From assembly GCA_022385755.1 (NCBI GenBank), contig MU278369.1, forward strand, positions 287,675 to 351,674: a stretch of DNA of 64,000 bases, read 5' to 3'. The translations under genes were made by a program, and so were the position numbers. The notes beneath the pieces were generated by a model that was given only the letters and a program-made list of their open reading frames with translations, made no database searches and was not told the DNA's origin. This document shows, piece after piece, positions 1 to 64,000 of the stretch. Positions within the stretch are counted from its first letter, which is position 1, and each line of letters opens with the position of its first letter. This stretch comes from Trametopsis cervina. Its lineage: Eukaryota; Basidiomycota; Agaricomycetes; Polyporales; Irpicaceae.

Positions 1-996
1 GAAATCGCACGCCAGCTCGCAAAACTCTATCAGCGCGGCTACGGTGTTCGGCTGCCTGTTACTGCATGCTCGGTCACGACACCTGTCTACCTAAAATCGC
101 AGGCTGTTCTGGCCAACCGTGGACAGAGCAGCGTAGTTGCTGATTGTGAGGCTTTTGATCATCCTTCGTCATAATCAGAGCTGACGCAATGTAATTCAGC
201 AGATAGGGCGTCGACCGCGGCGACCTCACCAGCTGCTTGAGACGACCTTGACTTGGACAATAGTACCACACCCTCCACAGGGTCACATAACGTTGCGGAC
301 GGACACGATTAAAGGAGACGGTTACGTCTGGTGACCGTATGCTGGCGTACTACGAGCTGCCACAGACGCGGTCTGGGCAGGAGACAGTCTGTCGGTCGCA
401 GTGTTCCTCTTTGTTGCTCGACCCAAACATGAAGCAGGACAGAGTCGCGGAATCTGCAGTCGAAGGAAAGCAGATGGGGCCGAGCACGAACACCAAAACC
501 TACACAAGCGTTGGCGGATCCCATAACGCCACAAGAATGCACACTCACCTGAGTCATGGCTTTTCCTACGACGGGAAAGCTACGAACTTGAGACATGGCG
601 AAGTAGAGCATACGCGAGACGGCTCCGAGCGCTGCCTCCTGCGCTCGGAGCTACATACCGGTGACATTCCGCTGCTGCACGAGAGGCTGTGGGGCGTACA
701 TATTTGTTGGTCGATGCGCTTCGAGGATTGGTAGTGCGATGCTTACCCTACAATGATCGCACGATTGCCCGTCCTGGAGTCAACTCGCAGCAGCGCAATA
801 ATCCATCGATTCCAGCGGGAATGGTGAACTCATGTATACCATCACAGATAAACGTCCCTACTGATCCTGATCGAACCTACACTGACAGGGGGTGGTCTGA
901 AACGCCATCGGAGCCTTCCGAGCTATACCACAAACAGCCACAAAACATCATATACACCCACGCCCACTCGTACCGCTCGACGCCTCCTTCTCATCG
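1..996. other. Left-edge region without a supported gene
   Basis: No reading frame here matches a family I recognise. Open frames up to about 130 codons exist on both strands but show no domain, no convincing splice pattern and no continuity with the neighbouring amidase, whose stop codon is at 997-999. A short minus-strand frame beginning near 595 (MSQVRSFPVVGKAMTQ, then a GTGAGT donor-like site) could be the first exon of a gene running off the left edge, but nothing confirms it. Confidence 0.4.
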
Positions 997-3459
997 TCAC
1001 GGCCCCGTTTTCCGTCTTCCCCCAGGCAGGCGCGGCGCGGAGAACTTCGCCTGCGCCTGCGGGACAACAGCGTGCGATGTCGCAGGGAATGGCGCCAGCG
1101 AGCCGCTCTGCGTGTCGGACGTGATGGTAGTATTCACGGCACTCACCTGCCGACGGTACGTATTTCCCTTCGCGTCGGCGTACGAGAACGTGTTCGTGTT
1201 CGTGCCGTTGCCGAAGTTGCCTGAGGAGGTCTCTTGGAAAAATCCCGCTGCAGAAGTGTGTATTAGGTGAGTATGGTCTTGTGAACGAGGATGGTACGTA
1301 CTGGCTAATTGGTGCTCAGTTATTGTAGACTGCGGGACAAGCGGACTAGGGAGGAGCGTGCGGTCGTAGGAGTGGTCGAAGGTGCTCTCGACTGGGTGGA
1401 CAGCGTGCGGTTAGAAAAGTTATAGCTAGAAGAAAATATGAACATACATGTGAGCCCGTCTGGAGTGAGCGATGTGATATTGATCGCGAATGGGAAGGAA
1501 TATATGTCTGAGACTGCGGGTACACCATTGTGCAGAGACGTGGAATGCCCGGTCGTCGTCTGCAGCACGTTCTGTTCCGCGTCACGTCAGTCTCGAGCTA
1601 TTTTTAACATGAACACCACAGCGTGACGCACCTGCACAAGCAACCCATCCAGAAAGCTCTGTATGTTTGTATAACTCAGCTCCTGCTTCCACACCACCTC
1701 TGTGACCCTCCCACTCCCGCCCACAATCCGCGCCTCAACGTGCACAGCATGCGTCGCCGCCACTGTCACAATCACATCCCCATTTGCGCTGACACTGCCG
1801 GTTGTATTGGTAGCCGGGAACGGCGGCGCGCTGTACAGCGTGATGCCGCCCGTCGTTGGCTTCCCAGAGGGGTCGAGTACGACCTGCAGGTTGGCTGAAA
1901 CAAACCAGTTCTGGTTGATCTCGTGCGAGGACTCGGCTGAGACGACGTCGAGCGTGAGTGTGTGTGGGTTACCGTCGGTTAGGACAGGCACGAAGGGCGT
2001 GAGGTCGAGGAAGTAGCTTGGGAGATCGAGTGCGCCGTATGAGGTGATCGGGCTGCGGGGCCGCGGTCAGCGTGAGGATAGCTTAGGAGAGGGTGCACGT
2101 ACCGCCATGCCGTTGGCACGATCCCGCCGGTGAATATCACGGGATATCTGCGAGGTAGGTTTCAGTGCACTCGTGCAGTATTCACCTAGAAGATGAATAT
2201 GGGACGTACGGTAGTGCGACACCCGCCACGCGTCCATCTACCAACATCCTAACCTCACGCAAGGGACCGTCTCCGAAAGTGAACCCATCAGGGAGATCAC
2301 CGAGGAACTCGTTAGCTGTATTAAAGTACTACACCCACGCAGCACAGTCAGTTGCAAACTTGCACATGTGGCGTGTAGAATCCTCACCCAGAACTCCTCG
2401 TTGCCGTTCCCGGAGGGTATCAGCTCTGCATAGATCTGTACCGCGTTCCGTGGTACAGTCACGTTGAGCTGTCACCCAACACATTATTAGGGACGTCGTC
2501 GCCAAAGGGGAAAGCCACGATGCATACCGAGAACGCAGGCGGCACAGACGCTTCGTCGCCCGTATTGTTCAGAAGGGTCGTTACCGGTATGATGACGTCC
2601 GCGCGTGGCGCGGGTGGGTGGACCACCGACGACGCGAAGAACGTCGCATCGAGCGTAGCTATATGCGTATTCAGCGCCTAATTGGATGCGTGAAACGAAA
2701 CGAGAGAGCGCACTGGCGTACTGCCCGTCGAGGCCCGTCTCGAGGAGGTTGTCAAGCTGGAGGATAAACGTCCCTGGCTCGGCAAACAGGGGCAGAAAAC
2801 GCGTGACATCTTTCAAGTACGTCCAGATGATACCGTCGCCGCGCGTCGGCTCGGGCGTCGAGGTGCGCCAGACTGCAAGTGCCGACATCAGCACTGCGAT
2901 TCCTTCTGGAATGTAGGAGTGGAAGGCTTACTCTCTACGTTTTGGAATGTGAAGATGCCGAGCCGGTCGAATTGAGTCCTGTGCGAGGAAGTCAGGTGAG
3001 ATGGAAACGGAGGGAGAGGAGGGGATGGAGGGGGATCTGACCCGTTGGAGGTTACAGTGAAGTTGAGGCTTATTCCGGTCCACGAGCCTATGGGACCGCA
3101 GTCTGTGGGTGGCCTGAGGAAGCGTGAGTGCGATGCACGCTGAGACTGAAGGTGGGGACGTACGTGAACTGCACAACTTCAGCTCTGAGCCCGAAAGGAT
3201 CAGAAAGTGCTACTAAATTAGTAGACTAACTAGGGAGAATCGACGTACTCTCCGAACGAAAAGCCGAACGTGCGTCTGAGGTCGTGTCAGCGACATGCGT
3301 TCAACGCAAGAGCACGAGAAGGATGACGTACTCTAAAATCCGCGTGGTACACTGCTTTGCATCCCTTGGCAGTGGCGGCGGCTGGGCGACCTGGAAGTCG
3401 ACAAGCCTCGCCGCACGCGCAAGCGAGAATGCCGCAATGACCAACAAAAGCGCCTTCAT
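997..3459 (-). CDS. Secreted peptide-N-glycosidase A-like amidase (PNGase A family)
   Basis: Predicted to cleave the amide bond between an N-glycan and its asparagine. About a dozen short introns can be resolved. The start at 3457-3459 opens a signal peptide (MKALLLVIAAFSLARA), so the protein probably enters the secretory pathway. Successive exons carry family blocks: DFQVAQPPPLPRDAKQC, PPTDCGPIGSWTGISLNFT, TSTPEPTRGDGIIWTYLKDV, GTFILQLDNLLETGLDGQYA, PSGNGNEEFW, GGIVPTAWRPITSYGALDLP and SSHEINQNWFVSANLQVV. The last exon ends at the TGA at 997-999. Every junction I joined (for example 3331/3270 and 2690/2650) keeps the frame, so the gene looks intact. Degraded pieces of a paralogue occur near 22.8 kb. 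Identification is by recalled family sequence; exact exon edges are manual. Confidence 0.87.
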
Positions 3460-3999
3460 AGTGAGCACAGCACGATGGGAAGAAGGAGAGAGGGAGGTCG
3501 CGTGGGCGCACGCGGGGCTTATAGCTGAGCTGTAAGATGCTCACGGTTGCGTGAGAGCAGGGTGCGTTCTGGGCAGCATGGCGAGCTGTGGGATCGCAAC
3601 AGAGCGCAATGTGTGAGAACCGAGCGCGGGTTCTATCATATAGCAGATGATGGGATTCGCACCCAGCGTCGCAATGTGCAACGACACAGCGCATCAAAGG
3701 AGCCACCTACGCCGCATGTGCATGTCTGATAAGAGGTTTTGTCAATTCAGCTGACGCGCAAAGCAGCAAGGACGACCCATCTGCTGCTCACCTCCACACT
3801 CTTTAAACAACTCGTCAACGCGTCAGTGCTCGACATCATCTCGGGGCATTCTGCGGGGATCAAATTGGTTTTGCACGAGCTCAAACGTAGCAGCGGGAGT
3901 GATAGTATGGCACGTAGATTGATCTAGTCCTGACAACAGCTAAAGTAGCTAGAGATCTTGGGTACCGGTGGATGCAGTGCAAGTCGCCGAAAGCATAGT
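3460..3999. other. Intergenic: amidase promoter and NLR-1 3' flank
   Basis: This 540-base gap holds the upstream region of the amidase and the downstream flank of NLR-1. A 62-codon plus-strand frame at 3739-3927 (LFKQLVNASVLDIISGH in its middle) looks protein-like but matches nothing I know and has no splice partner. The stretch just before the NLR-1 stop resembles the corresponding 3' flank of NLR-3 (around 30740-30767), consistent with shared ancestry of the 3' untranslated region. Confidence 0.5.
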
Positions 4000-6900
4000 C
4001 TATGACACCACACTTGCGTTTCGACATTGCGTCCAGTGCTCTCCATGTACAAAACACGAGAGATCGAGACGAAGCGAGCGAGCGCCGGCAACCCATCGAG
4101 TGCCAGGTCTGAACAGTCCTATTTGATAATCTGGAGGAACCCAAAACAGGAGTTCATGCGAAGGGCCGACAATATATCCACTGCTACTGACCAGCTCGGA
4201 GGAATCAGTGTATGCGAGGAGTTGGGGTTCGATCGAGTCGCCAGGCTCTGGCAAACATGGCACAAGGAAAGGTGAGTTGAACAATAGTGGGGTACAGTGT
4301 GCTGGGTAACGAAGCAAGAGGACGTACCGTTATTGCGTATGGTCCATAATCGAACCGTATGGTCGAACGAGCCCGAGAGAATGCTCACGCCGTCTGGCGA
4401 AAACGAAACAGAAGTGACCTCGTGTGTGTGTCCTCTAATAGGGCCTGCAATGGGCGCACGGGTCGTAACATCCCATAGACGGATCGTGTGGTCGCGCGAG
4501 CCGGATACAAGCGTCTTTCCATCGAGTGAAAAGGCAACAGAGGTCACCCCTTCAGCGTGAGCTTCGAGAGGCTCGCCAATGGGCTCTTGCGTGTTCGTGC
4601 GCCACAATCGAATCGTTGCGTCTCTCGACCCAGATGCGATGGTGTGCCCGTCCGGGGAGAAGGCCACAGAGAGAACAAAATGATCATGCCCAAAGAGAGG
4701 CTCAGTGATGCGCTGCCTTGTCACCACATCCCATAGCATGACCGTCCTGTCATCTGATCCGGAGGCAAGATGTCGCCCATCCGATGAGAAAGCGACAGAT
4801 CTCACGTAGTCGGCGTGTCCGGTTAGAGGATGTCCCAGTTGCTTGCCTGTTAGTGCATTCCAGAGCCGAATGGTTTTGTCGTCTGAACCCGAGGCAATGA
4901 ATCTGCCGTCGGGCGAGAAGGCCACGGCGCGGACCCAGTCGGAGTGGCCAACGAGCGGTTTACATCTGAGCCGTCCTGTCTGCGTACTCCAGAGCCGGAT
5001 TGTCCGATCGCGCAAGCCCGCCGCTATAGTCCCTCCATCCGGAGAGAACACCACTGATGTCACCTCATCTGTATAACCTCGACGCAGCAGTCCCGCAGGC
5101 TCTCCCGTGCGGACGTTCCACAACCGGACTGTGCCATCCTTCGAAGCTGATGCAGCAGTCTCGCCATCTGGCGAGAACGCCACCGCGTTCACATAATCGC
5201 TGTGGCCAGTCGCGAAGCTAGGTTCTACCGGGCCGGCTTCTATCTTCCACACCCGGATGGTTTCATCGGCTGCAGCTGAGACCAGGGTATGCTGATCTGA
5301 CGAAAACGCAATTGAGCGAATTGGGCCGGAGTGGCCTCTGAGTGGATCGCCAATGGGCTGCCCAGTGTCCGCCATCCAGAGCCGTATAGTCCAGTCGGAT
5401 GAACTCGATGCAAGGGTTCGTCCGTCAGGAGAGAACACAACGCACGTAACCCCGCCTGTGTGACCTACACAAGGAGAACACTTTGGCCGCCCGGTTGCTA
5501 CGTCCCACAGCCGAATCGTGCTGTCAAATGCGCCAGATGCAACTGTTTGACCATCCGGCGAGAACGCAACCGCGTCGACACCGTCCGTGTGGCCCTCAAG
5601 AGGAGCATACATCAGTTCTTTTGTTTTCGCGTTCCAGATGCGGACCGTTTTGTCGCGCGACCCCGAGGCAAACGTTGTCCCACATGGCGAGAAAGCGACC
5701 GACATGACACGATCTGTATGACCGCTGAAAACTTCGCCAACTGACTCTGCGTCCGATACCTTCCACAGGCGGACGTTCTTGTCATCTGACCCGGAGGCCA
5801 CCGTCTGTCCGTCCGGAGAAAACGCCACCGACCGGACCCAGCCTGCATAGCCGCGGGAATGACTGCCTATCTGCTCCCCGGTGGCTATGTCCCAGAGGCG
5901 GACAGTCTTGTCAAGCGACGCTGAGGCGATAGTCTTGCCGTCGGGAGAATACGCAACCGACCAGGCCAAGGCTGCATGACCTATGAAGGGCTTCCCTACA
6001 CGTTCTCCAGTTACCGCATTCCAGAGCATGACCGTGCCATCGTGGTGGGCTGTTGCAAGGATACCGCCGTCCGGCGAAATGGCAACACTGAAGATGTCGC
6101 TGCTGGTAGCAATACGAAGGATACACCTGAGCCACTGTAAGTCTTCTTTGTTGACAACGCGAACCCCGCCCGCGTACGCGTCAGAATAGGAGCGGTGGAT
6201 GAACGACGTTTGAGGGACGTATGCCAAGGCGGAGACGTAGAGGTGAGGTGTGGAGAGGGAGATTGCAGGCATGCACATTGAAGCAAATTGCTCAATGTCG
6301 CTGAGCATCTTGTCCAGCTGGTGCAGCTGCTCATCCATGTCGGAATTTGATGTCTAATTTCACGCATTTTTCATCAGATGCATCTTCCGTGTTCTCGATG
6401 ACGGAGTACTTACCTGGATCCACTTGCGAACCTCTTTGATTCCTATGGACGCAGAGACAACAATACCAACAAGAGCCATCACTTCAAGCCAGAACAGCAG
6501 CTTCTCTTCGAGGAATGAAGACAGCGCGTCGAGCGGACACTGTTTGTGCGGGGCAGCCGTCAGATGAGAATTCCAGAACCGGCAGGCATATAGCAACGCA
6601 GGGGATATGTTTTCTTGTATTCTTCCAGCGAGGTCCGGCACATTCTTGTTGGCACGATATGACGATTCAAGACCGCAGATGTTAAACTTCAGCTGTGCAT
6701 CCATCGTACGCAGGCACGCGTTGACGAGCTGAACATGGGCGGTCACGGTGTCTATCCTGAACCGCTTGTTACGAGAGCCTCTAATCAGATGATCTCGCAG
6801 TGATGTGTGCGCGGGCTGTATCGGGCGATTGCTGTCCCTGTCAGCTACAGACACACCACGGAATAAAGGTCCAAGGTAGGGCAATATGCTGCCTGCTGTT

Positions 6901-9390
6901 CTGACGTCTTCACTGTCGGCGCCCAGCAGGTCGATCCATGCGCTCCAAGGAAGAGGCTGGTACGCGGTGACGATGAGAGCGAGCACTCGGCGAAGCTTTT
7001 CTTGCAGCTCGGCCTCGAATGCGTGTTCCTTCAATACGTTGCCGATTGTAACAACCTTGTTCATAATTGCTTCGTACAAGGACTCGAGCCCGCGAAATCG
7101 CTGTGTCTTGAGCATGAGAAACCGCTCATCTACTGATAGACCAGGGATGTCGTTCCTAATGAACTCGCAGGATGTGTATGCCCATTGAAAGGAGTTCTCC
7201 GCTTGTTCCGTTAAGTAAGGCACCCATTCGTATAGGATCGTTTCTTCCTCAGCATCGAGATGTGTGGCCAGGAGCTCATGCTCGATAAACCGCCGGATGT
7301 CGTCTGTTGCGTCTGCAGACAGAATATCCATGTGCTGGATGTGGGCCTTCCCATACAGAGCATTGAGGATGGTGGGCTCGGGTCGAGACGTGATGAAGAA
7401 CCGAACGTTGTCAGGTAAAGTGGTATCTGTGGCCAGTCGAGTGAGACAGTCGAGCAACGACTTGCGCTCTTCGTCTGCAACTTCATCCAGCGCATCGACG
7501 ACAATGACGACCGGTCCGACAAACTGAAGTTTCCGTGCTGGCTTGAGAATGAATTCGTTCAGTTGCTCCTGCGGAGATCTCGTCGTCCGCTTCTCTTTGT
7601 CAGACTTGATGACATCAACGAGAGCATCCCGCCACTCATTGTCTAACTCGGCTAGATTCCGCGATATCGTGCTGAAGAATCGATCCACCGAGCGCTCGGC
7701 CTGATTGGACGCGCTGAAGCAGAACGATGAGCCCAGACGTTTGGGTAGAGACTTGAAGTAATGTGCGATTTCATGAGCAACGGCGGACTTGCCGGAACCC
7801 GCAACACCCGTAAGAAGTATGATCCGTTTAGATCCCTCGTGGTCATGCACCCCGTGCAATCTATCGATGATACTGGCCAGGAGTGCCCGCCTTGTGCCCT
7901 CCAAACATCGCTTCTCCGGAACGCAGCCAGCGCCTTTCGCATACATCATATCGTCGAGATAGTTGCTTGACGCTAGGCACATGTCAAAGTTGTCCTTCAC
8001 AACATACACACCAGGAACTCACCAAGTTTGTCCACAGATTCGCTTACCGACCCAGCAACCTCCAAGGTACGCATCACCGTGATCTCTGTCTGAATAACCG
8101 CAGTATCCTTGAACTCATCCATGAGTGCTCGCAAACTTTGGAGCTGTTCGGCGAGCTTCCTCCTCGCAGCGCCCGAAATATTCTTGCCAGCACGCGTAGC
8201 TAAACACTCGGTGAGCATATAGCTATCTAGAGTACCAATTGTGAAGAAAACTGACCAAATTTATCCGTTCTGACGTACTCCCGGATAAGATAACCGCACT
8301 CAAGCGTTACACACGCCATCTTCGCAAAGAACTCGGCATGCGTCTCTATTTCTTCCAACGGCGTGGCCTGGCAGACAAAATCGCACGCATACTTCATTGA
8401 AGCGACAAGATCGCGGAGTTGTCGATCAGTCTTCAGCTGGTTGTTTATTACCTACAGATAATCGCATCAGCCACAAGGGTCGGAAGACATTGGATACTGT
8501 AAGCACCGCAGGTACAATCGAGAATACTTTCCAAGCCGCATGTGCGTACGGATGGATCTGCGGATGAAAAGGTAAATCGAGCGAGAAACATTCCGAATTG
8601 CAGGCAGACACACCTTCGAGATGCCCTCAACGAGTGTTGCAAATTGCTTAATACTCTCAATGACGGGCGCCCACGTATTGACAGCCTCTTGAAAGGTACT
8701 CGCAACTTGGTCGGCGTGACCATGATCATCGAATATACCCGCAATCAGGGCAGGTGCCGCAGTCATGGCTTGCACATCGTTTTGTGCATGGGAGACAGCA
8801 TCACTAACAGTTTGCGCTCTAGCCTGCTCTATGATTCTGCAACGTATGCTCGCCCTCGAAACAGCCGCTACGCTGCCATCGGCGTTGTCTGGCGGCAGGA
8901 GCTGCACGGGGGTGTCTGACAGTACTATACATGAGCATCCCACGTTGCAGGTGACGATCACAATACTTCCCACCTTGGTCAACCTCGCCGTTCAGCCTGG
9001 ACTCCACGTCTATATTAGCAGAGCCGATAACTACCTTTCCGGTGAGTAATCGGCGTCTGAATATGGTGAGTGTAATCGATGAATTGTGAGGCACGATGCT
9101 GTAAAGAAGAGTGGGTCAAATATGTCGACTCCAGACTCACTGAACACACTCACCATGGGAACTGTTCAGTCCACAATGGGCTCCTCACACGGCTAGCCTC
9201 TGCAACCCTGCTCGCACCCAATCCCCCAGAGATTGAGACAAAATATCGATGAGAACGACCAGGAAGGTTGAAGCATCGAATATCTATGGTTATCGGTCAG
9301 AAAGCTGAAGGTCGTACAATTCATAAGTGAAGACTCACCTGAGACAGTAATGTAGCGATATGGAGTGTCACTTGAAGCCGCTTCTGTCAT
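4000..9390 (-). CDS. NLR-1: C2-like / NACHT / 14x WD40 STAND receptor
   Basis: Fungal NOD-like receptor of the HET-E/NWD type, a cytosolic STAND NTPase expected to detect non-self signals and trigger a cell-death or incompatibility response. The start at 9388-9390 (MTEAASSDTPYRYITVSG) opens a chain of short exons (9.4-8.0 kb) coding a C2-like domain and a helical region (HPYAHAAWKV, then REYVRTDKF). The NACHT exon (about 7980-6412) has Walker A GVAGSGKSAVAHE near 7790, Walker B VVIVVDALDEV near 7500 and a sensor-like RFFITSRPEP. The next exon carries 14 WD40 repeats, enough for two seven-bladed propellers. The last exon ends with the family tail (ELLFWVPPDY, then LDLSCFVHGEHW) and stops at 4000. 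All frames join across about nine introns, so it looks functional. Ligand and N-terminal effector activity are unknown. Confidence 0.88.
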
Positions 9391-10853
9391 GGTCTATGGT
9401 GGATCTCGTCTTCTTGAATGCGAAACGACACAGATGCAGTAAGACCCAAGTGGTGGCGGGTGGGAGTCGTATGCACCGCTACGGTACACCGCATCTCCAT
9501 CACGCTGTCAAGACCTAGATACATGACAGTGGGAATGTGAAGATGTGCAGTTATTGACAGCGCCTGGGTCTTAGATTTGATAGAGTGCCGCAACACGCCT
9601 TACAGTATGAATCGCAGCGATCTTTGGGTGAGTAGAGAATAACGGAGCCAGCGGCTCTGCAGGAATTCACGATGACCACATCAGAGGTGCACGTGATAGG
9701 ATGCACCGTATTCGGTGTAATATCTCACGCCACCAAGACCTAGTGACTCAACCAGCTCCTAATGACTTCTTCCAATCCTCCTGTCCGGAATGAATCCGTC
9801 TGCGGCTTAGCCGCACCCGAATCTCGGAATTCATCAAGTGTTTGACAAGATGTACCAACTGCGGGAAGATTCTACGACGTGTCCAGGACGTATTTGGCTC
9901 TGATGTACGCCCTCCATCGTTGATAGCGCTGATGACTGCTGTGTGCAACAACGTGTCACATGCAGTCAATGAGACATACCTTGTTTATGAAGCCTATTGA
10001 AGAGTCGCCGTACACCAAGTTCTGCTCGCGCGCAAGCGGCGGGTTGAACCCAGATTCAGTGAGCTGCTGGTCAAGTGAGTACCATTGTTTTTCTTCACTG
10101 TGATACTCCATGCTTCGCAGAACCTTTGAGCAGACGAGCTACAAACGTAGCCTCGCATTCCGAACTTTGCCAATCATGTTGTGTACAAAGTTTGCCAGGG
10201 AATACACACGGATGGCCATGTGTGGTATGTCCGCCACAGATAATAGTCATCCGCTGAGGTATCTTCGTGTGAGTTGGTCGCACTCTCCATCTACATGCGC
10301 TGATACAACATAAAGGTCTTGCATTACCACAGATGTACATAGCGTTCCCATTGCCCAAGTTTATACGCTGCTTGTGGAACTATGCAAGACCGCTACAATC
10401 CTCTCAATACCCATCGCAAGATGGTGCCCATGTTCTACCATGCTGCTGGTTAGTACTGTCTTTCGAGAATGAGGGCATTACGTGTAAGAATGGGACAGAA
10501 GGATTGTGTTCGTTCGCGAATTCAGTCTTCGATTCCTCGCGACCGAGTCACAATCACACGGCCGCGAGCAATGCTCGGTCCGTGCAGTCAGGAAACAAGC
10601 TGCACACACGGTGAGACGCTGCAGCCGAAAAGCATGGGCTCGCGTGTTTGATGTTGTCCACGCCAGAGATACGGATTCGCGTAGCAGCATCACACAACAT
10701 ATCTGCAATCCAGTGGTGGTGGCGACACAGCTCCGGTTCGCCTTGTACGATAGAAGAGGAAGCGGTCACAAAGTACTGCTATTAGCGGAGGAACAACGTG
10801 ATGTAATGCATAGAGTGTGGTAATCCGAGCAGATACATTGGAAGTTGTTAAAT
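9391..10853. other. Intergenic between NLR-1 start and NLR-2 tail
   Basis: Holds the NLR-1 promoter side and the 3' flank of NLR-2. No convincing gene. Short frames, such as a 73-codon minus frame at 9748-9969, show no recognisable domain. Part of it (about 10086-10340) is similar to sequence at the same relative position downstream of NLR-3 and is listed separately. Confidence 0.5.
10086..10340. repeat. Duplicated NLR 3'-flank segment, copy 1
   Basis: This block resembles 29890-30230. Both contain a core close to GTGTGTCCGCCACGGATAGT followed by GTCATC/GTCACC, then similar CATGCRCYGATACA text. Each lies several hundred bases downstream of the stop of an NLR gene (NLR-2 at 10854, NLR-3 at 30768). 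The minus-strand translations are also loosely similar, so it may be a decayed exon, but no protein family is recognisable. It supports segmental duplication of the receptor plus its flank. Confidence 0.55.
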
Positions 10854-12090
10854 CTAAACTGCAAGATGTTGCCCTTCCGGCTGACATTGCATCCAGTGCT
10901 CTCCATGTGTGAAATGTGAAAGATCAAGACGAAGCCAACGTGCACCAGTAACCCATCGTCCACTGGTCCTGCAGAACCCGAATCGATAATCTGGAGGGAC
11001 CCAAAAGAGTAGTTCATTGTCAGGGCCCAGCATATAACCACTATTATCATCAAACTCTGACGAATCGGTATTGAGAACAGGCTGACTTATTGCCAATGTA
11101 GTAGCTGAGAACTCTGCAAGAGAGAAGATAGTCGAAGATGAGTCGCATGAAGGGTGAGTAGAGGATGCAGAATAGCAGGCCACAAGGACATACCGTTATC
11201 ACGTACGGCGGCTGTGACGGGTGCGCTAATTGATGGCGTAATCGCATGACTGGGCTCATGGGTGGACGGGTTGGCGTTTTCAAGCGGGGCAGAGACTGGA
11301 GTGGACGTTCCGCGAGATAGAGGATGAGTGTTGGAAGTTGAGTCGCCTGCAGGTGCACTCCACAGCCGAACCGTGTGGTCTTCCGAGCCCGAGAGGATGC
11401 TTGAGCCATCGGGCGAGAAGGCGACAGAGTTGACCCAGTGAGTGTGTCCCCTCAGAGGGCCGCCAATAGCTGCGTGTGTCGCGACGTCCCAGAGGCGGAT
11501 CGTGTGGTCACCAGAGCCAGATACAAGCGTCTTGCCATCCCGCGAGAAGGCGACAGAGAAGACCAGGCTAGTGTGACCTTTGAGAGGCGCGCCGATGAGT
11601 TGCTGCGTGTCCACACGCCACAGCCGAATTGTGCCGTCGTCCGATCCTGATGCGATGCTCGTCCAATCAGGCGAGAAGCTAACTGCACGAACAAAGCCTG
11701 TATGGCCGCGGAGAGGCTCGCCGATGGGCTGCATCGTCGTCACGTCCCACAGCATGACTGTCCAGTTGGCAGATCCTGAGGCAAGAAGTTGGCTGTCCGG
11801 CAAGAAAGCAACAGATCTTACCCAGTCGGTGTGGCCAGTGAGAGGCTTTCCCAGCTGCTTGCCTGTTACTACACTCCACAGCCTGATCGTATTGTCAGAT
11901 GAACCTGATGCGACGATCCTGCCATCGTGCGAGAAGGCCACCGAGTTGACATCACCTGAGTGACCGGTAAGGGGATCACATAGAAGCTGTCCCGTCTGCG
12001 CATTCCACAGACAGATAGTGTGATCAAATGAGCCTGATGCGATGGTCCTTCCATCGGGGGAGAACACCACTGAGTTCACTTCACCTGCAT
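10854..12090 (-). pseudogene. NLR-2, 3' part: WD40 repeats 9-14 and C-terminal tail
   Basis: Downstream half of an NLR gene split by the transposon at 12091-18875. It reads six clean WD40 repeats (the first begins EVNSVVFSPDGRTIASGS), a linker, an intron (near 11100-11190) and the family tail (DNELLFWVPPDYRFG, LDLSHFTHGEHWMQC), stopping at 10854. No internal stop or frameshift is visible. The right-hand nine bases (12082-12090, CACCTGCAT) are one copy of the target-site duplication. With 18876-21256 it makes up one interrupted gene. It has no start of its own and is unlikely to be expressed as a receptor. Confidence 0.85.
12082..12090. repeat. Target-site duplication, left copy
   Basis: CACCTGCAT directly left of the element end. 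The identical nine bases stand at 18876-18884 directly right of the other end. The uninterrupted paralogue NLR-3 has only one equivalent position (near 31977-31987), so the duplication is tied to the insertion. Confidence 0.9.
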
Positions 12091-12108
12091 TAGTCTCGAA
12101 CCAGACGT
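12091..12108. repeat. Left terminal inverted repeat
   Basis: TAGTCTCGAACCAGACGT. The reverse complement of 18858-18875 is TAGTCTCGGTCCAGACGT, two mismatches in 18. The repeat begins immediately after the target-site duplication. Confidence 0.9.
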
Positions 12109-12205
12109 CCTAGTGGTTGCGGTCGCCAGGGCTCCCGCTCGTGGTCATTTCCCCTTCGGGTCAGGACGGCTAGCGCCCAAGGAAGAACCACTATAGGACG
12201 TCTGG
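12101..12205. repeat. Left subterminal hairpin
   Basis: CCAGACGTCCTAGTGGTT (12101-12118) is repeated in inverted form at 12186-12205, with a two-base TA bulge in the second arm and a loop of about 67 bases. The outer arm starts inside the terminal repeat, so the terminal repeat could fold back on an internal copy. The loop is GC-rich. It may be a transposase-binding or strand-processing structure; that role is inference. Confidence 0.8.
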
Positions 12206-12238
12206 TGCACACGGTAGAGAGGGGTGGGGGTCATGCCA
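12206..12238. repeat. Left inner inverted repeat (33 bp)
   Basis: It begins TGCACACGGTAGAGAGGGG and matches the reverse complement of 18747-18779 at 31 of 33 positions. It sits directly inside the hairpin on both ends, giving a two-tier repeat architecture: outer repeat, hairpin, inner repeat. Confidence 0.88.
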
Positions 12239-12396
12239 CGTTTCGCGGATCAAAAGGAAATGAGAAACTTTTTGATTCAGCGGCTATCTTATCTAGAGGC
12301 GGGGCGCGCTGGCGCATCAATGTATTTACTGTTTGTCTCAATCGTTGTCGTCTCCTCCCTTGTCCCCCACGCGTGAAATCTTGCGGAATTGCAAGT

Positions 12397-15300
12397 ATGA
12401 GTTCTGACCTCGAGTATGAGGACTTTTCCAGATTTCCCCCATCTCCTATTCATGCGGTACAGCATCCTCCGCGTACAGACACTCCTCCACCACCTCCGGT
12501 TGTGCCGCCCACCTCTCCTCGTCCCAAAAAAAGTCGCAAGACCGGCAGAACTACTGCTGAGGATAGAGGCCTACTTGAGAAACTACAGCCCGCAGCGCCA
12601 AACACCAAGGTACATGTAACTAGTTACCTAAATCTTGCTAAGGCCCGAAAGGATGCCGAGGAAGATGCAGATCGCAGTTATTCATCAAAGGAGGCCAGAG
12701 ATCGCATGCAGCTTGAAACAGCAAACCGCTGCGGTGGAAAGGTGGCAAGATGGTACCAAACTGATGCGGGGGAGGCTTTTCTCCTCGGCATGGACGTTGT
12801 CCTAATATCCGGCACCGGCTCAGGCAAGACGCTTGCATTCTTGCAAAGTCTGCTAGCGGACGCGACTGAGACCTCGAAGATCATCATTATCTCGCCCCTT
12901 AATCTCCTGGAATATGATATGGTAAGAATCATCATTAAAAACTGATTTTTGCGCTAATTACCTGACTATATGCGCCTAGGTCGATCGCTGCAATGCAATG
13001 GGGCTTCCCGCCCTTGCGGTTAACGGAGATACATGGGATCAAGAACTTCACTCCGTACGTACGCTCATATGCTTACCTGAAATATTACTGATCTGCTTCC
13101 ACTCAGAAACTCTTGGCACACGAATTCCGTGTGGTACTGACATCACCGGAGATGCTGCTTTACCATGAGGTCTTCTGCAAGCTTGTCCGTAATGCCGAGT
13201 GGACAACGCCTTTCCTCGGAACAGTGATTGATGAAGCGCACTGTATCCTAGAATGGAAGGACGATTTTCGGAAGGCCTTCAGTGAGATCGACAAAACGCG
13301 GTCCTATCTGGCAGGCAAGCCAATCTTTGCTGCCTCTGCCACTCTTACCCCTGCCATGCTCGACAATCTCCTGACCGAAATTTCGGCTTCACGCGCAAAC
13401 TCGTTTGTTCTCAACGTTGGCAACAGCAACCCGAGTATTACAACGCTTGTAGTACCCATGAAGGGCGGCGACACTGACTTCTCCGCTCTCGACTTCCTTC
13501 TCGATGAAGCCGAGCAAAGTCTCCCGCTTCAGAAGACAATCGTTTATTTCCGCACACGCGCGCAGGCAAGAGAGGCATCTATTTACCTCCGACACAAGCT
13601 TCCCCCAGGTTCCCCTTACCGCCGTCAGCTCTTTGCCCTTTTCGCGACGAAAGATGTTCGCGCCAAGGCAAGGATCATGAACATGTTCCGCTCTGGAGAA
13701 CTCGTGATTTTGTTTGCGACTGAGGCCGCCGGAATGGTAAGTGATGGCTGACTCTTTATCTACATATCTAACTGACTACAATAGGGTATGGACATTGAAG
13801 GGGTCGCCCGTGTTATACAATACATGATCTCTACTAACCTTGTTCAATGGAAGCAACACGCCGGCAGATGCGGACGTGCTGGTCAACCCGGCTTGGCAAT
13901 ACTTCTGGTCGAGCCATCAGTTTATCAGAAAGTCAGGAAACGTAAGAAGCATCGTACTAACGAGAAGGGACCGCGAAAGCGGAAGAAAATGCAAGACGAG
14001 CCTACCATCAAAGCAGAGGAGACGGAAGCATTACTGCCGCCCTCCGATGATGAGCGCCAGGGCGAGAATCAGGGACCCGTCTCCGAAGATCAGGAAGATG
14101 ATGAAGATGAAGATCCCAGGCACGACTCACCCGAAGATCATCAAGATTCGCATGACGTTGGAGCTGATATCCCAAGAGATGATCAGAGGGATGCGGAGGA
14201 CGATGAAAGGGACCATAGCGATGTGGAGCTTCAATATCGCAAGAAGGTCGACCTACACATGCGTGAGTTTGTGGAAACGGCAGACTGTCGGGACATTGTC
14301 TTGGACGCATTCTTTGACAACCCACCTAATATCAATGGTGAGCAACTTCTCCGCAACATGTCCGTTCTGATAGATTTCCTTCCCGTAGTACCCTTGTGCG
14401 ACAACTGCATACGCAAACGCGGGAATAACAAGGACGCACCTCTTTCCGGCAAGGAAGCTGCCCTGCTGGCCTTGATAACTCGCATTCAAACCCGGCCTGC
14501 TCCCTTGCGACGTGACGTCCCCGAGGGATACTCTATCAAAGAGGGAAGACGATGGAATGTGCGCTTGAAGGCCCTTACAAGCGATCTCCGGACTTGGCGA
14601 CGCGATTACTGGCGACAACACTGGAACGGAAGCGGTTGGTCTCCGGAAACTTTGATATCGGACAAGATCTTGGGTTTCATGGCTCACCAAGGCAGCATCA
14701 AGACGATGGAACAACTACGATACGCCTTTCCTGACTGGGAATTTGTTGAAGACCTCGGACCTCTAATGCTCGCTCATATTCAAGACTTCGAGACAGACTG
14801 GACTACTGCACACAACGCCGTACCAGAGGACCCGCCACCACAAAATCAAGCACAAGATCAAGTACCTGCACAAGATCAAGCCGCTATAAAAGCAGCGCAG
14901 ACACGAGACAGATATAACGCTGCAAGACGACAAGCCCGCAAAGACAAGAAGGCTCGCGCTGCGGCTGCCTCTGCTGGTCCCTCTGCTGGTCCCTCTGCTG
15001 GTCCCTCCGCCGGCTCTTCTGTCAATCTCTCTGCTNNNNNNNNNNCTCTGCTGGTCCCTCTGCTGGTCCCTCCGCCGGCTCTTCTGTCAATCTCTCTGCT
15101 AGTGCCTCTGCAGGGCGTTCAGTTGGTCCCTCTACATCTACTGCTACCTCTTCCCCTCGTGCTTCTACCTCTGCTTTTGTGATCTACCAGCCTCCTTTAC
15201 CTGGAAAGGAAGATCTTCGCATCATGTCTCCGCCCCGATCTCCCCGCCTTGTTCTCAGTCCCAAGCAGCCTACGTCTTCCAATACCCCAGATCTCCCTTC

Positions 15301-15709
15301 TTGCCCAACAGAGTGGCAGTGGAAAATAGAGTATTCCGCACTACTAAAGAGTCCCTCAGCTGCCATGAATCCATCTGCTACTACTGACGACATGCCTCCC
15401 CCACTCGCTACTGACTCTGCACCTAGACATAAACCAAGGCCAAAACCACTGCCTGTATACAACAGTTGGCGTGTCAACAGTTCAGGGGTGCCCTCATCTT
15501 CGACATCTGCCGCCTCAAGTTCGCAAAGGGTACTGCAATTTGATGCCGGCCCATCGATCGCCTCAACTGCTGTATCCGCCGTCTCAACTGCTATGTCCGC
15601 GGCCGCTTCAACTCCTGCATTTGAACCTCAAGACAGTACCCATCCTCCTGCGCCCAGGAGAAGGCCGGCCCCTCGAATGGTTAAGCGCACCTTAGAACCG
15701 CCAAAGTAG
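12397..15709 (+). CDS. RecQ-like DEAH helicase encoded by the transposon
   Basis: ATP-dependent DNA helicase of the RecQ type. I start it at MSSDLEYEDF (12397) because the upstream open frame runs through the inner terminal repeat. Four exons are visible (introns near 12922-12980, 13056-13107, 13737-13784). Motifs in order: I GTGSGKT; II VIDEAHCILEW, with the DEAHC typical of RecQ; III SATLTP; V/VI region ending QHAGRCGRAGQPG. A RecQ-type zinc region follows (CRDIVLDAFFDNPP, LCDNC), then an acidic stretch and a Ser-Ala-Gly-Pro repeat tail. The 10-N gap at 15036-15045 falls inside that repeat and shifts the apparent frame. The true C-terminus is read in another frame and ends KRTLEPPK at 15709. 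It could assist transposition, or derive from telomere-linked RecQ genes. Confidence 0.85.
14965..15110. repeat. Tandem coding repeat broken by the assembly gap
   Basis: Units of CTGCTGGTCCCTCT (coding Ser-Ala-Gly-Pro) and a longer unit ending GTCAATCTCTCTGCT occur on both sides of the 10 Ns at 15036-15045. The text just before the gap is repeated almost exactly just after it, so the assembler probably collapsed or mis-sized a repeat array. The true copy number is unknown. Confidence 0.85.
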
Positions 15710-15748
15710 CTTGAAATTCATGTATTGTAGTGTACTATATCTCTAATT

Positions 15749-18532
15749 TTATTCACCCTCCTCAAACTCCTCGTCCGTAGACCTCACTGTCACTCTCTTC
15801 GCCGCCCATCGATGTATCGCCTGCTTGATGCTTGCTGAGTCGCTGCCAAGTGCCTGGAAGTCGGGGGCACGCTTCGCGAGTGTGCGGCCGGCCCTCCATA
15901 CATGCGCGTTGCCCTTATGGTACGAGACTTGAAGGGAGGCAACATCTTGCTCCCAGGCTGGAGTGGTATGCGATTTTCCGCGGCGGAAATGGTTGATGTG
16001 GTCTTCAAAGTGATCTTTGAGCTTGCGCTGCGTAGGGATGGAGGCGGAAATCTTCTGTATGTAATCCCATGTCGCAAATGGGCCGTGAACCGCAAATATG
16101 TGCTAGTAGAATAGTTTAGTTAACTGAAATGCAACATACGAAGGGGGACTTACCTTGATGTCTCTGATGTTGTGTTCCTGGACCATGTCAAACGCCAGGA
16201 ACTTCCCTGGCAGGCCAGTCGTGTTTGCAAGCCAGCAGTGTTGCATCACAAACGAGCTGCAGCATGAATTAGCACAGATCAACGACGGGCAGTTGAAGAG
16301 AGTACACACCTTAAGTCATCGGGCCACTCGTGTAGTATCCCCTGTAGAAGCTCGAGAAGCTCCCGAGCGTAATTGTGGTTCTTGCCCCCGTGAAAGCGGA
16401 AGAAAAGGCGGGGAATAAGGTCCCGCATGCGTCCCACATCGCCGGTCTTCATGGCATTGTCGAAGTCGAGATAACAGAGAATATCCCGGCAGAACAGAAC
16501 ACTCTGCATGAAGACGTCATCCTGTTCCTTGCGGGGGATCAGCTTGAGGTCGGCGAGAGCTCCGGTCGAGGCCCTGTCATCCACAATCTTCTCCGCAAGG
16601 GCCCTGAGTTGCTGAGGGGTCCGCTGGCGTAGCTCGGCGAGGTCACTAACGTTCCCGACCACAAGCCACAGGTCGCGAAACCGGGCTTCTGCAATATGCC
16701 AAAGGGCCTCTTGCATTGTGTGGTGGAATAGACCTGCATACTGTATTAGTTAGATAGACAATAATTGAATCATACTCACCTTGCACCGAGGGACTGGTGA
16801 GTCCCTTCCGTCCGAGGACATTGAAGGCGTGTTCAAGCCCGAAAATTGTGGCGGTCTTGTAGTATTGTTTGTGGAACGAGGTGTCCTCTGCAAGTTGGCA
16901 GTGGAACCATCCGAACACCTCGAGGATCCGGTCGAACCGTTGCACAAAGTTGAAGTCTTCAGAGCGATCCTTCTTGATGGAACGGATCCGAACGACCGTC
17001 AATTGGTCACCCATCCAAACGAGAAGCCGTCGCTGGGCAGGTTCCTCTTTGATTTGGGGCCCGCTGAGGTTGCACTGTGCGAGGAAGTTGTCGAGACACT
17101 TGCGCGTGCCTTCCTGCGATGCGGACTCGACGTGGATAGTGTCCAACATGTACTGGCATAGTGCATGCGCTTTACCAGTAGGGAGCTGCTGGACTGGAGG
17201 AGGACGGCGAAGGGAGGCATGATTCTTCTGCTCGTAAGAGTCGATGTCGAAGGCGGGGGCCTGGAAGAGAAATTTGAGGACGCGGTATACAGCTTGTGCG
17301 CGGATACGAGGTCCAGCTTGATAATCCAACACGAGTATCTCGCGGGTGGTGAGAAGAGTCTGACCATGGAGAGCCCGATGGGCCTCGTATGCAAGACGGT
17401 CAGGAGCAACAATCCCCGGGGCCTTGAAGACATAGATGGTGCCGGCAGTCCCGCTGTCGAAGTGAGATTGGTGGGATCCGCGCTGTTCGAAGACCTTGAA
17501 CCCTAGATTGATGTTGTCGCATCCCGCAGCTGTCGGGTACTTCTGAATGTCGGTGTTCCTGGCCTTGTGAGATGCATCGGAAAGGGACTCGACTAGATTG
17601 TAGATCCAACGCTGGCTCATCGTGAGGCCATACGCGTTGGTTGTATCAAGTCCTTTCGCACTAAGTCCGCTGGCCTTGAGGTAAATCCCGTTGGCCTGCT
17701 GCAGTTTGTTTCGAAAGTGCGATCGCCCGTATGAGCAGATCGACACCATCATTGTAATGGGCTAGATATGCGGGTAGTAAGTGACTGAGGGATAGATTAA
17801 AAGGAGGGACTCACCGCTGTATGGTCCTTGTATTTTGCACGCTTGAGCTGCAACGGGGTTGTGCTCGCATTATGAAGGACGGTCCAGAGTGTGGGTGCTT
17901 TTGCTTGGCAGCTCCTGCTGATCTCCTTGAGGTCAATCGCGAGGAGAGTCTCTTCCGTGACCTCTTTGATGGGGGATAGGAAGACAGGCGCGAGATTGCG
18001 CATCTCCTTGTTGATGAGTAAGTTGACGTTTTCGACACACCATTGATCCATCTCCTTGCGTGCCGCCTGAGAGCATATACCTTTGTTCTGCACCCGGTCT
18101 CGGCCATTCCTCCACTTGCGGATCATCCAAGGGAATTCCGCGCAGTGTAGGAAGGCCGTCCGAGCGTACCTAAGACGCATTGAGTATTATATGCACGGAA
18201 ATATCATGTACTCACTTTATCCTTCTGTCGTCCATATCCTGGTGGTCTTGAAGCACGGTGATGTAATAGAGGAGGGTCGCGATGTCCATGTCATGCTCAG
18301 CCCGCATAGAGTTGATGATAGCAACGATTCGGCGGGCTATCTCGTGTCCCCCGAGTGAAGCAAGCTGCCTCTTGCAGTACTCCGTCCTCCCAAGTACTCC
18401 GGTGGCCCTCACCCCGGCTTCGTGCTGCGAAATGACTTCGTCCGCCTGGTCATCAACTTCGTCTGGGTGTATCTCGCTGTCTTCTGGGTCCAAGTCGTAT
18501 TCCTCGGCGTATGGCGGATTTTGAGGCGGCAT
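15749..18532 (-). CDS. DUF6589-family protein, candidate transposase
   Basis: Multi-exon gene starting MPPQNPPYAEEYDLDPED (18532) and ending FEEGE at 15749. The large central exon (about 17752-16780) carries the blocks I associate with fungal DUF6589 proteins: YPTAAGCDNINLGFKVFEQR, LLVWMGDQLTVVRIRS and EVFGWFHCQLA followed by HKQYYKTATIFGLEHAF. A later exon has FLAFDMVQEHNIRDIK. Introns near 18170-18215, 17750-17815, 16745-16780, 16255-16310 and 16105-16155 keep the frame. Conserved acidic residues (CDN near 17517, GDQ near 17007, VQEHN near 16176) are in a plausible order for a D-D-E catalytic set, but that is my hypothesis. As the only element gene without a known accessory function, it is the best transposase candidate. 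Confidence 0.75.
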
Positions 18533-18746
18533 CTAGAAGCGTTTGATATTCACTATAGGCTGGCGCACAGAAAGTAAATCAAAGACAAGAGGGGAAGTGG
18601 GATTGAAAGCTATGTCGAGGTATGTACAAGAGAAGCGGAAGGGCGCGGTGGCATCTAATCTAAACTCGGACGCCCATAGATCTACACTCGGCATCATCAG
18701 CCGAAGCTCGGGATTCGCGGAATCTGGACCCTTGGCCCATGCCACA

Positions 18747-18779
18747 TGGCATGACCCTCACCCCTCTCCACCGTGTGCA
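18747..18779. repeat. Right inner inverted repeat (33 bp)
   Basis: Reverse complement of 12206-12238 with two mismatches. It begins TGGCATGACCCTCACCCC on the plus strand. It lies between the DUF6589 start codon (18532) and the right hairpin. Confidence 0.88.
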
Positions 18780-18865
18780 CCAGACGTTTGACCGTGCTTC
18801 CCTTCTCCCATTAGCCATCGCCCTCGTCCTAAAGGAGAAATCACCATACACGGTCAAACGTCTGG
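18780..18865. repeat. Right subterminal hairpin
   Basis: CCAGACGTTTGACCGTG (18780-18796) and its perfect inverted copy at 18849-18865 with a 52-base loop. Only the first eight bases of the stem (CCAGACGT) are shared with the left hairpin. The remaining stem sequence differs yet stays complementary within each end, which suggests the fold rather than the sequence is kept. Confidence 0.85.
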
Positions 18866-18875
18866 ACCGAGACTA
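18858..18875. repeat. Right terminal inverted repeat
   Basis: ACGTCTGGACCGAGACTA, the inverted partner of 12091-12108. The duplicated target CACCTGCAT (18876-18884) follows at once. Confidence 0.9.
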
Positions 18876-21256
18876 CACCTGCATGGCCTCGGAGTGGCTC
18901 TCCTACGGGCTGCCCAGTGCGAACGTCCCACAAGCGGACCGTCCTGTCGCTCGACCCAGACACAGCAGTCTTGTTGTCTGGCGAGAATGCCACCGCACGG
19001 ACATGTTCACTGTGTCCAGCTGAACGTACACGTCCCGCCTGCGCGGGGTCTATCTTCCACATCCGAATGGTCCCGTCCTCCGCACCGGAGATGAGGGTCA
19101 GGCTGTCAGACAAGAAGGCAATTGACCGTATCCGACTGGTGTGACCCCTGAGTGGATCGCCAACTGGCTGCCCGGTGTCCACCTGCCACAGTCGTATAGT
19201 CAAGTCCATCGAGCCCGATGCAAGAGTACGCCCATCAGGCGAAAACGCAACAGACCAGACAGGGTCTGTGTGACCGGCGAGGGGGTCTCCTTTCGGCTGC
19301 CCGGTTGCTGTATCCCATAGTCGGATCGTATTATCGCCTGCGCCAGATGCGAGTGTCCGGCTGTCTGGAGAGAACGCGACTGACCAAACATGGTCTGTGT
19401 GGCCCTCAAGCGCATACAGCAGCTCTCTGGTGTCTGCACTCCAAACACGAACTGTCCTGTCGTCCGACCCCGAGGCAAATATCCTTCCACCTGGCGAGAA
19501 GGCAACTGAATTGACTCGATCTGTATGGCCGACGAGGGCTTCACCGGCTGGCTCTCTTCTTGATACATGCCACAGCCGGACTGTCTTGTCACGCGACCCC
19601 GAAACCAGTGTCTGTCCGTCAGGCGAAAACGTCACAGACATAACCCCGCCTGCATGGCCACGCAGAGCGTACCCTATCTGCTCCCCGGTTGCTACGTTCC
19701 AGAGGTGAATGGTCCCGTCATCAGAGCCCGAGGCGATGGTCGTGCCATCTGGACAGAATGCGACAGACCGAACCCAGTACGTGTGACCAATGAGGGGCTC
19801 CCCCACACGCTCTCCGGTCACCGCATTCCAGAGTCCAATTGTGCGGTCATCGTGGGCCGTCGCGATAATACGGCCATCTGGCGAAATAGCAACGTCGTTG
19901 ATGGGGCTACTTGTAGCGATGCGCATGATGCACTCGGGCCAGTGTAAATTATCTTTATTGATAACATGAACACTGCCAATGTAGAGTTTGGAATAGTGCT
20001 GATGAATGAAAGATGTAGCTGGGACATATGCGAGGGCGGACAGGTAGAGGTGAGGCGTGGAGAGGGATATAGCAGCACCGCACATCGAGATAAATTGATC
20101 CACGTCGGCGAGTGCACCGTCCAGCTTCGTTGCAGGGTCTTCAGCCGTCCCGAGTCCATCGTTGCCCTGGTAAAATCGTGAAAACTCTTGATGCACGGGT
20201 ACAAGAGTGGCAACGTACCTTAATCCATTTGCATAGCTCTTTGATGCGCCGGGATGCGGAGTCAACCATCTTGTTCAGGGCCATAACCTCGAGCCAGAAC
20301 AGCAGCCTTTTTTCCAGAAAGAGGCGGACGTCTTCTAGCGAGACCAACGACGAGGGTGCTGCTTTCAAATGGGTATCCCAGAATCGGCAAGCATACATCA
20401 GGGCCGCAGGTACGTTGTTCGCAATTCTAGATGCCAGGTCTTGAACGTCCTTATTAGGTATGTACGAGGTTTCGAGGCTACAGATGTTGAATCGTAGGCC
20501 ACCTTTCATCACCCGGAACGACAACGTCGTCAATGTCCTTTCAGCCGTCGACGTGTCGACAGTATACGAGTGGGTTCCAGCGGGGAGGGTAGCGTACTCT
20601 CGGAAAGATGTGTGCAGAGGCTGTATGGGTTCGGATGCATGTTCGAATGCGCCTCGAAGAAGAGAGCCCAGGTACGGAATAACTTCCAAAAACTCTCGCG
20701 CACCATTCTCGTCTAACAGCGCGAGCCACGCCTGCCACGATAACGGTTCACGGGCTATGAGAATTAAAGATAGGACTCGTCGGATTTTAGCTGTTATCTC
20801 CTCCTTGGATATAGACGAATCTCCCTTTGTGGTATTGTGGACGATTTCGTCGATGACTGTTTCATAGAGCTGATTTAGGGTGGAATGGCGCCCTTGTGTG
20901 AGCTTGAGGTATCTCGTCTCTGGAAGCGACCCGGCGGAGTCCTGTATGATGAATGCGCATGCCGTAGCGGCCCACTGGAACAGATTCTCCGCGCGTTCGA
21001 CCAGGGTAGGTACCCAGTCTTTGCGTTTCGCGGCCCACCCTGACCCGGCAGATGCCATCGTCAGCGTATGCTTCACATATAGCCTGATGTCATCCTGAGC
21101 GTTTTCGGCTGATATATCTATGGGGTCCACAGAAGTCAGGTTCTTGATTTTGTTGACCATACGAGGGTCGGAGCGTGAGGTGATAAGGAAGCGGATATTC
21201 GGAGGCAAGGATGTGTCGGTAGCCAAACTGGAAAGGCAGGCTACAAGGGCATCCAG
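18876..21256 (-). pseudogene. NLR-2, 5' part: truncated NACHT and WD40 repeats 1-8
   Basis: Upstream half of the interrupted receptor. It begins in the middle of a NACHT domain (DALVACLSSLATDTSLPPN, then RFLITSRSDP), runs through the winged-helix-like region and an intron (about 20169-20219), then eight WD40 repeats, ending within GEPLRGHAG at the insertion. Walker A, Walker B, the helical region and the C2-like exons present in NLR-1 and NLR-3 are absent. Just left of the first codon quoted the frame closes with TGA, and similarity to NLR-3 stops near 21257. The retained coding sequence has no internal stops, so 5' loss and the transposon are the only visible lesions. Confidence 0.85.
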
Positions 21257-22730
21257 TCAGCGTAAGTTCGTCTGTATATTCACGCAGAATCCAACTCTTA
21301 GTAACAGTCATCTTTGACAGCAGTATCGATATCAACACGAGCTGATCAATCGAAGTCGACAAGGGCAGCATGTCGTTCATCTCCGCGCCGCACGCTCTTC
21401 CCGTGCAAACCCAGTTCGGACTGCGGACCTCAGAGCGGTAGACGCAGCACCCTCGCAGTAGCTCGAGGCCCTCGAAAAGACGAAATCAGGCTGATCTAGG
21501 GTATGCCCACGCTCCATCCTATTACTATAGACACTGTATGTAATGCACATGTGGAATCTCTAACAGTAGGCGTGTCTACCTCTTTCACACAGCCTCACAA
21601 ATAATTACCCTCCTATTCACACCACGCGGGCCATGCCTTTGCGAGTGATCTCTTGTTCTTCTCTGATCTTGTACCAGACGCATCTGAGGCCATCGAGGAT
21701 GACCCCACAGAGCTGACACTAATCCAAGTGAATACCTCGCGCGGGTGCCGGTATTCGAGTATCCCGATATGTGCTCGAATTCATGCCTCCGATCTGCGCT
21801 CCTACTGCCAGGGCAGAGTATATGCGTGACTGTGGACCGGCGGTGCGGAGTTGGAGTCGTAGATAGACGGGGCAGTGTGTGTTGCATGAGAGAAAGCCAC
21901 CGTACAAGCGGATCATCGGTATCCTTCATACACGTCGTCCACGGCCAGGCGGAGTTCCCAAGAAAGGACTGGCTGAAGAGGCCATCATGACACCTACACA
22001 GTCACATGTCCCAGTATTGCGGGAGCAGCAGAAGTGATCTTCAAGTGTGAAAATACGCGTGAATAATCGTAGAAGAAGTGAGTAAAGCAGGCGCCTCATT
22101 ATAGCGGAGCGTACAGAGACGCGTGGACAGGATCTGTTTCCAAGATGTGAGACACTGGGATCTGCTCAACGCGGAACTCGTTCACGGGTTCGGTGGCGAA
22201 GTCTCGTCAGTTAAATGGCAGAGATATCGCAAGGCTCACCTGCATGTCAAGTCAGTCCACGCTACGACCGTCATCTCCTTGCTGCTAGTCGCGATCCATC
22301 CAAGCTTCAGTTTGTGAGTTGTCTACTGCAGACGCGATGAAATTGAATGCGCTAGTTGCGTTCCTGAACTCTCGAGCAGCCGTTGACAAGAGTCGCACCG
22401 CGCGCCGTAAGAGACCGTACTACCGGTCGTCGAGGTGCTAGGGATATATGCCCATCGCGACTGGAGGCTGGCCGTATTGGGGGCTGGCTCTGTTGAAATT
22501 AGGTGGTTATTTTCGGCGAAGATGATGGCGGGTGCGAGTCTGCGCCCGTCACCAGGTATTGAAAAGCGTGCAAAGGCGAGAAAGGACTGGGCTCTGAAGG
22601 TCGAGCACGCCGCATCAGACTGACAAGTTTATGAGGCTGTCCTCCGCGTCGAAAGCTCAGCACGGAGACTATGCACATTCTGCCCGTCACACCTCACGCA
22701 CGGCCACACTAATAAACGCAGCAGAAACCC
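21257..22730. other. Non-genic region abutting the NLR-2 truncation
   Basis: No supported gene. The first part (about 21306-21400) is about 80% similar by eye to 37336-37425, on the other side of NLR-3. The rest shows only short frames without domains. Confidence 0.5.
21306..21400. repeat. Dispersed repeat flanking NLR copies, copy 1
   Basis: It shares an ordered series of matches with 37336-37425, including ACAGCAGTAT, GCTGATC, GAAGTCGA and GCATGTCGTTC. It begins about 50 bases beyond the point where NLR-2 homology to its paralogues ends, so it may mark the rearrangement joint. Confidence 0.6.
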
Positions 22731-22990
22731 ATGATCAGTATATAGAGCTCAGCTAGAGAGACTTGGACGTACCTGAGAGTAACATCCGCCCCGCATCCAT
22801 GTATCAGCATTCCAACCTCACGCAAGGAGCCGTATCGCGAGTCGAATCCATCTGCTAGATCACTGGGAGCCTGATTGCGGTTGTTAAAAGGTGAGCCAAA
22901 TGAGGGCGACGTTGACTGCGAGTGCCACAGAAGGTCGTTCTGTTCTATTCCCGGAGGCCATAGATCTGTTCTGCGTATCGCGACACGAAG
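22731..22990 (-). pseudogene. PNGase A-like relic
   Basis: Decayed copy of part of the amidase gene at 997-3459. The minus-strand frame near 22780-22870 reads SDLADGFDSRYGSLREVGML, to be compared with GDLPDGFTFGDGPLREVRML in the intact gene. On the plus strand both share CAACCTCACGCAAGG. A second block near 22950-22985 matches the exon that codes PSGNGNEEFW (shared ATTCCCGGAGG and GCATAGATCTGT-like text). Stops and frame changes preclude function. Confidence 0.75.
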
Positions 22991-25900
22991 GCGGTGAACC
23001 GAGAATAAGCAGCCTATTGCAATGGCTGCGCTCACCCAGATGGAATAGATGCGTTCCATGCCCTATCGTGTTGCGGGGGAGATGTTCACGATGATAATGG
23101 CATCTGTTCTCAGAGGAGGCGGACAGGCGAGGGAATGGAGAAACGGATCCGGCCTGTGCGCGTTGATTCATGATCTGAAGCGCGTCGAACAAGGTCCACG
23201 TTACCCGGGCGGAGTGACCTTGGGATGTTCGACTTGTGAGGCGGTCATGCATTCTAGAAGGATGGCAGGACGTACCTCTGACTTGCCCCGCCCCAATCCT
23301 GCGCTCCAACAGATCGTGTATCGCCCAGCCAGCGTGCGCCACTCGCATGAGATCGAGCGAACTTGATGGTGAGCTATGGGATTATACGAATGGAATCGAG
23401 GAGAGCGGACGATGGCGGCCTCTGTTGACGACTGGAACGCCAAGATCAAGAGACGTCGGCGGCGCACTCGCGAGAGAAGTCTCACAGACGCTCACCCGCG
23501 ATCACGGAACCTCTTTTCATTGCGTCCACCAAGGCACGCTACACCCACCCACGACAAATTATTTGTGCGCGAAGGATCGCCGCGGGCTTGATACGAGGCG
23601 CTGCGTGGTGCGTTATGGGCCCTCTCCATCTGCACCTGCACAATACTGACGACCTGACAGACACAAACGACCCACCGTTTTCCTCGCCCCGCCAACCACG
23701 ACATCACGTATGTACCGTCTTCTGCCGGGTACTCGGACGAACACAGGCACCCCCTTCTCATCTCTTCATCAAGTACCGCATCATGTCGACATTCAATCAC
23801 GGCGCACTGCAAACGTCTCAAGGTTCTGCTCTACTCTCCGATGCTCCCACAGGCACGAACATTCTAATCTCAAGGCGTACTGTGTGCGGTGCACGGACTT
23901 CTGCTCTCCTGAGATTTGGTGTGTATAAGGAGATGTTATTTACTAACGCTTGCTAGCCTGCTTAGATGACGATGATATTTAGGGAGATCACTGGCCTCGT
24001 CGCCTGGTCCATACCTGCCCTGACAAGCAGACACCTCGTCAATCCGCCATAGAATAGTCCCAAGATACACGAAGAAGACCCACCTACATGATCGGCAGCA
24101 ACAGGCCCTGCTCGCTCAATGCACGGCATTTGCAAGTGATCGCTGCACCGAGCAAGCACAGACCGTCTTCGAATGGTCATAGACACACCGACTTCCGCAT
24201 GGTAAAGAGTCGTCGGTTGCTCGAGTGCGCACTACGGCAGGACGTCCGTCGGCGATGGAATTTGACGAGAGGCTGGAGGATGGCAGGGCGTGAGATGCGC
24301 AACGAAGAGGCGAGCCTCAATTGAACACTAGTGGGTTGGACACTCACCGTCTGGACATCTACGTACGTCTTATTTTCCTTCATACGATTCCGCCGCGCTG
24401 ACACATGCCGCCCTCATACCAGGTAGAACCACATTATATAGTCCAAATGCATCTGCGTGGCCGTATGTCGCCAATGTTGGCAAACGATCTCAAGTTCCCA
24501 TCCTAAACATGCTCCGTGTTGCCCCGCCTCGAATACAAGCCCAAGTGTCCGCCCCTATTGTGCATGCGAGATCCATGGCTCAATCAACACTCCGCGCCAA
24601 CGACCGCATTCAGGCATGCCCCGCTAACGTTTCTAAGTTCGCTCAACTACGCGATTGGGATAACATGGCACCGAAAGCCACTCGAACGCATCTCACCTGT
24701 GCTTATACAGTGCTCGAATCACTGCGCTCCCCTGCGTTACAAGGTCGCGTTGCTCGGTTCTGCAATTCATCTTGAACAAGGACCTCGCATGCCTCGTACG
24801 AAATCTCTGCGGCCTGGGAAACTTCTATGCCTTCACTCAATGCGATCCGGGCCCCCGTTTTCTAGTCGTGCATCCGGACAGGTGCAGTAGAAAGACTGGA
24901 CGATCTTCCCAGTCTCGCACCGTCTACTCCACTCCTCACAAGCCGCGAACCGCGTCCTCAACGCCGTCTCTGGAAAAACGCAAGGATTCCCTCCATGATA
25001 TCCTGCGAGACGGGGCAAACTTCGCAACAATGGACAAAGACGGGCGAGCAGAGGGAATCGTGATATTGTGCCCGACGGTAAATAGGTACACATACCTCGC
25101 CCTCGTGCATCAAAATGACCTGGATTAATTTCCCAGCACTCAACGCCTCCCGCAGTCGTCGGTCCAACGTCTCGAAGGCAGCGTACCGATACGCTTGTAC
25201 CCCGATATGAGGGGCGTCGCGGGTGAGTTTATCCCTGTAGCGGGGGCTCTATTCCCCCACTTTCGTAGTAATTCTCTGACGTTCGACACTGCTAGGTATT
25301 TCTGTTCTAAATCTTACCCACCACCGCAGGCAGTGTCACTGTCCTACAGCGTCGCCATATCCCGGTAAGGAGCGCTCCTGATTTATTTATTATTAATGCT
25401 TGATGTCATTCATAGCTGGCTGATCGTTACAGGCGTGCCGTGTACGCGTCGCCTTTTGCACGGTATTTCGACAGTCATTTGTATACTGTACAAGCGAAGC
25501 AGGCAAGCAGCTAACGACCACATACCCTTAAGGAAGGGCACTATGAAGACGCAGATGATGGGCAAAACATCAACGGAGAGGAAGTGGGGAGTAGCATATG
25601 GATAGGACGGTTATGTCCGTCGGTGTTGTAGTTAGCGTGTAGTAATTGTGTACATTACGAGGCATGATACCTACGCACGAAGTCACGAAATGTTAGCACC
25701 GCATCCACTGCGTTCGTGTTGGGAACTGATGAGTGAGAGTGCGCCCTAGTAAACCAAAAAATGCCGGGTCGCTAGGATCGCAATTAGCAGTCTGTATCGA
25801 CTTAGAGGGCGCATTCACGCTGCGAGATGACGCTGACGCCGTTCCTGTGATCCAAGACAGCCAGAAGGGACGCATATACACGGTCAGTAGAGGAAGTGGC

Positions 25901-26240
25901 ACAGACACGCGGCAGGACGTACCGTCATCCAGCATGTCCAAGTGGACGAATAGGCGATACGAAGTAGTAGTAGCGGCATTGCGCGCGGTGGAGACGACAA
26001 ACGCGCCCAACAGCGAGATGGGAAGCAAGTGTTCCTTGTGAGGTAAATAAAGGTGAAGAGAGGTGAAGGCTCCATAGCCGAATCGTACAGACGAAGTCGG
26101 GGTGTCCCCCGGGAGGGCTTCCATCTCGGATCGGCGCGTGGGATCCCGCAGTGCAATCGTATACCTGCCAGGTAGGATGAGAAGACGACCGTGGTGTATG
26201 GACTGCGAGGCTTTAGCTGGTAGGTCCTCGTGCTTCCGCA
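22991..26240. other. Gene-poor region, no supported gene
   Basis: Open frames of 60-180 codons are scattered over all frames. None carries a domain I recognise or splices convincingly to a neighbour. A minus-strand frame at 25693-26241 contains a hydrophobic stretch (LLPISLLGAFVVSTARNAA) that could be a decayed signal peptide. Given the relics on either side, this is most simply old, eroded sequence. Confidence 0.45.
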
Positions 26241-26252
26241 CGCCGCACCACG

Positions 26253-26558
26253 TTAGAAGGCAATCGTATGGCGCACCATTTCAAAGTTCGCGTCGTGCTC
26301 CGGTTCCCTGGGACGCGTAACAGACGCTTCGTCGACAATGCTATTCCCGAGGATGTCACCAGGACGACGCGATATGTCCTCGGAGGAGAACGCAGATATT
26401 GGGGCTGTAAGATGGTCCGCGGAATCTGTGTTGGCGGGCACTGTGAGGTCCTGCCCCGTGGTCGCGAAGAAGCGTTGATAGTAGGTCTGGAGGGTTGGCG
26501 AATAGACGAACAGCGTAGCTGTGGTTATTGAGCCGGATATATGCGGGAAAATGCTCAC
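26253..26558 (-). pseudogene. Possible second PNGase A-like fragment
   Basis: The minus-strand frame ends GDILGNSIVDEASVTRP, resembling VTTLLNNTGDEASVPP of the intact amidase. At DNA level, ACAGACGCTTCGTCG is shared with 2543-2557. The upstream half of the frame does not align clearly. It is a short match and may be a fragment from the same paralogue as the 22.8-kb relic. Confidence 0.4.
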
Positions 26559-27420
26559 TAATATTGTATCTTCTAAGACCGTATCGCACCGTGGATCGAC
26601 AGCGTAATGACGGTGGACGCCGAGGAGTGAAATTCCTCAGATATATGCAGGCAATCCCTGTACGCCCTGATTCGGAATGTGGTAGCCTTGCACTTCTTGC
26701 TTTGAATATTCAGGAATGCGTAGCGGACTGAACTGAGGACCGCGAATTAGCAGCGACGTGGGAACTGGTGAAGCAGGAGAGACTCACGCACTTGAGGTCA
26801 CCAAACGTTTGTGCTGCGTATCCAGGTATAACGCCATCAACTCACAATCTGCGAATAGTGTGAGTGACGTTCAGGCAAATCAAACTATTAGAATGACAAG
26901 AATGGAATGTGGGGCGCACACGTGAGTTACACTCAGGCTCCGGTTCTGAACTCGCGCAGTTCATGCACCGCATAGTTTTGGATGAGAGTGAGGCTGATCG
27001 GCTACACGTGCAGGGCACAGCAAATCGGATGATGGGCTGAGGGGTGGAACGAATGTGAGCAAGGAGTGAGAAGGGTCAGTGGTACGCTCAATTTACCTGT
27101 GACGGAGTGTGCATGGTGCGTTCTGGACCAGCGTTTTCGGCGCATGTCGTTCATTGCGCCACCGCGGATCTCGCTGCCCGGGATCTTCGACTGGTTCGAG
27201 CCTGCGATACCGTAACTTTGTCGTCTTGTAGCTTGCGAACAATGATCAAGCAAAGACTTTGAGAAGGCCGTCAATGAAATAGACGGGTGTGGCACCGCTC
27301 GAGCTTGGGGCAGTCGTTCTAGCGTTCGTTTAGGGAGAGGGCGAGCAAGGTGAGCCAATAAGTGCGAGGGGCGAGGGGCGAGGGGCGAGGGACGAGGGAT
27401 TGGCTGATGGCTTCTCGTGC
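26559..27420. other. Gene-poor region with short G-rich tandem repeat
   Basis: No supported gene. Near the right end, 27364-27399 is a run of GCGAGGG-type heptamers (about five units), a minisatellite with some potential for G-quadruplex folding on the plus strand. Confidence 0.5.
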
Positions 27421-27510
27421 TTCCTCGCGCCACAGCCCCATTGTGGCGTCGTTCGATCGCGGTGCAATGATCTGCTCACCCGCCGAAACTCACTGCGAAG
27501 TGCGTAGTCA
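27421..27510 (-). pseudogene. WD40-repeat relic
   Basis: The plus strand reads GCGCCACAGCCCCATTGTGG, then CGTCGTTCGATC and GCAATGATCTGCTCACC. NLR-3 (31515-31570) has ACGCCACAGCTCAATTGTGG, CCTCGTCTGATC and GCGATGCTCGTCCC in the same order. This is one eroded WD40 unit, with frame shifts and no intact blade. It indicates that a fourth NLR copy, or a piece of one, once lay here. Confidence 0.6.
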
Positions 27511-29889
27511 GCCCATGGCCGCGCATTCAATGCCTGAATCGCACTGTCATACCTGCCTAACGCCGCAGTCTTATCGTCGATTCTACACAGACCGATGCCA
27601 TCCTTCGCCAGCCAACAGCGGAACAAGCGGGAGAGAATAATCTCTCCGCGCACGCAACTCACTGTCCACTCGTCTCCAGAGTAGCCTCTGTGCCTAGTAA
27701 AACGCCGCAGGAGACAGACTGTTGACGAGGCGCATCTTGCAGATCGTACGTCGAGGAAACATTTCGAGCAGAGCACAATCTGCTTGGACGGATATGAAGG
27801 GGGATACACTGCGCGATGTCAGAAAGTGGGTTATGTTTGTCGAAACACCAGTGCGCAAACAAAGTGAGGGGACTTACGCGAACAGCCATCCATCAAACGG
27901 TACCCAGTTACTTCGCTGTTGCACCACGCGCACTAATAGGATGGCATAGTATAATCTCCGCCCGCTGGAAAGGGGACACGGCTGCTGAGTGTGCTCGTGG
28001 GCGAAGGTCGTTGAAAAAAGAGGGTCGCAGCACCTCGCGCGTGTTCTTCTTTGCATGCGCTGGGAGTGGGCGACGTCGGCCTCCTTGATGTTATATAATG
28101 ATAATCGACACCGACCGTGTGTGTTGACGTGGCGGATGGCCTGGTACCGAGGGTGTAGGTGACTCCACAACAGTAACCCACAACGAAAAGTCGAGGCAGG
28201 CGAGTATACTGTACCGTTGGGACACTGTGGTCGGTGTTCATTTGAGTGAAAGAAACCCGCCTGCAAATGGAAGAAACACCGTAAATGGACTCATTAGGGA
28301 TACACCAGAGCTGAGCCTAGGTGTGTCGGTAAAGAACATGAACAGGCCGGGCTGGGCGTCGTACGCTGAGAGTCGCAAGGAGAGGGAAGCGCACTCTGTC
28401 GCATGCGCAGGTGCCGCCGGTATGATGCGACTCTCAGATCCTCTGATGCGATAACCTCTGTGGATCAAACCCGACACGGCGGCTCTCGTCAACATCGTCA
28501 ACTGATCCGAATCTCAACTTGAGCACTCACCTCCATCGAACCTCACACAGTCGCGCCTCACTTTTATCACCTGTCAGCAAGGGCGCCAACAGCCCTAAGA
28601 CGCATGGTGAGTGGACGTGTTAGCTTGATCTCTCTGAGTTCTGACCAACGCTTGATAACCGTCCCTCCTTGGCCTTCATCGCCCGAACCGTTGTGTGCGA
28701 TCCAGTTCGCAGGCACATACCGTCGGCAGGCCGCGTTCGTACGGTCTGATTCCCCTTCTTGCGTGCAGTCTCAAGCGTTGTCTGTAGCGTGGAGACCATC
28801 AGTGAGGGGATGAGAAGTGAGTGGCGATTGCATTGCGTCTTGTATGAACACTCACCGTTTGTTCGGCTCTGTTGTAGCTTGCGTAAGGCCTGTGCGTCTT
28901 CAAGTTTACTGCTTCATCCCATCGTTTATACAAGATGCTCTCTCTCAGGCACCGAGGTAGCACAACATGCATGCGCTCTATTCTTACGCCTTCCCAGTCG
29001 GACTCGGATCCAATACGGTGCAAATATGCACGCTTCCCTTGAATTCGCTCCCAAGCTCGGTCCCTGCCCCTGCCGATGGTACTGCACTCCGCCTATCTTT
29101 CAGCGCGCACGCAGGAACACACCTCAGCTTGAACGTTTACGCCCACAGACACAAACGGTTGGGGGCCGCAAGGAGATACTCGTAGTGTATCAGCTCGCAG
29201 AGGTGAGTTTTTATTAGTTCTTCTACCTACAACAACCTAACTGTATGCTGCTTCACGACTAAGAGTGGCTGAGACGTCTGGAACTGAATTTGCTTGCCCG
29301 CGCTGGCCGGGACGTGTGTTGACACGATCTCGGGGATATCGATGTCAACGCTTCCCTGTCTATGCCGAGAATTCTCGCTGTCCCCTATCGCCTCGTCAGC
29401 TTCTGCGCCAGGAGTAAAAAGCGCTTCGAACATTTACGCCACGAACGCTACCCTGCTGCATACCATTACGCTACCAGGATGGGCTCTACGTCTTCAGCTC
29501 CAGGACCACCAGTACCTGCTCACGGATTGGCGAATCAAGGTGCGCCGAACTCAGCCATCGGTAGCACATCGACTCGTATGTGTCTTGATCACCTTCAGGC
29601 AAAATACAGTAAGCCGCTATCCTTTCTCTGTCTAGCAAATCTCGCAGCTTATCATCGCGCTCACTAAACAGATACAGATGCGCTCCTTAATGACCAGCGA
29701 TCGCGACCCAAGGCTTAAGCTGAACACGGCCTACTTCCGACACAGCCCTTTATCAATGCTGCTGCCTTGGTGTTTGCGCTTTCCGCGTGGTATTGCGCTG
29801 CCAGGAACAGTGCCGCGCCCACCGGCTCACGGATTGGATTTCAGCCCTAACGGAGAACGGTAGGAAGATCGCTCACTCGGAATCTTGCA
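27511..29889. other. Gene-poor region, no supported gene
   Basis: Many short frames on both strands, none with a recognisable domain. Occasional donor- and acceptor-like sites occur, but no chain of exons gives a sensible protein. Probably eroded coding sequence and intergenic DNA. Confidence 0.45.
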
Positions 29890-30230
29890 AGACGAGGTTT
29901 TGCTTTTGGTAAGTACCATCTTTCTCTCCATGCACGACATTCCATGCCATTTCGCACCTTTCAGCCCGCACAGCGCAGGCTGCAGACGTAGGTTGGAACC
30001 TCCCACATTGTGAGTGAAGCACTGGACAAATTTATCAGAGAATATATTCGGATCGTGATGGGCGGTGTGTCCGTCACGGATAGTAGTCACCTTCATGTGA
30101 GCTGCATGTACCCTCTGTCCACATGCACCGATACAGTCAATATTTCTTCGTTCTTGCACACAACTGCATAGCATCACACCTACACGGTTATCCCCCGCGC
30201 CCATGGAAGCAGGCAGGATCACGACGGGCT
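29890..30230. repeat. Duplicated NLR 3'-flank segment, copy 2
   Basis: Counterpart of 10086-10340, located downstream of NLR-3. The best-matching core is GGTGTGTCCGTCACGGATAG followed by TAGTCACC (30063-30090) against GGTATGTCCGCCACAGATAA followed by TAGTCATC. No gene call is supported. Confidence 0.55.
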
Positions 30231-30767
30231 ACTCAGTAGGCATCCCAAACATAGGTTCGTGCTTGCTCTGCACCGCTCCGCAATACACATAGTGTGAGAC
30301 TGCACCTACAGACGTTACGTCGACGAACAGAAGGAACAAACTGTGTTAGCGAATCAAGTCGTCCATGACTGGCGACTCGGGCCGTCAATAACGCATCTTC
30401 CAGAATTCTAGTGATGCCCGATCCGTACGTTTCATATACGGGCTGCGGAACATATCACCAGGCCGCAGCGGGAAGCCTTGAAAATCTGCATGTGTGCGAC
30501 ATAGACGATAGCGACGCATGCTTTGTAGCATACTCTAACTGACATAGTTTAGTCTCAATATATCGGGGACTAAACAGAGGTCGGTGCCCTGTACTGTATG
30601 TAGTGTTGTTCATGACATACGTCCATGCTCGTGCACCAGCATCATATCGACCAGTGACATGAGTTTCATTTGCGGAGCGTGGCACTAAGTCGTGGAGATA
30701 AGTATAACGAGATGTATAGAGGACAAGTAATAGTAACAGAAGCGGTACAAACTGCGGAAACCATAGT
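30231..30767. other. NLR-3 3' flank
   Basis: Nothing coding is recognisable. The last 30 bases resemble the NLR-1 3' flank (around 3975-3999, shared CATAGTCTAT). Confidence 0.5.
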
Positions 30768-33700
30768 CTATTGCGATGCACCTCCAGCCCGACAGTGTAT
30801 CCAGTGCTCTCCGTGGGTGAAATGTGAGAGATCGAGATGCACAGAGCGTGCACCTGTAACCCATCGAGTACTTGTTCTACAAAGTCCAGCACGATAATCG
30901 GGGGGAACCCAGAAGAGAAGTTGACCCTCGGGGCCCAGCATATAACCGTTGTCATCGGGGTCGGAAGAATCGGTGTTTAGAATGTGCTGACTTGTTGCTG
31001 AGGGACCGGACAAAGATTCTGAAAAGCATGGTCAGACATGGGTTTCATGAGGAAAGGGTAGTCGATATTGGAGCAGTGAGCATAATGACATACCATTGGC
31101 ATCTATGGCATCTATGACAGATCCAGTGATTGTCGTTGTAATGGTGTGGGTCGGTTCATTGGGGGACACATCTCTGCTCTTGAGCGGAGGAGGGAGCACG
31201 AGGGATGTCTTGTAGGATGAGGGGTGCGTGGGGAGAGGAGAGCGGCCGAAGGGCAGACTCCATAGACGAACGGTATGGTCGTTTGAGCCCGAGAGGATGC
31301 TTAAGCCGTCGGGAGAGAAGGCGACAGAGTTGACCCAGTCAGAGTGTCCCCTCAAAGGGCCGCCAATAGCTGCATGGGTCGCGACGTCCCAGAGGCGGAT
31401 CGTGTGGTCGCGAGAGCCAGACACAAGCGTCTTCCCATCCGGTGAGAAGGCAACAGAGAAGACAGAGTCAGTGTGACCTTCGAAAGGCGCGCCGATGAGT
31501 TCCTGCGTGTCCACACGCCACAGCTCAATTGTGGCCTCGTCTGATCCTGATGCGATGCTCGTCCCATCAGGCGAGAAGGCAACCGCGCGAACGTAGTCTG
31601 TGAGGCGGAGAGGCTTGCCGATGGGCTGCCTCGTCGTCACGTCCCACAGCATGATTGTCCAGTCGGCAGATCCTGAGGCAAGACATTGGCCATTCGGGGA
31701 GAAGGCAACGGAGAGCACCCGGTTGGTGTGGCCAGTGAGAGGCTCTCCCAGCTCTTCGCCTGTCACTGCGCTCCACAGCCTGATCGTCCGGTCATCTGAA
31801 CCCGATGCGATGATCTTGCTGTCGTGCGAGAAAGCCACTGAGTAGACAGCGCCGGAGTGACCGACAAGGGGTTCGCGTTGAAGCTGTCCTGTCTGCGCAT
31901 TCCACAGACGGATAGTGTGATCATCTGAGCCCGACGCGATGGTCCTTCCATCGGGGGAGAATACCACCGACCTCACTTCATCTGTATGGCCTCGGAGTGG
32001 CTCTCCCACGGGCTGCCCAGTGCAAACATCCCACAAGCGAATCGTCCTGTCGCTCGATGCAGATACAGCAGTATTGTTGTCCTGTGAGAATGCCACCGCA
32101 CTGATACCTTCACTGTGTCCAGATGAACGTGCACGTCCCGCCTGCGTGGGGTCTATCTTCCACATCCGAACGGTCCTGTCGTCTGCACCGGAGACGAGGG
32201 TCAGGCTGTCTGACAAAAAAGCAATTGACCATATCATCTCAGTGTGACCCCTGAGTGGATCGCCAACTGGCTGCCCGGTGTCCACCTGCCACAGTCGTAC
32301 AGTCATGTCATCCGAGCCCGATGCAAGAGTGCGCCCATCAGGTGAGAACACAACAGATGTAACTAGAGAGGTGTGACCGGCGAGGGGGTCTCCTTTCGGC
32401 TGCCCGCTTGCTGCATCCCATAGTTGGATCATATTATCCTCTGCGCCAGATGCAAGTGTCCGGCTGTCTGGAGAGAACGCGACTGACCAAACATGGTCTG
32501 TGTGGCCCTCAAGCGCATACAGCAGCTCTCTGGTCTCTGCACTCCAAACACGAACTGTCCTGTCGTAAGACCCCGAGGCGAATATCCTTCCACCTGGCGA
32601 GAAGGCAACTGAATTGACACCACCTGTATGGCCGACGAGGGCTTCACCGGCTGGCTCTCTTCTTGATACATGCCACAGCCGGACTGTCTTGTCATACGAC
32701 CCCGAAACCAATGTCTGTCCATCAGGCGAAAACGCCACAGACCGAACATCGGATGAATGGCCACGCAGAGCGTCCCCTATCTGCTCCCCGGTTACTATGT
32801 TCCAGAGGCGGACAGTGTGGTCAGATGAGCCCGAGACGATAGTTGTGCCGTCTTGACAGAATGCGACAGACCGAACCCAGTCCGTGTGACCGACGAGGGG
32901 CTCCCCCACACGCTCTCCAGTCACCGCATTCCAGAGCCCAACTGTGTGATCACCGTGGGCCGTCGCGATGATACGGCCATCTGGCGAAACAGCAACACCG
33001 TAGATGCTACTACTTGTAGCGATGCGCATGACGCACTCGGGCCAGCGTAACTCGTCTTTATTGATGACGCAAATGCCGCATGTGTAAATGTCGGAATAGT
33101 AGCGATTGAGGAACGAGGTCGCTGGGACATATGCGAGGGCGGACAGGTAGAGATGAGGCGTGGAGAGGGATATGGCAGCACCGCACATTGAGATAAATTG
33201 ATCCACGTCGGCGAGTGCACCGTCCAGTTTCGTCGTAGGGTCTTCAGCCGTCCCGAGTCCATCGTTGCCCTGGTAAAATCTTGAAAACTCTTGATGCACA
33301 CGTACAAGAGTTGCAACGTACCTTAATCCATTTGCATAGCTCTTTGATGCGCCGGGATGCGGAGTCAACCATCTTGTTCAGGGCCATAACCTCGAGCCAG
33401 TACAGCAGCCTTTTTTCCAGAAACAGGCGGACGTCTTCTAACGAGACCAACGACAAGGGTGCCGCTTTCAAATGGGTATCCCAGAATCGGCAAGCGTACA
33501 TCAGGGCCGCAGGTACGTTGTTCGCAATTCTAGATGACAGGTCTTTAACGTCCTTATTAGGTATGTACGAGGTTTCGAGATTGCAGATGTTGAATTTCAG
33601 GCCGTCTTTCATTACCCGGAACGCGAACACTGACAATGCTTTTTCAGCTGCCGAGGTATCCACTGCGTACGTCTGGGTTCCATTTGGGCGAGTGGCGTAG

Positions 33701-36268
33701 TCTCGGAAGGACGTGTGTGTGGGTTGTATCGGTTCAACTCCGTTCTCAGCCACACCCCGGACAACGGATCCTAGATATGGAATGACTGCTTTGAAGTCTT
33801 TCGCGTCTTCCTCGCCCAAAAAGCCAACCCAAGCTTGCCACGACAGCGGTTCACGTGCAGTGAGGATTAGGGCCAGAATGTGTTGAATTTTGGAAATGAT
33901 GACCTCTTTGGTCGTAAATGGATCCCCTGCAACTGTAATCTGAACAAGCTGGTTGAGAACCGTGTCGTACAGCTGATAAAGTCCAGGATAAGGTTGTTTC
34001 GTGAGTTCGAGGAACCTATCCCTTGGCGATCCAGGTAACCGTTGTGTAACGAATGTGCATGCAGTAGCAGCCCATTGGAAGAGGCCCTCAGCGCGTTTGG
34101 TGAGGAATGGCACCCAGTCTGTCCTAATCTCGGCCCATTCTGACTCGGGGGTTTTCGTCATGAGTTCATGCTCTATAAACAGCCTGATGTCACCTTCAGC
34201 CTCGTGCTTTGTAATATCCATGGAATACACGCTGTCCAGTTCGCGGAGCTCGTTGACCGTACGACCGTCCGGACGTGAAGTGATGAGGAAGCGGATGTTG
34301 TCAGGCAAATTCTTATCCCTTGCCAAGCTCGAGAGACAATTCAGCAGGGCGTCGCGGTCCTTCTCCGCTACCTCGTCTATCGCATCAATGACCACAACAA
34401 CCGGTCCTACAAACCCGAGCTGCCGCGCAGGTTTTAGGATAAACTCTTCAAGCTGCCGAAGTGGAGATTGAGTAGTGCGTACTTCCCTATCGGACTTGAT
34501 AACCTCGACGAGTGCATGCCTCCATTCGTCGTCCACGTCTGCAAGGCCTCGCGAGATCGTGCTTAGAAAACGGTCAACGGACCGTTCAGTCTGCTGGGCT
34601 GCACTGAAGCAGAATGAAGCCCCAAGTCTTCGGAGAACCCTGAATTGGTGAGCGATTTCGTGTGCGATAGCAGATTTCCCGGATCCGGCAACACCAGTGA
34701 GAAGTAAAATCCGCTTCGACTGCTCGCCGTTGAGCGTTCCGTGGAGTCTGTCGCTGATGTCTTCGAGTAGCTTAGATCTCGTGCCTTCTAAACAACGCTT
34801 CTCGGGCACGCAGCCTGCGCCTTTCGCATACATCATGTCATCAAGGTAGCTTTTGGCGGCTGCAAGAGCCTCAGCTACGCTTTTCTTCGAAAATGCTGAT
34901 GACTTACTCATTTTGTCCACGTCGGCTTGAACCGATTCCGTGAGCTCCAAGGTACGCATCACCGAGATCTCCGTATAAATGGCTGCGTCTTGTCCAAACT
35001 GATTCATCAGCTCTCGTAAAGACTCGATTTGGGTAGTGAGTCTTTCTCTCGCTTTCCCCGAAATATTCTTCACAGTGCGCATGGCTCGATCCAAAGTCAG
35101 TTGATAGGTTCAAGGAACCCTGGCTGAGGTCAACTCACCAAAGTTATCGGTACGAACGTACTCCTGGATCAAGTGCGCGCATTCCAGAGTCGCGCATGCC
35201 AGTTTCTCGAAGTATTCCGCGTGCATCTCGATCTTCTCCAGTGGTGTCGCCTTGCGGGCAAACTCGTGTGCGTGCTTCATCGCCGCCACAAGATTGCGAA
35301 GCTGCTGATCGGTCTTAAGCTGGTCGTTGATCACCTGCTCCATCGCTCGCAAAAAATTTCCTTTCCCGATTTCAAGATGCACGTACCTTTGGTATTACTG
35401 AAAGCACCGTCAGCGCTGCGCGAGCGTACGGATGAACCTAATAAAAAAAAGGTTCTGAAGCTATCGCGACTGCCGAGGGCATACAAACGTACCTTGGAAA
35501 TGTCCTTCACCATGGTGGCAAATAATTTGACGCTCTCGAGCACGGGCTCCCATGTAACGGCATCCTCTTCGATGGTGTTCGATATTGTCCCCGCCTCTTC
35601 AATGTCACCAAACACCGTCTGCACCAATGCCGGTGCCACGTTCATACTCTTGGCGTCAGCATCTGCGCGCAACACAGCTTGGTCTACAGCTTCGGTGCGA
35701 GCTTGCACAGTGATTTTGCATCGTATGGTGGCTCCCGCGACAAGCATCACCTTGCTGTTGGAATTTCCTGGCCGTGTGAGCTGTAATGAGATATCTAAGG
35801 CTTATATATGTGAGTAAAGCGACCCCTAGACAGCTACCGAAGTGCTTCTTACCTTGATCAACTTTGGCGTCCAGTCTCGACTCAGGATCAATCCGAGCGA
35901 ACCCAACCGCCTTCTTCCAGCCAAGTGATTGGCGTTTGTACACGGTAAGGACAACGGGGGAGTTGTCAGACGCAGTACTAACATCAGTCAATATTGTATA
36001 TGCCATTTCCGATTGTGGCGGGAGACTTACTACGTGAACTGCTCAGTCCATGCCGGGCTCTTTGACCGTATGGCATCTGCCGTCCTGTCCGTGTTTCCGC
36101 CCATAGCAGTCGACACAAAATAACGGCCTGCACGACCAGGGAGGTTATCGCATCGTATGTCTTCATCGATGATGGTCAACCAAAGATTGAGCCGAAGAGG
36201 GACGAGAGCTCACCTGAAAGTGTGAAGTACTGCTGCGTATCACGCCCACTTGTTGCGCCTTCAGTCAT
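30768..36268 (-). CDS. NLR-3: C2-like / NACHT / 14x WD40 STAND receptor
   Basis: Intact paralogue of NLR-1 with the same exon plan. The start at 36266-36268 (MTEGATSGRDTQQYFTLSG) leads into C2-like exons (AGRYFVSTAMGG, then SPAWTEQFT, VVLTVYKRQSLGWKKAVGF). Helical exons follow (KVHPYARAALTVLSVIPK, IQEYVRTDNF), then the NACHT exon with Walker A GVAGSGKSAIAHE near 34690 and Walker B VVVVIDAIDEV near 34385. Fourteen WD40 repeats run from about 33030 to 31260. The final exon has the tail GQLLFWVPPDYRAGL and stops at 30768. Junctions were checked by frame: the intron at about 35087-35140 must use acceptor GATCGAG, which restores alignment to NLR-1. Closest to NLR-2 in the WD40 region. Predicted cytosolic non-self sensor; the ligand is unknown. 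Confidence 0.88.
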
Positions 36269-36828
36269 TGTCCGCAGGGGACGCCTCCTTCTTGCCAAAG
36301 ACCACAGAGGCAATGAGATAAGTGGTTGTGGGCATATATTCCATTTCCCGCCACGTTGTAATGGCACGGATGCATGACCGTGGGGATGTCGACTCGGGTC
36401 TAGGCAAAGCCACGCAGCTGAGTCGAGGGCGCCTTGGTTGACTGAACCTTGTCAGTGACGCCGTGCATGCTGGTATATCGATTGTGAAAATCTTCGGTAG
36501 AATTCGATGCACGGACTCTGTAGGGATTGGTCAGAGATGATGATGGTGATGGTGATGGCTTTAGACCATGAATACAATGCACGTGGCAGCCAGGCCCTGT
36601 TTACCATATATAGATGAATACCCACGCCACCGCGCAGTTACTTCTCGGCCAAGGCCCTCATCCATCGTCTCCCATGCCAGTCCCATGCCCCCATCATTGT
36701 CTCGCATCCCTAGCTATTTTCCCCGTGGGGGGTTTTTTATTTACTTATTTGCTTTTAAGAATTTATCAGTCTTTCTACGGAACATGGTTCATTAAATCTC
36801 CTCGCGCCTGGCATTCGGATTGCTTCAA

Positions 36829-36926
36829 CATCAGGAAACAGGAATATGTCTACAGGCGCTGTATAACGCTCTGTAGCGCTGCGTAGCTGCTGGTAGCTCG
36901 CGTAGCACCATTCTTGTTTCCTGATG
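36829..36926. repeat. MITE-like inverted repeat, 98 bp
   Basis: Arms CATCAGGAAACAGGAAT (36829-36845) and, inverted, 36910-36926, matching at 16 of 17 positions around a 64-base centre. No coding capacity. No clear target-site duplication was seen, so it may be a small non-autonomous element or simply a hairpin. Confidence 0.5.
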
Positions 36927-37335
36927 AAGAACGGCCATCCCTTACAATCGCGGCGTTAGTGGTCAATTACTTATAAAATTTGAGTTGTGCACTAATTCTG
37001 GTATATCATTAGGAACATTGCATGAGCCAGCAATCAGTCGTGGACTCGAGCCTTCCTGACTTACCGGATCCGCTGCTGTCAGAGAATCACAACGCTGAGC
37101 ATCCCCTCCTGATATACAGGTAGCGTGCTAATCATGGGAGGCTCATAGAGGTCATTCCAATATGCAGACGGATCATGTGGTCATGTGGCAGTGTAGGTCT
37201 CATAGCCGACCACCACCACCCCGAACGGCAAGGCAGAACTCAGAGGCACTATCCTTCGTACATAAATATGCGAATCTTGTTCGTATGTATCCTGGTCAGT
37301 TCAACGGATTCCGAACCTTACTGACCGGCACATTT

Positions 37336-37425
37336 AACAACAGCAGTATTTAAACAAGCTGATCCATAGAAGTCGAAAACGGCGGCATGTCGTTCGTTTC
37401 CGCGCTGCATGCTGTTCTCGTACAA
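37336..37425. repeat. Dispersed repeat flanking NLR copies, copy 2
   Basis: Partner of 21306-21400. It lies about 1.1 kb upstream of the NLR-3 start. Confidence 0.6.
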
Positions 37426-37536
37426 TCTAACGTACTGGATGCGCTACGCATTGTTTTGCAACAGATTTACAGATGTCTGTGCCTCTGTCATATCCTCTTC
37501 TATTCAAGAAACCTGTCGTAACACTCGAAGTACTTC

Positions 37537-39611
37537 TCACGTAGCGGCAAAGGACTCCACGCCTTGCAAGACTACTCCGCGCTGGATGAGCGTTATGTTA
37601 ATCTCATGTCCATCATGATGAAGCTGATCACACATACCTTTCGGGGGCAACTTTCTGTGACACGCTGACATCCCCATACTTTCACATCTGAAATGTGAGT
37701 ACAACGCTCCATAAGTTCCTTGATCACCCAGTCGTCTGCCTCTCTGCACCATCCAATGTCCAGTTTCATCAACTTGGGTGCGTTCTTGGCAATATCCGCT
37801 AATATTTTCTGTGGGGTAGCTTTCCATCCGTTGATGTTCAGCTCCTCGAGCATTGGGCCAGAATGCTTCAACAGGGATGTGAGGGCTAACCCTGCCAGCT
37901 CGTGGCACCGCGAGAAGTCTGCTGAGATTAGGGGCGGATTGGGGGAGCCATCTTCGACTGTCTCCTCCCAAGTGTCGAAGAATTCTGCGACACCAGCGTC
38001 GGTGAGATCCGGCAATCCAGACAAGACAAGCGTTTTCAAGTTCCGCATGTTGGGCTTGAGACCTTGATATAAGAACCCGTCGCTCAGTAGGACGTTGCCC
38101 GAGAGATCCAGGTGGAGCAGGTTTTGGCCGATAGACTCCATCAATCCAACTAATGCCTCCGTAGACAGTGCCTCAGGATCGCCAGGGTACGATAAGTCAA
38201 GGTACGTTAGCTGTCCTCCCAGTGTCTTGAGTTGCGAAATGAAATCGTCTGACATTTGGCCGATTTCTTTCAGGCGGAGTTCCTTCATTTTTGTGCAATT
38301 TTGAACAAGGAACTGTGCGCATGTAATATCGAAGCGCGGACTTTGTGTGATCAAAAAACCTTCGAGATCTTGGTGCTTCTGGAAAAAGGTTTGCCAGGTG
38401 TTTGCATGGACAAGGAAGGGTCCGAGTAGCTCCAGGCGTCGAAGCATTGGCAGAGATGTCGCCCACGTGTTGACTACGTCGTTGTTCATGCAGCCGCAAT
38501 AATCCAACCGCAGACTCACCAGGTTGGGATTGAGAGCTGCCAGAGTAATCATCGCCGGGGGCAGCAGGTCTTTGAGAGAAAATCAATGGGCTTCAGCAAG
38601 GATGATCAATATAAACGCACTGGTAGCATCGTATAATGTCAAGGTCGTGTTCTGAATGTCATAGAAGAGACTAACGTTCTGTGCTGTCCTGTGCGAGATA
38701 TGGATATAGTAGTGAATACTGCGAAGCAGATGGCACCACTTACAGGCTTCTATCCTTCGCAATTGCTTTCGCAATTCTGTCTAGATTCATACTTCCGATA
38801 TCACCAAGCGCCTCAACATCGTCGATGTGACCGCTGATGACCCGGACGCACATCGACGCCAGAGTTCCAATGCGTCGTTCTTCAAAATGAGCGACGCTGC
38901 GCTTCTCAGTAGCCTGCTTGCGCTTCTTGGCGATGGAAGGCTTTTTAAAGGGATCTGCACCAGACGCTTTATAGCAGGGATGACATAGATACCCAGGAAG
39001 CGGATTGGCAGCCATCGTGTATTTGGTCTAGATAAGGGTGGGTATGCAAGAATTATGGTAGAGAAGTGTCACGTACTACGGTGAATTGCTTTTCACACTT
39101 TGCACACTGACAGAAACTACCAACTGCGGGCTTCGATATGTCTTTGCTCATCTTCGACAGCCTAGTGTATGCATCTTCATCTTCACTATCATTGTCATCG
39201 TCCTTCTTTGCTGACTTCTTCGCTTGAGCTTTAAGTCTTGCCTCCTGAGCCTTGGTGACCTTTCTTTTCTTTTGCGGCGGCTTCTCTGCTTCACTATCAT
39301 CCAGATTGTCCGACGCGTACTCACGCTGGTCCTGCATATTTCATTTGATGAGAACTACCTCGCATCTAGCCCACGTCAGGCGCACCGTATGCTGCTGCAA
39401 ATCTTCCTCCAGTGGGGGTTCTGCTTCGTTGCTCGGACCAGCAACTGGCTGCTCCGTTGTGCGGGTCTGAGCACGCCTGGCAACTGTTGTGGGAGTGATC
39501 CCTTGCTCCTACGACACGTGAGTCTCCATGGTGTCTCGAAATTTGAAAGCATACCCGTAAGAACTCAGTTAGAGCTGATGTTGGGCCGCGGACGTTATTG
39601 CGCCTACTCAT
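37537..39611 (-). CDS. RAD7: DNA repair protein Rad7, leucine-rich repeat
   Basis: Component of the global-genome nucleotide excision repair machinery that, with Rad16 and Elc1 in yeast, acts on damage in non-transcribed DNA. The N-terminus MSRRNNVRGPTSALTEFLR is typical of the family. It is followed by a basic, coiled segment and a Cys pair region (FCQCAKCEKQF, then GYLCHPCYKASG) that probably binds zinc. The rest is leucine-rich repeats (LVSLRLDYCGCMNNDVV, LTYLDLSYPGD, LKTLVLSGLPDLTDAGVAEF). A small exon at about 38630-38690 (LFYDIQNTTLTLYDAT) is needed to keep the frame between 38740 and 38570. The last exon reads RGVVLQGVESFAAT, stopping at 37537. The gene is intact. Confidence 0.87.
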
Positions 39612-40007
39612 GTTGCCGACAGTGGTGGTGTGCCAGAGCCCTAGTGTTTGGCAAAGGCGCGACTCATTAGGACCAAAACAACGTCAAATAAAAACTACAC
39701 GATCAGGTGACTTTATTGTTACGGCCGACCTCGTTCTGCGCAGTATATCGTAGATGGATCGAAAGAGCACGCTGCAACTGCCAGCCGCTTTGGCCCCATG
39801 ACATATGCCAGTGAGCACAAACACATAGCACCAGCTGAGGACCTACAATAGACATTCGTACATAAGGGAAGGGCACCCTGCGTTTTTCGGTAACATGTCG
39901 ACGATGTCGGGTGTTAATTCCACCAAGCATTATTAAATATACAGAATATATGGGGAGGGCACCATGTACATATGTCTGGGCCACAAAAAATAACGCCGAA
40001 GATGTGG
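39612..40007. other. Intergenic: RAD7 promoter / PAF1 3' end
   Basis: A 396-base gap between two minus-strand genes. No coding signal. It should hold the RAD7 promoter and the PAF1 polyadenylation signal. An AATATA-rich stretch at 39930-39950 is just downstream of the PAF1 stop in its transcription direction. Confidence 0.5.
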
Positions 40008-41619
40008 TCAGTCCCCCAGCGCATCCAAGGGGTCGATGGGTTCTGCATCTCCATTATCAGGCAACGTGTGAACCTCTCCCTCTGCGTCCTCTATCTCAAC
40101 TTCTCCCTCAGCGTCTGCATCACCACCAGTGAGGAGGTACACAGGATCCAGGACCTCCGCTGCGGTCTCCTCTCGCTCTCGTTCTTCCTCCTCGGACATC
40201 TTTGTATGTTTGAGTCTGATGATATGCCACTTCTTCGTCTCTTGGCCGTAGGACTGGTCAAATAGAAGTTCTGTCATTGTCACGTGCAAATCCTGAAGGC
40301 TACGTTACTCACATTGATACGTCTCTTCTTCAGAACCATCTTCCGCTCGATGTTCTTGTAGTAAGCACCTTTGGCTCGGGGACGAGATGGTTTGATTTCC
40401 TCATCTGCAGTTGATTCTGACTCGCCCACACCGTCATCTAGAACAAGTAGGAACTCGTTCGGCACCTCCTGTTCTACCCGCATGACTTCATAGTCGCGCA
40501 CAAAATGGAATGCAGTCGCCTGAACTTATTCAGCTTTGTTATGACAAACAAAGGAGATTTGTTTACCTCTTCATCCTCATCTTGTTCACCATTAACTGGG
40601 CGGGCCATCCTGGCTTCCTTGAACTCAACGGCTGTTTGGTCTTCCTTTGTCAGATAGTATGCAAGGAAATGGTCGCCATCGGACTCCATGGGACGGAGAA
40701 CGGCACAATCCAACCGCGGGTCATCCTCCTGGTCGAAGTCAGTGTTAGTCGAACTCGAGTAATATAATAACTTTATCACCTCCAGAGGTCGAGCCCTGTC
40801 TCCCGGGCGTTCAGAGAACCGGAATAAATCGTACGCGTTTGCCCAGATGTCAGCATCTGGCAGTACTTCGAATGATTCCACAGCTGTGACATTCCTTTTG
40901 TTGGGATGTTTAAGAGCAGTAAGGTCGAAGTCCTCGAGGCTCGCGAATGAGGCCTCAATGTCCTTTATCTGAGCCGCATGCGAAACGTCTATAGAAGCTT
41001 CCGGAATATATTTCCTACAGAGCGCATGAGTATATCTCGTAAAGATAGTTCGCGGAGAGTCGTACGTTTCCTGGGGAGCTGCTACTCGCGAGATGACCTC
41101 TCTTTCTCTGTGGTCTGTCTTTCTCAGCCAGGACACGTTCGCCACCGACGTAGGTGTAGAAGTGCCAGAGCCCGATGCTCCGTAGGATGCAGCAGAGGTG
41201 TTCAAATCTAGTAGTAGGAATTGGTCTTTGGGGTCAAGCTCAGGTAATGCCGCGGGATTGGGGTTGAGATCTACACTCTTTTCAATGCGTGAACAATACG
41301 AGGAAGATAGTCCCCGCACCAGAGTCATCTGCACCGTCCTCCCACAAACTCTCGAACTTGCTAAGGTCCAGCGGCATTCCACACTCTGCATCAACAATCA
41401 TGGGCAATGGCATCTCGCTCGCAATGTCATTGAGAAACTCTGGTCTTGTGTAGCGCAACGGGTTCGTTGGAATGTCCAACAGTTTGGGAGGGCATGGGGG
41501 TGCTGGTAGAGGGTTCGAGTATCGTACTCGCACCAGAAGATCTAGTTTGCTGTGTTCATGGATCATCAGCAGCGCACGCTATGTATGCAGGCGACAACTT
41601 GCCTCTTTTTGAAGCTCAT
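40008..41619 (-). CDS. PAF1: RNA polymerase II-associated factor Paf1
   Basis: Core subunit of the nuclear PAF1 complex, which travels with elongating RNA polymerase II and supports histone H2B ubiquitination and H3 methylation. The start at 41617-41619 codes MSFKKS and is joined to KLDLLVRVRYSNPLPAPPCP by a short intron with a GC donor (AG|GCAAGT). Family blocks follow: PEFLNDIASEMPLPMIVDAE, DPKDQFLLLDLN, WLRKTDHREREVISRVAAPQ, YDSPRTIFTRYTHALCRKY, and the C-terminal domain KIEASFASLEDFD-like through DYEVMRVEQEVPNEFLLVLD and GAYYKNIERKMVLKKRR. It ends in an acidic tail at 40008. The intron after WEDGADDS must end at GTGTAG to keep the frame. Divergent from MAK21. Confidence 0.88.
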
Positions 41620-41835
41620 CTTTTCCAGCCCAAGTGTATCTGCGACAAGAGTTAATACGTTGAGTTGGGTGCGGCCATTGTGTAAACGCCCAATGATGTT
41701 ACGCTGCCGAGTCCAAAATTTCGGTAAGCGCCACTGCACGGCTTCAATCATCTCTACCACAACTATCGTGTAGTAGTCCCTCAAAGGCCTATTTGGACGG
41801 GGCTTGGTGACTCTATTGTCTGTCCTCTTTTTTCC
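41620..41835. promoter_or_regulatory. Shared PAF1-MAK21 bidirectional promoter region
   Basis: Only 216 bases separate the start codons of two divergent housekeeping genes. The interval contains a CCAAT motif (CGCCCAATGATG near 41690) and a pyrimidine-rich stretch just before the MAK21 ATG. Promoter function is inferred from position. Confidence 0.6.
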
Positions 41836-44800
41836 ATGGCGCGAACGCCGAAGATACACATAGAGGGGCAGGAGAAACCCTCGAAGAAATCTGAGCAGTC
41901 CCGGAAGAAGAAAGTTAATTTGGAGGAGCATGTCGTCGCGCTAGGCGGTGAGCAAGCGGATATAGAATTGGTGCAGGGCTCGCGAGATGCGCAGCTGGTA
42001 CAAGGGGAGACCGAGGAAGATGTACGTCTTGATACTACGAATCTGCGCTACAGAGGTTAACACTGTCGCATCGCACATCATAGCCAAAGTTAAAGGATGA
42101 TGTTTCCAAATTTCTTTCTGACCTCAGCCTTGGAAAGAATTCAGCTTCTCGGTCAAAGAGCAAGAATAAGCTCGAGCCTGTCCAGCGTCCCGAAGCCCCG
42201 AAAGCCAGATCCCAAAAGAAAGCTAAAAACCAGAAAGAACCCGCGCCAGAGTCTCCGGCAGAGGTTCCTGCGGCAACGCTAGCCGTCACTGGTGTCAAAT
42301 CAAGCAACGGTAATGGCAAGTTGTTGTTCTCAGCCAACGCACATTGGTATACCGCGACTCTTCCGCTCCCCTCCCAGCCGAAACCGCTTCCGAGCCCCTC
42401 ATCTTCCCAGATCGCCTCTCTCTCCCAACGGGCAGCATCTCTCTTCGAAAAGGATACAGAGACATACCAAGCGTCCTCCACGTTCACTGGGAAGAGTACC
42501 TCCGACACCCATTTTCTGAACACTATCCTGTCGAAGGGTACCTTGTCGGATAGGCTCAGTGCACTCACTTTGCTGGTCCAAGCGAGCCCGGTGCACAACA
42601 CGAAGGCGTTGGACACGTTGAAGGGTATGGCTGAGCGGGGACGCGGGAAAGGCGGGAGGGACGAAGGTCTCAAGGCCGTGCGGTGTGTCGTCGATTGGTG
42701 GATCGGCGGCGGCGCGCCTTCGCGCAAGCTACGATATTTCCGCGACCAGCCATTACTCCATCCATCTGTGACCGACCAACATCTTATCTCATGGCACTTT
42801 GAAGATTGGCTAAAGAAGTATTTCTTTGCCATCCTACAAATACTCGAGGTGATTACACTACATAACTCATATCACCGTCTGCGATACTCACATCTCCCAT
42901 AGACATATTCCCTCGACCCGCTTCCCTACGTCCGCACCCAAGCTCTTTCGTTTATTACCACTCTCCTGCGCGAAAAACCCGAACAAGAACAGAACCTACT
43001 GCGGCTACTCGTAAACAAAATGGTGAGCACTCCTCGCCCTCTCGCTCGCACCCGTATCGAGCCTCATTTAATTTCTTTCTTGACAGGGCGACACAGAGAA
43101 ATCTGTCTGTTCGCGAGCGTCGTACCACCTCCTGCAGGTCCTACAAGCTCACCCCGCCATGAAAAGCGTGATCGTACGCGAAGTTCGTTCGCTCGTGTTC
43201 AAGCAGGCAGGCTCAACCTCAACCACCACCGCAGGAGCAGACTCCGGCCACAACTCACACATCCGGTTCGGCGACTCCGAGGGCAAATCCGGCAACACTA
43301 AAGGCAAGGGGAAGGACAAGACGTCACGCAGCGACGGCAAGAGCCCGACGATGGAGCGCTGGAACTCGCATGCGTGGTACTACGCCGCGGTCACGCTCAA
43401 CCAGGTCGTCTTGACGGCGAACGACCACGACCGGGACGTCGCGCGGACCCTGATCGACCTCTACTTTGAGATGTTCCGGGAGATCCTGGGCGGTACCGTC
43501 GGCGGCGGCGGCGAAGACGACCCGCACAGCAAGGCCGACGCAGCAGACGACGAAACCGCGCCGCAGTCGTCCTCCGCGTCGAAGCGAAAGGGCAAAGCGA
43601 AAGAAACACGCGGAGACGCAGGCTTCGCCGAAGTCGAGGACGCGAACTCGCGGCTGATCAGCGCGGTGCTGACGGGCGTGAACCGCGCCCTGCCGTTCGC
43701 GAAGGTCGACATGGACGTCGGCGGCGGCGGCGTGTTCAAGACGCACATCGACACGCTCTTCCTCATCACGCACACCTCGACGTTCAACATCTCGCTCCAG
43801 GCGCTGCTGCTTATCCTGCAGATCGTCGCGAACTTCCCGGCGGGCGCCGCGAGCACGTCGAAGGACGCTGCTGCGTCGTTTTTTACGACCCTTACGGATC
43901 GGTTTTATAGGACGCTTTATGCGTCGTTGGCTGATCAGAGATTGGGCACGTCGAATAAACAGGCGATGTACCTCAACCTCGTTTTTAAAGCCCTCAAGGC
44001 GGATAAGAACCTCGAGCGGGTCAAGGCGTTCGTCCGTCGGTTCATACAGGTGCTTGCCGTCGGCATCGGCGGTTCGAGCGGCGTAGAGTTCATCACAGGC
44101 GGACTCTATCTGCTTGGCGAGGTGAGTTCCAGTTTCCTCAGCTAGAGAATTTTTATTGAGAGTTTTCTGCAGCTCTTTGGTACTATCCCCGGCCTGCGCA
44201 GCATGTTCACCGTCCCAGCGACGACAAACACAGATGCAGAGACATACGATCCGCGCAAGTGTGACCCCCAATACGCACACGCATCCGCGTCGCCCCTCTA
44301 CGAACTTGTACGTCCTCCCATCCCTCTTATCCCATCCTACCGCTCACTCACAAAAACAAAACACAGCTTCCCCTCCTCCACCACTACCACCCCGCCGTCT
44401 CCCTACACGCGCGCCAGCTCCTCTCCTCACAGCCCGTAACAGCCACGCCCGACCTCTCGCTCAACACGCTCTCGCATTTCCTCGACCGGTTCGTGTTCAA
44501 AAACCCGAAGAAGCCGAAGGCGAAGGGCGCGAGCGCTATGCAGCCTGCTGCGTCGGGCGATGCAGCGGGAGGGGCGGGAGGGGTGAAGCTGCTTAGGGGG
44601 GAGGTGGCGAATGGGGAGGGGCCGATTAATGAGGAAAAGTTTTGGAGGAGGAGGGTGGAGGATGTGCCTGTTGATGAGGTTAGTATTTTTCTCTCTTTTT
44701 TTTTGAGGTGGTGGAGTGAAAGGATGGATGACTAATTGGTGTGGTGTGGTGTAGATATTCTTTTACAAGTATTTCAACCAGAAGGATGTGAAGGAGAAGA

Positions 44801-45510
44801 GTATGGCGAGTAAGGTTAAGAAGCGGAAGAATAAAGGCGATGAGGAGGACGCCGATAGTGAAGAAGGAGATGATGACAATGACGACGCGGTCGACGGCGC
44901 GGAGGAAGAAGCCGACAAGGATAATGACGATGAGGAAGGGAACAGCGACGCAGAGGAAGCAGAGATCTGGAAGGTCAGTCATCCTTCCACCGCTCCCCTC
45001 TCTAACAACTCTAACTAACCGACATTGTAGGCGATGAAAGCGTCCCTCCCTGCCGAACTGCAGGACGAGGACTTGTCGATGGACAGCGACGACGTGCCGG
45101 AGGACTTGGATGACAGTGAGGAGGAAGATGGCGGTGTTGATGTGAGTGGTGATGACGAAGATGTGAGCGAGGCGGAGGAAGAGGAAGAAGAGGAGGATGA
45201 AGATGAAGAAAAGGAAGATGAAGAAGAAGATGAGGACGACGCGATATCGCTCGTTGAAGCATCCGACAACGAAGACCTCGTCTCCCTCGACGCGCTCATC
45301 GACTTCGACGGCCCTCACTCATCATCCGACGCGGACCCCGACGAAGAAGAATGGGGCGGCCTCGATGCAGGCTCGACCAAGCGCAAACGTGCCGCTGTCG
45401 AAGAAGACGACACGAAGAAGAAACGCAAGAAGATCCGCTCGTTGCCCACGTTCGCGAGTTATGAGGAGTACGCGAAGATGATCGAGGATGGGCCGGAGGA
45501 TAATATCTGA
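41836..45510 (+). CDS. MAK21: Ribosome biogenesis protein Mak21/Noc1 (CBF domain)
   Basis: Nucleolar factor needed for assembly and transport of 60S pre-ribosomal particles, working with Noc2. The start MARTPKIHIEGQEKPSKKSE (41836) opens a lysine-rich N-terminus. The core carries LFSANAHWYTATLPLPSQ, AVRCVVDWWIGGGAPSRKLR, VSYHLL-like SRASYHLLQVLQAHPAMK, and the CCAAT-binding-factor domain (ALPFAKVDMD, HIDTLFLITHTSTFNISLQA, DRFYRTLYASLADQRLG, QAMYLNLVFKALKADKNLER, VAVGIGG-type segment). Then come LPLLHHYHPAVSLHARQLL and KYFNQKDVKEK. The C-terminus is a long Asp/Glu-rich tract (about 44840-45250) before KKRKKIRSLPTFASYEEYAK and the stop at 45510. Seven or so short introns. Intact and of usual length. 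Confidence 0.88.
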
Positions 45511-45593
45511 TGTCACGTACAATCTTGTTTATGTGATGAGATTAATAAAAGTATAGTACAGTGCTCCGAGCTCATTCATTCGTGTGTGTACGA

Positions 45594-46577
45594 TTATGCT
45601 AAACCGAGCCGTCGTCTCTCCTCGCGCTCGCGCTGCAGTTTCGCGACGTGCCCCTCCGCGTCGCTCAGCGTGTCGTCCCACGCTACGAACAACTCCGACA
45701 GCGCGTCCGTCTGCCCCCAAAACACCAATAAGTTCCGTTTCATTTACGCACGCACGAAGAGAACGCAAAAGCACGTACGGTAGTAGCATACGAATTAACA
45801 ACCCTCGCAACCCTCTCCTCCACCTCCCTCCACTTCCTCCCCATTTCCTCCCTCTCCCTCACCAATTCCCCCAACCTCCCCTCCAACCCCCGCTCCCGAT
45901 ACTCACCTAACCTCCCCGCACCACCGACCTCCTTCGCCGTAAGCATCTCAATCTCGCGCAGATCGCGGTCGGCGGCGCGGATGTCGGGGTCCATCTCGCT
46001 GAGGTATGCGTCTAGCTCGGAGGGGGACATGTGTGAGTAGAGGGGCGCGGATGGGGTGGGAGGGAGGACGCCGGAGAGGGCGAAGGCGGGGGTTAGGTAG
46101 TTTTTGTATTGGTCGTCTGTGAACGAGGAGATATTGGTGAGAGGTGAGTTTGGATGGGGAGAAGGAGGACGCACAGTTGTCTACGAACCAGCGCAATGAG
46201 TCGCTCCCGCTGCTCTGGACCGTGCTGTCCAGCTTCTTTTGTACGCCTTCAATCTCTCGCGCTAAGGGCACGCTCTTTGCGTCTGCGCGAGGGTGTCGGA
46301 TGTTCTGCTGTGTACCTAGCACGATGGTCTCCAGAAGTCTTGTACGCAGCTCAAACGCGATTTGGGGCGTGACCTTTGCGGGCACAGGGTCGGCGGCACC
46401 AGCAGAGGTATCCTCTCCCTTCGAGGACTCTGCGAGGTCTTCTGGTATCATGTCCGGAAAGCCTTGATGGTTCGAAGGAGAGATATGAGGAGGAGGAGGA
46501 GACGACGGCGGTGTCGAAGTCGAGAAGATGCGTTGACGCTGTACGTCGCCTAGAAACACACTGCCGATGTGTGCCAT
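45594..46577 (-). CDS. Small coiled-coil protein of unknown function
   Basis: I do not recognise this gene with confidence. It starts MAHIGSVFLGDVQRQRIFST (46577), has a Ser/Pro-rich segment, then a helical region (FELRTRLLETIVLGTQQNIR, LAREIEGVQKKLDSTVQSSG, LRWFVDN). A second exon follows (DDQYKNYLTPAFALSG, MSPSELDAYLSEMDPDIRAA) and a strongly coiled C-terminus (RLGELVREREEMGRKWREVE, then LQREREERRLGLA), stopping at 45594. The first intron lies near 46085-46165 and the last near 45690-45770. The arrangement of short helices and coiled coil is reminiscent of Mis14/Nsl1-type kinetochore subunits, but that is only a guess. It is convergent with MAK21 (83 bases between stops) and divergent from the histone chaperone gene. 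Confidence 0.6.
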
Positions 46578-46844
46578 CTCCTATCGCGCAGCACAATCAC
46601 GGTGGCCTTTTCGATGAGCGTGTGGCTTGTCGATGTACGGCGAGAGTGAGTGCGCAATGCATGATTTGGTGTGGCCATGGCCTAATGGATGGCCTTTCGA
46701 ACTCCGGCCCAGCACCCGGACGCACGTCACGTGGTGTCGCGTGTGGATTCCATAAGATACGCGACCGCGTCTGGACTGCGACTGGCATTCGACGCGCCAC
46801 CAGCACTTTGCACCAACACACAATCGCTATCAGGAATCGCCGCA

Positions 46845-48386
46845 ATGGCTACGTACGTGTCTCAGTCCCTTCACGCTGAACAACTGTCCTGACGCTTCCG
46901 CTATAGCAAAACAGAGCCGGACACAAAGCCTGCGACGGAGGGTGGCCCATCAACTATCGAAGATGCGCTCGAGCGTGCCAAGCGTGCGTTCGCGCTGAAA
47001 AAGTATGAGCAGGCGGTAGACCACTACGCCACCGCGCTGGAGCTTATGTGCGTGTCATCCGCTCTGCGCTTCCATGCGTGTGCTGATACAGTCCGGACAC
47101 AGGACGGCCGAGCACGGAGAGGACGCGCCCCAGGCTGCTGACCTGTACTTCTCGTATGGCAGGGCTCTGTTGGAGAACGCGATTGCGCAGTCTTCGGTGC
47201 TCGGGAAGGATCAGAAGGACGAGGGCCTCGCGGAGAAAGGTGAGCAGCGTGCACCACCACCCATGCACCCGTGGCGTCGATTTGACATTAAGCACAGAAG
47301 AAGACGCGAAGAGCGGCGGTGCATTTCTGTCGTTCTCTGGTGACGCAGAGGAGGAAGGGGAGGAAGTCCCTGTGGATCTGTTTGGGGAGGCTGCCAGAGC
47401 CGTGGAGGCCGCTGAGGAAGAGGAAGACGAGGAGGAGGCGGATGATGGAGAGCCCGAAGACGACTTCAATGCCGCGTGGGAGGTGCTTGACTTGGCGCGG
47501 GCACTGTATGAGAAGCGACAAGACGAAGATGACGAGATCAAGCTCAAGCTCGCAGACACGTACATATTCCTTGGGGACGTGTCATTGGAGACAGGTTCGT
47601 GTGCCCTACAGTGTTTGCCCTTCGCGCGCGCGGAGCTGACACCTGATGACAGAAAAGTTCGACCAAGCGATACAAGACTACGAGGCCGGGCTCAATCTGA
47701 AGCTCGAGCTCCTCCCGCAATCCTCGCGCCAGATCGCCGAAGCACACTACAAGCTCAGCATCGTGCTAGATCTCAGCTCAGGGCGGCTGCAAGACTCAAT
47801 CGCGCACGCAGAAAAGGCGCTAGAGAGCGTCGAAGCGCGTCTGGCTGAACTAAGGAACGCGTCGAGCGGACAGGTCAAGGTCGAGACGCTCCACAAGCCT
47901 GACTCGAAAGGAAAGGGAAAGGCGGTCGCGAAGGGCCCGCGGCTGCTGGGCGACGATGCGGTGCAGAACTTGACGCAGACGCAGGTGGGCGCGGAGATCA
48001 AGGAGCTCGAAGGGCTGAAAGAGGACCTGGCACTAAAGGTGAATTTAATCCGCCCACACATAGTTCGCGATCTGTCCCATTAACACGCATCGCAGGTGGA
48101 CGAGCTAAAGACGATCCCAAACGAACCAGGCATATCCGCACCAGCACTAGCAGCAAAGGCGCTAGACCAAGAGCTGAACATCAAGAGCGAGCCGTCAGCA
48201 GGGACACTGTCGGCGGCGCCGGTCAACGACTTGACGTCCGTCGTCAAAAAGAAGAAAAAGCCCGCAGCGGCTGAGGCTGAGGCGGGGGCGGGCAGCACGG
48301 CTAAGGGAAAGGGAAAGAGAAAGGCGGAGGAGGATGAGGGGCATTCGCCAACGGATAAGAAGGCGAGGCTGGAGGATGCGCCATAA
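46845..48386 (+). CDS. NASP: NASP/Sim3-type histone chaperone (SHNi-TPR)
   Basis: Histone H3-H4 chaperone of the SHNi-TPR family (NASP in animals, Sim3 in fission yeast, Hif1 in budding yeast), acting in nuclear histone supply. A tiny first exon (MAT, 46845) is spliced to KTEPDTKPATEGG. TPR motifs follow: ALERAKRAFALKKYEQAVDH, DLYFSYGRALLENAIAQSS, then a TPR interrupted by an acidic stretch (EEEEDEEEADDGEPEDDFNA, AWEVLDLARALYEKR, LADTYIFLGDVSLE), and FDQAIQDYEAGLNLKLELLP with AEAHYKLSIVLDL. The C-terminal half is coiled then lysine-rich (VVKKKKKPA, KGKGKRKAEEDEG), a likely nuclear localisation signal, ending at 48386. The 3' end is followed by two decayed copies of itself. Confidence 0.83.
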
Positions 48387-48913
48387 CGCTGTACGAGCAC
48401 CTTACCTGTTGTTGCCTACACGACTTTGTTTGTTTTTGTGGTTTGGATACGTCCGATATAGATAAGTTAACCTCTTGTCAACGGAGTCGCATCAGGGTTC
48501 CAGGAGCACGACTTCGGAAAAAAGAACGGCGCACTTGCCGCTGGATAAGAAGGCGGTGTTGGACAGTGCGTCGGCGGCGGTCCCGCTGTAATGCTGTAAC
48601 GAGTACGCTACTTGTTAATAACACACAAAGGTGTGTATACACGCCTTTGTTTTTTTAGGTTCGACTACGTGCATTAACCTCCTGCCGACGGGGTTCCGGC
48701 AGCACGACTTCGGGAAAGAGAAAGGTGGAGGAGGGCGATAACCACTCGCACTGGCCATTGATGAAGGAGGCGGGGTTGGAAGATGCATCATCGATGTTGC
48801 CATAACGCTGCAACGAGTACCCTCCATACCTATACTGTCTACACGACTTATTTTTGTGTTGTTTCGTTCTCATGCACATACACTAATCTCTCCCTCTCAC
48901 CATCCGCCCGCCC
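48387..48913. repeat. Two decayed tandem copies of the NASP 3' end
   Basis: The last coding bases and 3' flank of the chaperone (about 48310-48445) recur at about 48470-48655 and about 48665-48865. Shared landmarks in order: a lysine-codon stretch (GAAAGAGAAAGG or degraded form), GATAAGAAGGCG or GATGAAGGAGGCG, TTGGA-GATGC, then AACGCTGTACGAGTAC-like text, then CTACACGACTT with TTTTTGTG. The copies differ by many substitutions and are not in an open frame with the gene. A palindromic AAAGGTGTGTATACACGCCTTT lies between them near 48627-48649. The right end (to 48913) is the PRO2 3' flank. Confidence 0.75.
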
Positions 48914-50499
48914 TCAGATCGGCGCAACAGCACCCTCGATCTTCCTATGCTTATACCTCCTCTTCCCCTCCCCCACCCCAAACTCACCAACAACATGTCC
49001 CCCCTCTCCCCGTCCCCTAAGCACATACTTATAACAAACAAGCCCCTCAAGTCCCACCGGGCCCCTCGCATGTATCCGCCCCGTACTGATCCCCACCTCC
49101 GTCCCGAACCCATACCTGAACCCGTCCGCGAACCTCGTACTCGCGTTCACAAACGTGCCAGCCGAATCTACACCCCGACAGAATGTGGACGCGGATTGGG
49201 GGTCTTCGGTGATGATGCTGTCGGTGTGGTGCGAGGAGTGTGCGTTGATGTGCGCTATTGCGAGGGCGAGGGAGGGGACGGAGAGGACGGAGAGTGTGAG
49301 GGAGAGGTGCTCGGTTGTGTAGTCTTCCAAGGTTGAGGGGCGGATGTTCGGGTGCGTACTGCTGTCTATGCCGGAGGAGGAGAGGGCGGAGAGCGTAAGG
49401 GCGTCGCAGCGGAGCTGGACGCCTGCGGCGAGGAGAGCCTGGGCGACACGGGGCCATATGGTGGACAACACCTCTTCGTGCACGATCAGCGTTTCTGCAG
49501 AATTACACGCTGCAGGGTAATCGACCTAGAACCAAAAATTTTCCAGTGTGCGTTCAGCATCTCGCATCTCTCTCCCCCAAAAAACAGGACAGGTATATCT
49601 CATCGCGCGTACCTTCGAGTCAACAGCAACCCTCACAGCCTTCTCCACATCAGCCTCCTTATCGATATACACCGCGCACAGTCCGTCCGCATGCCCCATG
49701 ACCGGGATCCTCGTCCCATTCTGTATGTTCTTCACCAGGGCATTGCTCCCGCGGGGGATCACGAGATCGATGTACTGGTCCAGCTCGAGGAGCGCGGACA
49801 CCTCTGCGCGCGTTTGCACAGCCTGGATGTACGTACTCGGTATCGAGGTTTTTGCGAGCGCGTTTTGGATCGATTGGGAGAGGAGTTGCGCGGTGTGGGT
49901 CGATTCTTTGCCGCCTTTCAGGATTGCTGCGTTTCCTGTAGCGAAGTTTCAGAACAGGAAGACACACCGAATGAAACGGGGAAGGTAAGCACCAGATTTG
50001 ATAGCCAACGCAGCGATGTTCACCACCACCTCCGGCCTCGCCTCGAATATAACAAGGAGCACGCCGATCGGGCACGACACCCTGTATAACTCGAGTCCAT
50101 CGTCGAGCTCCGACGCGTACGAGAGCTGGCCGGTCGGGTCGGGCAGCTCAGCGACGTCCGTCACGCCCTGGACCATCGACTCCCATTTGTCGCCGGTGGT
50201 GAGGTCGAGACGTTTGAGAAGGGAGGAGGACATGCGGCCTGCGGAGACTTCTGCTTGGGCCAACTATGCATAGGGTGTCAGAGCGAAGATGTGGAGAGGA
50301 GGAAAAGGAAGAGGGGAGGACGTACGGCGAGATCTTTCCGGTTTGCATCGAGGATTTGCGCCTTTGAGGACTCGAGCTCTTTGCTGATCTCGCGCAGAGC
50401 TTGGACGCGCTCGGAGGAGGGTATGAGCTGCGACGCCTCGAACGCGGCCTTTGCGGCTTTTGCGATGCTCGCAGCATCAGTAGCAGTAGAGTCTGCCAT
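48914..50499 (-). CDS. PRO2: Gamma-glutamyl phosphate reductase
   Basis: Second enzyme of proline biosynthesis: NADPH-dependent reduction of gamma-glutamyl phosphate to glutamate semialdehyde, in the cytosol. The start MADSTATDAASIAKAAKAAF (50499) leads into helical N-terminal blocks, then ELYRVSCPIGVLLVIFEARP and VVNIAALAIKSG. After an intron come NAAILKGGKES, VIPRGSNALVKNIQNGTRIP and VMGHADGLCAVYID. The next junction (intron about 49528-49612) creates PAACNSAETLIVHEEVL, containing the catalytic cysteine. The C-terminus has STFCRGVDSAGTFVNASTRF, FADGFRYGFGTEVGISTGRI and HARGPVGLEGL, ending at 48914. All expected family motifs are present, so it should be active. Confidence 0.92.
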
Positions 50500-51952
50500 T
50501 AGATCAGCTGTAGATACACTCTTTTTAGATATGGTTATGCAAACGGGTCTGCGAGCAGTTCATCGTGACTTACTGTGTGTGGCACCAAACACTGAGCTGA
50601 TCAGTTGGCAGTGAGTCATTTGCGATCAACGCCGTCAATTATGTGGCGGCACTTCCCGCGAACATTCAGCTCAGGTCGTAGGCTAGGCTATCGAGATGCC
50701 TCCGTACTTTCGAAATCCGTGGCACACAGTCTGTGCAGATGAATGCTCTCCTCATTCCGACACTGCACTGCTCAACAACGAACTCTTTGCAGCGCGCAGA
50801 CGCGCCAAGGAAACACGTAGAGGGCGTAGGCGTTTGTAAGCCTCTAAGCGGTACGTAAGTTCTATTGATGAGGAAGTGGTCGGCGCATGTAAACTCTACC
50901 CTGCACAGCTCCATCAGCCGCTCCCCCGACGCGCCCACGACGACGTCGCTTTCGCCTACGACGCTCTCGTTCTCGAGCACGTAACTTTGCACATCGACGA
51001 CAAGCTGGCGGAGATGGCACTGTGTTTTGGATCTCCGGTACGCTGATGAGGTTGGATGGCCCAATATGGCAGTTGAAGGGGATCAGTGGTCCGAGCTCGG
51101 CGTTTCGTTTTCATGCCTGTGGGAGTTCCGTTTCCTTAATCTTCCTCGGCGACCCTCTCCCACCGTGTCCTCTCCAACGCATCTCGTGGACTCTGGTGCA
51201 GACGACGTTCGCATGCAGTCGGGGCGTGTCTGGGATGCCTAAGCGATCTCGTGGAAAACACAGTAGTAGATGCCACTCGCTGTGAGTGGTCGCGCAGGGC
51301 TCTAGCAGACGCTGTCTGCCTGCGGGCACCCGATTTGTAATGGGGAGCATCATCCCCTCCCCGCTCTGGAAGATTCTGAGGCCAGAGAAACGCTGCAAAC
51401 GCTGCTGCGTGATTGGAAAGCACAGAGACATGTCACCGACATGACATGGCGGCGTTGGCCGGGCGTGTAGTAACAGTCATCCGTCCTCGGTGACCTGCAT
51501 CCCTCCCAGCCGAGGGCGAGCCTGTCCCATACAACATCCTCCTGCGTCCTCTGCACGCCTCAGCCAGGCTCGGATCCGTCCATACACTCGTCCGTCAGAG
51601 GGGATGCGGCAGAACTGGCAAATGTAAGTCGATCCTCCGTTCGTTTGTGCGTTGCATTGCAGCGTGCGAACGGCGCACGCATGGGGACCGCGGTACTGAC
51701 CTGAGTGGCAGAATAAACCTCAGTAAACCATATTCCAGCGGCGATCTGGGCCAAATTCCCCAGATCATCGACCTCGGTGTCCATGGTCTGTTCGCGCACC
51801 ATGTCACTCGACCATCCTGGGCGAAGAAGACGCTATGCGAGATACAGTGAGTCTGTCGCTCATTACGAGTTGGGAGCGCCGTCTGACGTGCTTTATCTAG
51901 GGAGCGATTACCCTCGTATCACACACACAGGGACCCATCGCCACCCTCAGGA
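50500..51952. other. Region with possible F-box gene remnant, no intact gene
   Basis: No intact gene found. Two stretches look protein-like on the plus strand. The first, near 50915-51010, reads DDVAFAYDALVLEHVTLHID; the second, near 51030-51110, reads RYADEVGWPNMAVEGDQWSE. The second recalls a block of the neighbouring F-box-like protein (LAEVLLFRIAWSSDPSTSM), so part of this interval may be a decayed tandem copy. A minus-strand frame at 51560-51802 (MVREQTMDTEVDDLGNLAQI) could be a short exon, but nothing supports it further. Confidence 0.4.
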
Positions 51953-52849
51953 ATGACTCTTCTAGATCTACCCTTAGACGTCCTCAACCTCATATTTGGC
52001 GTCATCATCGACGTCCAGCAGGCCATCTGCCTCTGCCTCACAGACCAGCTCCTCTTCGGCGTCGGCATCCGACGCGTCATGCACCTCCAGTCGCTCTCCT
52101 TCAACAAAGGCTCAGGCGACCGCATCATCTGCCTCGGCGAGCACACCCACGACGACGACTACCCACCACACGTCAAGAGCATCGTCGCCTCGCACCTCTC
52201 CACCGCAATAAATAACCCTCAGACGCCTCCAGGCTCGAGCTACTGGGACGTCGCGCTACGATATAGCCCGTCTGGCCCGCTTGGCGCGTCGACCACAGGC
52301 GCTGTCGTCCGCGAGGACTGCGATCTATACGCATACGACCCCGCCGCGCGCAAACTGCACTGCCGGATGCTCGCCAGCCCCGAGCGATGCGCGTACCAGA
52401 ACCTCATCCGCCCCACGCACGACGCGACGCAGCCCTGGGCTCTGTGCAACCTCTCGAAGGGCATCTTCGTACGCGCAGACGCGCTCGCGCTGCTCAGCGG
52501 CCCGAACAGCAGCCCGCCGACGTTTTACGGGCACGGCGGGCTCGCTGAGGTGCTGCTCTTCCGCATCGCGTGGTCCTCAGATCCGTCGACGAGCATGGCG
52601 TACCAGGGCGAGAAGGGTAAGGAATTGCACAGGGGCGCATGGGCGGGCGATCGGATCGAGATCACGACGGTAGAGAGGATGAGGACGGGTATCCAGTGGA
52701 AGGACGGAAGCGAGGAGGCGTTGAGGGAGATGATCCATATTTGGAGGAGCCAGATGGGCGAGGACTGGCTACGGGAGCGGTTGGCTAGGTACGTAGGACG
52801 GCTTGATTTTGTGTTGCGAGACGGTGGCGAGCGCGTTCGTCGGTGCTGA
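51953..52849 (+). CDS. F-box-like protein
   Basis: The start MTLLDLPLDVLNLIFGVIID (51953) is the beginning of an F-box-like helix set (LPLDVLNLIF, then AICLCLTDQLLFGVGIRRV), which usually bridges Skp1 of an SCF ubiquitin ligase. The rest belongs to an expanded basidiomycete family without known ligand: PWALCNLSKGIFVRADALAL, GLAEVLLFRIAWSSDPSTSM, WAGDRIEITTVERMRTGIQW, MIHIWRSQMGEDWLRERLAR. The single open exon stops at 52849, but a GTACGTAGG donor at about 52790 and TGTACAG acceptor near 52870 would give an alternative C-terminus (NASCLLNQRGSMNGW), which is similar in style. Which ending is used cannot be decided here. Confidence 0.68.
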   Translation: MTLLDLPLDVLNLIFGVIIDVQQAICLCLTDQLLFGVGIRRVMHLQSLSFNKGSGDRIICLGEHTHDDDYPPHVKSIVASHLSTAINNPQTPPGSSYWDVALRYSPSGPLGASTTGAVVREDCDLYAYDPAARKLHCRMLASPERCAYQNLIRPTHDATQPWALCNLSKGIFVRADALALLSGPNSSPPTFYGHGGLAEVLLFRIAWSSDPSTSMAYQGEKGKELHRGAWAGDRIEITTVERMRTGIQWKDGSEEALREMIHIWRSQMGEDWLRERLARYVGRLDFVLRDGGERVRRC

Positions 52850-53553
52850 CGATACCTTCTTCGGTGTACAGGAATGCGTCGTGTTTGCTCAACCAGCGAG
52901 GATCTATGAACGGATGGAGCGTTCAGCCTCAGCCATATACCAGGTGACATCCGATGATACCTCCCCACAACAATATCCGTCGCACACTCCGTATTTCTTG
53001 AAAGTCAGCATAGGCTGCCGTCGCTTGCTTGTATTAGTTCGTCACGCATTGTACTTGTTCTTCCCTTCAATTATCAACGACATATCGTATGACATGCGTC
53101 CGGAGCTGTCAAAAGTCGACTCGCTTATAGCATCACACCGCCGGCACGCACCACGGATATGAATCCGCATAGGCTGACTCGGCAAGTAAAATTTTTCTAT
53201 TCCTTATGTATACACGAATACAGCAGCAACCCGACAAGAAGCAGAAGAGATCGCAGAGAATTGTTCCAGACAGGTGTATTAAGCCGACGAACGTGAAGTG
53301 ACAGGCAGGCTTGCCAACAGATCGACCGCCCATCGTGCCCACAAGAAGCGGAGGTAAAGTAGTGCTGAAAGAACGTACAGGTGTCGCGGGTTATCGATAA
53401 CGCAGAACAGGAACAGACAAAGGAGTGCAACAGACGACAGCTAGAAAGACAGAAAGACGCAGGACGGTCGGTAGTGTATGCCGCAGATAAGAGTAAATCC
53501 AGAAGGGAAGAAATGAGGGGAAGTTCGGGGTCGTCAAACGGGCAACGCGTCGT
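52850..53553. other. Intergenic between F-box gene and RING-PH-vWA gene
   Basis: Convergent 3' flanks of two genes. No domain-bearing frame seen. The first part may be exon 2 of the F-box gene (to about 52950). Confidence 0.5.
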
Positions 53554-56500
53554 CTATTCTCGCGCAACCCAGTCGGTGCTTCGCGAAACCAACTCGATGG
53601 AGTTATCGATCGTCCAGAACAACCGTTCGATGGCGCTGCGGCCACTCCAGCTCTTCTGGTCGCGGAGAACCATGGCCTAGTAAGTTTTAGTCAGCATAAT
53701 TGCGTAATTCCTGACCACAAAAGTACTCACCTGCTGGGCACCAAAGTTGCGTTGGTCATGTGCAAAGAGATCTACGTTCTCGTCCAGGGCCTCAGACAAG
53801 ATCTGCATGTCCTGGAGCACACTCTGAATAGCGCGCACTGCAGACAACGTGAGCATCTCCTTCCTGTTTCGCGTCGTGCCACTCTCTCGTCCGGGTATGG
53901 GCGGTGGAAGAGTTTGTGTAATAGATTGTAGGACTGTATGAAGAATTCTTCGGGTTTCGCCAAGCAGTTTCTGGGCCTGCGGAAAGTTCTTCCTCGAGAC
54001 GAGTACGAGTGCTCTGGTGATCATGTCCGACGCAAGGAGCTCCATCCGCCGGCGGACGATGACGGGATCAGATGCGCTGGATGGCGGTGGGCGAGTGTTG
54101 GGGGAGTTGGGTAGCAGTGTTACAGTGAGCAACACAGGGTGTCCCAATCGCGATACGTTTTTGGCCGCGTTGGGGTCGAAGAACGATCCGTCCACTTCAA
54201 AGACGGGCACTTCATCTATCATGCCGTCCATCATGCCATCGGCCAGGTCGGGTGAGTCGGAGATGGACAACGCGTCAAGTCCCATACTCTGTTGCCATTG
54301 TTCCGTAGCACTAAGGACTCGCTGAGACCCCCCTCGGTTTTGGGCGGCTCTTAGAGCATCGGTGTTGTCGAGATCAAGCTCGATGAGCATCTCCTTCCTC
54401 TCGCCATATCTCACTTCTCCGATATCCACATCGACATCCCGACCATCAGAGGAGAGGATAGCAGAGGGTCCGCCGGATACTTTTCGGATGCGGAAGCGCT
54501 GCCCGTCGACGATCTTGATATGCATCTTCATGTTCACCAAGCCGATAGACAGCATGCCACCAATGCATCCAGCGAGACAGTCTCGCAAGTCGTACCAGTC
54601 TTTGACGAATGTGTATGTCCCGCTCGTGTGGTTCGACATCAGCCAGAGGGAGGCAGGGTCGTGCGAGCGTCCGTAGCCAAATGAGTGGATAGGCACATGA
54701 GCAGCTTCAGCTCGGGCCAGGACGAGGTCCATCTGAGCGCGACGGGTGGTGTCGGAGGCATCGCTCACGAGGATCATCCCTGAGATTGGGTTGCGCGACT
54801 TGCGCTGAAGTACAACGTCAAGGCCTGCAAGAACGGGGCAATTAGTCAATGGTCCTCAAAGAGGTTTCCAAAGGACGCACCGTGGTTCACAGCTGTGACA
54901 ACATCTGTCTTGTCCTCCTGCGACGTCCTCGTCAAGAACTCATCCTCAGCACCATCTTCTCGCCGCCCAATCTGGTCAATAAACTTGCCGAGCCTTGTCC
55001 GGCTGTGCGTCTTGCCCACACACAAGAAGGGTGTCTTGCGGACTTTGCCACCAACACCGACTTCGAAAGTGACCAGACTCAATCGGTCCTTCACCCCCAA
55101 CGATGCCACGATAAATTCCAGCGAGGTCCTAATGAGCCGCATCTTCAGCGCCGCCGTACTGGGTGTCGCATTGGGTGGAGGGATCGAGATGACTAAGATC
55201 AGGTCCAGAGCAGGATGTGGGAGCGGTTGCAGCGAGTTCGATGGGCCCGTCGACATATGGGGCGCAACAAGCGGCGCCGGCGAGCCGTAGCGACTCGTGA
55301 TCTCGTCATCCTCCTCGAGCGGCGAGAGCGAATGATGTTGGTTCTGAAGGTCCATGCGCATCACGGACGAAGAGCCATGCGAGGTATTAGACGTCGTCGT
55401 CGAGCGGGCGGAGCTTTGTAAAAGACTGTCGACCGTACTAACCGTTGTGCCCGTGCTCCCACTCAGCATACGCATCGCCCGCTGGCCCCCTCCGAATTCC
55501 TCTAGATCAGGGCCACCGCGCATCATCATTTGCTGCTGCTGCATCTGCATCTGTTGTTGCTGTTGCTGCTGTTGACGCATAGCCAGAACACCCTGCTGCT
55601 GAGCGAGGGATACCAGCGATTGGATGTGTGCCTTCCACGTCTCGAGTGATGATCGTTCCTTGAAGATCAGTATGAAGGAGTCCAGCCGCTCGTCCTCCAT
55701 ATCAATCGTAAGGCTCATTTCTCCGCTCACGCTAGTATCGGTGACCTGTTTGATGTGCTTGATGTATATCCGGCCCTTCAAGCGCAACACGCCTCGACCG
55801 CTCGTCGACCCGCTCGCGATACCGCCGTTGGATCCATCGGACGAGAGGAGCCTGCCAAGGCTACGCTTCTTCTCCTCGGACACACAGATGAGGGCGTCCT
55901 TGAACAAGTACACGAAGAACTCGCGCACGATCGTATCCCTACGCACAGATAACAGGTCGTACATCTGCAGAGGGCCCATCTCAGACAAGGGGTGTCCCTT
56001 CCAGTCGATAATGCGGTTCCGAAGGTCCTCGGTGATCGCATTGAACGGTGAGTCCACATCGCTCTGTTGGATATGAGGCTGCGCTGGGGGCGGTGATCGG
56101 GATGGGGAACTCATCAATGGGTCAAGGGAGGTAGAGGGAGAAAGCATGTGTGGTGAATGGCGGTCTGGAGGTGTCGGGGAGAGCAGGTGTGCACGTCCAT
56201 AGCCTTGCGACTGAGAGCTAGAGGGCGAATGTAGCTCGGTAGGGGAGGTGTGTTGCCTGTGGTAATAATCTGGGGCAGGGCTCATATGACGTGCAGCAGG
56301 ACTCATGTGTCCGGATGCCTGCGACTCTACTCTCATACCGCGCCCAAAGTCCGCAGACTGCATCACTGATCCCGGAACATGTCCGCTTGGTCGCTTCCCA
56401 GGTAGCTCGACCACGACGATACAAGTCAATGGCTGACTCGTCTCGTTCGTGCGTGTGAGCGTGGCGAACTCCGAACGCACTTGTATTGAGGGTGCCACCA

Positions 56501-57702
56501 CATACTGCCCGTGCTCGGGAGACCCAATAGTTCTTGTCGCCACATGATCAACTGCGTCATCTTCGTCCGGATTGTACGGTTTCGGAGGTTGCGGGGAGTT
56601 CGTTTGTCTATGCGCCATTCCACCCCGTGCCATCATGTCGCGGCCAGGGAACAAGGTGTCGCTACTGCTGCCCATGCCGGTGAGGGCAGCAAGTTCTGGA
56701 TAGAAATCAGCAGTCTGCGATTTGGAGTCAAGTTTGGCTACATACTATTCGATTTGCCGCCGTCGCCATCGCCGACTTTCATCGGTCGTCGACATACACC
56801 GCATACGCCGAGATTCGATTTTCTGACAACTGCACCAGCGCCCCGTGGCCCAGGGGGCGGTCCATATACTGCTGTGAAGCAAGCCTATTATGTATGCTGT
56901 TAGTATTGCGTGTGCTGCAAAGTGCGAAGTATGACCCAGATTCAGAGTAAGCGCTTATGCGCTAGCATGTCTCGAACCGCTCTCGGGGCTCAGCGAATGG
57001 AGGCGCATGAGACCAATGACGAGGAAAAAAGAGGTGGGAGAAGTGTAGAGATCGCATGATGTGGGTAAGGTGGGAAAACGAAGGGAAAACCGACTGTCAC
57101 TGGTGCCGACGTGGACCACACCCGAGAACATCTCAGCGTATTGCGCCTCAGGCGAGTAAGACGAGCCCAGGCACGAGAGCCGAAACACCAAGGAAGGATA
57201 ACGAAAAGACGGAAATGATCATATGCGGATGAGCAGATAGACGTACCTCATGAAGGGCATGTCCGCACTCTGGGACGATATGTGGTTTCTCTCCAGGCAG
57301 TCTGAAGCTGAAACTAAGAGGCTCGAGGCATACGGGGCAGTCCTCCTCATCCTCAGTGGCATCGTGGCTGGACACGACTGGCAATGGGGCAGCGACCATG
57401 TTGGAATACGGGTGAAAGGGCTGGAAGTCTGCGGCTTGTGCGGGATTGTTAGTTGGCGGCGCTAGAGGCCTTTTAGAGGCTGCGGAATAGGACGAGTGGA
57501 GAGAATTGGATGAGGGTGCGCGGCTGGGTAAACGGTGAAAGACGGTGCGGAAGGAGGCGGTGAGAGAGGCAGCTCTCGAGATTTGCTCGCGAAGGGCAGG
57601 AAGCTGATGCGAGGGGTGAGAGTGATGGCTCTCTTCGACGTGATGATAGCTGACAGACGCAGTTGCTGGGTGATTGTTGGGTGTCCGTGCGGGAGACCAC
57701 AT
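53554..57702 (-). CDS. RING - PH - vWA domain protein, Ste5/Far1-like scaffold architecture
   Basis: Large minus-strand gene. The start at 57700-57702 (MWSPARTPNNHPATASVSYH) is the first clean Met. A RING finger follows (DEEDCPVCLEPLSFSF, PHIVPECGHALHEACF, then VCGVCRRPM), its two halves separated by an unusually long intron of about 360 bases (56887-57245). The next large exon holds a low-complexity Ser/Pro region, a PH-like domain (FFVYLFKDALICVSEEKKRS, LKGRIYIKHIKQVTD, FKERSSLETWKAHIQSLV), a Gln/Met-rich tract near 55560 and a von Willebrand A domain (LDLILVISIPPPN, DRLSLVTFEVGVG, LILVSDASDTTRRAQMD-like, HVPIHSFGYGRSHDPASLW). The first metal-site motif DxSxS is replaced by VISIP, so metal binding is doubtful. 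The last exon ends at 53554. This domain order is that of pheromone-MAPK scaffolds Ste5 and Far1; such a role here is inference. Confidence 0.78.
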
Positions 57703-58824
57703 ACAAGCCCTGTGTCGGGAGGGTATAGAGGTAAAAACGAAAAACGAGCGGGGCAGTTGGGTGAGATGGTCGACGTCGCAGGAAAACCAACGAGCGAGAT
57801 CTATTCGCACACGCTAATGGTCCGCCAGGTCACATCCCTTATTCCATTTTGCAGCCTTTCCAGACACGCATCAAACGACCTGATATCTCTCAATGGCACG
57901 TTGCTGTCCTCAGCTGTGCCCTTGTACTGCCTCCCCGCTGATTACAGTGGACGTTGTACCTCCCAGCCCCGTAGCGACGTTATTTCTGCTATATATTTCA
58001 CCAGACAATTCCATACGGGGCGGCCCCGACAGCTTGGCGCATCAATTTATCACGTTACCACCATCATGGCACTTCACACTCTTCACAGACGGTTGTGACA
58101 TTCATAACAGCCATGTCCCGACTTGCTCTGAGACCAGTTACTGGACTCGCAGATCGATAGGCTCAGCGAGCTTTCGCAAAGTATTGTTGCCACGCCACGC
58201 CACTGCTCCAGTACGTCGCGATAAGGCTATACCACAGCTCTGCAGCGATCCCGTGCTTGACAAGATTAACATCCTCAGCGATTGTCGCCACCACTACGGT
58301 GAGTATACACACTGCCCAGTCTTCAACTTCTCTTATCTTTATGTTCGCCGCTCAGCGAGAGTCAGGCTCCGTACTGTACATGCTCAGGGTTGCAGCAGAT
58401 CAGACACATCGTTCCTTCGAAGGCTCCCGTCGACATCATCTTTCGCATTGATGCTTTCATCACAATATCGTGATGGACATCAGCAAGAGAACGATCACCG
58501 GAGGAAGGGCTTGAGTCCCCCTTCGAGGCATAATACGAGCTTGTAATCTTATCAGACGATACAGTGACCGCCGACGGGCTGGCAGAGACAAGCGTGGGTT
58601 GCGCCCGTCGGTGTGGAAGTCCTCATGGACAGTAGCATGCTCGTGGCCAACTCGGGCTTCAAGGGCGGGATTTGCCCGTTGACATACATATCTACGAACG
58701 ATATTGTAGGGGGTTGCGGCGGATGTCTTGGGGGGCTGTGCGCGCTCGCATCATTCTTGACGTTCGATTCATCGTTATCCTCTACCCAGCTAATATCTTG
58801 TGTGTGCAGCACTACACGTGCGGC
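57703..58824. other. Divergent intergenic region, no supported gene
   Basis: Upstream regions of the RING-PH-vWA gene and of the kinase gene. A plus-strand open frame covers 57893-58546 but has no domain and no similarity I recognise, and its composition is that of non-coding DNA. The kinase 5' untranslated region probably lies at the right end. Confidence 0.5.
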
Positions 58825-60243
58825 ATGCAAGCTCTCCTTCGCAGATGCGGACCCTTCGTGTTTGCCGCCACTACCCAACAACGATGCGCTTCCTCCTTGG
58901 GTTTTCAACCGCGTTACATTCCATCACTTCTGGACGACGTCGAACACGTAGAGGAATACCATCCAGGAGGTTTCCATCCCCTTCAGATCGGGGACCTCTA
59001 CTCAGATGACCGCTACAAAATTATACACAAACTAGGCTTTGGCGGATCATCTACCATCTGGCTAGCGCGAGACTCTTCTCAAGGGAAACTCGTCACCCTC
59101 AAAGCTATGCGTGCAGACATGTCTAACAAACCCACGGAAGAAATGCCTGAGATTGCTATTGCTCAGAAACTCCATGCCGCACTGCTTCCTTCCTCATCCA
59201 TTGACTTACAGATCATTGAAAACCACTTTACGGTGATCGGTCCCAATGGAACCCATCGCTTTCTTGTTTCGCCATTAGCCGGACCCAGTGTGTCAGCCAT
59301 GGCTGATTGTCCAGGCAGGGCCTCGGGCAGTCGCAAGCTACGTGGGGACCTTGCTAGGAAGATAGCAAGTCAGATAGCCATATCTGTGAAGCATATGCAT
59401 GGTGCAGGTTTCGTGCACGGAGGTAAGCAGGCGTGAAGCACTACCACGAAGCATGGTTAACTTTATTCTGCAGATATTACGACATCAAATATTCTCTTTC
59501 GAGTATCCAACCGAGTCCTCGAATGGTCAGAAAATCAAGTCTCCTCCACCTTCGGCCACCCCGAAACAGACTCAGTGAGGATGCGCAACAACAACGCCCT
59601 CGACTCTCACGCACCGAAAGAACTTGTCGCTCCGATTGACCATCTCAAGCTATCCTCATACGTAGAGGAGAGCGCCATGCTCATCGACTTTGGTCAATCA
59701 CACGAACTCGCCAGCCCTCACCTCGGCTACGAACCTGGCACGGCCATGCACTACATCTCGCCCGAGGCAAGGTTCGAGACACGGGCGGGGAAGGAGGCAG
59801 ACGTATGGGCACTGGGCTGTGCCATCTTCGAGATTCGCGCGGGCTCACCCCTCTTTGAGTCTTTCTTTGCGAGCGATTCTAATATCCTGAAGCACACGGT
59901 TGAGACGCTTGGAAGACTTCCCGATCCTTGGTGGAATTTATTCGTCGAACGGACACGATGGTTCGAAGAGGATGGGACGCTGAAGAGTGAGAAAGCACAG
60001 GAGGCTGCTGGATCACATATAATGGCTTCGAAGAGCTCTATCGTGGAGAAGTTGCGGTCGATTGGGAAAGACGACGAACCACCCACAAGCAACGAAGGGC
60101 CGTTGATTGAGAAGACGGGAGTCACTTTGACGCAGGACGAGGTGGAACTGCTGGCTGATCTTCTAGGAAAGATGCTGAAGTATCGTCCAGACGAACGCAT
60201 CACAATAGAGGAGGTGGTTGCTCATCCGTGGTTTGCTATGTAG
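58825..60243 (+). CDS. SRPK-like serine/threonine protein kinase
   Basis: Eukaryotic protein kinase of the SRPK/CMGC-like group common in agaricomycetes. I start it at MQALLRRCGPFVF (58825), whose basic, hydrophobic beginning resembles a mitochondrial-type leader; an upstream in-frame ATG at 58672 is possible. EEYHPGGFHPLQIGDLY is the usual lead-in. Kinase motifs: glycine loop LGFGGSSTIWLA, ATP lysine in LVTLKAMRA, catalytic loop HGDITTSNIL formed by joining exons across a 50-base intron (59424-59473), LIDFGQS for DFG, and SPEARFETRAGKEADVWALG. HGD replaces the canonical HRD, which in this group still keeps the catalytic Asp. The C-lobe ends RPDERITIEEVVAHPWF at 60243. Substrates unknown; SR-protein kinases phosphorylate splicing factors. 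Confidence 0.82.
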
Positions 60244-61602
60244 GCAGATGTACTCAAAACGCCGCCTTTAACGATTAAGAATGCAAGAGCTGCATTCTGG
60301 TTGTCACGGATGTTCAGTAGTCCAATCGAACATAAAAGTATGCAGAGCATACCTAAAGACTTTTCGTACGTTCTATCGCGCACTGCAAGCTTTCCTTGAG
60401 CTCATCTTGCATCATAGAGGCCAGAGTACATAGTTATCCATACCGGTCGCTTCTTCCGTCGAGCTCGCAACACCCCCCATAGTACGTCCCTGCGGCTTGA
60501 GCTCTTCGTTCTTGTGTATCCAATCCGAGCACAGCTGTCCTTCAGTACCGTGGCCAGTGAAGCTACCGAAATTGCGAATGAAGGCCTGTAGCCTATGGGA
60601 TCCTTTGCATTTCTAAGTGAAATTACAAGCAATCACATTCTCTACCATTGGCAAATCACAGTCATGGGGTTCCTCTCTCGTTAGGTGCATCAGAGGCGTT
60701 GGGTGGTCTTTGATCGCACCTGGGTGCGTACCTTTTCTTTGATTTGTGGTATCTTATCTTCCTGCAATCACTAACAAAAATGTGATCTAAAGGATTCAGG
60801 CTACCCCCGCGAATTCAGCTGATCAACCCCGCACCATGCGTAGAACGACCTGCAGAGCGGTGCAGCAGTGCTTGCAACGGCCAGATTTGGGCGGTACGAC
60901 AAGACGAACATGCGTCAGCCGTGGAAGGGGATCATTCGTAGATGATCATGCTAAACTGAGGTCCCAGCTCCCCGATCAGTCCACTCACAATTGCCCTGTA
61001 GATCTTTTTGTCGCTGGTGCAACGCCAAGCTTGAGCTTGACAAAGCTTGACAGCTGACCCTCCAGTTTTAAGTCATCCTATGCGAAGATGCTTAGGAACA
61101 CTGTCCACGTTCCTCACAGGCATTCTTAAGACCCGCTGATCCCGTCACCCGGTGTTCCAACCACGGTGTCACTGAGCTTGCTGAAAGCATGGACCGGTTG
61201 CGAAGAAGAGCACGAAATCTATTGAAGTACCGTAGTCGACTTGTATAATTTGCCATTGGCATCACTCCCTGCTAGTAGGTACACGAGGATAAGCAGCATT
61301 TTCGGTGATGTAGCTGACAATCTATTGACAGACGTCCTTCTTTCGCATGCCGTGCTGCTCGCACGCGACGGGATTCTGAGCGACATACGAGTTGCGGCTA
61401 CAACGCAGCTCGTATGGTAAGTAGCACCTCGAACCCGGCCGATCGATGTTAGAAAGGGGTCGGGATTCGGACGTGCTGATAATTTGACAGAGCATGGGTT
61501 ATCAGACTGGCATTCACTGACTTTCGTAGGAATTTCTCCGGAGCGCTATTTCTACATATACGCACATTACCGATACAGGTGTGACTACACACGTCTTACA
61601 GT
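60244..61602. other. Convergent intergenic region, nothing recognised
   Basis: 1.36 kb between the kinase stop and the NAD+ synthetase stop. Only frames shorter than 80 codons, none with a domain. Nothing resembling a tRNA or transposon end was seen. Confidence 0.5.
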
Positions 61603-64000
61603 TCATTCCATTTTTTCTCTAGCCTCCGCAGGATGAACCGTGCTTCTATCTGGCAACTGCGCTGCAACAGAATCAATCTTCCTGAACTGCCACGGGAACC
61701 TCGAAGGATAGAGGAATGGACGTAGATCAAAGCCTAGTGGTATAATTAGTAGGGAGCTGCGTTCGAGAAGGAGAAAGCAACTAACGGTTATCGTCGGGGC
61801 TGTATTGCTCCTATATATACGTATTTAGTATTGCAGTCAATGACTCAGATAGTACTGGCACCGACCGCGTGGTATGATGGAGTGAGAGTGGTCATTTTAT
61901 GCCTATTGCGAGCATACTCAAAGAAGAAGTGTTTGACCTTCTCCGCAACCTGAAAAATGGGTTATAAGGCCGTCAGCCTGAAGTTTGATGATAATTCAAC
62001 GACACACCTGAATTGGCGACAAGAAAGACCCCCACTGGTGAACCAGTTTCGTGAACATGCTGTACGGCCCACACTTATCAACTTTTCTCAGCCGTCCGAA
62101 CACCGAGAGTTCATCATAAGTCATTCCCATGTCAGCCTGTAAATGGTCAGTATTCAGTTTTGAAACAGACGTGAGACCTGATGAACCTCATCAGCCTGGA
62201 CATAAGTCTCCGTGATTGGCTCAAGCTCCGCAGTGGGAACCGCATCTAGGAAGCTTGATTGTGTTCGTCAGTAATTGCATTGAATGACGTAGATATAGCA
62301 TTTACCCCTGCAAAACGGGGAGTTCGAAAGCATCACGGGCGTATGCAATGAACTTTTTGAGGTCCACCTTACTGATCGCGCCAATGGGGTTGATATCCGC
62401 TACAACAGAAAGTCAGCATAGAGAATGCAAACCAAGAAGCCAGTTCGTGCCCGATGAACAATCGTATTTCGTGAAATATCCTCGTAGACTATACATACAT
62501 TATTAAATTAGTAGAGAATATGTATTTGAAACACGGAAGGACCGACCTCTCGTCAACATTCGCGCTACCAAGGACAAGAAGACCGCCATTTCTACCTCTT
62601 GCCCACGGTAGAAGCTGAGCAAATAGATAGGCGAGAACCATACGAAGACGGGCCTTGTAGGGCATTAGAACAGGGTACAGATTCCCGATCCAAGTAACAG
62701 GATCACCTGGATGTTCTGAAGTGCTAGATTCTCGGCATTGCTTCCACCGTGCACACGATATTGGGGTTTGACTCCGGTGACAAATGCAAATAAATCGCGC
62801 ACTGCCGTAACGATTGAATCCATGTTGAGGTCAGTGTGGTAGCTTGTAGCATGTCAGAGATGTAGTTGTATCAACATAGACTGATCTCACCTTCCTATAG
62901 CTTCTGCGAGCTCTTTCGCTCTCTTCCTTGTGTCGGCACTCGAGTTCTCCGTACCCATATAGCATGTATGAAAAATTCTGTTGGACAAATCTCTTGGATC
63001 CGTAGGGATCCATGACGAGTCTTCTGGTTCTCCAGCTATCCTGCGTGCATCAACGATGACATGCTGATCTACAGTGGAGAATCAGACTAGCTGTGATTAT
63101 ACCGCCAGCCTGGAGTACTGACCTCCTCGTTCAGCGGCTTCGCACACGAGCCGGCACATCGAGAACGCGATAGTAGCGGTGGCGCAACTATCAATACCTC
63201 CACTTAAGGGCAAGAAATAGCCTTGTGTTCGAGATCGCCTGAGATAGTCCCACATCCAGCATGCCGGTCCAAGACTCAGAAATTGTGATTCAGTGGTACA
63301 GTTGCCTCGAGATCAAAATAGGAACTCACGCAATCTCTTCCTCGGGCTTGTGATATCGCGGCTGGTAATCGTGCAGGATTAGATCATCGAGATCTTTCAC
63401 GCTATCAAACTTGTCGCCCGAGAGTGCGAAATCAACCTCAATCCGGTGGTAGCGGTCGGCAGCAGCAGCCTGCATGCTTCTACTGCTGATGGCACGGTGC
63501 GAGCGAACATCCTCCAGATCCACTGTCGCACTGACGACTTCAACGTCGTTCATGGAGAATTGTGAACCTTGCGCGATGATCTTCCCGTTTACTGCGATCA
63601 TGGCACACCCGTCATAGTATAAGCGGTCCCCATCGCAGCCTTGCTGGTTGGCGTAGAGGTATATACCTCCTAGCTGATCACGGTCATTGATATGTCCCAG
63701 TAAACGAGAAGATATGTACCTTCATAGTGGCTTCCTTGATGAGTTCCACTCTCGAGTACAATTTCCGCAGTTCATGGTGACTACCACTCGAGTTGGTAAA
63801 GATCTCAACACCGTCAAGTCCCATGAGAATATGCGGGCTGATCCGACATTCAGCGAGGATGTTTGTTCCTGAGGTCTACACGACACGTACCTCGCTGGTG
63901 TGAATAATTCTTCGCATAGTTCCACACCTATGCATGTATCTACCGTGCTGACCACTGCGTCCCCAAACGGGATTTTGACCTGCATATTTGTCAGTATCCA
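61603..64000 (-). CDS. QNS1: Glutamine-dependent NAD+ synthetase (3' part; 5' end outside window)
   Basis: Last enzyme of NAD+ synthesis: an N-terminal nitrilase-fold glutaminase supplies ammonia to a C-terminal synthetase that amidates deamido-NAD with ATP. The window holds the later part of the glutaminase ([11 protein letters not shown], with the catalytic Cys; [40 protein letters not shown]) and the whole synthetase: [19 protein letters not shown], the PP-loop [71 protein letters not shown] and [20 protein letters not shown]. The gene is cut by about ten short introns, one pair framing a 25-base micro-exon (near 61781-61805, coding EQYSPDDN). The stop is at 61603. The N-terminus lies beyond 64000. 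Confidence 0.9.

What the first reader, a model, noticed from the sequence alone, without database searches (positions are those of the whole stretch)
12091..18875. Complete transposon pairing a RecQ-like helicase with a DUF6589 protein
Seen: 18-bp terminal inverted repeats, exact 9-bp target duplication, and only two genes inside, arranged tail to tail 39 bases apart. Established: RecQ helicases are not standard cargo of cut-and-paste elements (Helitrons use Pif1-type; KDZ elements use other domains). Inference: this is an autonomous family in which a DUF6589 protein is the transposase and the helicase an accessory factor. I know of no named superfamily with this combination, though I cannot search.
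Basis: partly seen in the sequence, partly recalled or inferred. Interest (0 to 1): 0.92.

Follow-up and report, generated by a model that had tools for sequence, protein, structure and literature searches.

The report
RecQ-helicase DNA transposon, AcademH type
This is a recently moved jumping gene in a wood-decay fungus that carries its own likely cut-and-paste enzyme plus a DNA-unwinding enzyme; it fits an already described type (AcademH), so it is a good new example rather than a new kind of element.

Summary
Window 12091-18875 is a complete DNA transposon: 18-bp terminal inverted repeats (16 of 18 identical), an exact 9-bp duplication (CACCTGCAT) and two convergent genes 39 bases apart, a RecQ-type helicase and a DUF6589 protein. 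Joining the flanks restores a WD40 reading frame. A second long copy (C19; 9 differences in 5,531 aligned bases) and short gene-less copies sit at other sites with other 9-bp duplications. A deeply diverged cousin (C34) has the same TAGTCTCG ends, a 9-bp duplication and the same convergent pair. The DUF6589 protein is predicted to resemble Hermes, P-element and RAG1 transposases, with D306, D476 and E676 as likely catalytic residues (inference). Sequence homology of DUF6589 to a reference Academ transposase could not be tested. The result I did not find in print (one term search) is that Pfam DUF6589 is part of this transposase.

The parts
12082..12090 (.). left target-site duplication CACCTGCAT
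12091..12108 (+). left terminal inverted repeat TAGTCTCGAACCAGACGT
   Evidence: like ends recur at C19, C1, C6, C32
12100..12206 (.). left subterminal foldback: 13-bp arms (ACCAGACGTCCTA) in inverted orientation at 12100-12112 and 12194-12206
12185..12241 (+). inner inverted repeat, 57 nt, 84% complementary to 18744-18800
12397..15709 (+). RecQ-type helicase gene, exons 12397-12921, 12980-13054, 13107-13736, 13785-15709; reads SGTGSGKT, DEAH, SAT and QHAGRCGRAG (motif names recalled); no RQC, Zn-binding or HRDC domain among the Pfam matches
   Evidence: assembly gap of 10 N at 15036-15045
15749..18532 (-). DUF6589 gene, predicted DDE transposase, 844 aa; introns 18215-18170, 17814-17762, 16779-16734, 16309-16257, 16153-16103
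   Evidence: the public model P0001 (742 aa) agrees from exon 2 onwards but starts differently and lacks exon 1
18744..18800 (-). inner inverted repeat, partner of 12185-12241
18780..18865 (.). right subterminal foldback: perfect 17-bp arms at 18780-18796 and 18849-18865
18858..18875 (-). right terminal inverted repeat (reads TAGTCTCGGTCCAGACGT on the - strand)
18876..18884 (.). right target-site duplication CACCTGCAT

Best explanation
The element is an autonomous cut-and-paste DNA transposon of the AcademH type. The minus-strand DUF6589 protein is the transposase: it has a predicted RNase H-like core with a long helical insertion before the last acidic residue, as in hAT, P, Transib and RAG1 transposases. 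It would bind the inverted, partly palindromic ends, excise the element and insert it at 9-bp staggered cuts, giving the 9-bp duplication. The plus-strand RecQ-type helicase (core domains only, no RQC or HRDC domain found) is a standard accessory gene of the family, not passenger cargo. It most likely unwinds element or target DNA around the cuts. Shown: ends, duplications, restored empty site, recurrence, repeated pairing of the two genes. Predicted: the fold. Inferred: catalytic residues, end binding, the helicase's activity and role, and the AcademH filing.
Confidence: 0.85

Rival explanations
1. A distinct, unnamed superfamily that acquired a RecQ helicase independently of Academ and Kolobok, with DUF6589 as a DDE transposase unrelated to Academ's.
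For: No held paper contains the term DUF6589 and no Academ reference sequence was compared. RecQ helicases occur in more than one transposon superfamily, since Kolobok elements have them too.
Against: A RecQ-type helicase with DEAD and Helicase_C domains, 9-bp duplications and a basidiomycete host all agree with what is printed about AcademH.
Confidence: 0.1
2. A MULE or other known superfamily with 9-bp duplications in which the helicase is accidental passenger cargo.
For: MULEs commonly make 9-bp duplications and capture genes (recalled).
Against: No MULE transposase domain among Pfam matches of the DUF6589 protein. The helicase-DUF6589 pair recurs in a cousin at about 27-35% identity and on shared contigs in other species, so chance capture is unlikely.
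Confidence: 0.03
3. The helicase is the mobilising enzyme and DUF6589 is accessory.
For: Helitrons move with a helicase-bearing protein (recalled; also stated in a passage of PMC12730594).
Against: Terminal inverted repeats and fixed-length duplications are signs of a DDE enzyme (established knowledge, recalled), and DUF6589 has the predicted transposase fold; the helicase up to the gap has only DEAD and Helicase_C matches over the cut-off.
Confidence: 0.02

Closest known systems
AcademH (Academ superfamily; Kojima 2020, known here only through citing papers)
   Same: Helicase of RecQ / DEAD-Helicase_C type in a transposon with a DDD/E transposase; 9- or 10-bp duplications; present in Basidiomycota
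   Different: No difference found; transposase homology not directly compared
AcademX
   Same: Same superfamily if the filing is right
   Different: AcademX makes 3- or 4-bp duplications and encodes a nuclease; here 9 bp and a helicase
KolobokH and Kolobok-1_CCri
   Same: DNA transposons with a RecQ helicase; KolobokH is fungal, and in Kolobok-1_CCri the helicase is on the complementary strand
   Different: In KolobokH the helicase lies downstream of the transposase domain, here it is a separate convergent gene; duplications are 9 bp rather than TTAA (TTAA recalled)
hAT (Hermes), P element and RAG1/Transib transposases
   Same: Predicted fold: RNase H core with helical insertion
   Different: A DUF6589 profile matches no PDB sequence at E <= 1; 8-bp (hAT, P) or 5-bp (Transib) duplications and no helicase gene (recalled)

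Membership tests
AcademH | 9- or 10-bp target-site duplication | tested here: met
   5 exact 9-bp cases plus C1 among 12 loci examined; definition from PMC10045372
AcademH | element-encoded superfamily 2 helicase, RecQ type, DEAD + Helicase_C | tested here: met
   definition
AcademH | DDD/E transposase | tested here: inconclusive
   predicted fold resembling DDE transposases and conserved acidic residues, but no Foldseek hit at E <= 0.001 and no activity shown
AcademH | transposase homologous in sequence to Academ transposases | not testable with these tools
   no Academ reference sequence or profile at hand; Kojima 2020 not held
AcademH | occurs in Basidiomycota among other hosts | tested here: met
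   host identified as Trametopsis cervina through P0001; definition
AcademX | 3- or 4-bp duplication | tested here: not met
   9 bp; definition
[quoted passage not shown]
   separate convergent genes; definition, which also names a Kolobok with the helicase on the other strand, so this alone does not exclude Kolobok
Kolobok | TTAA duplication (recalled) | tested here: not met
   9-bp duplications of five different sequences
MULE/MuDR | MULE transposase domain | tested here: not met
   only DUF6589 found in P0001 and P0017 at E <= 0.1
Zisupton | 8-bp duplication | tested here: not met
   9 bp; 8-bp definition from PMC12730594
Helitron | no terminal inverted repeats, no duplication (recalled) | tested here: not met
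   both present

The most novel reading that the evidence does not exclude
DUF6589 elements are a separate DDE superfamily, structurally near hAT/P and RAG/Transib, that recruited a RecQ helicase independently of Academ and Kolobok. The helicase, with the palindromic ends, would then mark a helicase-assisted cut-and-paste mechanism that evolved at least three times.
Probability: 0.1. Interest if true: 0.6.

Novelty: new member of a known kind. Interest (0 to 1): 0.32.

Why it matters
It gives two near-identical long copies and short derivatives of a helicase-encoding DNA transposon in one 29-Mb fungal genome, with exact ends and duplications, so the helicase's role in cut-and-paste transposition can be tested. 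It also gives a Pfam domain of unknown function (DUF6589) a predicted job: the part of a DDE transposase that holds the second aspartate and the glutamate. Fungal genes now called hypothetical could be re-annotated as transposon genes.

Tried and rejected
Kojima 2020 was asked for by DOI and by PMC id and is not held, so AcademH features are quoted from citing papers. Six paper searches were run; the term DUF6589 found 0 papers in the held library, and only that one term was tried. One search returned nothing useful. Passages of PMC8290104, PMC12210899, PMC9970103 and PMC11075540 were seen and gave no sequence or structural detail of AcademH. A profile of 46 DUF6589 proteins finds no PDB sequence at E <= 1. 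The second protein search, with that alignment, listed 58 proteins of the 7,996 candidates scored (a capped list); its named sources are all fungi, so it could neither show nor exclude the animal members expected of Academ.

The C5 locus has a divergent helicase-DUF6589 pair, with a 26-bp inverted match outside it but no duplication. Four other rows at C34 with palindromic 'duplications' were judged to be ordinary inverted repeats.

At up to 2 mismatches the end-pattern search gives no more hits (57) than the reversed control (76), so only the 19 hits at 0-1 mismatches were considered; the control was not split by mismatch number. Twelve loci were examined for ends and duplications: window, C19, C34, C1, C6, C32, C22:484890, C18:232565, C21:189465, C10:815116, C24:352387 and C5. 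itself scanned 19 fetched stretches and reported pairs in 3; it missed C1 because its end lacks a base, and C34 because it is split over two stretches. Hits at C3, two at C4, C6:865665 and C18:506304 were not examined.

The contig comparison first used 12 of the 67 helicase hits, picked by hand, and was then repeated with 39 of 67, those with a named species, against 38 of the 88 DUF6589 proteins, again those with a named species; the result, 4 pairs, did not change. One contig length (P0147) was mistyped; its species has no DUF6589 hit, so this has no effect.

Full report
Observation. The sequence shows TAGTCTCGAACCAGACGT at 12091 and its near-complement ending at 18875 (16 of 18 bases), flanked by CACCTGCAT on both sides. 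In the surrounding 17 kb this is the only pair with a direct repeat of 8-11 bp and at least 11 of 14 matching terminal bases; at the observed level 0 of 200 shuffles give one. Each end also carries an internal foldback (13-bp arms left; 17-bp arms right), and an inner 57-nt inverted repeat is 84% complementary. Joining the flanks with one duplication gives an uninterrupted WD40 reading frame...EPLRGHAGEVNSVVFSPDGRT..., so the insertion split a WD40-repeat gene (Pfam).

Genes. The plus-strand gene has four exons with standard splice sites. Its product up to the gap matches RecQ and BLM in the PDB (best 2.9e-23) and carries DEAD (5.6e-19) and Helicase_C (1.7e-13) but none of the RecQ accessory domains at E <= 0.1. 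The 10-N gap at 15036-15045 leaves the end of the protein unproven. The minus-strand gene has six exons and encodes 844 aa. The public model P0001 of Trametopsis cervina is 100% identical over 88% of it, which names the likely host species; P0001 starts differently and lacks exon 1.

Recurrence. The left end (300 bases) has 6 matching places in the genome and the right end (176 bases) 5 (these include the window itself and the inner repeats). They resolve into the window, C19, C1 and, for the left end, C6; C32 came from the pattern search. C19 is a second long copy with its own duplication, identical over the left 1,701 bases and differing at 9 of 3,830 on the right; a 625-N gap hides part of its helicase. 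Its DUF6589 frame is open with 3 amino-acid differences. C1, C6 and C32 are short copies of about 186, 213 and 199 bp, too short for either gene. C34:191987-197508 is a distinct family: blastn finds nothing better than E 0.38, the helicase is 27-35% and DUF6589 28% identical where aligned, yet it has the same TAGTCTCG start, a 9-bp duplication, the same convergent order, and the motifs DNFN, GDRL and NYSNECMELL, which by eye match the surroundings of the candidate catalytic residues. C5 has a divergent pair without resolved ends. DUF6589 at C16 and C10 has no detected helicase within the fetched stretches, with long N runs near. In all, 12 loci were examined for ends: 5 exact 9-bp duplications, 1 (C1) with a base missing from the end, 6 without.

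Other species. The DUF6589 search listed 50 proteins and the alignment search 58, together 88; the 38 with a named species are all from fungi that I know as Agaricomycetes (taxonomy recalled). The helicase search listed 67. Both lists are capped, since only the roughly 8,000 best candidates by shared words were scored. Of the 39 helicases with a named species, 10 come from a species with a DUF6589 hit, and 4 of these share species and exact contig length with a DUF6589 protein: Irpex rosettiformis twice, Cytidiella melzeri and Phlebia brevispora. They are 4 of the 5 best helicase hits. The Phlebia pair has consecutive gene numbers. For the other three, same contig does not prove adjacency.

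What is known. Passages seen, no paper read whole: PMC3627910 (2013) lists RecQ helicase in Academ among transposon-encoded non-transposase proteins; PMC10045372 (2023) gives 9 or 10 bp for AcademH and 3 or 4 bp for AcademX; PMC10799480 (2024) ties DEAD and Helicase_C domains to AcademH and KolobokH, and says AcademH occurs as low-copy elements in Basidiomycota, Ascomycota and Mucoromycota; PMC9587614 (2022) lists Academ among DDD/E superfamilies and describes RecQ in KolobokH and, on the other strand, in one red-algal Kolobok. The original AcademH paper was not readable here. I therefore file the element as AcademH with the sequence link to Academ untested. That DUF6589 is this transposase was not found in print by the single search for the term, which covers only the held library.

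Verdict. Real, open in both reading frames apart from the gap, recently mobile, and of a known kind; the useful addition is the DUF6589 assignment.

Noticed in passing
window 15036-15045: 10-N assembly gap inside a tandem repeat (Ser-Ala-Gly-Pro-like tail) of the helicase gene; identical 55-nt units on both sides suggest a collapsed repeat.
   Followed up: partly
window 11087-12109 and 18841-20274: The insertion splits a WD40-repeat gene; two NACHT/NPHP3_N ORFs next to WD40 ORFs lie in the same window (4119-8018, 31032-35109), so this is a NACHT-WD40 (NLR-like) neighbourhood.
   Followed up: partly
genome C34:191987-197508 (L025/L026): A second, deeply diverged helicase + DUF6589 transposon with near-perfect long inverted repeats and a 9-bp duplication.
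   Followed up: yes
genome C24:351767-352403 (L033): Helicase remnant about 59-64% identical, with an end-like motif about 90 bases away but no paired end found; a public T. cervina gene model named G-alpha-domain protein (P0123) also matches the helicase over 15% of the query, perhaps a mis-joined gene model or a host-transposon fusion. That P0123 is this locus was not checked.
   Followed up: partly
genome C5:113500-118130 (L023/L024): Helicase and DUF6589 genes in divergent rather than convergent order; ends not resolved.
   Followed up: partly
window 12091-12241 and 18744-18875: Each end is itself a foldback with the CCAGACG motif in both orientations, about 80-100 bases apart; a possible double binding site for the transposase.
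   Followed up: no
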